DNA of 47,392 nt. Origin: a virus. Location of the stretch: the IMG/VR virus record IMGVR_UViG_3300037042_003620, positions 1 through 47,392 of that record; one strand, given 5' to 3'. Positions 1 through 47,392 of this stretch are shown in pieces. The translations under genes and the position numbers were made by a program. The number at the start of each line of letters is the position of its first letter. The first letter of the stretch is position 1. The notes beneath the pieces were generated by a model. That model was not told where the DNA came from. It saw nothing but the letters and a program-made list of their open reading frames with translations, and made no database searches.

Positions 1-172
1 CCCCATCGACGCAAGACCAAACGTGCCACACGGTCGAGTCCTGAGAGGCTTCGATGAACGCGAGTCGAAAGAAACGCGCCTTGGCCCGCCCTTTGGCTTG
101 AACCATCGCGTGCCAACCGCGTCTCTCAAGGGCCGCTTTCAGGTCAATCCTGAGTTGATTTTGATCGGCCAT
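1..172 (-). CDS. Hypothetical protein, 3' end beyond window
   Basis: An open minus-strand frame runs from an ATG at 170-172 off the left edge, giving 57 visible residues beginning MADQNQLRIDLKAAL. The start is supported by an AGGGGG ribosome site about 7 bases upstream. The visible part is short, basic and Trp-containing (GWHAMVQAKG near residue 20). I do not recognise a family. It is probably the next gene of the minus-strand small-gene run that was separated from its upstream neighbour by the ADP-ribosyltransferase-like gene. Confidence 0.5.
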   Translation of the reverse strand, partial: MADQNQLRIDLKAALERRGWHAMVQAKGRAKARFFRLAFIEASQDSTVWHVWSCVDG

Positions 173-190
173 GCGTCACCCCCTTCACCG

Positions 191-230
191 CAGGGCTTAT
201 TACCGTCGTCCTCGCGTCGGACTACCCCAC
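191..230. repeat. Direct repeat, left copy (40 bp)
   Basis: Matches 1921-1960 at 37 of 40 positions in the same orientation. Read on the minus strand it encodes a remnant of the C-terminus of the downstream Cys-rich protein (GVVRREDDGNKPC versus GVVRRADDGNKPC), with stop codons soon on both sides. The two copies bracket the AT-rich gene at 283-1893. Confidence 0.85.
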
Positions 231-282
231 GGTAAAGACGTTATCTTTTTCTTTGTTCACACCCTCTAAGGAAGTCCCCAAG

Positions 283-1893
283 ATGAACAAAGTCGCGCTT
301 AGATTAACCTCCCCCATACCCTCTAAAAACCGTTACAACGTGGCTTTAGGTGGCACAGGGAATGTTTATTTCCCCGAACATCAGTACACGGGATCGGGCA
401 GAGAAGAACAAGACAAACTAATCATAGTCGATACCAACAAACAGCAAATCCTATTTGAATTAGATGCTTCGCCTACGCAATCTCGTCGTCCTCCCGCGAG
501 TTATTCTGTAGACCGCAATCCAAGACACAAAACTCGAAACATAGCCATTCCTTCTGGCGATGTATCGACTCTGAAAACTATTGAAATCGCAAAAATACTC
601 AAACTGCTGCTAAAAGAAGACCCCCGTGTAAACACCTCATACACGATGATCGGTGATGATAGATACCGAGGCAAAACGGTCGGTGAGTTTCTAGGCGAAA
701 AGCCGGTCTCATACACGCAACAGGCTGTATCAGGCGGTGCTTCACCGTCTTTGATTGCGTATCACGGAACTTCATCGAAGTATCTCGGCAATATCCTGAA
801 AATCGGGCTTCGTCCGGGCAATACTCCGGTTTGGTATAACGATTTAGTCCGAGGTTTTTCTGATAAAAACATATACTTGACGATGTCGCCTCATAATGCT
901 GAAAACTATGCGACTCGTGGCGCGGAACAAGACCAATATTTTGACAAAAAGAAATACCAAGCCGTAGTCCTCAAGATAGAGGTTCCCGATACGGCTAAGA
1001 TGTCAGTCGATGAAGACTTTTGGAAAGGAATTACGATTCCCATCAAGTCTGGTTATCGAATCAAACTCAACCCCCGTCAGATACCAGGTGCTTTCGTATC
1101 ATATTCTCAAGACAATGAGATCATAGAAGGAGACCTGAGAGATTTCTGGATGGATGAGTTTATCCAAGGATATGACGGACGACTCATGTTCCCGAATGGG
1201 GAAATGGCTGCGAGCGGGTTGTACGAAACCCTCTTCCCAATCGCGTTAGAAGCAGGCACTAATCCCGCTGTGATTAGTGCCTTGAAAGATCACGCGGATA
1301 AGATTATTCAAAACAACATCAAAAAAAGTTTGTCGAGTAGCGCACAAACCTTCGCCTATCGTGGGGCGATATTGCCGAAGTTCATCAAAGTCCTAAAGAC
1401 TTATCCGATTATGCGTCTCCCTGATGACGACGATTTAACGGCTGAAAACTTCGCCGAAGTGCTTGAGGAAGTTCGAGCCTATACTAATTATTTCGACGAT
1501 AAAAATCAGCCCAAAAAACCCGACGCTCTTATCCCGTTAAAGTTTGAAGAGGAAAACCTGCGCGAGTTTTTGAACGATTCGTTGCGAAATCACGGTATTT
1601 ATCATTCCAATATAAAGCGCATCTCAAAAAAGAATAAACCTGTTGCTTTTAGCATTAGCATTAATGTGAGTGATATTCCGGACAAAATGAAAGAAAATCC
1701 CATAGACACAATACAAAATATGATCTATAAGCAATACGGCAGGGGCAACATAATCGTCACCGGAGAAAAAACCGAATACTACTCTGAAAAAGAGTATTTA
1801 TGGGTTTTGAAGGTGAAAACCCTCAAGCACTTCAGCCTGATGAAACGCATGGCTTCTAGGATTGCAGCCGCCTTTATCCGCAAGCAATCCTAA
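283..1893 (+). CDS. ADP-ribosyltransferase-fold protein
   Basis: 536 residues from the ATG at 283, which has AAGGAAG about 9 bases upstream; a TTG at 253 is in frame but has no such site. Around residues 160-180 the motif AYHGTSSKYLGNILKIGL appears, followed near residue 198 by IYLTMSPHNAENYA. This His-Gly-Thr plus later Tyr-strand pattern is typical of the ADP-ribosyltransferase / RNA 2'-phosphotransferase (KptA-like) fold, which moves ADP-ribose from NAD onto a target. The flanking domains are not recognised, and the C-terminus is a basic helix (RMASRIAAAFIRK). Base composition is clearly more AT-rich than the neighbours and the gene runs against them, which suggests transfer. It could act as a virion-delivered host-modifying enzyme or as a toxin; substrate unknown. 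Confidence 0.6.
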   Translation: MNKVALRLTSPIPSKNRYNVALGGTGNVYFPEHQYTGSGREEQDKLIIVDTNKQQILFELDASPTQSRRPPASYSVDRNPRHKTRNIAIPSGDVSTLKTIEIAKILKLLLKEDPRVNTSYTMIGDDRYRGKTVGEFLGEKPVSYTQQAVSGGASPSLIAYHGTSSKYLGNILKIGLRPGNTPVWYNDLVRGFSDKNIYLTMSPHNAENYATRGAEQDQYFDKKKYQAVVLKIEVPDTAKMSVDEDFWKGITIPIKSGYRIKLNPRQIPGAFVSYSQDNEIIEGDLRDFWMDEFIQGYDGRLMFPNGEMAASGLYETLFPIALEAGTNPAVISALKDHADKIIQNNIKKSLSSSAQTFAYRGAILPKFIKVLKTYPIMRLPDDDDLTAENFAEVLEEVRAYTNYFDDKNQPKKPDALIPLKFEEENLREFLNDSLRNHGIYHSNIKRISKKNKPVAFSISINVSDIPDKMKENPIDTIQNMIYKQYGRGNIIVTGEKTEYYSEKEYLWVLKVKTLKHFSLMKRMASRIAAAFIRKQS

Positions 1894-2195
1894 TCGAGTC
1901 GCAAAGCGACCTTGCCCTTGCAGGGCTTATTACCGTCGTCCGCACGTCGGACTACCCCGCAGTTTCGGCACGCCTCAAGATCGTCGTGCTCGAACCAGAC
2001 GTGAATACCGCACGCAGCAAGGGTCTGACGTGCCTTGCAAGATCGACAGGTGCCGTGACGGGTGCCGGAGTTAGACGGGCAGTTATCGCCATAGGCGCAA
2101 TCGCCCTCGGCCTCGTCGCCCACGAACTCGCGCAAGGCCGCTGAAGTCTTTTCTAGGGCCGCTAGTTCCCGCTCGGCATCGAACGCACGCGCCAT
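1890..2195 (-). CDS. Small Cys-rich, probable zinc-binding protein
   Basis: 101 residues with a GAGGGGG ribosome site before the ATG. The C-terminal two thirds carry spaced cysteines (CAYGDNC, CRSCKARQTLAAC, then ACRNCGVV), consistent with one or two structural zinc sites. The N-terminal 30 residues look helical. Its stop overlaps the end of the convergent ADP-ribosyltransferase-like gene by 4 bases. A damaged copy of its C-terminal segment lies at 191-230. Function unknown; it is the last intact gene of a minus-strand operon. Confidence 0.6.
   Translation of the reverse strand: MARAFDAERELAALEKTSAALREFVGDEAEGDCAYGDNCPSNSGTRHGTCRSCKARQTLAACGIHVWFEHDDLEACRNCGVVRRADDGNKPCKGKVALRLD
1921..1960. 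repeat. Direct repeat, right copy (40 bp)
   Basis: Partner of 191-230 (37 of 40 identical). This copy lies inside the intact gene at 1890-2195, so it is probably the parental sequence and the left copy a remnant. Confidence 0.85.
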
Positions 2196-2210
2196 CCAAG
2201 CCCCCTCGGA

Positions 2211-2408
2211 CTAGGCATCAATCGTTTTCTCGGCGGTGGCTTGCCATTCATCGCGCTTCTTTTCGCATTCGTGCAACCTGCGAATGTACGAGTGCGTGAA
2301 ATCCCCTTCGGTTTTCAGTTTGCGCTTGAGTTCGTCGATTTCAAGCACCATTTTCTGCCACATGACGTCGAGCCGTGCGTATTCAACATCTGGTAGACGC
2401 TTCTTCAT
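2211..2408 (-). CDS. Small coiled-coil protein
   Basis: 65 residues, highly charged and predicted helical throughout. Its start overlaps the stop of the preceding gene (ATGA). Residues 40-55 (RRLHECEKKRDEWQA) closely match RRKLHECENKRDELQA in that gene, so the two are paralogues made by duplication. Function unknown. Confidence 0.6.
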   Translation of the reverse strand: MKKRLPDVEYARLDVMWQKMVLEIDELKRKLKTEGDFTHSYIRRLHECEKKRDEWQATAEKTIDA

Positions 2409-2668
2409 TTCCCCTCGTATTCCCTCAAACGCTCGACCTCGGCCTGCAACTCATCGCGTTTATTTTCGCATTCGTGCAGTTTGCGCCTGAGTTCTTCGAC
2501 CTGAAAACCGAACGCAAAGACTAGTTCAGAGCGGAGTTCATCCAGCCGGAATCTTTCATGCCGCTCAAAGTCGCGTTCGGTTTTCAGGTTCTCAATCGCT
2601 TGCCGAAGCACTTGCGCGTCCGGTTGCGGGAGCCTATTCAGGATCTCGTAGACGTCAGGGCTCGTCAT
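2405..2668 (-). CDS. Small coiled-coil protein, paralogue of downstream gene
   Basis: 87 residues, mostly a charged coiled coil (LKTERDFERHERFRLDEL onward), ending in the HECENKRDELQA segment shared with the next gene. Its ATG lies inside the last codons of the HTH gene (14-base overlap), so translation is probably coupled. Function unknown. Confidence 0.6.
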   Translation of the reverse strand: MTSPDVYEILNRLPQPDAQVLRQAIENLKTERDFERHERFRLDELRSELVFAFGFQVEELRRKLHECENKRDELQAEVERLREYEGK

Positions 2669-3074
2669 GCTTGAGTCCCTCCAAAAGCACTTTCACGCCC
2701 GCGTCGTCCATAGATGCGCTGCCCGAGGCCGCGATGGACGGATCGCGGTCGGTAACCAACCCCCCGCCGCAAAAAACATTGGGGCGGCCAAGGAGATCGC
2801 GGAGTCGCTGGACCTCTTGAAGAGCCTCGTCTCGTTCACGAGTCAGGTCTTGGACGAGGACCTTCAGCCGATGCTCTCGGGGGGAGAGTTCTTCAAGTGG
2901 GACATCGCTGGTGGCGAAGCCGAGTTCAATGAGTTGGGCCAAGGTGTTAGGGTGCGGGACTGAATTTCTCGCCACCCAACGCCAAGCCGTAGGGAAGGAG
3001 ACGTTCAGGAGGTCGGCTAGTTCGCCGATGGTCATCCCGCTCTCGCGGAACTTGTCCTTGAGGAATACGCTCAT
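2655..3074 (-). CDS. Helix-turn-helix (Cro/XRE-like) DNA-binding protein
   Basis: 139 residues. Residues 14-50 (MTIGELADLLNVSFPTAW then RWVARNSVPHPNTLAQLIELG) form a helix-turn-helix of the Cro/CI kind. A coiled coil follows (about 75-95), then a short tail, DAGVKVLLEGL, also found at the end of the protein at 3652-4044. Its start overlaps the stop of the methyltransferase gene. A regulator of the early region is the likely role; its operator is unknown. Confidence 0.7.
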   Translation of the reverse strand: MSVFLKDKFRESGMTIGELADLLNVSFPTAWRWVARNSVPHPNTLAQLIELGFATSDVPLEELSPREHRLKVLVQDLTRERDEALQEVQRLRDLLGRPNVFCGGGLVTDRDPSIAASGSASMDDAGVKVLLEGLKHDEP

Positions 3075-3655
3075 TTCGTCTCCCCGTCAGATGGTGCCTC
3101 TAAACCCCAAACGTCCCAACCGACAGGGGCTTCACGGGCAAACAGTTCGATTCTTGGAACATCGCCCAAAAGAAGCGTGATGTTGTCTCTGAACACGGTC
3201 GGTTTAGCGGAGTGCTTGTTGTTAGGTCTAGGTGCCAGAACAACCTGACCCTGCTTTTCTGTCAGCAGAGACAGCGGCCTGCCAACCTTGCAGGTGCTTC
3301 CAACAAGCACAAACTCTGTGGTCGGTTTGACAAATGTTGGTCTAACGCCCTGCCCAGAAATGATTTTACCGTTGTTTGTGGTCTTCACCCAAACATACGC
3401 CACGCCACGAAAATGAAAGCCCCACCGATCCATAAGTTCGATTGCTTGCGGCAATCTTGGGCCTGTGGCCCACATGAAAAGAGCCGCTTTCTTTTCTGCG
3501 ATGCTTTTTACAGGCATCCGAGCCAGCGCGTCCTGCGACATAAGCGCGTAATGCTTGCCCGCCGCTTGATCTTTGTTTGGATCTCCGTAGTAGTGCCACG
3601 GCGGATCGGCAAGAATCACCTGATACTTTTTTGACGGGAGAGGTAGGGTACTCAT
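3071..3655 (-). CDS. MT-A70 family adenine methyltransferase
   Basis: 194 residues. ILADPPWHYYGD at residues 14-25 gives the catalytic DPPW motif of MT-A70-type N6-adenine methyltransferases, and the flanking ALFMWATGPRLPQAIELMDRWGF and VRPTFVKPTTEFVLVG are usual for the phage and bacterial members. It transfers a methyl group from S-adenosylmethionine to adenine, most likely in DNA, protecting the phage from host restriction. Length is normal for the small phage form. It is translationally coupled on both sides and unrelated in sequence to the beta-class methyltransferase parts at 35538-41780. Confidence 0.85.
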   Translation of the reverse strand: MSTLPLPSKKYQVILADPPWHYYGDPNKDQAAGKHYALMSQDALARMPVKSIAEKKAALFMWATGPRLPQAIELMDRWGFHFRGVAYVWVKTTNNGKIISGQGVRPTFVKPTTEFVLVGSTCKVGRPLSLLTEKQGQVVLAPRPNNKHSAKPTVFRDNITLLLGDVPRIELFAREAPVGWDVWGLEAPSDGETK

Positions 3656-4044
3656 ATTTCAGATTTATCCAGACCCTCCAAAAGCACCTTCACGCCCGCA
3701 TCAACGACGTCGAACATTGACGCGCCGCGATACGTCACCATCAAACTGCCCAACGACTTACGCAACTTGTCGGCAGCGGCTTGTTGCTCTGGCGTCAACG
3801 GTGTGGAAGAATCCAACCGTGACGTATTCGCCTCGCGCATAGCGTCTTGCATCGCCTCGCGCATTTGTTCGACCGCCGCGAGGACTTCGGCAGACGCGGG
3901 CGTGTCCACACGCTTCAGCCGCGTCGATCCTTCGGAAACGGTCACGACGTACTGACCGTATGGCAAAGAATCATAGACCTCGGGCGCGTGTTCGCGCACG
4001 GGCACATACTTGCGCCCCTTTTTGACATAAAGGGTTTGGCTCAT
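3652..4044 (-). CDS. Hypothetical protein
   Basis: 130 residues. The N-terminus (LYVKKGRKYVPVREHA) is basic, the middle is a helical AEVLAAVEQMREAMQDAMRE segment, and the end DAGVKVLLEGL duplicates the tail of the HTH protein two genes downstream. The shared tail could be a protein-interaction peptide. Coupled by ATGA overlaps to both neighbours. No family recognised. Confidence 0.6.
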   Translation of the reverse strand: MSQTLYVKKGRKYVPVREHAPEVYDSLPYGQYVVTVSEGSTRLKRVDTPASAEVLAAVEQMREAMQDAMREANTSRLDSSTPLTPEQQAAADKLRKSLGSLMVTYRGASMFDVVDAGVKVLLEGLDKSEI

Positions 4045-4325
4045 TCGCCGTCCCCCTCGCTATTTGAACGGGACGGCTGCACCGACACGACCAGCCCCGC
4101 ACGATGCTTTGACCTCATGTACGAATCGAAATGATCCCAAATGACGTTGCTCAGGCTACGGGCCGAACCTGAGTCTATCCCCGCAGACTCGTCGCCCATC
4201 CCGACGGTCACGTCCTCGTAAACCTTCTCGAATATCACGTCGTCCTCGGCCAAGCGTTCAACGACGTGCCAACCGTTTGCCACGCGACGAATCCAGATTC
4301 CATCGGGCGGGGTAAAGCCACTCAT
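4041..4325 (-). CDS. Hypothetical protein
   Basis: 94 residues starting MSGFTPPDGIWIRR. The ATG at 4323-4325 is chosen because GGAGTGAG precedes it; the longer in-frame ATG at 4370 has no ribosome site. Contains a Trp-rich strand region (WIRRVANGWHVVERL) and a helical SNVIWDHFDSYMRSK segment. Function unknown. Confidence 0.55.
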   Translation of the reverse strand: MSGFTPPDGIWIRRVANGWHVVERLAEDDVIFEKVYEDVTVGMGDESAGIDSGSARSLSNVIWDHFDSYMRSKHRAGLVVSVQPSRSNSEGDGE

Positions 4326-4336
4326 TTTCTCACTCC

Positions 4337-4356
4337 ATTTCTCGGGGGCGAGAAAT
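4337..4356 (-). terminator. Inverted repeat, possible attenuator
   Basis: A perfect 7-bp stem (ATTTCTC / GAGAAAT) around a GC-only loop lies between the Ala-rich gene and the next gene, just ahead of that gene's ribosome site. There is no U-tract, so it may be a pause or processing signal rather than a true terminator. Confidence 0.25.
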
Positions 4357-4397
4357 TCGCTTCCCGCCATGCGGCTGCAAGTCGAAGTGACGCTCGC

Positions 4398-5246
4398 TCA
4401 CAAACCACACTCCTTTTCCAAGTAGGAAAGTACTGCGTCTATGATTCGGTCTGAGGCTTCATACTCCGCCTCATTTGCTGCCCCCGCCGCCGCCCCCGCC
4501 GCCGCTTCCGCCGCCCACGGAGCAGCCCTCATCGCTGCCATAGCCGCCTCCGCCGAGCTCTCCGCCGACTCCGCCCGCGCTGCTGCCCGCGCCCAATGCG
4601 TCACCTCCGCAGTCGACGCAGCCCACGCCCTCCACTCCTCCCCCTTAGCCGCCGACTCAGTCGACGCAGCCCACGACCTCCACGCCTCCGCCGCCGCCGT
4701 AGCCGCCGCCACCGCCGCGCCTGTTGCCGCCGCACGCGCCTCCACCGCGCCTGTTGCCGCCGCACGCGCCTCCATCGCCGCTTTGACGGCGGCGTGTGAC
4801 GACTCGGGCATACCGGCGTCCAACCACGCCAGCACACCACGACAAGCAGCTAGCACCTGCTCTTCGGTCGTATGGCTAATCGCCTCGACCACAGAGGCGC
4901 GGCGAGCAGCCACCTCGACACGACGCCAAGCGGCGTCGTCAAGCGCGGACCACTTCGCGGCGCACGCCGCATAGCGGCGAATCACTTGAGGCCATGCGGT
5001 AGCGGAACTGTGATCGTCAATCCACGGCGTCAAGTGGGCGAACCACTCTGGCATGACTGACGCAGGGCACGCCGCAGGGCTTTCGGCTTCGCCTGCTTCC
5101 GGGGACAAGGCCGCCAACAGGCAGGCGACCTCACGGCCCTGCTCGTCGACCGTCAACCAATTGTGACGGGTGATCCGGTTTTCACGGATCATCGAGTTGA
5201 GCCGTTCGACGCGGCTTTCTTGGCTATCCTTGTAGTCGTTCATCAT
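4398..5246 (-). CDS. Alanine-rich repetitive protein
   Basis: 282 residues. The first 130 look like a globular helical domain (HNWLTVDEQGREVACLLAAL, PEWFAHLTPWIDDH). Residues about 150-265 are extremely Ala-rich with Arg, Glu and Trp, including a 10-residue tandem repeat EARAAATGAV coded by a 30-bp duplication. The end (SDRIIDAVLSYLEKECGL) is helical again. AAGGAG precedes the two adjacent ATGs. Known Ala-rich phage proteins of this type have no assigned function; long helical bundles are likely. Confidence 0.6.
   Translation of the reverse strand: MMNDYKDSQESRVERLNSMIRENRITRHNWLTVDEQGREVACLLAALSPEAGEAESPAACPASVMPEWFAHLTPWIDDHSSATAWPQVIRRYAACAAKWSALDDAAWRRVEVAARRASVVEAISHTTEEQVLAACRGVLAWLDAGMPESSHAAVKAAMEARAAATGAVEARAAATGAAVAAATAAAEAWRSWAASTESAAKGEEWRAWAASTAEVTHWARAAARAESAESSAEAAMAAMRAAPWAAEAAAGAAAGAANEAEYEASDRIIDAVLSYLEKECGL
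4714..4773. repeat. 30-bp tandem repeat, two copies
   Basis: Two adjacent, almost identical 30-bp units inside the Ala-rich gene, coding for EARAAATGAV and EARAAATGAA. The length is a multiple of three, so the frame is kept. Confidence 0.8.
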
Positions 5247-5659
5247 CTCACTCCTTTATCAGCCGTAGCCGTAGCACAATCCGCACGCAGGTTGTTCACC
5301 GCGTTTTCGACGTGCATGACCGCGTGCGCGTAGGTCTTATCTTCCCAATCAAACAATCGGGCAAGGACGGCGACTAGCGAATCACGTTGCCGCTCGGCCA
5401 TGAACGCACGCATCGTCAAGCCGTGCATCGTCTCACGCCAATCTGCCTGCTCGTGCGGCGCGGGCGATCCGTTGGCGACGATAGCGAAGTATCTATACGC
5501 CGCTTCTTCGGACAATGGGCGAACCTCGGTGTTCACCCATTTCCGCAAAGCGTTGAACCGCTGTTGATACCAATCGGTCTGCTGTTCGAGCCGACGCAGT
5601 AGATCGGCCTCGCGTAGCCCGTGGTCGATCAACAATGCCTGCTTCTCGTCGTCGCTCAT
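5243..5659 (-). CDS. Hypothetical protein
   Basis: 138 residues, helical, beginning MSDDEKQALLIDHGLREADLL with a likely coiled coil in the first 45 residues and a second helical region (AFMAERQRDSLVAVLARLFD). The tail ATATADKGVR is read from a 27-bp sequence that recurs at 5907-5933 in another frame. Function unknown. Confidence 0.55.
   Translation of the reverse strand: MSDDEKQALLIDHGLREADLLRRLEQQTDWYQQRFNALRKWVNTEVRPLSEEAAYRYFAIVANGSPAPHEQADWRETMHGLTMRAFMAERQRDSLVAVLARLFDWEDKTYAHAVMHVENAVNNLRADCATATADKGVR
5250..5276. repeat. 27-bp direct repeat, copy 1
   Basis: Identical to 5907-5933. On the minus strand it carries the end of one gene plus the AAGGAG ribosome site of the next. Here it is read as ATATADKG. 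Confidence 0.85.
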
Positions 5660-5665
5660 GCCACG

Positions 5666-5899
5666 TCACCGCTCCAATAGGAAGTAGAAGCAATCCTCGC
5701 GGTTGACGACCTCCGCGACACGCCAGCCGTCTTTCACGAGGGCTGAAAGCGCGGGAGCGTCCCCGATCAAGTAGGCGTGCTGAACATTCGCCCCGAACAC
5801 GGGCGGGTCGGCGTACTCGATAGAGCACGCCTTGTGGATTCGATATTCGTTGGGCGAGCACGCCGCTAGCCCGAGGGCTAGGGCCAGAATCAAACGCAT
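5666..5899 (-). CDS. Small predicted lipoprotein
   Basis: 77 residues. MRLILALALGLAACSPN is a short lipoprotein signal peptide with lipobox LAAC, so Cys14 would be lipidated and the protein held on a membrane facing the periplasm, which suggests a Gram-negative-type host. The mature part has two further cysteines (KACSIEY and EDCFYF) that could form a disulfide. AAGGAG sits 7 bases before the ATG. Phage lipoproteins of this kind often block superinfection or act in lysis; the position among early genes favours the former, but this is inference. Confidence 0.6.
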   Translation of the reverse strand: MRLILALALGLAACSPNEYRIHKACSIEYADPPVFGANVQHAYLIGDAPALSALVKDGWRVAEVVNREDCFYFLLER

Positions 5900-5906
5900 A
5901 TTCTTA

Positions 5907-5933
5907 CTCCTTTATCAGCCGTAGCCGTAGCAG
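5907..5933. repeat. 27-bp direct repeat, copy 2
   Basis: Identical to 5250-5276. Here the same bases encode the end CYGYG-stop of the upstream gene and the ribosome site of the lipoprotein gene. Confidence 0.85.
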
Positions 5934-6241
5934 GGACACGCGCCTGCATAATGCGCGTTATGGTCGTCCTCGATGGGGTAGCCGCACGGATGCGCGGGCA
6001 CGTCCGGATGGAGCAGACGCGCCTCTTTCGCAAGGGCACGGATTTTCTCGGCTTGCCCCTTCTGCAAGACCGCGTTCCCACGAGTCGTCGCGGTCTGCCC
6101 TGCGACTATCGCCGCCGACAGCATGGCGGCCACGGATGGTCGCAGTTCTGCGGGCAAAGACCGCAGAAAATCTTGAGCGACCGCGCCGTACACGAGGTTC
6201 GGATCGTCGCTCATTGTTACGGTCACGTCTTCGGCTTTCAT
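5915..6241 (-). CDS. Hypothetical protein with Cys/His-rich tail
   Basis: 108 residues. The middle is an Ala-rich helical segment (ELRPSVAAMLSAAIVAG), and the C-terminus HPCGYPIEDDHNAHYAG then CPCYGYG has Cys and His spaced like a small metal site. Start overlaps the preceding stop (ATGA). Function unknown. Confidence 0.55.
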   Translation of the reverse strand: MKAEDVTVTMSDDPNLVYGAVAQDFLRSLPAELRPSVAAMLSAAIVAGQTATTRGNAVLQKGQAEKIRALAKEARLLHPDVPAHPCGYPIEDDHNAHYAGACPCYGYG

Positions 6242-6435
6242 GCTTTGGCCTTGGCCTTGTAGATTTTGCGGTCGAAAGCAACCGCGATGGGGTGGTCGGC
6301 TTCATCAGCCGCTTGCGCCGCTTGCGCGGCAAGGTCGGCTTGCTCAAGGCCGTCCAGCGTGTGAGCCATCATTCGCTCAAGGTCACACCCGCAAACGCGG
6401 GGGCTATCACAAGACTCACAGATTTCTTTCATCAT
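6238..6435 (-). CDS. Hypothetical protein, first gene of early minus operon
   Basis: 65 residues starting MMKEICESCDSPRVCGCD. AAGGAGG lies 6 bases before the first ATG and directly after promoter P1, so this is the leading gene of the minus-strand run. Four cysteines in the first 17 residues suggest a zinc knuckle; the rest is Ala-rich helix and a basic YKAKAKA end. A longer in-frame start would run back through the promoter and is rejected. Function unknown. Confidence 0.6.
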   Translation of the reverse strand: MMKEICESCDSPRVCGCDLERMMAHTLDGLEQADLAAQAAQAADEADHPIAVAFDRKIYKAKAKA

Positions 6436-6446
6436 AGGAAACCTCC

Positions 6447-6494
6447 TTACACCATCCAAACGGTTAGCCCGCCCCGAAAAAACCGGAAATCGAC
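6447..6494 (-). promoter_or_regulatory. Phage early promoter P1
   Basis: Bipartite element on the minus strand: CCGGTTTT, then exactly 15 bases, then CCGTTTGGATGGTGTAA, followed at once by the AAGGAGG of gene 6238-6435. One of six copies in the window. Its 15-base spacer is identical to that of P6. Confidence 0.75.
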
Positions 6495-6545
6495 GTTCAC
6501 TTTTTCGGTTTTCTGCGGAGCACACGACCGTTTGGATGATGTGAG
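6491..6545 (+). promoter_or_regulatory. Phage early promoter P2
   Basis: TTTTTCGGTTTT, 15 bases, then CCGTTTGGATGATGTGAG, directed at the plus-strand gene 6603-6947. Back to back with P1; the shared centre contains ATCGACGTTCAC. Two positions of the downstream box differ from the other copies, so it may be weaker. Confidence 0.7.
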
Positions 6546-6602
6546 GGCGGTGCGATGGCCGCGTCGCCCTAGGCAACGGTCATCAACGAAAGGCGAAGCA
6601 AT

Positions 6603-6947
6603 ATGCAGCACGGTAGCCTCCAGAACTTGTTGATGGGTAGCGGCACGGCCCCGAAGGTCGGTGAGGGCGCGACGGTGGTCGCATGGACCGACCGCCACGC
6701 CGCTACGGTGGTTGCGGTGAGCAAGTCCGGCAAGGCCGTGACCGTGCAGTATGACACGCAGAAGCGCATCGACTCGAACGGCATGAGCGAGTGCCAGCAG
6801 TACGAGTGCTCCCCGAACCCGAACGGTCGAAAGGAGACCTTCACCATGCGCTCCAATGGGCGGTGGGTCGAGAAGGGCCAGCCGATGCGGGGCGGTTCAC
6901 GCCTGAGCATCGGGCATCGTGATCCGTACTACGATTTCTCTTTCTGA
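6603..6947 (+). CDS. Hypothetical protein, first gene of early plus operon
   Basis: 114 residues downstream of promoter P2, with AAAGGCGA before the ATG. It has a likely small beta-barrel region (GEGATVVAWTDRHAATVV and AVTVQYDTQ, residues 20-50) followed by a basic, Gly-rich tail (RSNGRWVEKGQPMRGGS). Its position and composition suit an early host-takeover protein. Family not recognised. Confidence 0.6.
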   Translation: MQHGSLQNLLMGSGTAPKVGEGATVVAWTDRHAATVVAVSKSGKAVTVQYDTQKRIDSNGMSECQQYECSPNPNGRKETFTMRSNGRWVEKGQPMRGGSRLSIGHRDPYYDFSF

Positions 6948-6949
6948 GT

Positions 6950-6996
6950 CGATTTTCGGTTTTCCCCGCCACCCAAGACCGTTTGGATGGTGTAAG
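6950..6996 (+). promoter_or_regulatory. Phage early promoter P3
   Basis: ATTTTCGGTTTT, 15 bases, CCGTTTGGATGGTGTAAG, starting right after the stop codon of 6603-6947 and directed at gene 7019-7315. A full consensus copy without a divergent partner. Confidence 0.75.
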
Positions 6997-7018
6997 CGCA
7001 ACCACTTAGGAGCCGAGC

Positions 7019-7315
7019 ATGGGCATCTTCGGTTGGGATCTTCCTCCGGGCGTGTCGAGCCGAGACATTGACGGCGGCGACGCCCCCTGCGATCTCTGCG
7101 GGGTTCATGTTGACGCCTGCGAGTGCCCCGAGTGCCCGACTTGCAGCACGACGGGCGACGTGGATTGCCTCAAGCACGGCATGACGCTGACCCCCGAGCA
7201 GATTGCAATCGGTTGGGAAAGCGTCGGGCGCGCGGCAATCGAAGAGGCGCGTTGGAACGAGTACGCCGAAGAAGTCGATTCGGCCCGCGATTTGGAGCGT
7301 GACTTGTCTTGCTAA
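7019..7315 (+). CDS. Small Cys-rich protein
   Basis: 98 residues with TAGGAG before the ATG and promoter P3 just upstream. Residues 23-50 hold a dense cysteine cluster (CDLCGVHVDACECPECPTC) typical of a zinc ribbon or knuckle. The C-terminal half is an acidic helix (EEVDSARDLERDLSC). Function unknown; an early regulator or inhibitor is plausible. Confidence 0.6.
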   Translation: MGIFGWDLPPGVSSRDIDGGDAPCDLCGVHVDACECPECPTCSTTGDVDCLKHGMTLTPEQIAIGWESVGRAAIEEARWNEYAEEVDSARDLERDLSC

Positions 7316-7382
7316 TGGGGGGAGTTTCTTCGCCCACTAGCGTAGTTTGATTGAACACCACCTGCTTTTGGAGTTTTTCACC

Positions 7383-7946
7383 ATGCCTACTTTCACCATT
7401 AACCCTTTCGCCCGCCGTCAGGTTGCCAATAGCCGCTTCTCGCACTTCGCGGGAACCGATCAAGACCTGTTGAATCGGGTCGCGGCGGCTTTCGAGTCGT
7501 TCGACGGCGATGCCTCTAAGGTCGTCGTCCTGCCCGTCCCCGCCGACGGTTTCTTCACGGGCCACGCGCTCGCGGAAGCGGGCATGAAGATCGAGGCTAA
7601 GTTCGAGTCCCGTCGTCAGGGTGAAGCCCCGCGATTCCACATGGGTCGCGTGGTCGAGGATTACGAGACGGCGAAGGTGCCCGCCGTCGCGGTCAGCATC
7701 ATCCTGTACCCGAGCACGATGCTTGCGCCGAAGGACAATAGCCTGCCCGCCGAGGCCGGAAACTTCGAGGTCGTGAGCATCAACGCTCGTCCGACCCTTG
7801 AAGAAGAGCCTATCGCGCCCGAGGCGTTGATTGCGAACCACTTGGGCGAGGATGGCGGGACGGACCACGGTTTGTCCGACGCCGAGTTTGTGGCGCGGCT
7901 CAAGGCGAGTCGGGCCTATCACACACGCTACATCGCGCTCGCCTGA
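7383..7946 (+). CDS. Hypothetical protein
   Basis: 187 residues from the ATG at 7383 (GGAG 9 bases upstream); an ORF extension to 7347 lacks a ribosome site. Begins MPTFTINPFARRQVANSRF and shows alternating strands and helices (KVVVLPVPADGFF, VPAVAVSIILYPSTM) with a helical end. No family recognised. Confidence 0.6.
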   Translation: MPTFTINPFARRQVANSRFSHFAGTDQDLLNRVAAAFESFDGDASKVVVLPVPADGFFTGHALAEAGMKIEAKFESRRQGEAPRFHMGRVVEDYETAKVPAVAVSIILYPSTMLAPKDNSLPAEAGNFEVVSINARPTLEEEPIAPEALIANHLGEDGGTDHGLSDAEFVARLKASRAYHTRYIALA

Positions 7947-7958
7947 AAGGACTTCCCG

Positions 7959-8498
7959 ATGGGACGCCTAAAAGACGAAGCCATTTACCGCGAAGATAAC
8001 CCAAAGGGTTTGGCCGAAGCCGAGGCTGCTTACGAACGTAGCCGTTCGCCCGAAGCGGTCGTCGTTGGGATGAACACTAAGGATTTGACCATATCGCTCG
8101 CGCCCTCACTTGAACCAGACGCCCTCGTGCAGACGTTCCGCATCACGGAAGATCAATTGCTCCATGCGCGGGATTGCCTGTTCAATCGAGTCGCGTTCGA
8201 AGCACATGGGGATCGGCTGATCGGCTTTCGATTGTTGTCGGACGCCGAGTGCGAGACTTGCTCGTTCGTCGAGGCTGAGTACGCCCGAGCCAATGATAGT
8301 GACTTGACCCGCGATGCGCTGGCGTTGCAGAACGCCGCGATCAAAGCCGACTTGGAAAGCCTGCGGTCGGCCATAAGCAACCTGCGTGTGCTGCGGACGT
8401 CCAGCGCGGATTCGCGTGACGGCGATTTTCGCGTGCATCTTTGCGAGCGTGAGTTTGACGCCCTAACGATCATGGCAAAGGCGGGCCGCGTCCAATAG
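7959..8498 (+). CDS. Hypothetical protein
   Basis: 179 residues, AAAGGA before the ATG. The N-terminus is charged (MGRLKDEAIYREDNPKG) and a helical region near 130-150 (LQNAAIKADLESLRSAI) may be a coiled coil. Lies between an unknown gene and the HAD phosphatase in the plus-strand early operon. Function unknown. Confidence 0.6.
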   Translation: MGRLKDEAIYREDNPKGLAEAEAAYERSRSPEAVVVGMNTKDLTISLAPSLEPDALVQTFRITEDQLLHARDCLFNRVAFEAHGDRLIGFRLLSDAECETCSFVEAEYARANDSDLTRDALALQNAAIKADLESLRSAISNLRVLRTSSADSRDGDFRVHLCEREFDALTIMAKAGRVQ

Positions 8499-8525
8499 TT
8501 AGCGCGCCTATACTAAGGTAAAGGC

Positions 8526-9089
8526 ATGAGCGACCGCCCCATCGTGTTTCTTGATCTCGATGAAACCCTGATTTCTTCGTTTTCACCCGTCGAATTAACC
8601 CAAGTCGAAAGGTTACTCGAAAAGGCGTGGACGAAGCCCCCGACGGAGTTCAATCTCAAGAACGTCGAGCGGAGTCAGATTCGCGTCAACCAGATCAAAG
8701 CCGCTTTCACGATTGACGACCTCATGGTCATCGTGAGGCCCGATGCTCAGGCTGCGATTGACTACTTGGGCACGTTCGCCGAGGTTCATATCTTCACGGC
8801 GGCGTCGATGGCCTATGCCGAAGCGATTGTCTCCGGCGTCGGCCTGAAGTTCAAGCCGGACGAAGGCCGGATTTACTCGCTCAGAGACGAGCCGGATATG
8901 TCATGGGCCGCTGGCAGACGTTGGGTTCTAATCGACGACACGCAAGCCTACGCCAAGATTCGCGCGCTGCGGGACTTGGACGTAGACGTGCGGGTGATCC
9001 TAGTAGACCCCTTGAATCTAGGGAGCCGCTGCGAGCCGCTTATGATTTACGCCCGCGAAGCCGCTCGCAGACTCGGCATCGCGTTCTAA
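8526..9089 (+). CDS. HAD-superfamily (FCP1/NIF-like) phosphatase
   Basis: 187 residues. Residues 7-15 (VFLDLDETL) are HAD motif I, with Asp10 as nucleophile and Asp12 as acid/base. Residues near 90 (HIFTAASMAYAEAIV) match motif II, and WVLIDD near 137 supplies the acidic motif. The DLDETL plus FTAA combination is typical of FCP1/NIF-type phosphatases, which remove phosphate from protein serines, though phage members may act on nucleotides or nucleic-acid ends. Last gene of the plus-strand early run; its end overlaps the convergent baseplate gene by 4 bases. Confidence 0.75.
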   Translation: MSDRPIVFLDLDETLISSFSPVELTQVERLLEKAWTKPPTEFNLKNVERSQIRVNQIKAAFTIDDLMVIVRPDAQAAIDYLGTFAEVHIFTAASMAYAEAIVSGVGLKFKPDEGRIYSLRDEPDMSWAAGRRWVLIDDTQAYAKIRALRDLDVDVRVILVDPLNLGSRCEPLMIYAREAARRLGIAF

Positions 9090-12000
9090 CGATCCTCGTC
9101 GTAGGTCAACGTCAGGTTGCCGATGATCGCGTACTCGGTCGGCCCTACGTCAATGTCCTTCGTACCACCGTCTTGCCCCACGACGTAAATCGTGGCGTAA
9201 GAGTACGAGGTCGGGGACACGCCAATTGGCAAAGAAATCAGGACGTGATTCGCCGTCAGGACAAGTCTGCGGGCTTGAATCGCCGTGGCGGTCACATAGC
9301 CCTGCGCGATGAGCGTGGCGTCATCCGAGTAGCCTACGATGGATCGGCCCTCGCCACCGATGATATAGGCACGGCCAACCATCACGCCGAGCGCATTTAG
9401 ACTCGCGGTGCTTTCGAGCAGGTCGAGCGCGATTTCGTTTTGGAACACGCCCCTGAAATCCGTCGTCTCGCCGCCACCATCGACCGTGGCCGCACTTAGC
9501 GGGTTCGTCAGGATGTAGACGCTCGCTGCATTGGTGGACAGGGACGACAAGACCACCGACTCCGTTGCCGTGTCGGTCGAAATGAGGTCCCATACAACCG
9601 TGCTGCCCTCCGAACGAACCATCTTCGTCAAAGGCACCACGACATAAGAAACGCCCACGGTTTGCTCGATGACGGAAATCACGTCCGATTGACGCACCGC
9701 GTTATCAAGCCGTAGCGAAGCGAAGAAGTTGTCGAGGTTCGTCCGCAAGGCTTGGTCCACGACGACGGGATCGCGCCCCTTTTGCAAGACCACCGTGGCC
9801 GAAAGGTCCAACGGCGCGGGGATTGCCTCTTTCACCAGAACGTCTGCGGTCGCGTGCTTGGTGTCGTCAATCGCGTTTTGCGCCAGCGACACAATCAGGT
9901 TCGTCGTGTAGGTGACCGTGAAGTTCTCGTCGTGCAGATAGTTGACCAACACCGTTGCGCCGGACGGAATCGCGCCCGTCTCCACTCGCGTAATCGAAAC
10001 AGCGGTCGTTTGCGTGCCGAGCGTAATCGTGAAGTCAGGCAAGCCCGAGGGGTCGTTCGGCCCCTTGTATTGAGTCAAGCCGTCCGCGCTGAACACTTCG
10101 ACCGTGAAGTAGTTAGCCCCCAAGTTGTCCAGAAACTCAGGGTATTGGCCGATCAGGACGTGCTGTTCGCCCGTGATCGTGACCGCATTACCAGATGCGC
10201 CGCCATTGATTTGCAGGTAGTCGCCCGAAAGAATCGACCGCCCATAGTCCAAAGGCGAGTTCGGATGATACAGGCCGTAGTTGGCCGGATCGAGGGTGCC
10301 CGCCACGGTGCCCACGACCGACGTGATTGACGCAACGGGCTGACGAGGCAAGACGAACTGCGTGCCCGCTTGCTTCCGATAGGAACCAAGCACCACGTCA
10401 TTCAAGTCCACCACGGGTTGCGCGATGGCCGTGTTGAGTTGGATCGTGTTGTATGAAAGAATCGTGACGCCCGTGAGGTCGAAAACCTCTCCGGTGGACA
10501 CATTCTTGAACTCGTAGCCCGCCACAGGCACGTCGAGCATTTCGACAATCGGGTTGATAGCCGAAAGCGTCGGGTCGACCGCCGTAAAAATCAGATTGAG
10601 CGGGTCACCGACGACCTCGAACTGCACGTCGTCGGCAATCTCGTAGGAGAAGGCGAACGTATCGGTAATCGTGGCGATGTTGCTCTCGCCCTGTACCCAA
10701 ACGTCTACCTTGCCGCCTCGGTGGACGCCGTTTTCATCCAAGTCTCGAAGCATGAGCGCATCGCCAGCGGCAATCACGTTGGCTTTAATGACGCCCGGCA
10801 CGTCGGCGGCGGTCTGCGTGTAGCCCTGAACCGTGCCGGAATCGACCGAAGCGAGTCGATTCTGCGCGCGTTCGATCAACGACAGATTCGACTCGGTGCC
10901 GGAACCGCCGAACATCGGGGCTGAGTTTGTGACGAGCAAACCGCCCGCGATTTGCGTGAGCACTTGGCGCATTTGCCCCGTGCCCACGTTGCCCGAAGCC
11001 CCTGCGCTGGTCGCCCGCACGGGCACGTTGACACGGTATCGGCCCGTGACGGGCTCGTAGTATGACGCCAACTGCGCGAAGTCGATGGACGCCGCTCGTG
11101 ACGTGACGAACTGAACCGAACCTGAGACTACGACCGTGCCCAATGGGATTTGGATCGTGAAGGTAGGGCGACGATTCGTGTAGAACGTCACCTCACCCTG
11201 CGCCTGTTGCCCCGCACGGCGAAGCACGCCGAAGTTACTCGCATAGGCGTCGAACGATGAGTCAATCAGGTTTTGTACGGCCCCATCCGTCGTCAGATAG
11301 AAAGCGGCCTTGATTGCCTGCTTGTAAGCACTCTGACTGACAGGGATCGACGTGCCCGTGCCCTGCGGATCGTCCACTTGCAGTAAGAGCGTCGGCGTGC
11401 GGGTCCGATACAAAAAGTCCATCAGGAACCGAAGCCGCTCGGCCTCGGACGAGAACGGATCGATTACCGTGTCCCGCAGCACGGACCCCGGCTCAACCTT
11501 GATCTGAGGGTTGGACCGATAGATCGACGTCACGAAACTTTCGACGATGGATTGCCGCGTCGCAAGCGGGAATGAACCAATCGCCGTGGTAATCGACAAC
11601 GGACGCGCCACGACTTCCTGAGATAGCGCGGACTCGTACTCTAGGTTTGCAGTAGCATTGTAATAGACCGCCAAGACCACATAGTAAAGCGGTGCTTCGG
11701 CTGGCAACGACGAGAAACTGCCGACGCGAATCGTCGGCGGGTCCGAAGTCGGGCCGTTGGCTCGCCCATGCTCGAAAGAGTAGATCGTGAACGTCCGCAC
11801 GCTATTGATCGTCGCGGACATACGGATATGCCGGACGGTCTCGGGAATCACGAAGCGCGTGTCTAAGTCGGCTTGCAGTAAATCCCGATTTTCGTCCTCT
11901 TGGCGAGCCAAGACTCGGAAATACTGAGGGTCCGACAGGGGCACGTCGTTCCCATCAACCGCGACGTTCGTATCGAGGTTGATTTCGCCGAAGGTCGCCG

Positions 12001-12523
12001 TTTCCTGCTGACCTGCGCCTTGCGTGATCATATTCAGGTTGATCTTCGTGTAGCCGCTCGCACCGCCACCAGATTCGGTGGAGGCGTAAAAGTTCATGCC
12101 ACGAAAACCAAGTGCCGCGCTCGGCTCGGCCTCGATGACCACCACCGCGTCTTTTTGCGTGACCCGCACATTGGTCGGGGCCGTCGCAATCACCACGTCC
12201 GCATCGCTGACCAACCGAATCGTCGCCGTTGCGGGAGGCGTTGCTACGCCAGCGGGGTTGATCGCCCTTACCGAAATCGTGTTCGCGCCGGATAGCAAAA
12301 TCAAGCCGTCCGGCTCATAAGCGGGATTCGGCACCGTGAAGATGCCGTCACCCCACAAAGCCAACGCCGGATCGGACGAATAGCCGGACCCATTGACGGA
12401 CACCTGAAAGTCAATGGCGTCGTCGGGCAGCGTGCCTTGAATGAATCGGCGCGCAAGTGTGGTGCTGAACGCGAGAGTTTCCCGCGCCACACCATCAGGT
12501 CCGGTTATCGTAACGAGCGGCAT
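9086..12523 (-). CDS. Baseplate J-like protein with Ig-like N-terminal region
   Basis: 1145 residues. Residues near 345-375 (PGSVLRDTVIDPFSSEAERL) and near 500 (VRATSAGASGNVGTGQ) match the core of baseplate J / gp47 proteins, and the region near 920-965 (NLDNFFASLRLDNAVRQSD) matches their C-terminal helical part. The N-terminal 300 residues look like tandem Ig or fibronectin-type strands (NTISVRAINPAGVATPPA), and a beta-rich insertion lies at about 600-880. It would build the baseplate wedge rim. Much longer than the usual 300-500 residues, so extra host-contact or scaffold roles are likely. Starts one base after the tandem duplication, using a TAATG stop/start. Confidence 0.8.
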   Translation of the reverse strand: MPLVTITGPDGVARETLAFSTTLARRFIQGTLPDDAIDFQVSVNGSGYSSDPALALWGDGIFTVPNPAYEPDGLILLSGANTISVRAINPAGVATPPATATIRLVSDADVVIATAPTNVRVTQKDAVVVIEAEPSAALGFRGMNFYASTESGGGASGYTKINLNMITQGAGQQETATFGEINLDTNVAVDGNDVPLSDPQYFRVLARQEDENRDLLQADLDTRFVIPETVRHIRMSATINSVRTFTIYSFEHGRANGPTSDPPTIRVGSFSSLPAEAPLYYVVLAVYYNATANLEYESALSQEVVARPLSITTAIGSFPLATRQSIVESFVTSIYRSNPQIKVEPGSVLRDTVIDPFSSEAERLRFLMDFLYRTRTPTLLLQVDDPQGTGTSIPVSQSAYKQAIKAAFYLTTDGAVQNLIDSSFDAYASNFGVLRRAGQQAQGEVTFYTNRRPTFTIQIPLGTVVVSGSVQFVTSRAASIDFAQLASYYEPVTGRYRVNVPVRATSAGASGNVGTGQMRQVLTQIAGGLLVTNSAPMFGGSGTESNLSLIERAQNRLASVDSGTVQGYTQTAADVPGVIKANVIAAGDALMLRDLDENGVHRGGKVDVWVQGESNIATITDTFAFSYEIADDVQFEVVGDPLNLIFTAVDPTLSAINPIVEMLDVPVAGYEFKNVSTGEVFDLTGVTILSYNTIQLNTAIAQPVVDLNDVVLGSYRKQAGTQFVLPRQPVASITSVVGTVAGTLDPANYGLYHPNSPLDYGRSILSGDYLQINGGASGNAVTITGEQHVLIGQYPEFLDNLGANYFTVEVFSADGLTQYKGPNDPSGLPDFTITLGTQTTAVSITRVETGAIPSGATVLVNYLHDENFTVTYTTNLIVSLAQNAIDDTKHATADVLVKEAIPAPLDLSATVVLQKGRDPVVVDQALRTNLDNFFASLRLDNAVRQSDVISVIEQTVGVSYVVVPLTKMVRSEGSTVVWDLISTDTATESVVLSSLSTNAASVYILTNPLSAATVDGGGETTDFRGVFQNEIALDLLESTASLNALGVMVGRAYIIGGEGRSIVGYSDDATLIAQGYVTATAIQARRLVLTANHVLISLPIGVSPTSYSYATIYVVGQDGGTKDIDVGPTEYAIIGNLTLTYDEDR

Positions 12524-12528
12524 TAGAT

Positions 12529-12650
12529 GTCCTCGGGGTCGACGCCTAAACTCACGGATTCGGCTTCCACGGCTTCGTCAATATCGTCCATCCTCGGGAT
12601 CGACGCCTAACTTCACGGATTCGGCTTCCACGGCTTCATCAATCTCGTCC
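12529..12650. repeat. 61-bp tandem duplication (two copies)
   Basis: Units 12529-12589 and 12590-12650 match at 55 of 61 positions. Because 61 is not a multiple of three, the gene at 12578-12772 stops early in the second unit it meets. The remaining unit can be read from an internal ATG as MDDIDEAVEAESV and so on, ending in TAATG at the baseplate J start. Confidence 0.9.
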
Positions 12651-12772
12651 AACGCTTTGATTTGCCGCGAAAGTTTCATCTTGAGTTCGGGATAATCGTT
12701 AAGGTTGCTCTTCAGCCGCGTAATATCGAGCGTCATGCTGAGAAGTGCCTGCGCTTTTTGCTTGTCGTTCAT
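12578..12772 (-). CDS. Small helical protein with duplicated C-terminus
   Basis: 64 residues, helical and charged (LKSNLNDYPELKMKLSRQI), ending VEAESVKLGVDPEDGRY. The end is altered by a 61-bp frame-shifting duplication; the ancestral gene probably ended LGVDPEDI and joined the next start through TAATG. A second short frame (22 residues, 12523-12591) encodes that lost end. Start overlaps the gp25-like gene (ATGA). Function unknown, presumably baseplate assembly. Confidence 0.6.
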   Translation of the reverse strand: MNDKQKAQALLSMTLDITRLKSNLNDYPELKMKLSRQIKALDEIDEAVEAESVKLGVDPEDGRY

Positions 12773-13911
12773 CTCACCACCGTAGGTTGAATGCCTAGAC
12801 TAAGGCCGTTTGTGCCCTTGAGGGCTACAACGCCGGGGACTGTAAAGACGATGTTCAGAGTAACGGGCTGATTCGACGCATTTCGCACCGTGGCCTGTGC
12901 CCGAAACACCGTGGGGTCATTAGGGTCGATCTGCACTTGGACGTTACTGATCGAGTATAGCCGTTCTTCCGGCGTCACGACCTGATATTTCGATTGCGCC
13001 GTCTGAAGTGACTTCACCTTTTCCAGCGCAGTCTGAATATCCAAACGCACGAGCGTCTGCGTCGGCGTGATCGCCTTCGCACCAATGCGCGTCGTGACCT
13101 CGGAACCATACGTCGGATGATAGGGGTTCGACCCAAGCACGGTCAGGATCGCCTTGAGGCAAGCCTGATATAGCAGGTTCTCGTTCTCAATCAGGGTCAT
13201 ATCCCCCTGAATGTCGAACCGATAATCGTTCTCGACGTAGGTGCCACCACAACGCGGGCACCTTTCCGAAGGTGCCGCATAGGTCACTTTGATCGTCGGA
13301 TTGCCGATGATAGGGCGAACGAATTTCACCCGACGCGAAGGCACGGGGAATACGCCCGCAGGCAACTCCGTGGGCAGCACGTCGTAATAGGTGATCAACT
13401 GCCAAGGAGGGTAAATCTCTTTGCCCCTCGCGCCCAACTGCTCGAAACCCAACGCAGCGACGGCCCCACCGGAAACGCGAATGAACGACCCCGTGCTCGG
13501 CTCACCGTTATCCGAAATGGACAGCACGCCGTCCGCATCGTCCACGAGCACGAAGTCGGTCGATAGCCGAATCGTCTGAACGACGCGGCTGATGCTGATC
13601 TGATCGCCCTCGGGAAGCGTGATGAACACGGTCCCTCGGCGGGTCGTGATGTTCAGGAGGTTGCCGTTTGCGCCAATCGGCGGCACGCAACTCTGAATCT
13701 TATAAGGCCCGCGCTTGCTCGCCGTAAGCGTGGCAACCGAAAACAAGCCGCTAGACGGTATGTAATCCTTGTCGTTGGCAAGGATGAACACCGTGTCTGT
13801 TGACGCGATGGACGAGGTAGTAACCAGCGTTTGACGATCATCGGAGATCGTCACGGGTTCCTCGATTATCAGGTGCGGGCAACGATGCCCTATTTGTGGT
13901 TCTCGGCTCAT
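12769..13911 (-). CDS. Baseplate wedge protein, gp25-like
   Basis: 380 residues. Residues about 247-275 (YQACLKAILTVLGSNPYHPTYGSEV) carry the helix-then-YGS pattern of the gp25 / GPW family that anchors the wedge to the tail sheath. The N-terminal 220 residues are a beta-rich extension not found in the 130-residue T4 protein. Cysteines at about 220 (CPRCGG) and near the start (HRCPH) could bind zinc. The C-terminal 60 residues are beta strands. Its start lies next to a strong inverted repeat that may control translation. Confidence 0.7.
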   Translation of the reverse strand: MSREPQIGHRCPHLIIEEPVTISDDRQTLVTTSSIASTDTVFILANDKDYIPSSGLFSVATLTASKRGPYKIQSCVPPIGANGNLLNITTRRGTVFITLPEGDQISISRVVQTIRLSTDFVLVDDADGVLSISDNGEPSTGSFIRVSGGAVAALGFEQLGARGKEIYPPWQLITYYDVLPTELPAGVFPVPSRRVKFVRPIIGNPTIKVTYAAPSERCPRCGGTYVENDYRFDIQGDMTLIENENLLYQACLKAILTVLGSNPYHPTYGSEVTTRIGAKAITPTQTLVRLDIQTALEKVKSLQTAQSKYQVVTPEERLYSISNVQVQIDPNDPTVFRAQATVRNASNQPVTLNIVFTVPGVVALKGTNGLSLGIQPTVVR

Positions 13912-13916
13912 CCTAG

Positions 13917-13950
13917 CCTAGCCGCTAGGATAGCCGCACTAGCGGCTAGG
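13917..13950 (-). promoter_or_regulatory. Strong hairpin masking start of gp25-like gene
   Basis: A perfect 11-bp inverted repeat (CCTAGCCGCTA / TAGCGGCTAGG, 12-base loop) spans the stop codon of the upstream gene and the region just before the next ATG, including its only ribosome-site-like bases (AGGCTAGG). No U-tract follows, so translational control or RNA processing is more likely than termination. Confidence 0.55.
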
Positions 13951-15373
13951 CGGGCAAAGTGATTGTAACCGTCGCGCCCAACGCCTTGAGAGTGCGAAGC
14001 GCACTTTCCACGTTTGTACCTTCGACCGCAGGGCGATTCTTGACCTGCTCGACAAGCACCATGACCTGCTCGGCCAACTTGATCACGTCCGATTGCAGGT
14101 TACTAGCCATGGATTGCGTGTGCCGCTGTTCGTTTTGGATCGTGCTGACCCAATCCTTGAGATTCTGATACTCCTGCCCCGCCTTCTTGAAACGCTCATC
14201 GAAGAACGTATTGTCGTTTGCGGGCACTTGCTTCGCTTGGCTCAAGTCGCGGAGCAAGGACTCGAAGCGCGTAATCGAGGCGTTGGCAGAAGCCAAGCCC
14301 TTGTCGAGAACATCGACCCGCTTGGTCACGTTGACGGCTTCTTCCAAGCGTATCGAAATGTCCAGAATCTCGTCTTGGACCGTCTTGAGAATCTTGCCCT
14401 CAACCGCCTCGTCCTTTACGGCGGGCTTGGATTCGACGGGCTTGGATTCGACGGGCTTAGATTCGACGAGCTTGGATTCGACGATGGGCGTGTCCCCTTC
14501 GGACTTCTTACTTTCACGCGCCATCGTCATCTCGAAACCGAAAGCGTCACGGTACTTGGCGAACGCCCTCGGGTCGGCCTGCTTACCGCCCGTCAACTCG
14601 TTGTAAGCGTAAAGCACGATGGACGAACGCTTGGGGCGATCTTCGGCCAACAGCCACATATAGAACGCCAGAAACGCATTTGTGCGGCCATTCAGCGAAT
14701 CAACGATGGGCAGCATCGGACTCGGAAAGAAACTGCCCTTGCCCGCATCGCCATTCAGAAACGCCTCACGAATGACGGCGCGTTCCGCAGGCTTCAGGTT
14801 TATAACGCGAAAGCCTGCCGAAAAGAACGCGCTGAATATCGGACCCTGAATGTCCTCATTCGGGTTCAACTTCTTGAAGAAGTCCGCAAACTTTTCTTCC
14901 GTCGGCAGCGTAGAAAGGCTAAATGCGTTCATGCAGCGGTACAGGAACCGCGCAGGCAGTTTGCTATATGGACTGAGCAACTGCTTCACGAAACTATTGG
15001 GCTTGCCGCTGAGTACGGCATCGGCAATCGCCGATACCTCGTCTACTTCAACCTGCATTGGCTTTTGGACCTCGATGTTAGGGGTTTCCATCGTGAACTC
15101 GTGGATATGCTTACTGTTCATGGCGTTGATCGCCATGCGAATACCGGACAGCCCGTTCTCTGCCACGATGGGGATACGTCGGGCCTTAGCGTGATTGCGC
15201 GCACGCTCAAGACCGCCGTGTGAGGAAGAAAGGTGCCTGAGCACCATGACCTCAATATCTTGGGGGAAATCGACAGGAGACGGTCCGAGTAGGTGGATCG
15301 TGTGACCGTCGGCTTCAAGTGCAGCCGCGTGGTTCTTTGCGTGGTCAGGCTTAGAGACGATTCCGATAATCAT
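13946..15373 (-). CDS. DUF2325-like domain protein with repeat linker and coiled coil
   Basis: 475 residues from the ATG at 15373 (GAAGGTGG upstream); a GTG at 15424 overlapping the previous stop is an alternative that adds 17 residues. The first 95 residues (MIIGIVSKPDHAKNHAAAL, then VMVLRHLSSSHGGLERARNHA and RIPIVAENGLSG) resemble the DUF2325 Rossmann-like domain. A helical middle region follows, then VESKPVESKPVESKP repeats and two coiled coils before a short strand end (ATVTITLPA). It may be a structural or regulatory factor; it sits between the sigma-like gene and the baseplate genes. Confidence 0.55.
   Translation of the reverse strand: MIIGIVSKPDHAKNHAAALEADGHTIHLLGPSPVDFPQDIEVMVLRHLSSSHGGLERARNHAKARRIPIVAENGLSGIRMAINAMNSKHIHEFTMETPNIEVQKPMQVEVDEVSAIADAVLSGKPNSFVKQLLSPYSKLPARFLYRCMNAFSLSTLPTEEKFADFFKKLNPNEDIQGPIFSAFFSAGFRVINLKPAERAVIREAFLNGDAGKGSFFPSPMLPIVDSLNGRTNAFLAFYMWLLAEDRPKRSSIVLYAYNELTGGKQADPRAFAKYRDAFGFEMTMARESKKSEGDTPIVESKLVESKPVESKPVESKPAVKDEAVEGKILKTVQDEILDISIRLEEAVNVTKRVDVLDKGLASANASITRFESLLRDLSQAKQVPANDNTFFDERFKKAGQEYQNLKDWVSTIQNEQRHTQSMASNLQSDVIKLAEQVMVLVEQVKNRPAVEGTNVESALRTLKALGATVTITLPA
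14422..14482. repeat. 15-bp tandem repeats (VESKP linker)
   Basis: About four consecutive 15-bp units (GGATTCGACGGGCTT type) in the DUF2325-like gene, coding for VESKL and VESKP pentapeptides. Probably a flexible charged linker between the globular part and the coiled coil. Confidence 0.8.
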
Positions 15374-15420
15374 GCGTGTTGTACCACCTTCCGTAAGGTC
15401 GATACGCCACGCACGTTCGG

Positions 15421-16311
15421 TCACGCCCCCCTGAAACTCTGAGCCGCGCTTTTTACCGAAGCAATCGCCCGCTCAAGCATGAACGGCCTGCACTTGCCAC
15501 GGTAGAACTTCTCCAAGTCGCTTTTCTTGTAGCCCATCGCCATACGCGCGGCGACTTCTTTCGTCAGTCCCGCATCGGCTTGACCTTCAGCGGCAAACTC
15601 CAACGCCTTATCTACGAGGGAGCCGAATGCAAAGCCCATCTCGGCCAACTCGATTGATTCCTGCGAAGCCATGTTCGAGGAAGCGGCGTCGATTTGCTCT
15701 CCGTCTGAGTTCAATAAGCCGATCTGCTCGGACAATCCGACACGGCCCCACTTACGATGATAGTTCGCCAGCACGCACTTGATAATCAGGTGGACGTAGT
15801 GGCCGAAGGTGGACTTCGCCGCATCGAAAGGGCACGTCCCCTTGTTGCGAACCAAGATGCCCTTGTAGACCTCTTGAAGCACGTCCTCTGGATTGTAGCC
15901 GTAGCCAAGGCACGAACGGGCAAAGCCCGCATAGAACAACTTGGCGACCTCATGCCCACGCTTGGTCAGGTCGATGCCACGCACGGGCTCGGAAATCGAA
16001 AGCGCGTTGCTCGTCTTGAGGCGAGGCTTTCGCTCGGCAATCGACAAAGGGCTGAACAACGTCAGCGTGTCCAAGCCACTTGTCGGCGACGAAATCTTGA
16101 AATAGCGGGCAAACCCAATCTTAGGGTCACGCGCATCAGGTCCCGGCTGCGGATTACGGTTCGTGATCGCAATCAGCGTCTTGCGCGCCGACGGGTATTG
16201 CATCGAACCCGTCGGCCAATCGACTTCAAATAGGCCCGAGTCCAACTTCCGGACACGGTGCCCACCATGAACGACGCGCGCAAAATACGTCTCGACCTGC
16301 ATCAGCATCAC
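15421..16311 (-). CDS. Sigma-70 region 2-like transcription factor
   Basis: 296 residues. Residues 128-190 contain GYGYNPEDVLQEVYKGILV then FDAAKSTFGHYVHLIIKCV and a following NYHRK. This is the layout of sigma-70 region 2: the acidic, Gln-containing helix that binds the RNA polymerase beta' clamp, then the FDxxKSxFxxY helix and basic residues that meet the -10 element. The C-terminal part (LTKEVAARMAMGYKKSDLEKF) could be a helix-turn-helix like region 4, but is weak. The N-terminal 110 residues are a distinct beta-rich domain. It would redirect host RNA polymerase to phage promoters, perhaps late ones. Confidence 0.6.
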   Translation of the reverse strand: MMLMQVETYFARVVHGGHRVRKLDSGLFEVDWPTGSMQYPSARKTLIAITNRNPQPGPDARDPKIGFARYFKISSPTSGLDTLTLFSPLSIAERKPRLKTSNALSISEPVRGIDLTKRGHEVAKLFYAGFARSCLGYGYNPEDVLQEVYKGILVRNKGTCPFDAAKSTFGHYVHLIIKCVLANYHRKWGRVGLSEQIGLLNSDGEQIDAASSNMASQESIELAEMGFAFGSLVDKALEFAAEGQADAGLTKEVAARMAMGYKKSDLEKFYRGKCRPFMLERAIASVKSAAQSFRGA

Positions 16312-16402
16312 CGTCCTTCACGTTGCAGGCGGGGATACTAACTACATTCGGCCCCAATGTAATCCAAAAAATAGGGGAGCACGCCGTTTTTTCCTACGCG
16401 GC
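16312..16402 (-). promoter_or_regulatory. Intergenic region with possible promoter before sigma-like gene
   Basis: A 91-base gap in an otherwise gapless operon. On the minus strand it has an AT stretch (CTATTTTTTGGATTACATT) and a TAGTTAGTATCC sequence about 17 bases on that could serve as a -10-like element. A separate promoter for the sigma-like gene and downstream baseplate genes is plausible. The early promoter element is not present. Confidence 0.35.
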
Positions 16403-18808
16403 TCAGTAGACCAAGAAGTTCGTCACGCCAAGCGTCCCGATAGTATTGAATCGCTTACCTGTAAAGGCGTCGATTACCCCATCGGTAAGCACCGCACCCG
16501 GACTCCGCGATCTTACGTTGACGAAAAGAGAGCCTACAAGGGCACTCAGCGTGATGCTTCCGAGCAAAGATGTGGCTTGGACGTTTCTCAACGCGCTCTG
16601 CTCGATTTCCCCGGTGTCCGCGATGATTGATATGTCGCCGAGGTTTGACCGAACCTTTATCTTGCCGAAACCAAGCGGTGAGGCGATCTCAATGCCACTT
16701 TGCGATCCTGGAAATGGGCCGGAAATAAGTCTGATACCGTCTGCTGCACCCGCAGGGTCGAAAGCATTGTCGGGTGCGCTATCAAGATTGAGTGATGCGG
16801 CACCTGAAGCGAGATCAATCGCCGTATGTGTGCTGACGTTGAAACTTCCGAGGGACACCGCGAAATCATATCGCCCGAAGCCAATGTACGAACTTAGCCC
16901 GCCAAAGGCCGCAGCCCATTGATCCACGGCACCGCCAATCGCGCCCGTCGCGGGGTTGGCCGTAAACGTCGTAGTCCTAGAGGCTTTTAGGCCGAAAGCA
17001 CCGCCGCCAATGGCATAGTTGGCATTTCCGGACACGGCGACATTCAAATTCCCCGTGTTCACGCTTGTTGTGCCCGCTGAGTTTAACGAAAGACTCTGGT
17101 TCGCCACCGACTTGATATTCTGCGCGTTGTCGAAAAGAATATCGGGGGCTTGAATGTTGGCGCGCGTCGTCGCATTCAGTATGATGCCCGCCGCACTCGT
17201 TACACGCACCCCAAAGACGCCCGCATCGGGACCGCCCGTTTCAGCACCGCCACCTACAATCGTGACCGCACCCGTGTCCGAACTAATATCCACGCCCACG
17301 TTGTCCGTCACTCGGGGACGCGCAATGTTGAGCAAGGACACCGTGCCGTCACCACGCACGGTCAAACTCTGCCCGTCCTCGTCCGTGCCGAGTCGCATCT
17401 CACGACCAACCGCGTGATACTCCTGATTCGACTTCGACCCCTTGCCGGGGAAATACGACTTGAACACCCCGCCCTTTGTGATCGCCATGAAAGCGTCAGG
17501 GGCTTTCAAGTCCACGGGGTTCTTCACCCGCACTAGGAACGCCGCATGGTCCGTCTCGGGATCATCGTCCTCGGCGGGCACGATGGACGCCGATACTTGG
17601 CCGTCTTTCGTGAAAACCTGCGGCTTCAACGGACGTGCGTATGAGCCGCGATCACCCGTCGGGTCGTTACCAATCGCCGTGCCCAAAACGAACTCGACCA
17701 TCGGCGCGTTCGGCGACCGATTCGTGGCGTCTATCGCTTCATCATTCAGCGGCGTGTTGGGAAGCAAACGGTCAATGTCGAGGCCGTCGGTCTGCTCGCT
17801 CACGGGCAAAGTACCGTCCGTCGTGTGTGCGACCTCGATGCGGTACTCGGAATAGGTCTGACCCGTCGGCCCCTGCGTCACCCGCTGATACGGCTTGCCG
17901 CCGTACACGACCTCGGGAATGACCTTATCATCATATACGTTGTTGTCTTGGTCGATGAACAAGCCCCGCTTCAGCACGTCTCGGGGATCGACGTGATTCG
18001 GGATGTTCGGCAGGTTGATGAAAACCTTGTTGACCTCTAGCGAACCGCTATCCATGTTCTCCAACATGGACGGTTCAAGGGGGACACCGTTCGCGTCTAC
18101 TTGACGCTCGGCATCCCAAAGGATGCCGTCGGAAATCATCTGCGTCGGCAAGAAAGCCGCGTCACGTTGAACCATGCCGCCGTAGACACGAAAGCCTGCG
18201 CCCGCATGGAACTGTTGAAGGGACCGAACCACGAGGGCTTGGTCTTGGTCCCGCAGCACGATCTCGTTGCCGCGTCGATTAGCAAGCGTCACGGATTCGT
18301 CCAAAAGCATATCGGCCCCTTGCGCCGAAGATGCCGCGACGTTGCCTGACTCTAACAACATCGACTTGTGCCGCCGCCGACCTACGATGCCCTTTAGGTT
18401 TTCCTGAACCTCGGGCGTCATCGCCAAATCGTCTTGGGCCGTGAACTGCGTGATGAGCCAATCATAGCCCTTCGTCACGCCCGGAATCACCCACGCCACA
18501 ATCAAAGGCGAGCGAGTACGTCCCGATTCCTCGTGCGTGTAGCCTATCACCGCGATATCCGCAGGCTCGGGCAGCGCACCTAAGAAATGACGCGCACCGC
18601 CCGCCGCGAACGGAATCAAAACGTCACGATAGATCGCGGATTGCCCTGTGAGCGAAATCAAATCTACGACGCGCTTGCGCGGGTCCACCCGAAGCACCTT
18701 CGCAAACGCCAACGGAAACGAGTTACCGTCTTTGTTCGACGCATTTGGCTCAAGTGCGTGCTCTTGAGATAAATCTTGGCGAATTTTCGCATTAGAAATC
18801 GTGGTCAT
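16403..18808 (-). CDS. Baseplate central spike protein (OB-fold plus beta-rich shaft)
   Basis: 801 residues. Residues 33-112 (FAKVLRVDPRKRVVDLISL, then AVIGYTHEESGRTRSPLIV) form the N-terminal OB-fold seen in gpV / gp5-type spike proteins. A long region of short repetitive strands follows (VTIVGGGAETGG, GSITLSALVGSLFVNVRS), the usual make-up of a trimeric beta-helix needle. No lysozyme domain is seen. It would sit under the hub and pierce the outer membrane. Placed directly after the hub gene, as in most contractile-tail clusters. Confidence 0.75.
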   Translation of the reverse strand: MTTISNAKIRQDLSQEHALEPNASNKDGNSFPLAFAKVLRVDPRKRVVDLISLTGQSAIYRDVLIPFAAGGARHFLGALPEPADIAVIGYTHEESGRTRSPLIVAWVIPGVTKGYDWLITQFTAQDDLAMTPEVQENLKGIVGRRRHKSMLLESGNVAASSAQGADMLLDESVTLANRRGNEIVLRDQDQALVVRSLQQFHAGAGFRVYGGMVQRDAAFLPTQMISDGILWDAERQVDANGVPLEPSMLENMDSGSLEVNKVFINLPNIPNHVDPRDVLKRGLFIDQDNNVYDDKVIPEVVYGGKPYQRVTQGPTGQTYSEYRIEVAHTTDGTLPVSEQTDGLDIDRLLPNTPLNDEAIDATNRSPNAPMVEFVLGTAIGNDPTGDRGSYARPLKPQVFTKDGQVSASIVPAEDDDPETDHAAFLVRVKNPVDLKAPDAFMAITKGGVFKSYFPGKGSKSNQEYHAVGREMRLGTDEDGQSLTVRGDGTVSLLNIARPRVTDNVGVDISSDTGAVTIVGGGAETGGPDAGVFGVRVTSAAGIILNATTRANIQAPDILFDNAQNIKSVANQSLSLNSAGTTSVNTGNLNVAVSGNANYAIGGGAFGLKASRTTTFTANPATGAIGGAVDQWAAAFGGLSSYIGFGRYDFAVSLGSFNVSTHTAIDLASGAASLNLDSAPDNAFDPAGAADGIRLISGPFPGSQSGIEIASPLGFGKIKVRSNLGDISIIADTGEIEQSALRNVQATSLLGSITLSALVGSLFVNVRSRSPGAVLTDGVIDAFTGKRFNTIGTLGVTNFLVY

Positions 18809-18815
18809 TAGCCCC

Positions 18816-21800
18816 TCAAATCCGGTCTTTCAGACGTTTTTTGGCTTCGCTCGCGCGCTCTTCGATGTTTTTCAGACTATTGCTCGTGGTTTTCAGCGTG
18901 TTCTTGATTCTCTCGCCAGCGGCCTCATAGTTGAAAGGCTGATTCCCCGACACGCCAGCCAAAGCGTTCTTCGATTGCGCCCACAAGTTGCCGACTTCGA
19001 GCACTTGCTCCTGCGTCCACTCTTGCAGGGAGTTCTCCCCAACGAGTTCTTCTTGACGCGAATAGGCTTCAAGCAGAAACGCCGCGTCCGCACCTTTGCA
19101 ACCGCATTGGCCTTCGTTAGTCAGCCCGATGTTCGCCAACTGTTCCGCAGCGGAATCGCCGTAAGTAGCTTGATACAAGTCCGTTGTAGTAATGGGCCTG
19201 TTGCGGGCGAGGACTAAATCTTGAATCTCTTTTCGCTTTTCCACAAAGGCATTCAAAGCACCCTCACTTGAGATGCCTACTGCACGAAGCACATTACGTT
19301 CATTTTCACTCAGGCCATTGTAAGAATTCACCGTGTCACGGCCCCGATTTTTGATAACTACCAAAGCCCGTTCGGTATTGAACATTCCTTCGGGCGCGGC
19401 ATCTAGTTCCGTTGTGGTGAAAATATCATACTGCTGCGTGAGGGTCATACCACGGCCATAGGGCATACCGCCGTAGACCTCGAAGCCGTTTTCATCGGAC
19501 ACGGGGAACACGGGGGTATACAACTTTTTAGACGACGCCTTCGTGACCTTCGTTTTCTTGAGCCCCTTCGGAATCGCGCTGTTGATTCCAAGGGAACGCT
19601 CAAAGGCGATCTTCGCCTCGTAAAGCGAAACTACGATTTGAGCCTCTGTGCCATCACGAACCAAGTCCTTCGCAGACGTCATCATTTGCGATGCGACGTT
19701 CGCCATCGGCCCCGCGAGTTTGTCCGCGATCTTGCCCACACCGAATGCGTCTCTGTTCTTGTATAGACGCAGGTCCGTGACGGGCACGTTGCCGTCAATG
19801 ACGCACGCGCCCAGCATTTTTTCTAGGTTGCCCAATTCCGCGTAAACCAGCGAGTAGGGCGTTTTAGATTGCCCTGCCACCGGAGTATTCTTCGGCCCCG
19901 TGATTTGCACATCGCTCAAGCCTACGCGCGCGTCCGTGAACGACCTGTAAAACTCAGTGAAATACGCATATACGGTCAAGTAGCCCTTGTTAAATCTGTT
20001 TTTGATGATTTCATTGGGCCTTTCTTTGTTCGTGATGACTGAAATGCGCTCTGAAATCGCTTTTGCCAGCGTTGCAGGGGAAATGCCCAACCCGCCTGCG
20101 TAGGCTTTTGCGTTCTCCGCGATTTCTTGGGTAGTGGGCGTGTTGTTGTAGTGAGGGGCGAAAGATACTTGACGAACATCGCCCGTCAGCACATCCACAT
20201 AACTCAGTCCTGTCGCACCGTCTTGTCCGATACGGACACCACGCTTCGGTTGACGCATTTTGACGCCAACACCATCGCCCACAGAGGTCAAAGTCGGGAT
20301 CATCGTCCCAGTTACAAAGTCCGATGTCGCGTCCTCGTAGGTTATCTTCGAATCTGGATTGATCACCAACGTCTGCGGACCTTGGAATTCTCCCAAAGAA
20401 TGATTACTGCTGTAATAGCGATATTGCCCACGCAACTCGTTGCCTGGCGCGAATACCGCCTTCAGATTCACATTCAGGCTGATCCAAGATGAAAGTTCAC
20501 GGTCATTACGAATCGCGCTGTTGTTACCTAGCGTGCTGTTCTGAAAAATCCGCACGAGGTTGCTATCAAACGCGCTCAGATTTGTTTGATTTTTGTTTTT
20601 TTTGTTTGATTTAGATTGCACCGAAGGTGAAACGAGTTCTTGCCGAATGCCCGTGAAAATTTGGAGCAATTCGTCTTTCGATATTTCTTTGCCCTGATTG
20701 GGGCCGCTGCCCGATTTCAAAAAATAAAGATTCTCGCTGTGCTTTTCCAACGCACCCGCGCTCTGCAACACGAGGTTGTCCAAATCTGCTTCGGTCAACG
20801 CTTGAAGTGGGATTGTGCCTATGTCTAGTTTCTTCGCATCGAGAGCCAAGATGACGTTAGGGAAACCGATCATGCGAGTCGGGCCGCTGATTTCGTTACC
20901 GTCGCCAATGTTCTTAGGATTGACGAAAAGCGGCTCCGCCGGATACTTGCCCGGCTCATCGAGTTTGACGTCACTCAGGTCCGGATACTTGCCGTCCTTA
21001 GGCGCGTCCACCGGAGGGAACCACTTACGCCTGCGCGCCACACCGTTGATCGAGGTCGTGCATTGACCGCCGAACGAGAACGAATGGCTGATGCTCTTGG
21101 CGTAGTAGAAGCAATCCAAGTGACGAATGTAGACGGGATAGCCCGCGCGTAACTCAGGGCGAAGCGGTATCGAAATCGTCGCCGAGTTCATGCCGATATT
21201 CGCCAAGTCCAGACGATTGATCGCGGTAATGAAAACGGCGCGGGGGTCAGTGAGATACGCCGTCTCAAACGCCCCGCCCTCTTTCCAACCGAATTGCGCG
21301 ACGAGCCTGAAGTCAACGTAGGTCGAACCGACGCCCATCCAATCGTCCGTGGCCATGCCCTTCCAATTCTCGAAGTGAACGCCCGTGCCTTTGATCATCG
21401 TCGCTTCAGGCTCGGTGCTCGACTCATTGATCGAAATCAGGTCGGCGTCCTCGATCACATAAACGGGGTCTTGTCGCGTGTCCAGATTGTAGAACGGCGG
21501 CTTGAAAACCAGATCACCATCTACGTCTTGATAGAACTCAAAGCCCGTGAGTGCGATCACCGCGTTCGCAATCTCCAACTTGCTCATCATGTCGCTGTTG
21601 AAGAAGTTGACCTGCCCCATCGTGCCGAGGTCATTCGCGTAGACCATCATCTTCAACATATCAATACGGGTCTGCTTGCCGTTAGCCGACGCTAAAACGC
21701 TCGACGTAGTGCGCGCACGGTCATAACCCAATTCCCGCATCGTTTTTTGGAAATCAGACGTCGATTGAAGATTTTTCGTGTTGGTGTTGATCTTGCCGCC

Positions 21801-22637
21801 GATGCTCTTAATGATGTTCTTGACTTTGTTCGGGCTACCCGATTGAAATAGCCCTAAATAAGCCTGTTCGAACATCGAGAACAGCGAGCCGTCCACGCCG
21901 TACATTCGCAGATTGCCTGCGCTTTGGCCCCAACGTGACGCCCAATACTCAGCGGCGTGCTTGAACGCCTTGCCCTTCACGTCAGTAAAGTTGGTTTTCT
22001 GCGACAGTTTGTATTCGACGCCGAACGCCGCGCCGAAACCCGCACGCACCAACGTATAAATGATCGAGAACGGACTGAGGCGCATGAGCGAGTGGCCCTC
22101 AAGGTCCACGAACACGCCCGAGTTGTCCGGACGAGGCCCGAACACCGCGCCATTGGTCGATAGATATAAGTTCTGCCAGAAGTGCAAAATGTCCGCGCAC
22201 GAAAGCGTGGCCGAGTAAAACCCCCCGCTAAAATCATGCGAAACGTCTTTGACCACCCCTCGAAAGACTTGGTAGTACGGATACATTCGCACGTCGCCTA
22301 GCCCATCTTCTTTGACTAGGCCGCTTTCGTCGAAGTACCCGCGAAACAAAACCTGAATCTCAAGGCCCGGTTGCAACAACCAATTGCCGTCCGAGCCAAA
22401 TACGTCCGTTTCGTGCTTCGGCACGACGAGCGAGATCGATGCCGTCGCAATCGGATCGGTACTCGAATCGACCGATACGCTCGTGATGTATTTTTGCAGT
22501 TCGATTTGACGATTGCACGTCGGGCAAGCGTCAAGTGAGGTCGCACCGTTGATGTAAACGAGCGCGTCCGGAACATGGCGATATACCGAACGGTTCTGCT
22601 TCCACGTCGGGGCATAAGGACGGTCTAGCAGACCCAT
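18816..22637 (-). CDS. Baseplate hub protein (gpD/gp27-like), very long
   Basis: 1273 residues from the ATG at 22637 (GGGAGG 8 bases upstream); a TTG two codons earlier overlaps the previous stop. The first 180 residues (ATASISLVVPKHETDVFG, LQPGLEIQVLFRGYF, YSATLSCADILHFWQN) match hub proteins of the gpD / gp27 class, and CPTCNRQ near residue 40 may hold zinc. Near residue 690 there is a Lys/Asn linker (SKSNKKNKNQTNL) coded by an AT-rich patch, after which the sequence is unfamiliar. Normal hubs are 350-500 residues, so the C-terminal half is an added region, possibly with an enzymatic or anchoring job. Confidence 0.7.
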   Translation of the reverse strand: MGLLDRPYAPTWKQNRSVYRHVPDALVYINGATSLDACPTCNRQIELQKYITSVSVDSSTDPIATASISLVVPKHETDVFGSDGNWLLQPGLEIQVLFRGYFDESGLVKEDGLGDVRMYPYYQVFRGVVKDVSHDFSGGFYSATLSCADILHFWQNLYLSTNGAVFGPRPDNSGVFVDLEGHSLMRLSPFSIIYTLVRAGFGAAFGVEYKLSQKTNFTDVKGKAFKHAAEYWASRWGQSAGNLRMYGVDGSLFSMFEQAYLGLFQSGSPNKVKNIIKSIGGKINTNTKNLQSTSDFQKTMRELGYDRARTTSSVLASANGKQTRIDMLKMMVYANDLGTMGQVNFFNSDMMSKLEIANAVIALTGFEFYQDVDGDLVFKPPFYNLDTRQDPVYVIEDADLISINESSTEPEATMIKGTGVHFENWKGMATDDWMGVGSTYVDFRLVAQFGWKEGGAFETAYLTDPRAVFITAINRLDLANIGMNSATISIPLRPELRAGYPVYIRHLDCFYYAKSISHSFSFGGQCTTSINGVARRRKWFPPVDAPKDGKYPDLSDVKLDEPGKYPAEPLFVNPKNIGDGNEISGPTRMIGFPNVILALDAKKLDIGTIPLQALTEADLDNLVLQSAGALEKHSENLYFLKSGSGPNQGKEISKDELLQIFTGIRQELVSPSVQSKSNKKNKNQTNLSAFDSNLVRIFQNSTLGNNSAIRNDRELSSWISLNVNLKAVFAPGNELRGQYRYYSSNHSLGEFQGPQTLVINPDSKITYEDATSDFVTGTMIPTLTSVGDGVGVKMRQPKRGVRIGQDGATGLSYVDVLTGDVRQVSFAPHYNNTPTTQEIAENAKAYAGGLGISPATLAKAISERISVITNKERPNEIIKNRFNKGYLTVYAYFTEFYRSFTDARVGLSDVQITGPKNTPVAGQSKTPYSLVYAELGNLEKMLGACVIDGNVPVTDLRLYKNRDAFGVGKIADKLAGPMANVASQMMTSAKDLVRDGTEAQIVVSLYEAKIAFERSLGINSAIPKGLKKTKVTKASSKKLYTPVFPVSDENGFEVYGGMPYGRGMTLTQQYDIFTTTELDAAPEGMFNTERALVVIKNRGRDTVNSYNGLSENERNVLRAVGISSEGALNAFVEKRKEIQDLVLARNRPITTTDLYQATYGDSAAEQLANIGLTNEGQCGCKGADAAFLLEAYSRQEELVGENSLQEWTQEQVLEVGNLWAQSKNALAGVSGNQPFNYEAAGERIKNTLKTTSNSLKNIEERASEAKKRLKDRI

Positions 22638-22639
22638 GT

Positions 22640-23800
22640 TCAACGCCTCCCAAGCAACTCAAACGGCGTCTGCGCCTGTGCTGGATTAGCATACGCCTGA
22701 CTCGACGTACTTGCGGGCGTCGTTGGCGTCACGGGCACCGCACCCGACAATGGGTTCACATAAGGCCCACGCATCGGCCCTAATGAAGCAGGCTGGCCCG
22801 CACGGTCGAACATCTTGTCCGCGACGAAATCCATGTTCCATTCGATTCGATGCGGCATATCAGACTTGTAAGCGTAGTCGAAACTCTCGATATGCCCGAT
22901 GTAAGTGAACTGATCGTAGTCAATCGCCACCGCGCCAATCGCTAAATGAGCCTCGGTCTTGCCGTAGGTGTCCCGCAAGTAGCCGTTGTGACGATAAAAC
23001 TGATAGAGGGCCGTGAAGTTTTGAAACGCCGCCGAGTTTCGTTTCGATGCAAACTGAACACCCGTCGGGGTCGTGGTTTGCATCGAGTTCACCGCACGCT
23101 GCGAGTTCTCGCCCGCGATGAACGCACCCGTGGTGCCCGAGAAACTGATTTTTACTTGTTCCTCGCCCCAACGCTCGAACACGAAACCAAAGCGCGTTCG
23201 ATCCGTGTATTTCTGCACCGCCGCGTAGGACGTGGACATATTATTGGGGTTGACCAATAACGTCAGAGGCGGGGCTTTGATAATCTGCTCGACTTGATAC
23301 TTGATGTCGATTGCGGTGAACTTGTCAGACAACGTGACCATTTTGCGAGACGAGCCGTTGGCCTGAAGTACCGCCTCGCCCTCATAGTAAAGTTGCTCGG
23401 ACACCGAAGGCGCACCCCGCGTAGAGACGCCTACAACCGCACCCGTGACCATGTTCACGCCGTACTGCCGCTGTACGACGCCCGCTTGCGCGTTGTTCCG
23501 CGCGATTTCATCCCCCGCACCGGAGTAAACATTGACCGAAACACGGGGTTGAGAAGTGAGATCGGGTAAAAGCGAGGTTAGATTCGGAAGGGGAATCCCA
23601 AATACATTATTGGCGTTGGGCTGGAAATCCCGCAGATGATCCGGCAACACGAGCCGCAAGGTGAACGGCGAAAGGTCACGAGGCAGTTGGCGCGTACCGT
23701 CTACGGGTATGGCGTCCTGTTCCTCGAACGAATAGAGCAACGACGGACCTGCGGGTAGGCCGTCATAGCGCGAAGCGATTAGATCGGGCCTGATGGTCAT
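22640..23800 (-). CDS. Tail/baseplate protein, larger paralogue
   Basis: 386 residues. Residues about 180-330 (LTLLVNPNNMSTSYAAVQ, FERWGEEQVKISFSGTTGAF, then FTYIGHIESFDYAY) align with the whole of the next gene's product, so the two share one domain. The N-terminal 175 residues are extra and beta-rich. The C-terminal tail is Pro/Thr/Ser-rich (VTPTTPASTSSQAY). It lies between tape measure and hub, where gp53-like and LysM-type tail-to-baseplate connectors are found. Coupled by ATGA to the neighbour. Confidence 0.55.
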   Translation of the reverse strand: MTIRPDLIASRYDGLPAGPSLLYSFEEQDAIPVDGTRQLPRDLSPFTLRLVLPDHLRDFQPNANNVFGIPLPNLTSLLPDLTSQPRVSVNVYSGAGDEIARNNAQAGVVQRQYGVNMVTGAVVGVSTRGAPSVSEQLYYEGEAVLQANGSSRKMVTLSDKFTAIDIKYQVEQIIKAPPLTLLVNPNNMSTSYAAVQKYTDRTRFGFVFERWGEEQVKISFSGTTGAFIAGENSQRAVNSMQTTTPTGVQFASKRNSAAFQNFTALYQFYRHNGYLRDTYGKTEAHLAIGAVAIDYDQFTYIGHIESFDYAYKSDMPHRIEWNMDFVADKMFDRAGQPASLGPMRGPYVNPLSGAVPVTPTTPASTSSQAYANPAQAQTPFELLGRR

Positions 23801-24372
23801 CGGCTCTCCGCAGACGTGGGGTTATACACGGTTCGCCAAGTCTGAATCTCTTTGGAAACCGTGAACTCAGACGTCATGGAGAATCTGAAAGGGTTATCAG
23901 GTGCTTCCGTGACGGAAAACGACGAGAACCAACCGAGATACACGCCACCGTCAAACGTAATCTTGATTATCCCCTGCGCGGCAATCTGCCCATAGGTGTC
24001 GTAGATAGAACCGTTGCCATGAAATAGCGATAGGAAGTCTAGGTAACTATCGTAGGCAAGGGTTTCACGACGAGTGCCGCCCGTAAATCCCGGCTCCGTC
24101 GTAGACACGAGGCCCGTGTAAAGGCGCATGAACGCGCCCGTGACCGCCTCAAAAGAAATCGTTTGAGGGTCATCCCCCCAATGCTGTTCGACGAACCCGC
24201 CTTTGGTCTGAATCCGCTCGACCTTCGTGGCGTACTTCAGGCTCATCGACTGCGGGTTGATGTGCAGTATGAGTTTCCAGCCGTCCGGCAACAGGGACGT
24301 TTCGTGGTCAGGACCGAGCACGTCGAAGATCACGGGCCGCAGGTCACGGTATTTCTCGTTGAACACGGCCAC
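23797..24372 (-). CDS. Tail/baseplate protein, smaller paralogue
   Basis: 191 residues with a GTG start 4 bases after the tape measure stop and GGGAGG about 10 bases upstream. Shares with the 22640-23800 product the pattern LxLxxNPxxMSxxYA, then WGDDPQTISFEAVTGAF and a closing VYLGWFSSFSVTE strand set. A duplicated tail-tube-cap or hub-adaptor domain fits its place after the tape measure. Exact role inferred from position only. Confidence 0.55.
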   Translation of the reverse strand: MAVFNEKYRDLRPVIFDVLGPDHETSLLPDGWKLILHINPQSMSLKYATKVERIQTKGGFVEQHWGDDPQTISFEAVTGAFMRLYTGLVSTTEPGFTGGTRRETLAYDSYLDFLSLFHGNGSIYDTYGQIAAQGIIKITFDGGVYLGWFSSFSVTEAPDNPFRFSMTSEFTVSKEIQTWRTVYNPTSAESR

Positions 24373-24375
24373 GGA

Positions 24376-27300
24376 TTAGCGGCCTCCCGCTGGTGCCCGA
24401 AGGCCCGACTCCTGAATCACGCGCTTGACGACGTTGTAGACCTTGGCTTCGTCGCCGCTGATGTAAATGTTGACGACGCCGCCACCGCCGCCATTGATCG
24501 CCTTGTCAATCGCACCTCCGGGCTTCGCGCCGAAGAACTCGTCCCGCTTGTTGATCGGGTTGATCGTGCCTCGGGTTCCGTCGCCACGGTAGATGAAGTC
24601 ATTAAGTGGAAGGTTTAGGGCATTGAGTATTGAAGCGGCATTCGGGCTATCTCCAAGTAGTGCCCTTAGAACAGTTGAATCACCTGTTAGCCTAGCCTTT
24701 GCTGCTTCATCCCCAAGCCCAAGATTGTTAAGAACATCTAATGCTGATTGTTCATCAATATTTGATGCGATATTCTTCAGGAAATTCTTTTGATCCTCTG
24801 CTATTTTTTGTGCATCTCTTTGTGCTTTAGAATCAGAAACGGCCTTTTTCATTTGTTGTTCTGTGAATACCGCTATTTCACCGGCCAATTCTTCATCAGT
24901 TTTCGGGATTCTTGAGATGTATTCCTCGCCTGATTGTTTGTCAAAAACTTTTTGTGTCCTATTCGACATTAAATTGATGCCGAGTCCTGCGGCTTGTGCT
25001 TGTAAGTCATTGTCAAACTTCCGAGCATCTTTTTGTAGGTTTTTTGTGATGTCCTCTTTTAATTCTACCTTTTTGTTTAGCCCCGCCAATTCATCTTGCA
25101 TACTCTCTAATGTATTTCCCATGGTCGCAATCGACTCAGGACGCTGCTGGTTCTCGGGCAAGGCTTTTTCTTTTTCAATCTCCTGTTTGAGTGCCGATAT
25201 CTTATCTTCGAGTGCTTTCTTCTCTTCTTTGGCGGTTTCTGTTTCCTTTTTAGTATTATTTACGACTTCTCTTTGTCTCTTAGCACTGCTAAACACAGGA
25301 ATGTCTAGCATAAAATCAAATATAGACTCGGTGGCTAACGCAACTCGTTCTAGTAAAAATGCAATTCTGTTTTTCAGGATGTCTGCGACAGAAGTAGTTG
25401 CTGCAACTTGGTCTTGAGCAAGTTTTTCCATCGAAATAGGCGGTTTTGACGCGATATCTTCAAATAGTTTTTTGTCGGTGGCGTTCATCGGCACCTTGCC
25501 AGAAGCCATTGCCTCTAAGATTTCGGGGATTGTCTTGCCCGCCATATCGGGATCAGCCTGATAACGATTTAGGAGCGAAGCCATCTGATCGAAGTTTTCG
25601 CCGGAGATGCCCGACAAGTCCTCGAAGTTTTTGCGCGCGACGTAGCCCATTTCGTCAAGGCTTTGCGCCCCGACTAACGACATACCTTGGGTCAAGCGCA
25701 TGGCTACGTCGGACAAACCCGAAAGGCCGGACATACCCTTCGCCATATTCATCCTGCCGCCCTGCGCGCCTTGGGCGGTTTTACGCAGTTTCTCCAACCG
25801 CTGACCCGCCATCGCCGCTTGCTCCGGTGCCAAGCCCTTACTAGCCCCTTCGGTAATCAGGGCGTCTTGCAGTGCGCCGAATTCTTTGCCGGACATTTGA
25901 GCAAGGACTTTGGGATCAAGTTTGTCCTGGAGCACGTTGCCGAAGGCATCGCCGTAGTCCTTCGTGAAGTTCTCCATTTGATCTTTCAACGCGGCTTGGA
26001 AAATCTTTTGCCCCTTACCGCCTTTTTCGACGAGCATACCGGCTCTAAAGCGTTCTTCAATGCCTTGATTGCCCAACTCTTTCGATTGCAGGAGTTCTTG
26101 CGCCTTCTCTTTGTCCATGATTTTCATCAAGCCGAGAAGTTGGGCGGCGGTCTTGTCCAGACGGATGTTGTAAAGCGCGAGGCCGGAAGTGGTTTGGCTG
26201 ACGGCGGTGAAGAAGTCTTTGACGTTCAATCCGGCGACCTGAGCACCTGCGGTGATCGCGCCGAAAGAGTCCTTGATGCTGTCCAAGCCCATGCCCATCT
26301 TGCCGAACATGAAACTGAAATGCGTGGTGAGGTCGTCTACCGAGATGCCCAATGCCCGCGTGTAAGTATTGGCGAACATCGCCATTTCAGTATAGGCTTC
26401 CACCGCGTTACCCGATTTAGAGAACTCCGAACGCAACTGACTTAGCGCGATGCCTGAATCGTTGAACTTGGTGATTAGATTTAGTGCTTCCTGTGCAGAT
26501 ACATTTGTTATCTCTGAAAAATTGAATGCCGCCGCACGAATATCTGCAAGACTATCCTTGAGTTTGAATCCCGATTCAAAAACGGTCTTGCCGAAGAGGT
26601 CAACGGCGGGGGCAGCATCTAGTACGGTCTTGTTGAACTCTATGACTTGACCATTAGCGGCGAAGGCTATAGCGGCGAAACCCGCGAATGCAGCGGTCAA
26701 ACCTGCTACAAGGGGTCCCATTCTAGTCAAAAGAGAGAGTACCCCACCAAGAACACCCTCGCCACCACCCTCTTTTCTGGCCGCAAGAGCCTCTTTACCT
26801 GCTGCTGCCGCTTGAGAGACTTTTGTAGCAACTTTCTCCGCACTAAAGGAAATGAGTTTTACGAAATCCTCTTGGCTGAATGAAAGCGCGTTAGTAAGTG
26901 CTTGCCCTGCTAACTCACCGCCTTCTTGAATCTTCGTTCGAAACAACTTAGCAGAAGATTCTTGTGCTTCCTTCAGAAGTTTTTGTTGTTCTTCAATGCG
27001 AGCAATCTCTCTCCCATTTTGCTTGTCAAACTGCCTCTGAGCCTTATTCAGAACGAACTCTGACAGGGCTTTCTGCTTTGCGATGCTTTCCCCTAACTGC
27101 TTTCTACTTGCCTCTAAGTTTTTTCTTATGTTATCCTTTGCGTCTTCATTGTCTGCCTTTCTAATATCTTCGGCAGCCTTTTTCTCCGTTTTCTTTAGTT
27201 CTTTCTCTAGTTTATGTAACTCTTCAAACTGCTCGTTGATTGCACCAGACAGTTCTTTGGCAGATTTTTGTATTTTATTAGCAGTAAACGCACTACCAAT

Positions 27301-27441
27301 GTTGAAGGCATTGATAATCGCTTTAGATGCAGAATCACTGCCGATCTTTAGTTGCTTTGCGAGACCTTTGTTCGACTCATGTAGTTTATCGAATACGGCT
27401 CGATCACGGGGTTCTAGCCCAAACAGGATTCTATTGCTCAT
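24376..27441 (-). CDS. Tail tape measure protein
   Basis: 1021 residues. The N-terminal 200 residues are a long charged coiled coil (EEQFEELHKLEKELKKTEK), followed at about 234-265 by a hydrophobic segment (GPLVAGLTAAFAGFAAIAF), more helices, a second coiled coil near 740-830 and a Gly-rich end. This is the expected architecture of a tape measure, which fixes tail length and is injected with the DNA. It follows two chaperone-like genes, as usual. Codon use changes inside the gene: both outer thirds are AT-rich and the centre is GC-rich like its neighbours. Confidence 0.8.
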   Translation of the reverse strand: MSNRILFGLEPRDRAVFDKLHESNKGLAKQLKIGSDSASKAIINAFNIGSAFTANKIQKSAKELSGAINEQFEELHKLEKELKKTEKKAAEDIRKADNEDAKDNIRKNLEASRKQLGESIAKQKALSEFVLNKAQRQFDKQNGREIARIEEQQKLLKEAQESSAKLFRTKIQEGGELAGQALTNALSFSQEDFVKLISFSAEKVATKVSQAAAAGKEALAARKEGGGEGVLGGVLSLLTRMGPLVAGLTAAFAGFAAIAFAANGQVIEFNKTVLDAAPAVDLFGKTVFESGFKLKDSLADIRAAAFNFSEITNVSAQEALNLITKFNDSGIALSQLRSEFSKSGNAVEAYTEMAMFANTYTRALGISVDDLTTHFSFMFGKMGMGLDSIKDSFGAITAGAQVAGLNVKDFFTAVSQTTSGLALYNIRLDKTAAQLLGLMKIMDKEKAQELLQSKELGNQGIEERFRAGMLVEKGGKGQKIFQAALKDQMENFTKDYGDAFGNVLQDKLDPKVLAQMSGKEFGALQDALITEGASKGLAPEQAAMAGQRLEKLRKTAQGAQGGRMNMAKGMSGLSGLSDVAMRLTQGMSLVGAQSLDEMGYVARKNFEDLSGISGENFDQMASLLNRYQADPDMAGKTIPEILEAMASGKVPMNATDKKLFEDIASKPPISMEKLAQDQVAATTSVADILKNRIAFLLERVALATESIFDFMLDIPVFSSAKRQREVVNNTKKETETAKEEKKALEDKISALKQEIEKEKALPENQQRPESIATMGNTLESMQDELAGLNKKVELKEDITKNLQKDARKFDNDLQAQAAGLGINLMSNRTQKVFDKQSGEEYISRIPKTDEELAGEIAVFTEQQMKKAVSDSKAQRDAQKIAEDQKNFLKNIASNIDEQSALDVLNNLGLGDEAAKARLTGDSTVLRALLGDSPNAASILNALNLPLNDFIYRGDGTRGTINPINKRDEFFGAKPGGAIDKAINGGGGGVVNIYISGDEAKVYNVVKRVIQESGLRAPAGGR

Positions 27442-28673
27442 TTCAGATTCTCCAAACCGGGCTTCCTAGTGGCAAGTTTGTCCTGCAACGTCGTACCGCC
27501 TGAGTCTTTGCCATACTCTTCAGGCATTTGCGTCGTGCTGATCCAACCTGCTCGGATTTCCGACCCAATGACCTTGTCGTACAAGTGCGAGGCAATAGCC
27601 GAACTAGGCCCATCGGATTTCACGCTGCCCTGCGTGTCGAAACCGAGTTCTGCCAACTGCTCAGGCGTATACCCAACCATCGTGGTCGTGCCCGTCGTGC
27701 CCGAAACGTAACCCTCTTGCTCCCGCGCCGCTTGAAGCGCGGCTTCGTAGTCCGACTTGCGCTTCGCCATCTCATACTGAATGCGATTCAGATACTCGTC
27801 CACGACGAGGTCGTGCGCGTCCTTCTTCCCTTCGACGAACCGACGCATCTGCTCGTCGAGTTCGTCGAACGAACGCGCGGCCTGAATGTGGTCCACGACA
27901 TACTCTTCGCCGCCGACCGTGATTTTGACCTTGACCGTCCCATCCCAATCGGGGCCGTAAAGAATCTTGTGCAGCGTGTCTGATATTTGCTTTTGACGGC
28001 GGTCTTCTTCTCGGGACTTCATTCGCTCTAACTCGCGGGACAAATGTTGGGCACCCTTGCCCGACACCGAACCCACTTGAGCGCGAGTATGCTCCCACCG
28101 CCGCAGGTCATCTAAATACTCGTCCTCGGCGATATTATGGGCGACCCACATTCGACGCACGTTGTTGTCGTCCGTCTGCACCGCCTTCCGGCCTTGCAAA
28201 CGCCACAACGCCCGCGAGTAACTTTCGTAGCAGTAAGATTCAGATAGCGTCATGGCGCGATCCAAACGGTTCTGCAAGGCGTTGTAGATATCGAACATCG
28301 CGTTCAAGTGCTCAAGGCGCAAGTCCTTGAAGAACTCGTTACGCAAGTGAAAAGGCGCGTTTCGATCCTCGAAAACGTCGTATCCGTCCACCATCCAGAC
28401 GGATGACGCGAGTACCCAACGCATTACGTCGCCCTTGAGTGATACGGAATCACATCGAGCACGCAACGACGTCAATCGATCCAACGGCAACGTGCGGAAC
28501 GTAATCACGCACCCTTTTAGATATGCGGGCGCGTGCAAAAAGCCGTCGGTCAGCAGGCTTTCCACATCGTTGTAAAGAAACCGCCTGCGGAAAGAATCAT
28601 CTAACCGTTGCTTGGTTAGATGCGCTTGGTATTCCTCATTCGGTTCTTCGGCGTTGGTCCCAATCTCATCCAC
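27438..28673 (-). CDS. Tail assembly chaperone-like protein 2
   Basis: 411 residues with a GTG start overlapping the previous gene by 8 bases. Residues 35-80 (FLYNDVESLLTDGFLHAPA, LKGCVITFRTLPLDRLTSL) resemble the substrate-like first region of the upstream protein; the rest is helical and charged, with a coiled coil near 210-320. Position immediately before the tape measure and the tight overlap are those of the second tail assembly chaperone. Function by context, no diagnostic motif. Confidence 0.5.
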   Translation of the reverse strand: MDEIGTNAEEPNEEYQAHLTKQRLDDSFRRRFLYNDVESLLTDGFLHAPAYLKGCVITFRTLPLDRLTSLRARCDSVSLKGDVMRWVLASSVWMVDGYDVFEDRNAPFHLRNEFFKDLRLEHLNAMFDIYNALQNRLDRAMTLSESYCYESYSRALWRLQGRKAVQTDDNNVRRMWVAHNIAEDEYLDDLRRWEHTRAQVGSVSGKGAQHLSRELERMKSREEDRRQKQISDTLHKILYGPDWDGTVKVKITVGGEEYVVDHIQAARSFDELDEQMRRFVEGKKDAHDLVVDEYLNRIQYEMAKRKSDYEAALQAAREQEGYVSGTTGTTTMVGYTPEQLAELGFDTQGSVKSDGPSSAIASHLYDKVIGSEIRAGWISTTQMPEEYGKDSGGTTLQDKLATRKPGLENLK

Positions 28674-29568
28674 GCCGGACGAAGTTAGGGTTCACTTCAC
28701 CCTTCGGCGTCGGATTCAAATCAGGACGACCTTTAGGTGCCGCGTCCTTGCCGCGATTGCTCAATACCTGCGGAGGAAGCCGCATCGTAGAAGCATCTAC
28801 TTCAGGTGCCGTCGGCGTGGGCGTCGGTTCGACAGGTGCGGGGGGGTCCGGTGGACCCGGAGGCGGCGATGAAGTCGGGATGACCGACTCACGCTTTGCG
28901 GCTTCGGCACGCTGCGCTTGAATATATGCGCGCTGCATTTTGTCTGATTCTTCTATCGCCGTGTTCGCCTTCAACAACGAATCGACTTGATCCTTGAACA
29001 CCGTGGGGTCGCCCACCGTGCGCTTCTCACGCTCGGCCTTGACCTCAACTAAACGCCCCTCAAGGCGCGCAATCTCAATGTCCAAGTCTTCAACTGACTT
29101 ACGGACGATGCTTTCCGCTTCGTCCTGAAGTCGCTGCGTCAAATCGCCATAGGCTTCGAACGCCAACGTCAATGACGAACGCGCCCACTCGTTGCGAATC
29201 ATCTCTCGCAACGCCGCCGCTTTCGTGATCTTGATCGGCGTGCCGTCCTCCAAGACCTCGCCCGTGGCGATGGTCTTTTCTCGACGCAAATCCAAGTCGC
29301 CGATCTGGACAATCGCGTGAGAAATGACCTCGATGCGAAAGCGGTCGAAGTAGTCTAAGGCTGCGGCGCGGGACATATTACCGTCCTCGGTAGCCTCATC
29401 CTTAGTTTCTTCGATTACTTCAGCGGCGTAACGATGAACTTGCGTTTCTTCGACAGGCAACAAAGGCCGGATGGTGATGTTCAAATCACCGATCTGAAAC
29501 GTATGTTCGTCTTTGCCGAAAGATTCAAGCGGCTCAAGAGCCTGCTTCAAGTGCGCGAGTGAAATCAA
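28666..29568 (-). CDS. Tail assembly chaperone-like protein 1
   Basis: 300 residues from a TTG start (GAGG about 10 bases upstream). The N-terminal region (FQIGDLNITIRPLLPVEE) is typical of tail assembly chaperones placed between tube and tape measure genes. Residues 60-215 are helical, and the last 80 are a Pro-rich tail (SPPPGPPDPPAPVEPTP) of low complexity. Its end overlaps the next gene by 8 bases. Confidence 0.5.
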   Translation of the reverse strand: MISLAHLKQALEPLESFGKDEHTFQIGDLNITIRPLLPVEETQVHRYAAEVIEETKDEATEDGNMSRAAALDYFDRFRIEVISHAIVQIGDLDLRREKTIATGEVLEDGTPIKITKAAALREMIRNEWARSSLTLAFEAYGDLTQRLQDEAESIVRKSVEDLDIEIARLEGRLVEVKAEREKRTVGDPTVFKDQVDSLLKANTAIEESDKMQRAYIQAQRAEAAKRESVIPTSSPPPGPPDPPAPVEPTPTPTAPEVDASTMRLPPQVLSNRGKDAAPKGRPDLNPTPKGEVNPNFVRRG

Positions 29569-29588
29569 AGCAGTTAGTCCTCTAGTAA

Positions 29589-30374
29589 TTAAGCCTGCGC
29601 GGGATTCACACCAACATTGTTACCCAAAGCACCGTCGAGGTTAGTGATAGTGCTATTTTCTGAGAATAACTGACCATACTGAATCGAGCCGTACTGACCT
29701 TTGCTCGGGTCGTTGCCCGTCTGCATGAACTCGCCGTACACGCTAGAAAAGTCATGCACGTCGGTCGCAGAGAAGTCGCCCGTTTCAGAGATCAACGCCT
29801 GATCTTTACCGACGCTCGCCGACCACGACTCCCACCAACAGGCTTCGTACATGGTCACGAGGATACGGTGCGAGCCACCTGCGTTAGAATCCGGACCACT
29901 CCAAGATGCGCCAAAAGCAAGATTTTGTACCGTACCCGCATTGCCGATCTCAACGTCCGCGATGGTGCTGAACACGATCTGCTGAAGCACGTCAAACGGC
30001 CAACGATGGTGGCGAAGCGACCGCACGGGGCCGGAAACACCGCCAGCGTAACCCGTGGACTGCCAAAGGTTGCTCAAGTAAAGCAACGTGCGCTCAGTAT
30101 TGACCTTCATCGCCTCGGTCTTGCCCGGCACCAACTCGGCAATAATGTCACCGAAGCCGATGCTCGTCACGGCTTCCGTGGTACGGCTTTCCGAAGGATT
30201 CAGCGTGCCAAGCACGCCGATCTGGAACAACTGACCGCTATTGCCACCGTAGGCAGGAGCAAGAACTCGAATCTTCTGACTGACTACCGCACGGGTATTG
30301 GGTGAAGTCCCGTACTTGTAGATATAAGACGAGCCTTGAGAGGGGCCATCGGGTTTCAGGTCGGTATTTGCCAC
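29589..30374 (-). CDS. Tail tube protein
   Basis: 261 residues from a GTG with GGAG 7 bases upstream. IRVLAPAYGG and LGTLNPSESRTTEAVTSIGFG followed by IIAELVPGKTEA resemble tail tube subunits of contractile phages. Length and place ahead of the chaperones and tape measure agree. It would polymerise into the inner tube around the tape measure. The sheath gene that usually lies directly upstream is not there; a reversed nuclease gene is found instead. Confidence 0.6.
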   Translation of the reverse strand: MANTDLKPDGPSQGSSYIYKYGTSPNTRAVVSQKIRVLAPAYGGNSGQLFQIGVLGTLNPSESRTTEAVTSIGFGDIIAELVPGKTEAMKVNTERTLLYLSNLWQSTGYAGGVSGPVRSLRHHRWPFDVLQQIVFSTIADVEIGNAGTVQNLAFGASWSGPDSNAGGSHRILVTMYEACWWESWSASVGKDQALISETGDFSATDVHDFSSVYGEFMQTGNDPSKGQYGSIQYGQLFSENSTITNLDGALGNNVGVNPAQA

Positions 30375-30388
30375 GGGTCTACTCCGGC

Positions 30389-30430
30389 GTTAGTGCTACA
30401 CCGTTTGTGGGCCTATAACCGTTCTAACGC
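30389..30430. promoter_or_regulatory. Inverted repeat in divergent intergenic region
   Basis: GCGTTAG at 30389-30395 and CTAACGC at 30424-30430 form a perfect 7-bp inverted repeat in the 57-base gap between the divergent tail tube and nuclease genes. CCTATAAC within the loop could be a -10-like box in the plus direction. A shared promoter/operator is likely. Confidence 0.35.
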
Positions 30431-30431
30431 T

Positions 30432-30800
30432 ATGAACACCCCGACGCCCTACGTTTACCACGGCACCGTGATCTCCAACTATGACGGCGACACGCTGATT
30501 GCCGACTTGGACCTCGGCATGGGCGTCCGCATGAAAGCAACTTGCCGCCTGCTCGGACTCGACGCGCCCGAAATCAAAGGCAAGACCGCAAATGAAAAGG
30601 CCGCTGCCGTTGCAGCGAAGCAACGACTAGCGGCCCTGCTTGCATCTGCCCCGCTCGTCTTTCACTCATGCGCCAAGCCCGATAAGTACGGGCGGCTTCT
30701 GGTGAAGATTTGGGCGGGCGATGTTTGCGTGAACGATACTTTGCTCGCAGAAGGGCACGCTATCCCCTACAACGGAGGCGCGAAAGAATCGACCTTTTAG
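30432..30800 (+). CDS. Staphylococcal-nuclease-like (thermonuclease) protein
   Basis: 122 residues. YDGDTLIADLDLG (about 17-29), RLLGLDAPEIKG (about 40-50) and KPDKYGRLLVKIW (about 83-95) are the conserved segments of the SNase/TNase fold, including the Asp residues that bind calcium and the catalytic Arg/Glu region. It hydrolyses DNA or RNA; with no signal peptide it would act in the cytoplasm, perhaps on host DNA. The only plus-strand gene between 9090 and 45471, with its own upstream region. Confidence 0.8.
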   Translation: MNTPTPYVYHGTVISNYDGDTLIADLDLGMGVRMKATCRLLGLDAPEIKGKTANEKAAAVAAKQRLAALLASAPLVFHSCAKPDKYGRLLVKIWAGDVCVNDTLLAEGHAIPYNGGAKESTF

Positions 30801-31015
30801 GCGTCGGTCTTCGCGGCCTTCGCAGGCTTCGCGGCATTACGGACATCACCGACGCTCTTCTTGAGCGCGGCCAACGCCTTCTGGCTCTCCGTCGCCGCCT
30901 TACGCAGACGAGTACCCGGAACACCCGTCTTGCCACCGTCGAACTTCGACGCATCTTCCTTCGCGGCGTTCAGGTTCGCAATCACCGCATCAATCTGCTC
31001 AACGAAAGTCGCCAT
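30797..31015 (-). CDS. Histone H1-like (Hc1-type) basic protein
   Basis: 72 residues, helical and Lys/Ala-rich, with GGAG 6 bases before the ATG. GVPGTRLRKAATESQKALA and AAKPAKAAK resemble small Hc1-type histone-like proteins (an Arg-Lys pair in a helix plus a Lys/Ala tail). It may bind and compact DNA in the infected cell or virion. It overlaps the end of the convergent nuclease gene by 4 bases. The family call is moderate because the protein is short. Confidence 0.45.
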   Translation of the reverse strand: MATFVEQIDAVIANLNAAKEDASKFDGGKTGVPGTRLRKAATESQKALAALKKSVGDVRNAAKPAKAAKTDA

Positions 31016-31138
31016 GATCTACTCCATAGTAGAGGTTAGATGAACACCCCGATCACTCGATCAGGTAGGTACGCCCAAAAGTATACCCTATGGCGTCGGT
31101 TCTCGGCCCCCCAATGATAATCGCCCCAATCGGGCCAA
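31016..31138 (-). promoter_or_regulatory. Intergenic region with possible promoter
   Basis: 123 bases ahead of the histone-like gene. The minus strand contains AGGGTATACTTTTGG, a -10-like TATACT, about 60 bases before the start codon. No early promoter element and no hairpin with a U-tract were found. A separate promoter for the highly expressed small basic protein would make sense. Confidence 0.3.
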
Positions 31139-31633
31139 TCAAACATCGTTCGAGTCCTCATTCTGCAACCGCTCAAGCACCAGCAAACGATAAACCACGC
31201 GGTCAATCCAATCCGTCATGCGCTCATTCGGCAAACGCGGGACGACCGATTCGGCACGGCCAAAAGACTCCAAAGCCTCGGCCAACTGCGCCGTAAATGC
31301 CACGTCGTCGATGGGCACCTTCGGGTCATAGCCCGCGACTTCACGGCACACCGACAAGATTCGTTCGACGCCACGCAACTTCGCCATGTCTATCACGAGT
31401 GAGGGCATGGCGTTCCGAAGCCCGACAATCAAAAGCATCAGGGCTTCCGATTGCTCAGGCTCCAACAGCCGCGTCACCCGAAATAACGCGACGTCCTTCG
31501 CCGTCACCATGTACCGCCGCGACCCATTGACTTCCTTTGGGTTCGGCGTCACCACCCACTCGCCGTCCGGCAGTTTTTTCAACAACTGCCAGAGATGAGC
31601 GATATATGGGGGGACGGTGAGCAGACGGGCCAT
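31139..31633 (-). CDS. Hypothetical protein
   Basis: 164 residues, mainly helical (EQSEALMLLIVGLRNAMPSL, TDWIDRVVYRLLVLERL). The start ATG is fused to the previous stop (TAAATG) with no ribosome site of its own, so it depends on translation of the 36-codon ORF upstream. Probably head or tail completion given the surroundings, but no family is recognised. Confidence 0.5.
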   Translation of the reverse strand: MARLLTVPPYIAHLWQLLKKLPDGEWVVTPNPKEVNGSRRYMVTAKDVALFRVTRLLEPEQSEALMLLIVGLRNAMPSLVIDMAKLRGVERILSVCREVAGYDPKVPIDDVAFTAQLAEALESFGRAESVVPRLPNERMTDWIDRVVYRLLVLERLQNEDSNDV

Positions 31634-31744
31634 TTACTTTTGCGGAATCGGCTTGGGCCGCTTGATCTTCACCACCAGAATCTCACGACCCGTCTTACGA
31701 TCTTCGATCTTGCGAGTCTCAACGCCCTGTTTCGTCGTAGCCAA
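31634..31744 (-). CDS. Very small basic protein (36 residues)
   Basis: From a TTG at 31742-31744 to TAA at 31634-31636. The product is Lys/Arg-rich (VETRKIEDRKTGREILVVK, then IKRPKPIPQ). It fills an otherwise empty 85-base gap, overlaps the end of the previous gene and supplies the TAAATG junction that the next gene needs, which is the main reason to call it. Confidence 0.4.
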   Translation of the reverse strand: MATTKQGVETRKIEDRKTGREILVVKIKRPKPIPQK

Positions 31745-31904
31745 CTTCAATCAACCCTAACGCCTGTTCGACTTCACTCGGAGTAAGGACCACCCCCGCT
31801 CCGTTTTCGTCAAGCACCATCACGATTTGCCAACTAGCCTCATGCACGGCAAATACGGTCAAAGCCGCATCACCGCGATAGATAGTCACAGTAGCGTCAT
31901 TCAT
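31719..31904 (-). CDS. Hypothetical protein
   Basis: 61 residues from the ATG at 31904, preceded by AAAGG; longer in-frame starts lie inside the upstream gene without a ribosome site. Strand-rich (ATVTIYRGDAALTVFAV, SWQIVMVLDENG) with a short helical end. Function unknown. Confidence 0.5.
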   Translation of the reverse strand: MNDATVTIYRGDAALTVFAVHEASWQIVMVLDENGAGVVLTPSEVEQALGLIEVGYDETGR

Positions 31905-32190
31905 TTTCATCCTTTGTGTCGATTTCTTCATCCCCAAAACCGTCGTCATCACTCAGGTCGCACTCGGGGCATTCATCTTCAAGGTCATACTTGTCTAGTA
32001 TCTGGATTTTGACGGTGTTGTGGAATACATGAGCGTAGTCTCGCGCGACCTTAGAAGCCAAATACTCACCGTTTTCGTCGAAAAGTGCAACCATTCGTTC
32101 GAAGATGAGCGAAAGATTTTCGGGGGCACCTTTCTCAAGGTGCATCTGCAAGTTCTCTACGGCCTGCGCCAACGATTTCACCGGATTCAT
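31897..32190 (-). CDS. Hypothetical acidic protein
   Basis: 97 residues from the ATG at 32190 (GAAGGG upstream). Helical N-terminal half (AQAVENLQMHLEKGAPENL), then a very acidic end with a CPEC pair (DECPECDLSDDDGFGDEE). Overlaps its neighbours at both ends. Function unknown. Confidence 0.5.
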   Translation of the reverse strand: MNPVKSLAQAVENLQMHLEKGAPENLSLIFERMVALFDENGEYLASKVARDYAHVFHNTVKIQILDKYDLEDECPECDLSDDDGFGDEEIDTKDENE

Positions 32191-32566
32191 TGTGTGCCCT
32201 TCTTTCATCTTCATTCAGGGGACAGCGTTGTGCCGCTTCCAACAGGATAGAATCTACCCCATACTCCGACAAGTCGCCGTAAGGCACACCGCATAAGCCC
32301 GTGTCCCCAATCCACGGGCACGAGAAACAATCGTCACATGGCAACGGCTTACTCGCAGGCTTCTCGGCTATTCCAACCGTCAAGACCGTGAGCCGCAGCC
32401 CTGATTTTGACAAATAGTGCGCGAGGTAGTCCGTTTCGTCCGCGCTCAGGAAAAGCGTGTGAAACGAATCCGCGCTACCGTGATGCACCAGCCATGGGTT
32501 ATCCCCAGGCTGAATCGCAATCGGCACGGACCCGCTGACTTGAACCCGCCTTACTTGTCGTACCAC
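32135..32566 (-). CDS. Hypothetical Cys-rich protein
   Basis: 143 residues from a GTG start. CDDCFSCPWIGDTGLC around residues 77-92 plus a later Cys (AAQRCPLNE) suggest a metal site (zinc or iron-sulfur). The N-terminus is strand-rich. It overlaps the next gene by about 55 bases, which makes the exact ends less certain. Function unknown. Confidence 0.45.
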   Translation of the reverse strand: MVRQVRRVQVSGSVPIAIQPGDNPWLVHHGSADSFHTLFLSADETDYLAHYLSKSGLRLTVLTVGIAEKPASKPLPCDDCFSCPWIGDTGLCGVPYGDLSEYGVDSILLEAAQRCPLNEDERRAHNESGEIVGAGRRELADAP

Positions 32567-32835
32567 TTGAGTAGAGCCTTGTGCTCCGCGCTCGGGTACT
32601 CTTCGCCGCCGTTGCAGATCACGAACGGTCCCGCCTCGGGTGGCGCAAGAAAACTCAAGACCTTGACCGTGCGACCATCCGTGCCCGTCCAGACCAAGTT
32701 CTCGTGCTGGAACCCGCTAATCGCCAACGCACGAAACGCCGTCGTCACCTTGCTCTCGGGCACCAAGATATTCAGGTGCGCCTTGCGGTTCGGACTCTCA
32801 AGTTCACGAACGACGTTCTCGACAAACGCATTCAT
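32551..32835 (-). CDS. Hypothetical protein
   Basis: 94 residues from the ATG at 32835, in an ATGA overlap with the previous stop. MNAFVENVVRELESPNRKA then HLNILVPESKVTTAFRALA suggests a compact alpha/beta fold; ends SAEHKALLKWYDK. No family recognised. Confidence 0.55.
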   Translation of the reverse strand: MNAFVENVVRELESPNRKAHLNILVPESKVTTAFRALAISGFQHENLVWTGTDGRTVKVLSFLAPPEAGPFVICNGGEEYPSAEHKALLKWYDK

Positions 32836-33566
32836 TCGGCCACTCCGTTCCGCACGATCCACCCAAACTGCCGCTCGGGAATGTTGTCCACCGGAACCAC
32901 GACGAAAGGCAGAGGTCCGGTCTGCTCAAACCGTGCTCTCAACACGCCCTCGAAATAAGAGACAGCGGATTCGACCGGACTGAAATCAGGGAGCAAGTCG
33001 TCCGGCCCGAACACGGTCATAATCCAACGAATGTCCGCGTGCTGCGTCGAACGCTTGTAAGTGCCCGCGCTTACCCCCAACCTGCGCTCCAACTCAGCCT
33101 GAATCGAAGGCGCAAGACTGCGCCGACCCTGCGTGGTCGCAAGCGAAAGCCAAGCGAAATAGCGCGCCCTATCCGGAGGCACGTCGGCCAAAATCGAAGC
33201 GGGGGGCGGCTCCACAACCATCGGCTCAGGAATCTCGCCCGCGACATACCCCTGCACGCTCACGGGCAAGTTCGCAGGTTGCGAAAGTGCAAGGGCCGTC
33301 TGCTCTACGGCGTCACGCGCAATCTGAAAGCGCGCCTCGATTTCTCGGGACGCACGTTCCAGCATTAGCCCGACCATGATCGGGTTCAGGGAATCCGTTA
33401 CCACGGCTACTGCGGGACGAAAGCCCTCGACAGGCAACGGCTCGCTAGGATCACGAAACTCGGGAACGTCACCGTCAATCGAAGCGCGTTCGGCAATCGC
33501 CGCGCGAAAAATCGGATTGGCGTTGTGTGTGCTCAAATCGATCTTGGGGAAAGTGTAGTCCTTCAT
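32832..33566 (-). CDS. Hypothetical protein
   Basis: 244 residues. A helical middle (SREIEARFQIARDAVEQTAL) is followed by a Pro-rich linker (PEPMVVEPPPAS) and a C-terminal half with several Trp and Tyr (RYFAWLSLATTQGRRSL, ERQFGWIVRNG). It overlaps both neighbours by 4 bases. Function unknown. Confidence 0.55.
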   Translation of the reverse strand: MKDYTFPKIDLSTHNANPIFRAAIAERASIDGDVPEFRDPSEPLPVEGFRPAVAVVTDSLNPIMVGLMLERASREIEARFQIARDAVEQTALALSQPANLPVSVQGYVAGEIPEPMVVEPPPASILADVPPDRARYFAWLSLATTQGRRSLAPSIQAELERRLGVSAGTYKRSTQHADIRWIMTVFGPDDLLPDFSPVESAVSYFEGVLRARFEQTGPLPFVVVPVDNIPERQFGWIVRNGVAE

Positions 33567-34357
33567 GGTCCCTTCTTACCACCACCTAATACTACTTTGG
33601 CCCCCACCTTGATTACACGCTCGGGGACCGCCCACGGATCAGGTTGTTCCGGCTCCGGCTGCGCTTGACCCCCGCCAATCATAATGCCGCCGCTCGGCAT
33701 CCTCGTGTTCTGCGACGGCGGCAAAAAAGGAGCCGGACGTGAGTTCGCAACAGGCGCAACAGGAGCAACAGGAGCAATAGACTCAGGCGCACGCGAAAGT
33801 TTGTCCGCGATGTCCTGAATGTGCTTGCACGCCTTCTTGAAAGCGAACGCCTTACACGAGCACGTCCATTGGTTGTCTGACGTGCGCGTTACCTCATAGA
33901 GATTGTCCGTGTCCCCCTTCACGCTCCAACGATCCGCAGGCTCGGCAGGCTTGACGGGTTCAATAGGCTCGACGGGCTTGGAGGGTTCAACAGGCTCAGG
34001 GGGTTTAACGAAACCGGAAGGGGCAAGCCCAACGAGTGTGCGCGCCGCGTTTGTGACTTCAATCGGTGACGCCACGGACCAATCGCCCTTGCGCTCGCTA
34101 ATCTCCAACGCCAATGCCCGCTGAATCATGTCCTTGAAATCAGGCAGACTCGCGCCCATCTCTTCCGGCGCGAAGTTCGGATTTTTCAGTAGCGTTTCTT
34201 CCTGCGTCAATATGCGGGTCATCCAAAGTGACTGACCCGTGCGCGAGTTCTTGCAGCCCGAGTTCTGGCACGCGGCGCAAAACGTCTGCTTGAACTGTTC
34301 GGGCGGCATCCGTTGGTGATCGCCCGAGTAGCATTGATTGAAAAGGTCAACCAACAT
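33563..34357 (-). CDS. SWIM zinc-finger protein
   Basis: 264 residues. Around residues 155-180 the pattern QWTCSCKAFAFKKACKHI gives CxCx(n)CxH, the SWIM zinc finger used for DNA or protein binding. An N-terminal FCAACQNSGCKNSRTG may bind a second metal. Between them is a linker of PVEP/PVKP repeats, and after the finger a Pro/Gly-rich tail. Overlaps the thymidine kinase end by 11 bases. SWIM proteins often serve recombination or replication; role here unknown. Confidence 0.65.
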   Translation of the reverse strand: MLVDLFNQCYSGDHQRMPPEQFKQTFCAACQNSGCKNSRTGQSLWMTRILTQEETLLKNPNFAPEEMGASLPDFKDMIQRALALEISERKGDWSVASPIEVTNAARTLVGLAPSGFVKPPEPVEPSKPVEPIEPVKPAEPADRWSVKGDTDNLYEVTRTSDNQWTCSCKAFAFKKACKHIQDIADKLSRAPESIAPVAPVAPVANSRPAPFLPPSQNTRMPSGGIMIGGGQAQPEPEQPDPWAVPERVIKVGAKVVLGGGKKGP

Positions 34358-34874
34358 GATGTGACCAACAGGTTCGACAACGAGCCTCGTAGACGCCGTG
34401 CGAACCGACCTCGATCAAATCGGAACTGCGGGTCAGTTTGTAGGTTCGATTCGCCCGCGCGCCGCATTTGCACTTGGCCGTGATCTTCTTCACGCTATCG
34501 GCAATCGCCATGAGCGCAGGCATCGGCCCAAACGGTTGACCCTTGTAGTCTAGGTCGAGTCCGGAGCAGATTACACGCACGCCTCGATCCGCAAGCACGT
34601 TGACCACAAGAATCAGGGATTCCGGCAAAAACTGACATTCATCGATCCCGACGACCTTCGCGCCTTTGGACCGTTCCAGAATCACGTCCAAGCCGGATGA
34701 AGAAGCGGGAATGGTAATCGCGGGGAACGTCACGCCGTCGTGAGTCGCTAAATGCGTGTCGTGGTATCTAGCATCAATGCTCGGCTTGAACGCAACCGCC
34801 TCCATGCCGCTCAATCGGCGCACGAGTTCGGACGTCTTGCCCGCATACATACACCCTGCAATCACTTCAATCAT
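34347..34874 (-). CDS. tdk: Thymidine kinase
   Basis: 175 residues, normal for type II thymidine kinase. GCMYAGKTS (7-15) is the P-loop, IDECQF (77-82) holds the catalytic Glu79, and Cys135, Cys137, Cys166 and Cys169 are the structural zinc ligands. The lasso region lies between them (YKLTRSSDLIEVG, 145-157). It phosphorylates thymidine using ATP and feeds phage DNA synthesis. No other nucleotide-metabolism gene is present in this window. Confidence 0.9.
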   Translation of the reverse strand: MIEVIAGCMYAGKTSELVRRLSGMEAVAFKPSIDARYHDTHLATHDGVTFPAITIPASSSGLDVILERSKGAKVVGIDECQFLPESLILVVNVLADRGVRVICSGLDLDYKGQPFGPMPALMAIADSVKKITAKCKCGARANRTYKLTRSSDLIEVGSHGVYEARCRTCWSHHVG

Positions 34875-34878
34875 GTTC

Positions 34879-35334
34879 TCACACTAAGTTGAAACCGTCG
34901 CCCATGACGACGATTGGATGACGACCCTCACGGATCAGCAGGGCCACAAGTTCCGCATTCGGCAGATTCGTGGTAAAGCAATCGGGCGGGCCTAACGGGT
35001 CTTTCTTACGAGACCCTACCCCTCCGACGCGGCATAGGTTCGCGTTCCAGCCGATGCACCGCGTTTGGCATTCGGCGTGCTTTTGCTCGATTTGTCTGCC
35101 CCTCGCGTGTGGCGAAGGACCGAGTTCACGAAGCAGCGGATCGAACCAACCGTGGTAAGCGTGCGACAACGCCTCGTTACTGATTTCACGAATCAGCACC
35201 GCCCACGGCGTATTCTGGAATGAAGTAAACCCGCCCCAAGGCGCATCCGGTTCGGGATACGCGATTAGGAGTCGGATTGGCCCTTCTTTGGGGCAGACGA
35301 AATCGAGTTCACGGAGTCTCGGTGTTCCGGACAT
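34879..35334 (-). CDS. Hypothetical protein
   Basis: 151 residues from the ATG at 35334. Contains a Trp/Phe-rich segment (PWGGFTSFQNTPWAVLI), spaced cysteines (AECQTRCIGWNANLC) and a C-terminal ELVALLIREGRHPIVVMGD. It overlaps the following ORF (35265-35513) by about 70 bases in another frame. Family not recognised. Confidence 0.5.
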   Translation of the reverse strand: MSGTPRLRELDFVCPKEGPIRLLIAYPEPDAPWGGFTSFQNTPWAVLIREISNEALSHAYHGWFDPLLRELGPSPHARGRQIEQKHAECQTRCIGWNANLCRVGGVGSRKKDPLGPPDCFTTNLPNAELVALLIREGRHPIVVMGDGFNLV

Positions 35335-35513
35335 AGATACCGCTTGTTCTCCGAGACTTCTTTCGGACGCCGCCATAAGGTCTTACCGCAGACCTTACAG
35401 CCTACGGCGACCGTGGCCCCACGCTTTCGCGCAAGTGGCGGTGGCGTGTTATTCTTGTTGGTAGCGGGGTTGAAAGTAGGCGAGAGCAGACTTATTAGTG
35501 CTCGCCAAAACAT
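35265..35513 (-). CDS. Small zinc-finger-like protein
   Basis: 82 residues. CKVCGKTLWRRPKEVSE then RYLCPEH gives a CxxC...CxxH zinc pattern. The basic N-terminal half (FNPATNKNNTPPPLARKRG) is linker-like. No clear ribosome site precedes the ATG, and the 3' part overlaps the neighbour in another frame. Function unknown. Confidence 0.4.
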   Translation of the reverse strand: MFWRALISLLSPTFNPATNKNNTPPPLARKRGATVAVGCKVCGKTLWRRPKEVSENKRYLCPEHRDSVNSISSAPKKGQSDS

Positions 35514-35537
35514 GACAACGCGGAATCAATAACCCCG

Positions 35538-35861
35538 CTAACGAGGCAAAGCAACCTGTTGAAAGAATCTGGCGGCTGAACCAAAAGACCTATCGGACCC
35601 GCTACTGACGTAGTTCGTCACTTCACCGTTGTTATCGAACGGACGAGCACCATCCGTCCTGTTCCAAGTGCCACCCATACAATCAGGAAACCGCTTTACC
35701 GTGGTCGCATCACCGTCGTGAACGAGATTTGCAGGCCAACGCCCTGTGCGCGATTCTGAGCCGATCCTGCATTGATCGATGTTCAACGCCCCGCAGCCGT
35801 GCTGCAAGGCATTAGCCGCGACCGTGCCGATCAAAGGCTTTCGCAGGACGTGGACGATCAT
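35538..35861 (-). CDS. Methyltransferase specificity cassette A
   Basis: 107 residues, the shortest of seven related small genes. It opens MIVHVLRKPLIGTVAANAL, has the central GRWPANLVHDG block and closes FGSAARFFQQV; between these are two variable stretches, the first only about 7 residues here. In intact phage and bacterial beta-class DNA methyltransferases these blocks lie between the DPPY half and the TVKP / DPFxGSG half, where target recognition resides. This cassette directly follows a DPPY half-gene with an ATGA overlap, the natural order of the intact enzyme. Likely role: target-recognition subunit. Confidence 0.65.
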   Translation of the reverse strand: MIVHVLRKPLIGTVAANALQHGCGALNIDQCRIGSESRTGRWPANLVHDGDATTVKRFPDCMGGTWNRTDGARPFDNNGEVTNYVSSGSDRSFGSAARFFQQVALPR

Positions 35862-36526
35862 TGGGGCTTTCTTGCAACGACGATGGGTTCCCACGCAGGC
35901 TTCAAAGCCGTGCCGTAACCGGACCATTGGCGAGCGGCGTCGGTGGCGGGGGCTGTGAGTTCGTGGTCGAACTCCCCCAGTTTGCGAGACATCCCCACAT
36001 GGATCACAACCCCATCTTCGTCGCGTCCGTGTCCACGATACTTGTCGAACTTCGGTAGTTTGACGGAACCGATTACCTCACGCCCCACTCCCGCTTGTTT
36101 GTCGAGTTGCTTGCTCACGTCCATCGACTTAGGGAATCCAGAGCCGTAGGTCCAAGCGTGAACTTCGAAATCAACGAAGCCGACCTCACGCATGGCCTTC
36201 GCCATACGGTGATAGGTCCGTGTGCCTGAGAACGCTTTGATGACCCCGTTGGGCTTTAGAATGCGGAAGCACTCGCCCCAAAGTTCGGGGGAAAAGGCGA
36301 TTCCGGTCGCATCCCACTTCATGCCCATAAAGCCGCCGCCGTTGCCCGTGCCGATCCGTGAACGCCCATGAGGGCTTTCAAGGTTGAGGCTGGCAAGCCC
36401 TGAGCCACCTTTTTTGTTAGTGGTCAGTTCATACGGAGGGTCTGAGATTACGGCGTCAATAGAGCCTGTCTCTAGGTCTTTGAGTTTGACGAGGCTATCA
36501 CCGAGAATCAGTCTTACGGTGTTCAT
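35858..36526 (-). CDS. DNA methyltransferase catalytic half, copy b
   Basis: 222 residues from the ATG at 36526 (ATGA overlap). DAVISDPPYEL at 24-34 is catalytic motif IV of N6-adenine/N4-cytosine beta-class methyltransferases, followed by FRILKPNGVIKAFSG and WTYGSGFPKSMDVSKQ. It ends WEPIVVARKPQ, where an intact enzyme would continue into the recognition region. The SAM-binding motif is missing and would come from the 37152-38987 product. Nearly identical to copy a up to residue 140; then a different segment, longer by 12 residues (KLPKFDKYRGHGRDEDGV and so on), before the shared end. Confidence 0.8.
   Translation of the reverse strand: MNTVRLILGDSLVKLKDLETGSIDAVISDPPYELTTNKKGGSGLASLNLESPHGRSRIGTGNGGGFMGMKWDATGIAFSPELWGECFRILKPNGVIKAFSGTRTYHRMAKAMREVGFVDFEVHAWTYGSGFPKSMDVSKQLDKQAGVGREVIGSVKLPKFDKYRGHGRDEDGVVIHVGMSRKLGEFDHELTAPATDAARQWSGYGTALKPAWEPIVVARKPQ
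36119..36526. repeat. About 400-bp direct repeat, copy b
   Basis: Near-identical at the base level to 36748-37155, offset 629 bp. It covers residues 1-136 of the catalytic half. The high identity suggests recent duplication or ongoing gene conversion. Confidence 0.85.
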
Positions 36527-37155
36527 TGTGGCTTTCGTGCGACGACGATTGGTTCCCAAGCGGGCTTCAGGGCCGTGCCGTAACCGGACCATTGTTTAGC
36601 GGCTTCAGTAGCAGGTGCGGTGATATTGGCTTTGTGACCGGATTGGGCATACGTCGAAACAGGTGGGTTAGGACGCCGTGCGTTATATGGCGACTCCCCC
36701 AATACTTCGCGTTCCGCACCCACCGACTTGTCGATCTGCTTGCTCACGTCCATCGACTTAGGGAACCCCGAGCCGTAGGTCCAAGCGTGGACTTCAAAGT
36801 CAACGAAGCCGACCTCACGCATGGCCTTCGCCATACGATGATAGGTCCGTGTGCCTGAGAACGCTTTAATGACCCCGTTGGGTTTTAGGACGCGGAAGCA
36901 CTCGCCCCAAAGTTCGGGTGAAAAGGCGATTCCGGTCGCATCCCACTTCATGCCCATAAAGCCGCCGCCGTTGCCCGTGCCGATCCGTGAACGCCCATGA
37001 GGGCTTTCAAGGTTGAGGCTGGCAAGCCCTGAGCCACCTTTTTTGTTAGTGGTCAGTTCATACGGAGGGTCTGAGATTACGGCGTCAACAGAGCCTGATT
37101 CTAGGTCTTTGAGTTTGACGAGGCTATCGCCGAGAATCAACCTTACGGTGTTCAT
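36523..37155 (-). CDS. DNA methyltransferase catalytic half, copy a
   Basis: 210 residues. DPPY at 29-32 is the catalytic motif; 1-140 and 179-210 match copy b almost exactly, while 141-178 (SVGAEREVLGESPYNARRP then PVSTYAQSGHKAN) is unrelated to copy b. So this half too has a replaceable segment. Starts in an ATGA overlap with the SAM-binding half gene. The enzyme it forms would methylate adenine N6 or cytosine N4 in a specific DNA sequence, probably for protection from host nucleases. Confidence 0.8.
   Translation of the reverse strand: MNTVRLILGDSLVKLKDLESGSVDAVISDPPYELTTNKKGGSGLASLNLESPHGRSRIGTGNGGGFMGMKWDATGIAFSPELWGECFRVLKPNGVIKAFSGTRTYHRMAKAMREVGFVDFEVHAWTYGSGFPKSMDVSKQIDKSVGAEREVLGESPYNARRPNPPVSTYAQSGHKANITAPATEAAKQWSGYGTALKPAWEPIVVARKPQ
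36748..37155. repeat. About 400-bp direct repeat, copy a
   Basis: Partner of 36119-36526. Together they could recombine and delete or amplify one catalytic half-gene. Confidence 0.85.
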
Positions 37156-38987
37156 TCGTCCAGCCCGAAGAAATCGTCAAAGTCCACGTCACGCTGCTTC
37201 GGCGTCGTATCGCAATCAGACGTTATTATCGCGCGACCTTCGAGGATGCTGCGCTCGCTATTCCAATGCCGCACTCGGGCGTCCGCAATCGGCAAGTAGT
37301 CAGGCGTAATCTCGATGCCCGTGAAGTTCATGTGGGCGTTCAAGCAAGCAATACCCGTCGTGCCAGAACCCAAAAAAGGATCTACGACGTGCGCGCCTTC
37401 GGGCAGGTCGTTTAGGCACCATTCCATGATTTCAACAGGCTTCACGGTGTTGTGAGACATACCCACAGCCGTTTGAAACGTCGGATTCCCCGAAACCGTC
37501 AAGTTCCAAACGTCACCCACATAAGGAACCGTGTTCACCGATTGGATGTAGCGCAGGACGTATCGAACGCCCTCATATTCCAAAAAAGTAGGTCGGCTAG
37601 GCTTGCGGACACGGCTCGGGTCTTGGTTACGGCTATACAACTGTATCTGGTATGAAGGGAGCGTTTGCTTAAACTCGCGTGCGCCAATCGAGCCTGCTTT
37701 CGCATCAAAACGAAACAGGTTTGCCTTGTAGCCGACGCTCTCGGCGAGATACGCAATCGAGGAAGCCAAATCAGGAGAGACGGTCTTGGCTTGGATGTAA
37801 CTCCGCACCACGCCACCGTCACCCGCAAGATAGCCCTCCAAAAAGGCTTTGCGGTTACTCAGGGGCAATCCCCAAAACATAGGATGCAGGAACTTCGTGG
37901 AAGCACCCTTACCAATGAGAGTGATGAAGTCTGCGCCCACATCACGGTCGAACGCGATTACCTGCCAAGCACGGCTGTTCTTCTTGTCGTAGACGCTAAC
38001 GCTCGCACCACGCCCCTCAAAATAGTCTTTGATGCGGCTTATCAAATGCTTATTTCGCTCGCCAACCGTGAAAGAGGGATATCCACCCTCTTTACCGTGA
38101 CTTGCCTTATGAATCACACCTTCAGCGGCGTAGAAACCACAGAAAAACCAAAAATCATCCGGACGGTCTAACTCGGGGCTAGACTTAGGTTCACTCAAGA
38201 TGGGCGTGAGCGTGTAGTCACCTTTCTTGAGATCCTTTGCCTCTACCCATTCCATCGAACCATTGACGAGCACTTTGCCTTTGGTGCGCGTAGGCCGCAG
38301 GACCAGAAAAGGATGATTGTCGCTGGCAAGAGTCGTGTAGTTTGTGCCCGCGACCGCAATCTCAAACAAATCGGGACTCGTGTAAGGGTGGTTTGACACG
38401 CAATCAACGGCATTGAAACTACCGTCAGCGGTGTAAACCCGATCACCCGCAACGATTTGATTGATGGGGAGATAACCCTTGTCGGTCAGCACCAATGCTT
38501 CAGGATGCAAACACGGATGAAAGTTAGACCGTGAAGAGTTTGAACGATTACGCGGATTGTCAGAGCCAGGCGCGTCGGGGTCACGATCTTCTTCCCAACG
38601 CCGTTCTTCCAAATCATGCGTGCCAGCCTCGCGTTCGGCAGTCGCGGCCTTCGCCGTGTATGAGAACTTACTCTCAGACGTTGCGACGAAAATCGCGTCA
38701 CGAACCTCGAAGCCCGAGTCCTCGGCCACGCAAACGCAATCGGACCCCGTGGGGTCCACGTCGTCCGCAGAAGCGATGAGCAAATGACCGCCCGGCTTCA
38801 ACACCCGCAGGGCTTCAACCTGCCAAGCGTCACCAACCCCCCGCGTGACGAGCATCCCATGAGCCGTAGAGTCATCATGGGCTTGCCAATCAAATGCAAG
38901 CGGGTCGTCTACTCGCAGGATTTTTAAGTCCGGCACCGGAGTAGAAATCAGTTTCGTGAGATAATCCCAAAGATTGATAGCAGTCAT
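37152..38987 (-). CDS. DNA methyltransferase SAM-binding half, interrupted by an intein
   Basis: 611 residues. Extein residues 1-158 include ALRVLKPGGHLLIA (59-72), as in methyltransferases, but no DPPY; SKFSYTAKAATAEREAG (106-122) is the usual sequence right after the point where the cassettes end (SAARFF). Residues 514-611 begin TVKPVEIMEW and carry VVDPFLGSGTTGIAC (motif I, SAM binding). A 355-residue intein (159-513) splits the conserved HPTVKP sequence. After splicing the mature protein is about 256 residues. It would pair with a DPPY half and a cassette to give a complete enzyme. Starts by ATGA overlap after cassette B. Confidence 0.8.
   Translation of the reverse strand: MTAINLWDYLTKLISTPVPDLKILRVDDPLAFDWQAHDDSTAHGMLVTRGVGDAWQVEALRVLKPGGHLLIASADDVDPTGSDCVCVAEDSGFEVRDAIFVATSESKFSYTAKAATAEREAGTHDLEERRWEEDRDPDAPGSDNPRNRSNSSRSNFHPCLHPEALVLTDKGYLPINQIVAGDRVYTADGSFNAVDCVSNHPYTSPDLFEIAVAGTNYTTLASDNHPFLVLRPTRTKGKVLVNGSMEWVEAKDLKKGDYTLTPILSEPKSSPELDRPDDFWFFCGFYAAEGVIHKASHGKEGGYPSFTVGERNKHLISRIKDYFEGRGASVSVYDKKNSRAWQVIAFDRDVGADFITLIGKGASTKFLHPMFWGLPLSNRKAFLEGYLAGDGGVVRSYIQAKTVSPDLASSIAYLAESVGYKANLFRFDAKAGSIGAREFKQTLPSYQIQLYSRNQDPSRVRKPSRPTFLEYEGVRYVLRYIQSVNTVPYVGDVWNLTVSGNPTFQTAVGMSHNTVKPVEIMEWCLNDLPEGAHVVDPFLGSGTTGIACLNAHMNFTGIEITPDYLPIADARVRHWNSERSILEGRAIITSDCDTTPKQRDVDFDDFFGLDE
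37449..38513 (-). mobile_element. Intein with LAGLIDADG homing endonuclease
   Basis: Residues 159-513 of the host protein. Cys1 opens block A (CLHPEALVLTDKGYLPINQ); block B holds Thr219 and His225 (TLASDNHP); two LAGLIDADG helices are FCGFYAAEG (282-290) and FLEGYLAGDG (382-391); blocks F/G are VGDVWNLTVSG and the final SHN, followed by Thr as +1 nucleophile. All residues needed for splicing are visible. The insertion point HP/TVKP is one of the most conserved spots of beta-class methyltransferases, typical for inteins. Acidic residues in both endonuclease helices suggest it may still cut. Confidence 0.9.
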
Positions 38988-39430
38988 TCGATTGTCACCT
39001 GTTGAAAGTATCGTGCGGCTGAACCGGAGTCGCCGTAGCCAACCTCCTGCCCAAACACGGGTTGATTAAGCCCGTTGCCGTTGCCGTATATAATACCATT
39101 ACCTTTGCCTCTCGTGCCTGACGACACGCCTACTGTCAGCGGAAACGTCTCTACGACCTCGTCGCTTCCGTCGTGTACGAGATTTGCGGGCCAGCGTCCT
39201 GCGGTCATCACGTCACTCGCGCCCGAGAGGTCCGAGGAGTTCTTCCATGAGTTCGCCATCGAACCCCCATGAACCTTGATGGCTTCGACCCTCGCCTTGT
39301 GACGCTCGAAGTCCGCGCTCGAAGCATGGGCTACTCGGCACTCGTCGATGTTCAACGCCCCGCAGCCATGCTGCAAGGCATTAGCCGCGACCGTTCCGAT
39401 CAGCGGTTTTCGCAGGACGTGAACGATCAC
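38984..39430 (-). CDS. Methyltransferase specificity cassette B
   Basis: 148 residues, GTG start. Shares the N-terminal block, GRWPANLVHDGSDEVV and end SGSAARYFQQV with the other cassettes. Variable part 1 is FERHKARVEAIKVHGGSMA and neighbours; variable part 2 (PLTVGVSSGTRGKGNG, then NGLNQPVFGQEVGYG) is shared with cassette C but with no other. Ends by ATGA overlap at the start of the SAM-binding half, the order of an intact enzyme. Likely a target-recognition subunit. Confidence 0.65.
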   Translation of the reverse strand: MIVHVLRKPLIGTVAANALQHGCGALNIDECRVAHASSADFERHKARVEAIKVHGGSMANSWKNSSDLSGASDVMTAGRWPANLVHDGSDEVVETFPLTVGVSSGTRGKGNGIIYGNGNGLNQPVFGQEVGYGDSGSAARYFQQVTIE

Positions 39431-39861
39431 TTGATTTCCACCTGTTGAAAGTATCGTGCTGTCGAACCGGAGTCGCCGTAGCCAACCTCCTGCCCAAACA
39501 CGGGTTGATTAAGCCCGTTGCCGTATACAATACGATTACCTTTGCGTCTTTCACCTGACGACACGCCTACTGTCAGCGGGAACAGGCCCACGGCCTCGTC
39601 GCTTCCGTCGTGGACGAGATTCGCGGGCCAGCGTCCTTTGCTGCAATCCCAACCAGCAGGCAAATCTCGTACTGCACCGCCTACATAACCGTCCTCGGCG
39701 AAACCGCGTAAACCACCGCTTCTCGCACTCAACTTGTCTGGATCTTCGTCGGGAGACAAACTAACCCTGCACTCGTCGATGTTCAATGCCCCGCAGCCGT
39801 GCTGCAAGGCATTAGCCGCGACCGTTCCGACCAAAGGCTTTCGCAGGACGTGGACGATCAC
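39427..39861 (-). CDS. Methyltransferase specificity cassette C (mosaic)
   Basis: 144 residues from a GTG at 39861 in a GTGA overlap. Its first variable part (SLSPDEDPDKLSARSGGL then GAVRDLPAGWDCSKG) is that of cassette F; its second (PLTVGVSSGERRKGN then LNQPVFGQEVGYG) is that of cassette B. The join falls in the conserved GRWPANLVHDGSDE block. This shows the two variable parts are exchangeable modules. Confidence 0.65.
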   Translation of the reverse strand: MIVHVLRKPLVGTVAANALQHGCGALNIDECRVSLSPDEDPDKLSARSGGLRGFAEDGYVGGAVRDLPAGWDCSKGRWPANLVHDGSDEAVGLFPLTVGVSSGERRKGNRIVYGNGLNQPVFGQEVGYGDSGSTARYFQQVEIK

Positions 39862-40292
39862 TTGATTTCCACCTGTTGAAAGAACCGTGCGGCTGAACCG
39901 GAGTCCCCTATTGTTTCGAAACATCGTGGATGTCGTTTACCAAAAATACTGAATCCACCTTTGACTTCTTGATTCATTTTACCACTTGATGTCTCTGGGA
40001 ACAAAGACAAGACTTCTTCACTTCCGTCGTGGACGAGATTAGCGGGCCAACGTCCCCCCTTGGGCTGCCAGTTTACTTGGTCCCCTGCCTTGCCCCCGCG
40101 AGTTCTCCCCCAACCGGGTCCGGTGCCTTCGTAGGTCTGCGGGTAGTCGGACTTGCGCGTGGCTACCACAGAAGGCACGTCCTCTGCCGAACCCACGCGG
40201 CACCCGTCGATGTTCAACGCCCCGCAGCCGTGCTGCAAGGCATTAGCCGCGACCGTGCCGATCAGCGGCTTTCGCAGGACGTGAATGATCAT
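39858..40292 (-). CDS. Methyltransferase specificity cassette D
   Basis: 144 residues, ATG start. Conserved blocks as in the other cassettes (MIIHVLRKPLIGTV, GRWPANLVHDGSEEVL, SGSAARFFQQVEIK). Variable part 1 (VPSVVATRKSDYPQTYEG) and part 2 (KMNQEVKGGFSIFGKRHP) match no other cassette, implying its own sequence specificity. Overlaps both neighbours by 4 bases. Confidence 0.65.
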   Translation of the reverse strand: MIIHVLRKPLIGTVAANALQHGCGALNIDGCRVGSAEDVPSVVATRKSDYPQTYEGTGPGWGRTRGGKAGDQVNWQPKGGRWPANLVHDGSEEVLSLFPETSSGKMNQEVKGGFSIFGKRHPRCFETIGDSGSAARFFQQVEIK

Positions 40293-40726
40293 TCGATTGT
40301 CACTAGTTGAAAGTATCGTGCTGTCGAACCGGAGTCCCCACCACCCATCCCGCTGCCACGGTGAGTATCGAAAATCGGGCCGTCTTTGCCTTTCCCGTCG
40401 CTATTTCTTGGAGCGTTGAACCATCGGTTGCTCTCAGGAAACGTCTCTACGACCTCATCGCTGCCGTCGTGGACGAGATTCGCGGGCCAACGTCCTGCGG
40501 AATGTTGTTGTGTATCGAAAGCACTTCTTTCCCGATTGTTTTGCACGCCGCCAGCGAGTGATCCACTCTTCGCGGTCAGATTGCCACCGGGAAATGCACT
40601 CGCCTTATCCGCTTCCGACACGAAGCCGATCCTGCATTGGTCGATGTTCAATGCCCCGCAGCCGTGCTGCAAGGCGTTAGCCGCGACCGTGCCGATTAGC
40701 GGCTTTCGCAGGACGTGAATGATCAT
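40289..40726 (-). CDS. Methyltransferase specificity cassette E
   Basis: 145 residues, ATG start. Conserved blocks present, with FQLV in place of FQQV at the end. Variable part 1 (SEADKASAFPGGNLTAKSG) and part 2 (ESNRWFNAPRNSDGKGKDG) are unique in the window. Coupled on both sides. Confidence 0.65.
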   Translation of the reverse strand: MIIHVLRKPLIGTVAANALQHGCGALNIDQCRIGFVSEADKASAFPGGNLTAKSGSLAGGVQNNRERSAFDTQQHSAGRWPANLVHDGSDEVVETFPESNRWFNAPRNSDGKGKDGPIFDTHRGSGMGGGDSGSTARYFQLVTIE

Positions 40727-41175
40727 TCGATTGTCACTTGTTGGAAGAATCGGGAGGCTGAACCGGAGTCGCTGTAAGTGCTACCCCCTAAGAAACCGCC
40801 ACCTCCAAAAGAACCCCCGCCATATTGCCGATTCTCAATGGCATAGACTTCGGCACCGTAGTTTTTCTTCCATCCATTTCCCGCTTCAGGGAAAATGGCG
40901 ATTACTTCGTCGCTTCCGTCGTGGACGAGATTTGCGGGCCAACGACCTTTGCTGCAATCCCAACCAGCAGGCAAATCTCGTACTGCACCGTATGTAAAAC
41001 GGCTACGATTGAGCCGATCAGGTAAACCACCGCTTCTCGCACTCAACTTGTCTGGATCTTCATCGGAAGACAAACTAACCCTGCATTGGTCGATGTTCAA
41101 TGCCCCGCAGCCGTGCTGCAAGGCATTAGCCGCGACCGTTCCGACCAAAGGCTTTCGCAGGACGTGGACGATCAC
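40723..41175 (-). CDS. Methyltransferase specificity cassette F
   Basis: 150 residues, GTG start. Variable part 1 (SLSSDEDPDKLSARSGGL ... GAVRDLPAGWDCSKG) is shared with cassette C apart from a short inner stretch; part 2 (EAGNGWKKNYGAEVYAIE then a Gly-rich run) is unique. Ends SGSASRFFQQVTIE. The likely donor or relative of the first half of mosaic cassette C. Confidence 0.65.
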   Translation of the reverse strand: MIVHVLRKPLVGTVAANALQHGCGALNIDQCRVSLSSDEDPDKLSARSGGLPDRLNRSRFTYGAVRDLPAGWDCSKGRWPANLVHDGSDEVIAIFPEAGNGWKKNYGAEVYAIENRQYGGGSFGGGGFLGGSTYSDSGSASRFFQQVTIE

Positions 41176-41780
41176 TTGATTGCCACTTGTTGAAAGAATC
41201 GGGAGGCACCGCCTGAATCGCCAAGACCGCCAGCATTTGCGGCATTACGGTCTAACGCATACTTGCCGTATGCGAGTCTTCCTAGTGCTCCCCGAGACTT
41301 TTCCCCTGCCCCACCCGTAGACGTAGTAACACCGCTTTGACGATCTAGGGCGAGTATCGGGCAATCCTCGTGGCAGGCCCAATCGGACACCGTTTCGTTT
41401 TTTAGGCTGATTTCTTGCAGATTATTTTGTCCGGCGTGTCCTGAAGTAGATATGCCGCCTTTTGATCTTGCCCGTGGCGAGTGACCGTTTGATTTCACGG
41501 TCTTACTTCCTACGTTGAGGCATTCGGGCAAGTGCTTTAGTACGAAATTCGCAGGCCAGCGACCTGCGGGCTGCTTGAATGAGATACCAGCGTCACGCTT
41601 ATATCTCCAATTCTCAGAACCATCGTGACGTTCGGAGCCGTTTTCTGCGTAAGCCCCACCATTTAGATTGTCCGACGTGACGATCCTGCATTGGTCGATG
41701 TTCAACGCCCCGCAGCCGTGCTGCAAGGCGTTAGCCGCGACCGTGCCGATCAGCGGCTTTCGCAGGACGTGGACGATCAT
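41172..41780 (-). CDS. Methyltransferase specificity cassette G (long type)
   Basis: 202 residues from the ATG at 41780. First cassette of the array and the longest. The central block reads GRWPANFVLKHLPEC instead of GRWPANLVHDG and is followed by VSDWACHEDCPILALDRQSG and GGASRFFQQVAIK. Intact methyltransferases occur in both flavours (VHDGSDEV and VLxHxPxC / LDxQSG), so this cassette represents a second recognition-domain lineage in the same array. The Cys/His set (CHEDC) may bind a metal. It starts one base after the previous gene's stop. Confidence 0.65.
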   Translation of the reverse strand: MIVHVLRKPLIGTVAANALQHGCGALNIDQCRIVTSDNLNGGAYAENGSERHDGSENWRYKRDAGISFKQPAGRWPANFVLKHLPECLNVGSKTVKSNGHSPRARSKGGISTSGHAGQNNLQEISLKNETVSDWACHEDCPILALDRQSGVTTSTGGAGEKSRGALGRLAYGKYALDRNAANAGGLGDSGGASRFFQQVAIK

Positions 41781-41781
41781 C

Positions 41782-42321
41782 TCACTTGCCCTTGCGCCGT
41801 ACCGTAGCCTCGCCCTTCCGCAACTTGATGAGCAACGCCTTCGTTTCGTCATTCAGGGCCATATTGCCCGTCAACGTCGCAGCACCCGTGTCCTTGTCGA
41901 TCAATCGAGAAGTCAGGCCGATTGCCTTGGGCATGATCGACTTGACCAACTTGGGGTCCATGTGCCGAATGGCGATGTCCCAAATCATGTCGAGGTACAC
42001 GCCCGCCGCGATTTGCAAGGGCTGACCGTTATACTCGGCAGACTGACGCTCTTTGTAGAGCAATCGACCGTCCTCAGTACGCAGTTCTAGGTCGAAATGC
42101 GTAACGGGCATCGGCACTTCAGGACGGTCGAACTCAAGCCGGAAAGCGACGCTCACCCGCAAGTCGCCAAAGGTCACGCGGGGACGATTGACGTGCCCCC
42201 AACCGACGATGTTGACTCTTAGGGAACCAGACTCGATCAGGCGGGCGATAACCTCCTGCTCGACTTCCGACATCGGCGTATATAGGCTCTTGTTATTGCC
42301 GCCGCCGAACGCATTTGCCAT
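41782..42321 (-). CDS. Hypothetical protein
   Basis: 179 residues from the ATG at 42321 (GGGGTG 6 bases upstream). A beta-rich centre (RPRVTFGDLRVSVAFRLEF, HFDLELRTEDGRLLY) and a helical second half (IWDIAIRHMDPKLVKSIM) ending in a very basic VRRKGK tail. It stops one base before methyltransferase cassette G and so is co-transcribed with the array. No family recognised. Confidence 0.55.
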   Translation of the reverse strand: MANAFGGGNNKSLYTPMSEVEQEVIARLIESGSLRVNIVGWGHVNRPRVTFGDLRVSVAFRLEFDRPEVPMPVTHFDLELRTEDGRLLYKERQSAEYNGQPLQIAAGVYLDMIWDIAIRHMDPKLVKSIMPKAIGLTSRLIDKDTGAATLTGNMALNDETKALLIKLRKGEATVRRKGK

Positions 42322-42344
42322 GTAGGGCACCCCGCTGAAAAGCG

Positions 42345-42785
42345 TTATTCAGCGAACCTTACCCCACAAGCCCTAATGCGGTCCCCCTTGCCGATGGCCT
42401 CATAGAACAGCACGTCGTCACCTATCACGGGCACTCGTTGGTCCGCGATATCGGCACGGTGCAGGAAGCAAACGCGGGCTTGCTCGTCCTCGATAAAGCC
42501 CCAACCTGTCCGAATGTCGAAAGACCGGATGCGGCCCAAGACCTCGACGGGCTGCGAAACACGACGCACCATCGAGGCTTTCGGGCTTTGCCCTTCTTCG
42601 ATGGTGTCCGAACGCAGCATGATTTCAACAGGTTCGCCGGGCAGAGGCGGGGCTTTGTCCTCCGCATTTAGCCGAACGAAAACCGACACATGGAAAAACA
42701 CACGCTCACGCCCGTCCCGAGACTTGCAGAAGCCGAAGAATCGAATGGGGTCGTAAATATCTACGACCATGACGGGTGCGGGCAT
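42345..42785 (-). CDS. Tandem cold-shock-domain protein
   Basis: 146 residues. The second half (VLGRIRSFDIRTGWGFIED, RVCFLHRADI, then GDDVLFYEAIGKGDR) is a clear cold-shock OB-fold with the RNP1-like GWGFI strand. The first half (VDIYDPIRFFGFCKS, VFFHVSVF) is a diverged second copy. Such proteins bind single-stranded RNA or DNA and melt RNA structure. May act as an RNA chaperone during late expression. Confidence 0.7.
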   Translation of the reverse strand: MPAPVMVVDIYDPIRFFGFCKSRDGRERVFFHVSVFVRLNAEDKAPPLPGEPVEIMLRSDTIEEGQSPKASMVRRVSQPVEVLGRIRSFDIRTGWGFIEDEQARVCFLHRADIADQRVPVIGDDVLFYEAIGKGDRIRACGVRFAE

Positions 42786-42793
42786 TGTTAATA

Positions 42794-43147
42794 TCAGATT
42801 CCAATCGAAGCCGCGATTTTGTTGACCAACTCGGATTTCTTCGCCGAGGCGTCCAAGTCCAGACCAATCTCAGTACCAAACTTGACGAGTTCAGCCTTGG
42901 TCTTGGTGTTCAACATTTCGCGGGTCAGTTCGATAGCAGGGGCTTCTTCCGGCTCGGGCTCAGGAGCGACCACCGCAGGCTCAGGCTCAGGGAGGGCCAC
43001 CACGGGTTCGGGGGCGACGACCACCACAGGCTCAGGCTCGGGGGCGGGAACAACCGGAGCCGCAACCGGAGCGGGTTGCGCTTGGACGGGCTGACGCTGC
43101 CGGAGTTTGTTGATCGGGCGCATGGTCAAAATAGCAAGGCGGGACAT
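42794..43147 (-). CDS. Pro/Glu-linker protein with HeH/Rho-N-like domain
   Basis: 117 residues. A basic N-terminus (MRPINKLRQRQPV) is followed by a low-complexity Pro-Glu-Val stretch (PEPEPVVVVAPEPVV, residues 35-70) and a helical C-terminal domain (LNTKTKAELVKFGTEIGL, then KKSELVNKI) of the HeH / SAP / Rho-N type, common on small phage head proteins and able to bind DNA or protein. A similar tail ends the product of 43633-44145. Confidence 0.55.
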   Translation of the reverse strand: MSRLAILTMRPINKLRQRQPVQAQPAPVAAPVVPAPEPEPVVVVAPEPVVALPEPEPAVVAPEPEPEEAPAIELTREMLNTKTKAELVKFGTEIGLDLDASAKKSELVNKIAASIGI

Positions 43148-43157
43148 AGCAGTTCTC

Positions 43158-43529
43158 CTAAGCAGGCTTGGGCACGTTCAGATGAATGCCCTTGGTGACC
43201 TGATTGCGTTGAATCCTGTCACCGTAAGTGGTGCTCTCTTCAAGAATCCAACGGACTTGGGGATTGTTGATCACAAGGGCTTCGAGGCGCGCTTGCGAAA
43301 CAGGGTCCATCATCGGAAAGAGGATATTGAAATCCCGTCGCGCGATCAGACTACGCCGTAGCGCGTACAGGATAAACTCGTCCTCAAGCACCGCAGGGTG
43401 CGAGGGGTCTTTAACGATCACCCTGCGTCCATCGGGCAAAACCTCGATGGTCGAAGGCGCACCGTAAAGCGAGTTCTGCGTGCCGTTATTGAACGACCAA
43501 TAACCGTAAGGGCTAGGTGTGCGTGCCAT
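43158..43529 (-). CDS. Hypothetical protein
   Basis: 123 residues from the ATG at 43529; a GTG at 43547 would add six residues, and neither start has a clear ribosome site. TPSPYGYWSFNNGTQNSLYG opens the protein, then strands (STIEVLPDGRRVIVKD) and helices (EFILYALRRSLIARRDF). It comes directly after the only clear terminator, so it must have its own promoter; GGGCTATTGT on the minus strand is a weak candidate. Confidence 0.55.
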   Translation of the reverse strand: MARTPSPYGYWSFNNGTQNSLYGAPSTIEVLPDGRRVIVKDPSHPAVLEDEFILYALRRSLIARRDFNILFPMMDPVSQARLEALVINNPQVRWILEESTTYGDRIQRNQVTKGIHLNVPKPA

Positions 43530-43550
43530 CGTGCAAAAGCGGCACAATAG

Positions 43551-43594
43551 CCCAAAAAACGAAAAAGCCCGTAGGGGGTTATCCTACGGGCTTT
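43551..43594 (-). terminator. Rho-independent terminator
   Basis: A perfect 12-bp stem (AAAGCCCGTAGG / CCTACGGGCTTT, 7-base loop) followed on the minus strand by TTTTTCGTTTTTT. It ends the transcript of 43633-44145 and isolates that gene from the genes downstream. Confidence 0.9.
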
Positions 43595-43632
43595 GCCTTA
43601 CCGCGAGGTAAAGTTAGGCTTTTGCGGGCAGA

Positions 43633-44145
43633 TTAGACGTACTGCGACGAACCGTTCGAACCCTGCTGCGCGAGGCGGGCGATGATCAGCCCCTTCTTGC
43701 GCCCGAGGTCCGAAATGTCGATGCCGAGTTCAGCGGCCTTCTTGCGGAGGTCGTCGAGCGACGGACCCTTCGCGTTGTCGTCAGCCGCCGCGTCCGTCGA
43801 AGCCGTGGCGTCGGTCGAAACCGCCGCAACCGCCGACGCCTTGCGACGGCCACCACGCCCGCGATTGCCCGTGTTGACCGTGGCAAACAACTCGCCGCCG
43901 TCCACGGTGATCGATCCGGACTTCGCGCCGCGCACGGTATCGACCACCGCGTCACCCGCGATCTTGACGAGAGGGTGCGCCAACGCCGCAGTCGCCGACG
44001 CCGCAATCACCGTGTAAGCGTCGAGCAACGCACCGAGGGTGCTGATCGGCGCACCGTTGAAGGACAAGCCCTCGATGGCGGGGACCGTCAGATCACGAAG
44101 GGCAGAGGAAATCTCGGAAGGAACAGAAACACGCTTCGTAGCCAT
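43633..44145 (-). CDS. Small structural-type protein with HeH-like C-terminus
   Basis: 170 residues, GGGAG before the ATG. The N-terminal 90 residues are Ala-rich helical (LLDAYTVIAASATAALAHP), followed by strands (SGSITVDGGELFATVNT), a basic Gly/Arg stretch (RGRGGRRKAS), an Ala/Thr/Asp linker and a C-terminal SLDDLRKKAAELGIDISDL helix pair of the HeH/Rho-N type. With its own upstream region and a strong terminator, it is probably an abundant late protein such as a head decoration or DNA-binding virion protein. Confidence 0.55.
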   Translation of the reverse strand: MATKRVSVPSEISSALRDLTVPAIEGLSFNGAPISTLGALLDAYTVIAASATAALAHPLVKIAGDAVVDTVRGAKSGSITVDGGELFATVNTGNRGRGGRRKASAVAAVSTDATASTDAAADDNAKGPSLDDLRKKAAELGIDISDLGRKKGLIIARLAQQGSNGSSQYV

Positions 44146-44255
44146 AGTAGTTAGACTCCCAAAGTTGGTTGATACTATCCGACCCTTTTCGTGGGCGGCT
44201 GAAAATCAAGATAAGCAGGAAGTTTGGACTTGTAAAGAAGTTTGGTGAAAAAAGT
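44146..44255 (-). promoter_or_regulatory. Possible late promoter region
   Basis: 110 bases ahead of 43633-44145 without an ORF. The minus strand has GGTCGGATAGTATCAACC about 30 bases before the ATG; TAGTATC also occurs in the gap before the sigma-like gene. AT-rich runs lie upstream. A late promoter is plausible but no repeated -35 part could be aligned. Confidence 0.3.
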
Positions 44256-44474
44256 TTAGAGCCGCTTCGCTTTTTCGTTCAAGCCCTTTGTGCGAGGCAC
44301 TTCGGGCGCATCTTGTTCTACTCCATACGAATCCCGAACAGGCGGGAAAAGGGAACCGTCGCCCATGTCCTCTTGGCTGCGGTGTCCGTACTCGATGGAC
44401 CCTTCTTCCCAACCATTCGTGCCGCGCTCGCCTTCCAACCAGCGGGCCACGATTCGGCGTGCAGAAGGGCGCAT
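44256..44474 (-). CDS. Hypothetical protein
   Basis: 72 residues from the ATG at 44474, fused to the previous stop as TAATG. MRPSARRIVARWLEGERG starts with a basic helix; the rest is polar (EEGSIEYGHRSQEDMGDGS) and ends KGLNEKAKRL. An in-frame start further upstream would conflict with the gene before it. Function unknown. Confidence 0.45.
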   Translation of the reverse strand: MRPSARRIVARWLEGERGTNGWEEGSIEYGHRSQEDMGDGSLFPPVRDSYGVEQDAPEVPRTKGLNEKAKRL

Positions 44475-44653
44475 TAGAAACCGTTGCTCGCAATGAACAA
44501 CCGCGTCGAGCCCCCCGTCGGCGGGCAGCACATATTAGGCTGCTTCGCACCCGTCGCAGCGTTGCTCAACGACATTTTCAAAACCACGTTGCCGCGCTGA
44601 AAACGATTGATAGGAGGGGAAGGGTAAAGGGAAGAAGTCGTTGACCGCGCCAT
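44474..44653 (-). CDS. Small hypothetical protein (59 residues)
   Basis: Begins MARSTTSSLYPSPPINRFQ and ends RLFIASNGF, with CCPP in the middle. GGAG lies 7 bases before the ATG, one of the better ribosome sites nearby, and the stop is shared with the next start (TAATG). This pairing makes both genes credible. It resembles no family I know; a small virion or assembly protein is possible given the low charge and many Ser, Pro and Asn. Confidence 0.5.
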   Translation of the reverse strand: MARSTTSSLYPSPPINRFQRGNVVLKMSLSNAATGAKQPNMCCPPTGGSTRLFIASNGF

Positions 44654-44705
44654 GGGGCTACTCCACGCTAGGGTTGCAAACCTAGCCGCAGGATAGCCGC
44701 ATTAT
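44654..44705 (-). promoter_or_regulatory. Hairpin and shared intergenic motif
   Basis: Contains GCTAGG / CCTAGC as a 6-bp inverted repeat with an 8-base loop, and at 44681-44701 the sequence TGCGGCTATCC then TGCGGCTAGG on the minus strand, nearly the same as at 13917-13938. It lies between an early-promoter gene and a late-type gene, so a terminator or a late promoter is expected here. Confidence 0.4.
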
Positions 44706-45119
44706 TTAGTAGTCGTAGCGGTCGTCGTACCGATCGTCGATGTCGTATCGACCCTGCGCGTCGTAGTCGTCGTCTGCCTCGCGGCAGTCTTTGATGAACT
44801 TTTCGCCGAGGCTTTCGGCCTCGTCCTTGGTCAAATCAATCGGATACCACAAGCCGTTCGAGCGACGGAAGTACGCACCATACGCCTTCGCCGACTCCCC
44901 CCACGAGGGGTCGTCCCGCCCGCCGTTCTGGGCGGGCTCGTACTCGATGTCATATGAGATCGTCAGTTCGTGGTCGTCCTCACCACGGTAGATGGTGCTC
45001 TCGTGCTGCCCCGGAGCGTTGAGCAACGGCGTAACGCGGTTGCCCGCGCAAAACTCGTTCAGAGCCTCAAGGCGGTTCTTGACCGCCCGCTTCTTGTCTG
45101 AGCACTTGTAAGAGTTCAT
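44706..45119 (-). CDS. Hypothetical protein, early (promoter P4)
   Basis: 137 residues starting MNSYKCSDKKRAVKNRLEAL. A helical basic start, a strand region (DDHELTISYDIEYEP), a Tyr/Trp-rich centre (GAYFRRSNGLWYPIDL) and a striking Asp/Tyr/Arg tail (DIDDRYDDRYDY). Lies directly behind promoter P4 on the minus strand. Function unknown; an early host-interaction protein by position. Confidence 0.6.
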   Translation of the reverse strand: MNSYKCSDKKRAVKNRLEALNEFCAGNRVTPLLNAPGQHESTIYRGEDDHELTISYDIEYEPAQNGGRDDPSWGESAKAYGAYFRRSNGLWYPIDLTKDEAESLGEKFIKDCREADDDYDAQGRYDIDDRYDDRYDY

Positions 45120-45145
45120 GCTCGTTGCTCCAGATCAGGTTGGGG

Positions 45146-45192
45146 TTACACCATCCAAACGGACGGGCACCGCTTGGAAAACCGAAAATCGG
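45146..45192 (-). promoter_or_regulatory. Phage early promoter P4
   Basis: ATTTTCGGTTTT, 15 bases, CCGTTTGGATGGTGTAA on the minus strand, just before gene 44706-45119. The upstream box overlaps the end region of the next minus-strand gene. Confidence 0.75.
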
Positions 45193-45194
45193 CT

Positions 45195-45329
45195 TCAGTT
45201 CGCGCTGTCCTCGATGAAGATGCGGCGGGCATGACGAACCGCCCGATTCGCGGCGCGGCGCGCGGCCTTGTTACGAACGTAGCCAGCCTCACGGCGGGCG
45301 GTCGCAATCTTGTTGTCGCGGAACTTCAT
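45195..45329 (-). CDS. Very small Arg/Ala-rich protein (44 residues)
   Basis: From the ATG at 45329 with AGGAG 6 bases upstream, right after promoter P5. MKFRDNKIATARREAGYVR continues as KAARRAANRAVRHARR. Such strongly basic helical peptides usually bind nucleic acid or polymerase. The dedicated promoter and ribosome site make it credible despite its size. Confidence 0.6.
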   Translation of the reverse strand: MKFRDNKIATARREAGYVRNKAARRAANRAVRHARRIFIEDSAN

Positions 45330-45351
45330 GTTTCGCTCCTGTTGGTGTCGG

Positions 45352-45399
45352 TTACACCATCCAAACGGTTGACTAGGGCTAGAAAAACCGAAAATCGAC
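45352..45399 (-). promoter_or_regulatory. Phage early promoter P5
   Basis: ATTTTCGGTTTT, 15 bases, CCGTTTGGATGGTGTAA on the minus strand, leading to the 44-residue gene. Back to back with P6, sharing ATCGACGTCAC in the middle, the same arrangement as P1/P2. Confidence 0.8.
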
Positions 45400-45448
45400 G
45401 TCACTTTTTCGGTTTTTTCGGGGCGGGCTAACCGTTTGGATGGTGTAA
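45400..45448 (+). promoter_or_regulatory. Phage early promoter P6
   Basis: CTTTTTCGGTTTT, 15 bases, CCGTTTGGATGGTGTAA on the plus strand, 24 bases before gene 45472-45783. Spacer bases equal those of P1, so these two promoters are recent duplicates. Confidence 0.8.
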
Positions 45449-45471
45449 CCGACAACATCAAGGAGTCCAAC

Positions 45472-45783
45472 ATGGCTACCGTGGTTCTCTTTCGGGGTCG
45501 CAACACTTCGGGAATCTTGTCGGACGCACGTCGCCTCGGCGTCGTGGCCGACGATGATCGCGTCGTCGTCATTTGCCGCGAGAATGACGCCCTCGCGGAA
45601 GAGGGGGACGTCACGGTTCCCCCAATGCCGAAGCCCGACGATCAGTTGATCGTCGTTGCAAACGGTGGGACGACGGCTCAGGCCGCGCCCTACCTGTTTG
45701 CCCTCGGCGGGGCGACGGGGTGCGTAAGGGTGGTTGATCTTCAACGCGACGGGGTAGCCGTCCTGATCGAGAGGTTGGCATGA
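45472..45783 (+). CDS. Hypothetical protein, early (promoter P6)
   Basis: 103 residues from the ATG at 45472 with AAGGAG 6 bases upstream. Alternating strands and helices (ATVVLFRGRNTSGILSD, DDRVVVICREND, DQLIVVANGG, CVRVVDLQRDGVAVL) suggest a small Rossmann-like alpha/beta fold. First gene of a four- to five-gene plus-strand run. Function unknown. Confidence 0.6.
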   Translation: MATVVLFRGRNTSGILSDARRLGVVADDDRVVVICRENDALAEEGDVTVPPMPKPDDQLIVVANGGTTAQAAPYLFALGGATGCVRVVDLQRDGVAVLIERLA

Positions 45784-45977
45784 AGTCCAAGTACGTCACG
45801 AACGGCAAGACCTACTACATAGAGACGTACAACGTCGGGCAATCGTTCGGCACGAGTGCCCGTGTTCGTCGCGGGTCGTGGTCGCAAACCACCGACCAAA
45901 CCTATCCACTCGGGATGCACCATGCAGCCGCGTCAGCGGCAGAACGCTTGGCCGACAAGCGTGAGGGGGTTTTGTGA
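45780..45977 (+). CDS. Hypothetical protein
   Basis: 65 residues, start in an ATGA overlap. MKSKYVTNGKTYYIETYNV is strand-rich and basic; the end HHAAASAAERLADKREG is helical. Function unknown. Confidence 0.55.
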   Translation: MKSKYVTNGKTYYIETYNVGQSFGTSARVRRGSWSQTTDQTYPLGMHHAAASAAERLADKREGVL

Positions 45978-46321
45978 GCGTAACATTCTTCACTCAGGCC
46001 GATGACGCGCCCGAAGCGAACTTCTCGAACACGAACGCTCGCGGGCTGCTCGGGCTGCTCGGCATCGACCCCGAAAACGACAACGGCCTTTGCGGTGAAA
46101 TCCCCCACGGCCAGATCGCCAACGTGCGCCGTGAGATCACTCGCGCCCGCAACGGCAATAGGTCGCAAGCGGTCATGCCCGCAACCGTGTCGCGCGAAGC
46201 CAACGGCCCGATCCTGATCGAATGCGGATCGACGGACGAACAAGTGCTCCGCAGGCTGGAACAACTAGATATGGTGCTGGAACACGCCCAAAGGAACGGA
46301 AACGCCGTTCATTGGGGATAG
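45974..46321 (+). CDS. Hypothetical protein
   Basis: 115 residues from a GTG in a GTGA overlap. Contains NTNARGLLGLLGIDPENDN and a helical end (DEQVLRRLEQLDMVLEHAQ). No family recognised. Confidence 0.55.
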   Translation: MSVTFFTQADDAPEANFSNTNARGLLGLLGIDPENDNGLCGEIPHGQIANVRREITRARNGNRSQAVMPATVSREANGPILIECGSTDEQVLRRLEQLDMVLEHAQRNGNAVHWG

Positions 46322-46346
46322 TGCCGCTATCCAAGTGCTAAGGCAC
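46322..46346 (+). promoter_or_regulatory. Hairpin and shared motif before 46348
   Basis: GTGCC at 46321 pairs with GGCAC ending at 46346, enclosing the AAGG ribosome site of the next gene. The sequence TGCCGCTATCC then CTAAGG is related to the motif at 13917 and 44681. Translational control or a promoter is possible. Confidence 0.35.
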
Positions 46347-46347
46347 C

Positions 46348-46557
46348 GTGGACCCACTAGTAAACTTGCAAAAGGGCGAGGAAATCATCGCCTATGTGTT
46401 GTTCCCCGACATCGGCCAACGTAAATGGCACGTTTGCTACTTCATGGGGTTCTTAGGGCGCACGAATCTCGCACAGATTCGCGTCATAGTGGAAAATAGA
46501 ACACATTACCTAACCATTAGGCGGGAATGTATCCGCAAAATGAGGCTCGTTCGATGA
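46348..46557 (+). CDS. Hypothetical protein
   Basis: 69 residues from a GTG start. Strand-rich and basic (EEIIAYVLFPDIGQRKWHV, RVIVENRTHYLTIRRE). Its end overlaps the next start (ATGA). Function unknown. Confidence 0.5.
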   Translation: MDPLVNLQKGEEIIAYVLFPDIGQRKWHVCYFMGFLGRTNLAQIRVIVENRTHYLTIRRECIRKMRLVR

Positions 46558-46832
46558 GCGACGACGATCCGTTCGGCATTCTGGAACTCTTGAGGCCGAA
46601 GCCCGCGACTAAGCCTCGGACCGACTATATCTATGGTCAGGCTAAGGTCGCAGACGAAGCAATCTTAGAGGGGAACACGCGCATCGGCGGGTTCGCCAAA
46701 GTTTACGGCGGGCACTTCAAGGGCGAAGCCCGAATCGGCGGGTTCGCCAAAATCTACGGCGGCGTATGGGATGGCACCGAAGGCATCATCGTCAGCGGGT
46801 CTTGGGATGGACCCCATCGACCTCGCCTTTAG
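46554..46832 (+). CDS. Small repeat protein, likely left-handed beta-helix
   Basis: 92 residues from the ATG at 46554. Two copies of RIGGFAKVYGGHFKGEA / RIGGFAKIYGGVWDG, preceded by YIYGQAKVADEAILEGN, have the hexapeptide-like spacing of left-handed parallel beta-helices such as those in trimeric acetyltransferases or bactofilin-type proteins. Too short for a full enzyme; a small trimeric binding protein is more likely. Confidence 0.5.
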   Translation: MSDDDPFGILELLRPKPATKPRTDYIYGQAKVADEAILEGNTRIGGFAKVYGGHFKGEARIGGFAKIYGGVWDGTEGIIVSGSWDGPHRPRL

Positions 46833-46834
46833 AA

Positions 46835-47392
46835 CTAGATTTTCATATCGGGCAGGGCTGACTTTAACGCGATTCGTAAGCCTTCGGGTAGAAATCTTGG
46901 ACCTTTAGATAAAGCATATCCAAAAGCCTCTGCGAAAGCCTCTTCAGGAGAAAATGCTGAATATCCGGTCACAGCATCTTCAAAAAACTTGAAACTCCCC
47001 TTGTTCTCAAGGAAACGCGCATAATCACTTTTAGTCTCTTTTCTCTTTTGCCTATACATAGCACGATTTTCATCTGCATCGTCTTTGCAAATGACATCCC
47101 TGAATTTATAGAACGCCATGTAAAGCGGGTGATTAGGGTTGAGAGACTTTATCTCACTTGAAAAGAAACTAGAACATTTTTCGTCATTCGTTTTTTTGAC
47201 GAATGACTCCCATAAAGCACCGATTTGATTTACAACATCTGATTTCTCGCGTCCCTCAAAATAAGAACGCCAAGTTACGCGGCCCACAGAGCCTAAAAAC
47301 TTGAAATAAACACGATGCCCGATTTCGTGCAGAACAGTATTTATGATTTCGGGCACGTCATGGCTGAAGGCCACTAATAAGGTATCTGTAGC
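46835..47392 (-). CDS. Zinc metallopeptidase domain protein, 5' end beyond window
   Basis: At least 185 residues, open to the right edge; the C-terminus is in the window. INTVLHEIGHRVYF near the visible start is the HExxH zinc-binding and catalytic motif, and SPEEAFAEAFGYALSKG further on supplies the usual Glu third ligand. The middle is charged and helical. The gene is AT-rich, like the ADP-ribosyltransferase-like gene at the other end of the window, and unlike its neighbours. HEIGH-type domains are common in multi-domain phage virion proteins; a separate transferred peptidase is the alternative. Confidence 0.7.
   Translation of the reverse strand, partial: ATDTLLVAFSHDVPEIINTVLHEIGHRVYFKFLGSVGRVTWRSYFEGREKSDVVNQIGALWESFVKKTNDEKCSSFFSSEIKSLNPNHPLYMAFYKFRDVICKDDADENRAMYRQKRKETKSDYARFLENKGSFKFFEDAVTGYSAFSPEEAFAEAFGYALSKGPRFLPEGLRIALKSALPDMKI

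Follow-up and report, generated by a model that had tools for sequence, protein, structure and literature searches.

Genes of the array

The window analyzed here, a stretch of 47,392 nucleotides (IMG/VR record IMGVR_UViG_3300037042_003620), carries ten consecutive open reading frames on its minus strand at positions 35538-41780, which encode one type of methyltransferase in three kinds of parts: two catalytic halves with the DPPY motif, seven target-recognition cassettes, and one SAM-binding half, referred to as the C-half (Table 1). Each of the nine junctions between adjacent genes is an overlap of exactly 4 bases (ATGA or GTGA), as an earlier note on this DNA had described, and the gene upstream of cas1 stops one base short of it (41782). 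The seven-cassette array is known from one metagenome assembly.

Table 1. Parts of the methyltransferase array, with genes in their 5' to 3' order and segments of the C-half beneath it; V1 and V2 are the inner variable stretches of the cassettes.
Feature	Position	Strand	Description
cas1	41172..41780	-	recognition cassette, 202 aa; V1 41565-41681 (SDNLNGGAY type), long V2 41214-41510
cas2	40723..41175	-	recognition cassette, 150 aa; V1 40948-41076, V2 40765-40893
cas3	40289..40726	-	recognition cassette, 145 aa; V1 40496-40627, V2 40331-40441
cas4	39858..40292	-	recognition cassette, 144 aa; V1 40056-40193, V2 39900-40001
cas5	39427..39861	-	recognition cassette, 144 aa; V1 39637-39762, V2 39469-39582
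cas6	38984..39430	-	recognition cassette, 148 aa; V1 39200-39331, V2 39026-39145
C-half (hub)	37152..38987	-	611-aa precursor; motif X (HPTVKP) and motif I (DPFLGSG); SAM-binding half
Decayed catalytic-half copy, C-half N-terminus	38676..38987	-	without DPPY; hhalign match
LAGLIDADG intein in C-half	37449..38513	-	355 aa, Cys1 to His-Asn/Thr+1, inside motif X
Motif X/motif I part of C-half	37155..37448	-	TVKP...DPFLGSGTTG
catA	36523..37155	-	catalytic half, 210 aa, DPPY; C-terminal end ...GTALKPAWEPIVVARKP
catB	35858..36526	-	catalytic half, 222 aa, DPPY
cas7	35538..35861	-	recognition cassette, 107 aa; V1 35745-35762, V2 35583-35690

Regarding the catalytic motifs, DPPY was confined within the array to catA and catB, and TVKP and DPFLGSG to the C-half, in agreement with the earlier note. 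Among the scored loci, DPPY was present in 31 of 31 full-length catalytic halves and in none of 20 C-halves, motif I in all 20 C-halves and in none of the 31 catalytic halves, and both were absent from 51 cassettes. The order typical of beta-class enzymes, namely, motif IV (DPPY), recognition region, motif X, and motif I, is found in the parts jointly and in no single chain, and no polypeptide in the split loci scored combines the catalytic and SAM motifs. Since these motifs are cleanly partitioned, none of the chains is expected to be active by itself. The catalytic halves match positions 1-90 and the C-half positions 100-219 of the Pfam profile N6_N4_Mtase (PF01555), with the cassettes falling between; the C-half scored over the Pfam cutoff, catA just under it (26.6 vs 26.7 bits), and catB under it. 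The two halves also match positions 9-130 and 171-255 of the 260 in the PADLOC Type II methyltransferase model PDLC03371, and catA matches PHROG 67 and 6025. The product of the array is thus predicted from sequence to be a beta-class N6-adenine-type DNA methyltransferase in three parts.

The C-half was more complex than the SAM-binding half alone described in the earlier note, which had missed both an intein and a decayed copy of the catalytic half. Residues 159-513 correspond to an intein (LAGLIDADG_3, E=1.4e-8; Hint_2, E=1.8e-5; also Intein_splicing), with Cys1, a terminal His-Asn, and homing endonuclease motifs. The close relative L006 has a precise empty site between HP and TVKP, and L009 and L044 have inteins at the same site. 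The removal of this intein would leave a C-half of about 256 aa. Residues 1-104 are a decayed catalytic half in which DPPY is gone (hhalign against the catalytic part of intact enzymes: probability 98.3%, E=2e-14, 43 columns), and this domain has a dN/dS of 0.043 relative to L006 and L009. The sequence YFxxMITPP at the C-half N-terminus is suggestive of a second decayed motif X (14 columns). If the decayed catalytic domain packs at the SAM pocket, it could hinder the access of the catalytic half, which is a point against assembly in trans. Structural models were weak for the L020 C-half (AlphaFold pLDDT 65.5, pTM 0.50); a Foldseek search pointed to similarity of the C-half to beta-class methyltransferases, with a best E of 3e-6 but TM scores of only 0.25-0.29.

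Recognition cassettes and their variable modules

The seven cassettes have in common a 33-aa N-block (85-100% identical), a GRWPAN block, and an ARFFQQV-like end, and differ in two inner stretches, an arrangement already noticed in the earlier note and borne out by the alignment. V1 measures 42-46 aa, except in cas1 (39) and cas7 (6), and V2 34-43 aa, except in cas1 (99). Missing from the earlier note was that the two catalytic halves, which are 87% identical, also differ in one inner stretch, located in catB after FPKSMDVSKQ. The RKP and ARFF/KFSY strands do lie at the cassette-to-half junctions, as had been proposed, but the parts overlap there rather than being cut cleanly: RKP occurs in both catalytic-half ends and cassette starts, and ARFF/KFSY in both cassettes and the C-half.

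The V1 of cas2 and cas5 are 74% identical and their V2 34%, while cas5 and cas6 share 89% in V2 and 19% in V1, such that cas5 is a mosaic of a cas2-like V1 and a cas6-like V2. Similarities in V1 and V2 were uncorrelated over 496 cassette pairs (Spearman rho 0.03), and the two hypervariable modules reassort independently. Counterparts of cassettes or of single modules were found in relatives: the cas1 orthologue in L006 is 86% identical, the V1 of cas3 is 89% identical to that of an L006 cassette, and the V2 of cas7 is 78% identical to that of a truncated L006 cassette and 64% identical to that of L009. Intact enzymes also have similar modules (cas6 V2, 52% identical to L119; cas3 V1, 50% to L117), and in the intact homologues L014 and L017 the RKP...GRWPAN...ARFF segment fills the gap between the halves, thereby corresponding to the cassette region. 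In the huge phage LR756508, a TRD-less enzyme of the active type adjoins a DPPY-less, TRD-bearing one.

The cassettes may instead be separate DNA-binding or inhibitor proteins that arose from a recognition region and stay apart from the methyltransferase, in keeping with the lack of a Pfam match for any of them and with an AlphaFold model of one cassette that was mostly disordered. We consider this highly improbable; cassettes in complete loci always adjoin catalytic halves and a C-half, their edges bear the strands that link the halves in intact enzymes, and L039 has a natural fusion of a cassette and a C-half (AlphaFold pLDDT 58.9, a weak model with the cassette region mostly below 50).

Distribution and selection

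The layout had been treated in the earlier note as that of one phage, with a search of phage genomes for arrays of short cassette genes recommended. In IMG/VR, separately encoded cassettes were found on 33 other contigs, several of jumbo-phage size. The SAM half is present once, and only once, in each of 21 scored loci, in which catalytic halves number 1-4 and cassettes 1-7; the extra copies comprise 8 catalytic halves, 22 cassettes, and no C-halves. The split parts form single clades in the tree with support of 100/100, and the three-part layout is retained even in relatives with a C-half N-terminal part that is only 37% identical. The split family is widespread, with one core in common, and is not peculiar to one phage. 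The genes flanking the array are conserved in L236, L238, and L239, while the set of parts between them changes from one to the next, and the same holds for the window, L006, and L009.

In 84,980 prokaryote genomes, the cassette-start pattern had no matches, and a scan of cellular genomes with the C-half returned only matches to the motif X/I part or ordinary single-chain methyltransferases (eight longer matches were examined, with DPPY in seven and an IPY variant in one). Isolated phages in INPHARED gave no closely matching split locus among the matches listed. No account of the layout was found in searches of the open-access literature; subscription papers and preprints were largely outside coverage.

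Repeated partial copies, the very short V1 of cas7, the truncated L006 cassette, and an L044 catalytic half that may be broken could be read as signs that an ordinary methyltransferase was duplicated and is decaying into debris. Relative to L006 and L009, however, dN/dS was 0.04-0.15 for most parts (C-half, 0.06; catalytic halves, 0.085-0.15; cas1, 0.088), comparable to the flanking genes (0.05-0.08). Synonymous sites in the cassette N-blocks differ by 4-42% and non-synonymous sites by 0-8%; because of this contrast and the recurrence of the layout on other contigs, chance is excluded. The earlier note had named fused genes in close relatives and a lack of selection as signs of debris, whereas L006 and L009 are also split. 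Considering the low dN/dS, the conserved three-part layout, the single split clades, and the strict one-hub rule, debris is mainly refuted and scarcely credible, and the parts are judged from substitution patterns to be under purifying selection. Some cassettes appear to evolve faster because cas3 had a dN/dS of 0.29 relative to its L006 counterpart.

Proposed mechanism and comparison with known systems

We propose, with a probability of about 0.7, that the array encodes a trans-assembled, multi-specificity phage methyltransferase built from three separately translated parts. The catalytic half would contribute motif IV and the single C-half the SAM pocket with motifs X and I, serving as a common hub once the intein splices out, and one cassette would contribute the target-recognition region, which is sited between the halves in intact enzymes; all three parts would be needed together for activity. 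As one hub is accompanied by two catalytic halves and seven cassettes, up to 14 enzymes with different targets could probably form at once, with the likely benefit that phage DNA is shielded from many host restriction enzymes. New specificities may arise through recombination at the shared blocks (the N-block, GRWPAN, and ARFF), through the gain or loss of cassettes, and through swaps of V1 and V2. The split, assembly in trans, and specificity set by the cassette all fit the comparative evidence because DPPY and motif I occupy separate chains throughout the loci examined, purifying selection is evident, and the cassette modules reassort and resemble the intact recognition region; this interpretation is partly supported. 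The sequence comparisons show the parts themselves, how they are conserved, their single origin, the pattern of copy numbers, and the mosaicism; that the parts assemble in trans, are expressed at the same time, change the specificity, and serve to evade restriction is what we infer. The fuller version, in which a pseudoenzyme hub that binds SAM can combine in trans with any catalytic half and any cassette for up to 14 simultaneous specificities in a virus-restricted, single-origin, module-shuffling family, has in our estimation slightly less than an even chance.

Shine-Dalgarno sequences at the ten starts were not enriched over background, though some single starts look good, such that any co-expression of all cassettes would depend on translational coupling. 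The idea that the conserved cassette end (CAACAGGTG) encodes Shine-Dalgarno sites was dropped because the ten starts were jointly no better than background. An invertible, shufflon-type switch was also rejected because suitable inverted repeats were absent (the best was 26 nt at 77%). One cassette, such as that beside the C-half, may be in use while the others are a silent archive of recombination donors, with specificity shifting over generations; mosaicism among cassettes and the turnover of array content are compatible with this. It is nevertheless decidedly unlikely, as every cassette has its own start, stop, uniform ATGA/GTGA overlap, and complete C-terminus, the N-blocks are under purifying selection, the inverted repeats that mark an invertible switch are lacking, and L009, L020, and L042, with a single cassette and a single catalytic half, are complete without donors.

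An active multi-specific enzyme may also serve a purpose other than restriction evasion, such as a packaging mark, replication timing, or a guard against a phage-encoded nuclease. Regulatory roles are known for orphan phage methyltransferases, and this locus could not be tied to any restriction system of a host. However, repeated cassette gain and module exchange point to diversifying selection on the target, which would be superfluous for a fixed internal role, and we regard such a purpose as unlikely.

If the proposed trans-assembly is correct, phages have remade a one-chain methyltransferase as a modular set, with a single core shared by many recognition parts and an antibody-like broadening of protection against host restriction at a low coding cost. 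Protein engineers would gain a natural collection of small recognition cassettes that can be separated from an amino-methyltransferase, together with a direct route to identifying the short segments that set the target sequence, and the decayed catalytic domain of the SAM half would represent a new case of a pseudoenzyme retained as a structural partner.

The closest known enzymes are the beta-class N6-adenine methyltransferases that phages encode intact (PHROG 67; many Mycobacterium phage "DNA methylase" genes; L014 and L017), which resemble the array in motifs, in the order IV, recognition, X, I, and in the GRWPAN and SAARFF blocks. However, these are one polypeptide with one recognition region, whereas the array has three gene types, two of them multiplied, and its SAM half additionally bears a decayed catalytic domain. 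Multispecific m5C methyltransferases are known from temperate phages of Bacillus (SPbeta and relatives; Trautner et al., cited in PMC12707154), and in these one core similarly serves several target-recognition domains, which counter many restriction systems. These enzymes are of the m5C type and hold all recognition domains in one polypeptide, whereas the array has the amino-methyltransferase motif DPPY and recognition regions on separate, interchangeable genes.

In Type I systems, too, specificity resides in a subunit of its own, which has two recognition modules and is exchangeable on a shared modification core, and HsdM of H. pylori works with two alternative specificity subunits (PMC3936762). 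HsdM, however, has the whole catalytic machinery on one chain, which the array divides between two, and HsdS has two full TRDs; the cassettes measure only 107-202 aa and were unrelated by profile search. Among the PADLOC matches listed, there was no Type I HsdM or HsdS model, the best being Type II methyltransferase models, and the cassettes had none. A precedent for reassembly is M.SssI, the fragments of which complement in vivo, best with a C-terminal fragment starting between motif VIII and the TRD, and with overlaps tolerated (PMC3404938). This system is an engineered m5C enzyme in two fragments without alternative recognition parts; as is proposed for the array, inactive and even overlapping fragments cut near motif VIII and the TRD rebuild an active enzyme.

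The split array and its putative hub

The ten genes lie on the minus strand where the earlier note had placed them, in the order cas1-cas2-cas3-cas4-cas5-cas6-C-half-catA-catB-cas7, and the 4-base stop/start overlaps that it described were found at all nine junctions (ATGA or GTGA), the count of seven recognition cassettes (cas1-cas7) being that of a single metagenome assembly of repeated DNA. In the Pfam N6_N4_Mtase profile, the catalytic halves, catA and catB, cover positions 1-90 and the SAM-binding C-half covers 100-219; PDLC03371, a PADLOC model for Type II methyltransferases, is divided likewise (9-130 and 171-255 of 260). Positions 2-97 of PHROG 3008 match cassettes and 143-217 the C-half, which indicates that, in related phage proteins, a cassette directly precedes the C-half part. 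In L014 and L017, which are intact homologues, a single chain runs from the catalytic part through an RKP..GRWPAN..ARFF segment to HPTVKP and motif I; the split points overlap, with the joining strand kept on both adjoining parts. Since the window, a complete IMG/VR record, contains baseplate genes, the virus is a tailed phage, probably a myovirus.

The C-half was previously described as the TVKP/DPFLGSG half only; the motif X/I part is present, but an intein and a decayed catalytic copy had been overlooked. The 355-aa intein occupies residues 159-513 of the 611-aa product, with LAGLIDADG and Hint matches; its site is empty in the close split relative L006 (continuous FHPTVKP) and filled in the other, L009, and in the distant L044. 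Residues 1-104 are a decayed catalytic-half copy (profile comparison with intact enzymes: probability 98.3%, E=2e-14, 43 columns), and DPPY is absent from all 20 C-halves. The insert in a catalytic half of L027 (Table) appears to be an intein that lies in the YGSGFPKS loop, and the huge phage L215 has a similar insert in the same place.

The dN/dS between the window and L006 was 0.06 for the C-half and 0.043 for its decayed domain, segments that were off by 1-2 codons at the intein edges without effect on the result. The intein gave 0.042 against L009, the catalytic halves 0.085-0.15 and cas1 0.088 against relatives, and two flanking genes 0.05-0.08. A higher value, 0.29, was obtained for cas3 and its L006 counterpart; because their V1 modules are 89% identical, the difference should lie mostly within V2.

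Table. Positions of the features discussed
Feature	Locus	Position	Strand
C-half intein	window	37449-38513	
Thymidine kinase, close downstream of the array (Pfam TK, E=7e-41)	window	34347-34874	-
Protein with cold-shock domain match, upstream of the array	window	42345-42785	-
Short V1-bearing cassettes (~103-107 aa), V2 almost absent	L038	3710-4033	
	L033	7950-8270	
	L018	5554-5865	
	L027	4052-4369	
	L236	4428-4748	
Hybrid gene: near-V1-less cassette, C-terminus swapped for catalytic-half end (WDGWGTALKPAWEPVCIGVKK)	L028	2143-2655	+
Catalytic half broken after YG by ~400-aa insert (start CLCEDTEILTDKGW, end FVTGN)	L027	1639-3405	-
Second catalytic-half class (GVKVLGKGWDN...SSGMPAGNFDLAKG)	L007	5851-6438, 7648-8238	
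Deoxycytidylate deaminase-like gene inside array, between last catalytic half and C-half	L007	8235-8696	+
Short-repeat protein (VYGNAKVYGDA type), hexapeptide-repeat-like	L006	206-973	+
Four tandem methyltransferase genes	L215	7167-12494	
617-aa DPPY enzyme with intein, without recognition region	L215		
332-aa DPPY-less protein with recognition region, degenerate motif I (DPFLSTGSIG)	L215		
Two intact methyltransferases	L215		

Mosaic cassettes

Each cassette consists of a 33-aa N-block (85-100% identical among the window cassettes), a variable module V1, the GRWPAN block, a second variable module V2 and a conserved end, and the cassettes are mosaics. The cassettes cas2 and cas5 are 74% alike in V1 and 34% in V2, while cas5 and cas6 are 89% alike in V2 and 19% in V1. 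In the 32 cassettes for which both modules could be measured, similarity in V1 was uncorrelated with similarity in V2 (Spearman rho 0.03; 496 non-independent pairs); 26 pairs shared V1 only, 38 V2 only, many of these involving one short-V2 cassette, and five both. The corresponding stretches of intact enzymes resemble the cassette modules. An inner stretch also differs between catA and catB, so the cassettes may be one source of variation among others, with the catalytic halves contributing too.

The short V1-bearing cassettes are the counterpart of cas7, in which V2 is present and V1 almost absent; such half-cassettes might work pairwise.

A family of viral arrays

A protein-level scan recovered four relatives, and a DNA pattern of start codon and cassette N-block found 36 stretches. 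The search for arrays in other viral DNA that the earlier note proposed located separately encoded cassettes on 33 IMG/VR contigs, some of 168-376 kb, a family rather than a curiosity. Classification with profiles from 39 intact homologues gave 20 distinct C-halves, 31 distinct full-length catalytic halves and 51 cassettes, several contigs being near-copies. In 21 loci judged complete (hand count), there were eight catalytic and 22 cassette copies beyond one and no extra C-half, with counts outside the window depending on the extent of each contig examined; with extras random over the three types, this absence has a chance of ~5e-6, albeit with related loci that are not independent of one another. 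Array content varies between the same flanking genes in L236, L238 and L239, and likewise among the window, L006 and L009.

In trees, the split catalytic halves form one clade (100/100), apart from one misfiled C-half fragment, as do the split C-halves (100/100, short alignment), and these single clades fit a single origin of the split parts from intact phage enzymes. A second, deeply separated catalytic-half class, with further members in L030, L031 and L039, shares arrays with the common class. The tandem genes of L215 (LR756508.1, 484 kb) look like a possible evolutionary intermediate, in which recognition would already be provided in trans.

The cassette pattern had no match in the genomes of 84,980 prokaryote species, in which the best 80 C-half matches were mostly to the common motif X/I part and eight longer ones that were examined proved to be ordinary single-chain methyltransferases. 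Among the matches listed, INPHARED phages gave intact enzymes or unannotated huge phages.

Predicted assembly and known systems

Because the catalytic and SAM motifs never occur on the same chain, a catalytic half acting jointly with the C-half would be the minimum for activity, and the cassette would provide the recognition region. Engineered M.SssI fragments are likewise active only in combination (PMC3404938). The copy numbers, one C-half as hub to several catalytic and recognition parts, suggest that enzymes are assembled combinatorially, which here would allow no more than 2 x 7 = 14 of them, and the ATGA overlaps suggest translational coupling, with no enrichment of Shine-Dalgarno sites at array starts. 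L039 carries a natural cassette and C-half fusion, the AlphaFold model of which (pLDDT 58.9) left the cassette largely unstructured; that of the L020 C-half was of low confidence (pLDDT 65.5), and Foldseek matched beta-class enzymes with low TM scores.

To our knowledge, no described system distributes motif IV, the recognition region and motif I of a single amino-methyltransferase over three types of gene with one hub and multiplied partners, and searches of the open-access literature did not find this layout. The array is by sequence a member of the beta-class amino-methyltransferases, but departs from the single-chain feature of that class. Judging from the analogous case of the multispecific m5C enzymes of phages (PMC12707154), the benefit would most likely be restriction evasion. 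In its predicted working, the array is similar to these enzymes and to Type I enzymes that are served by alternative specificity subunits (PMC3936762).
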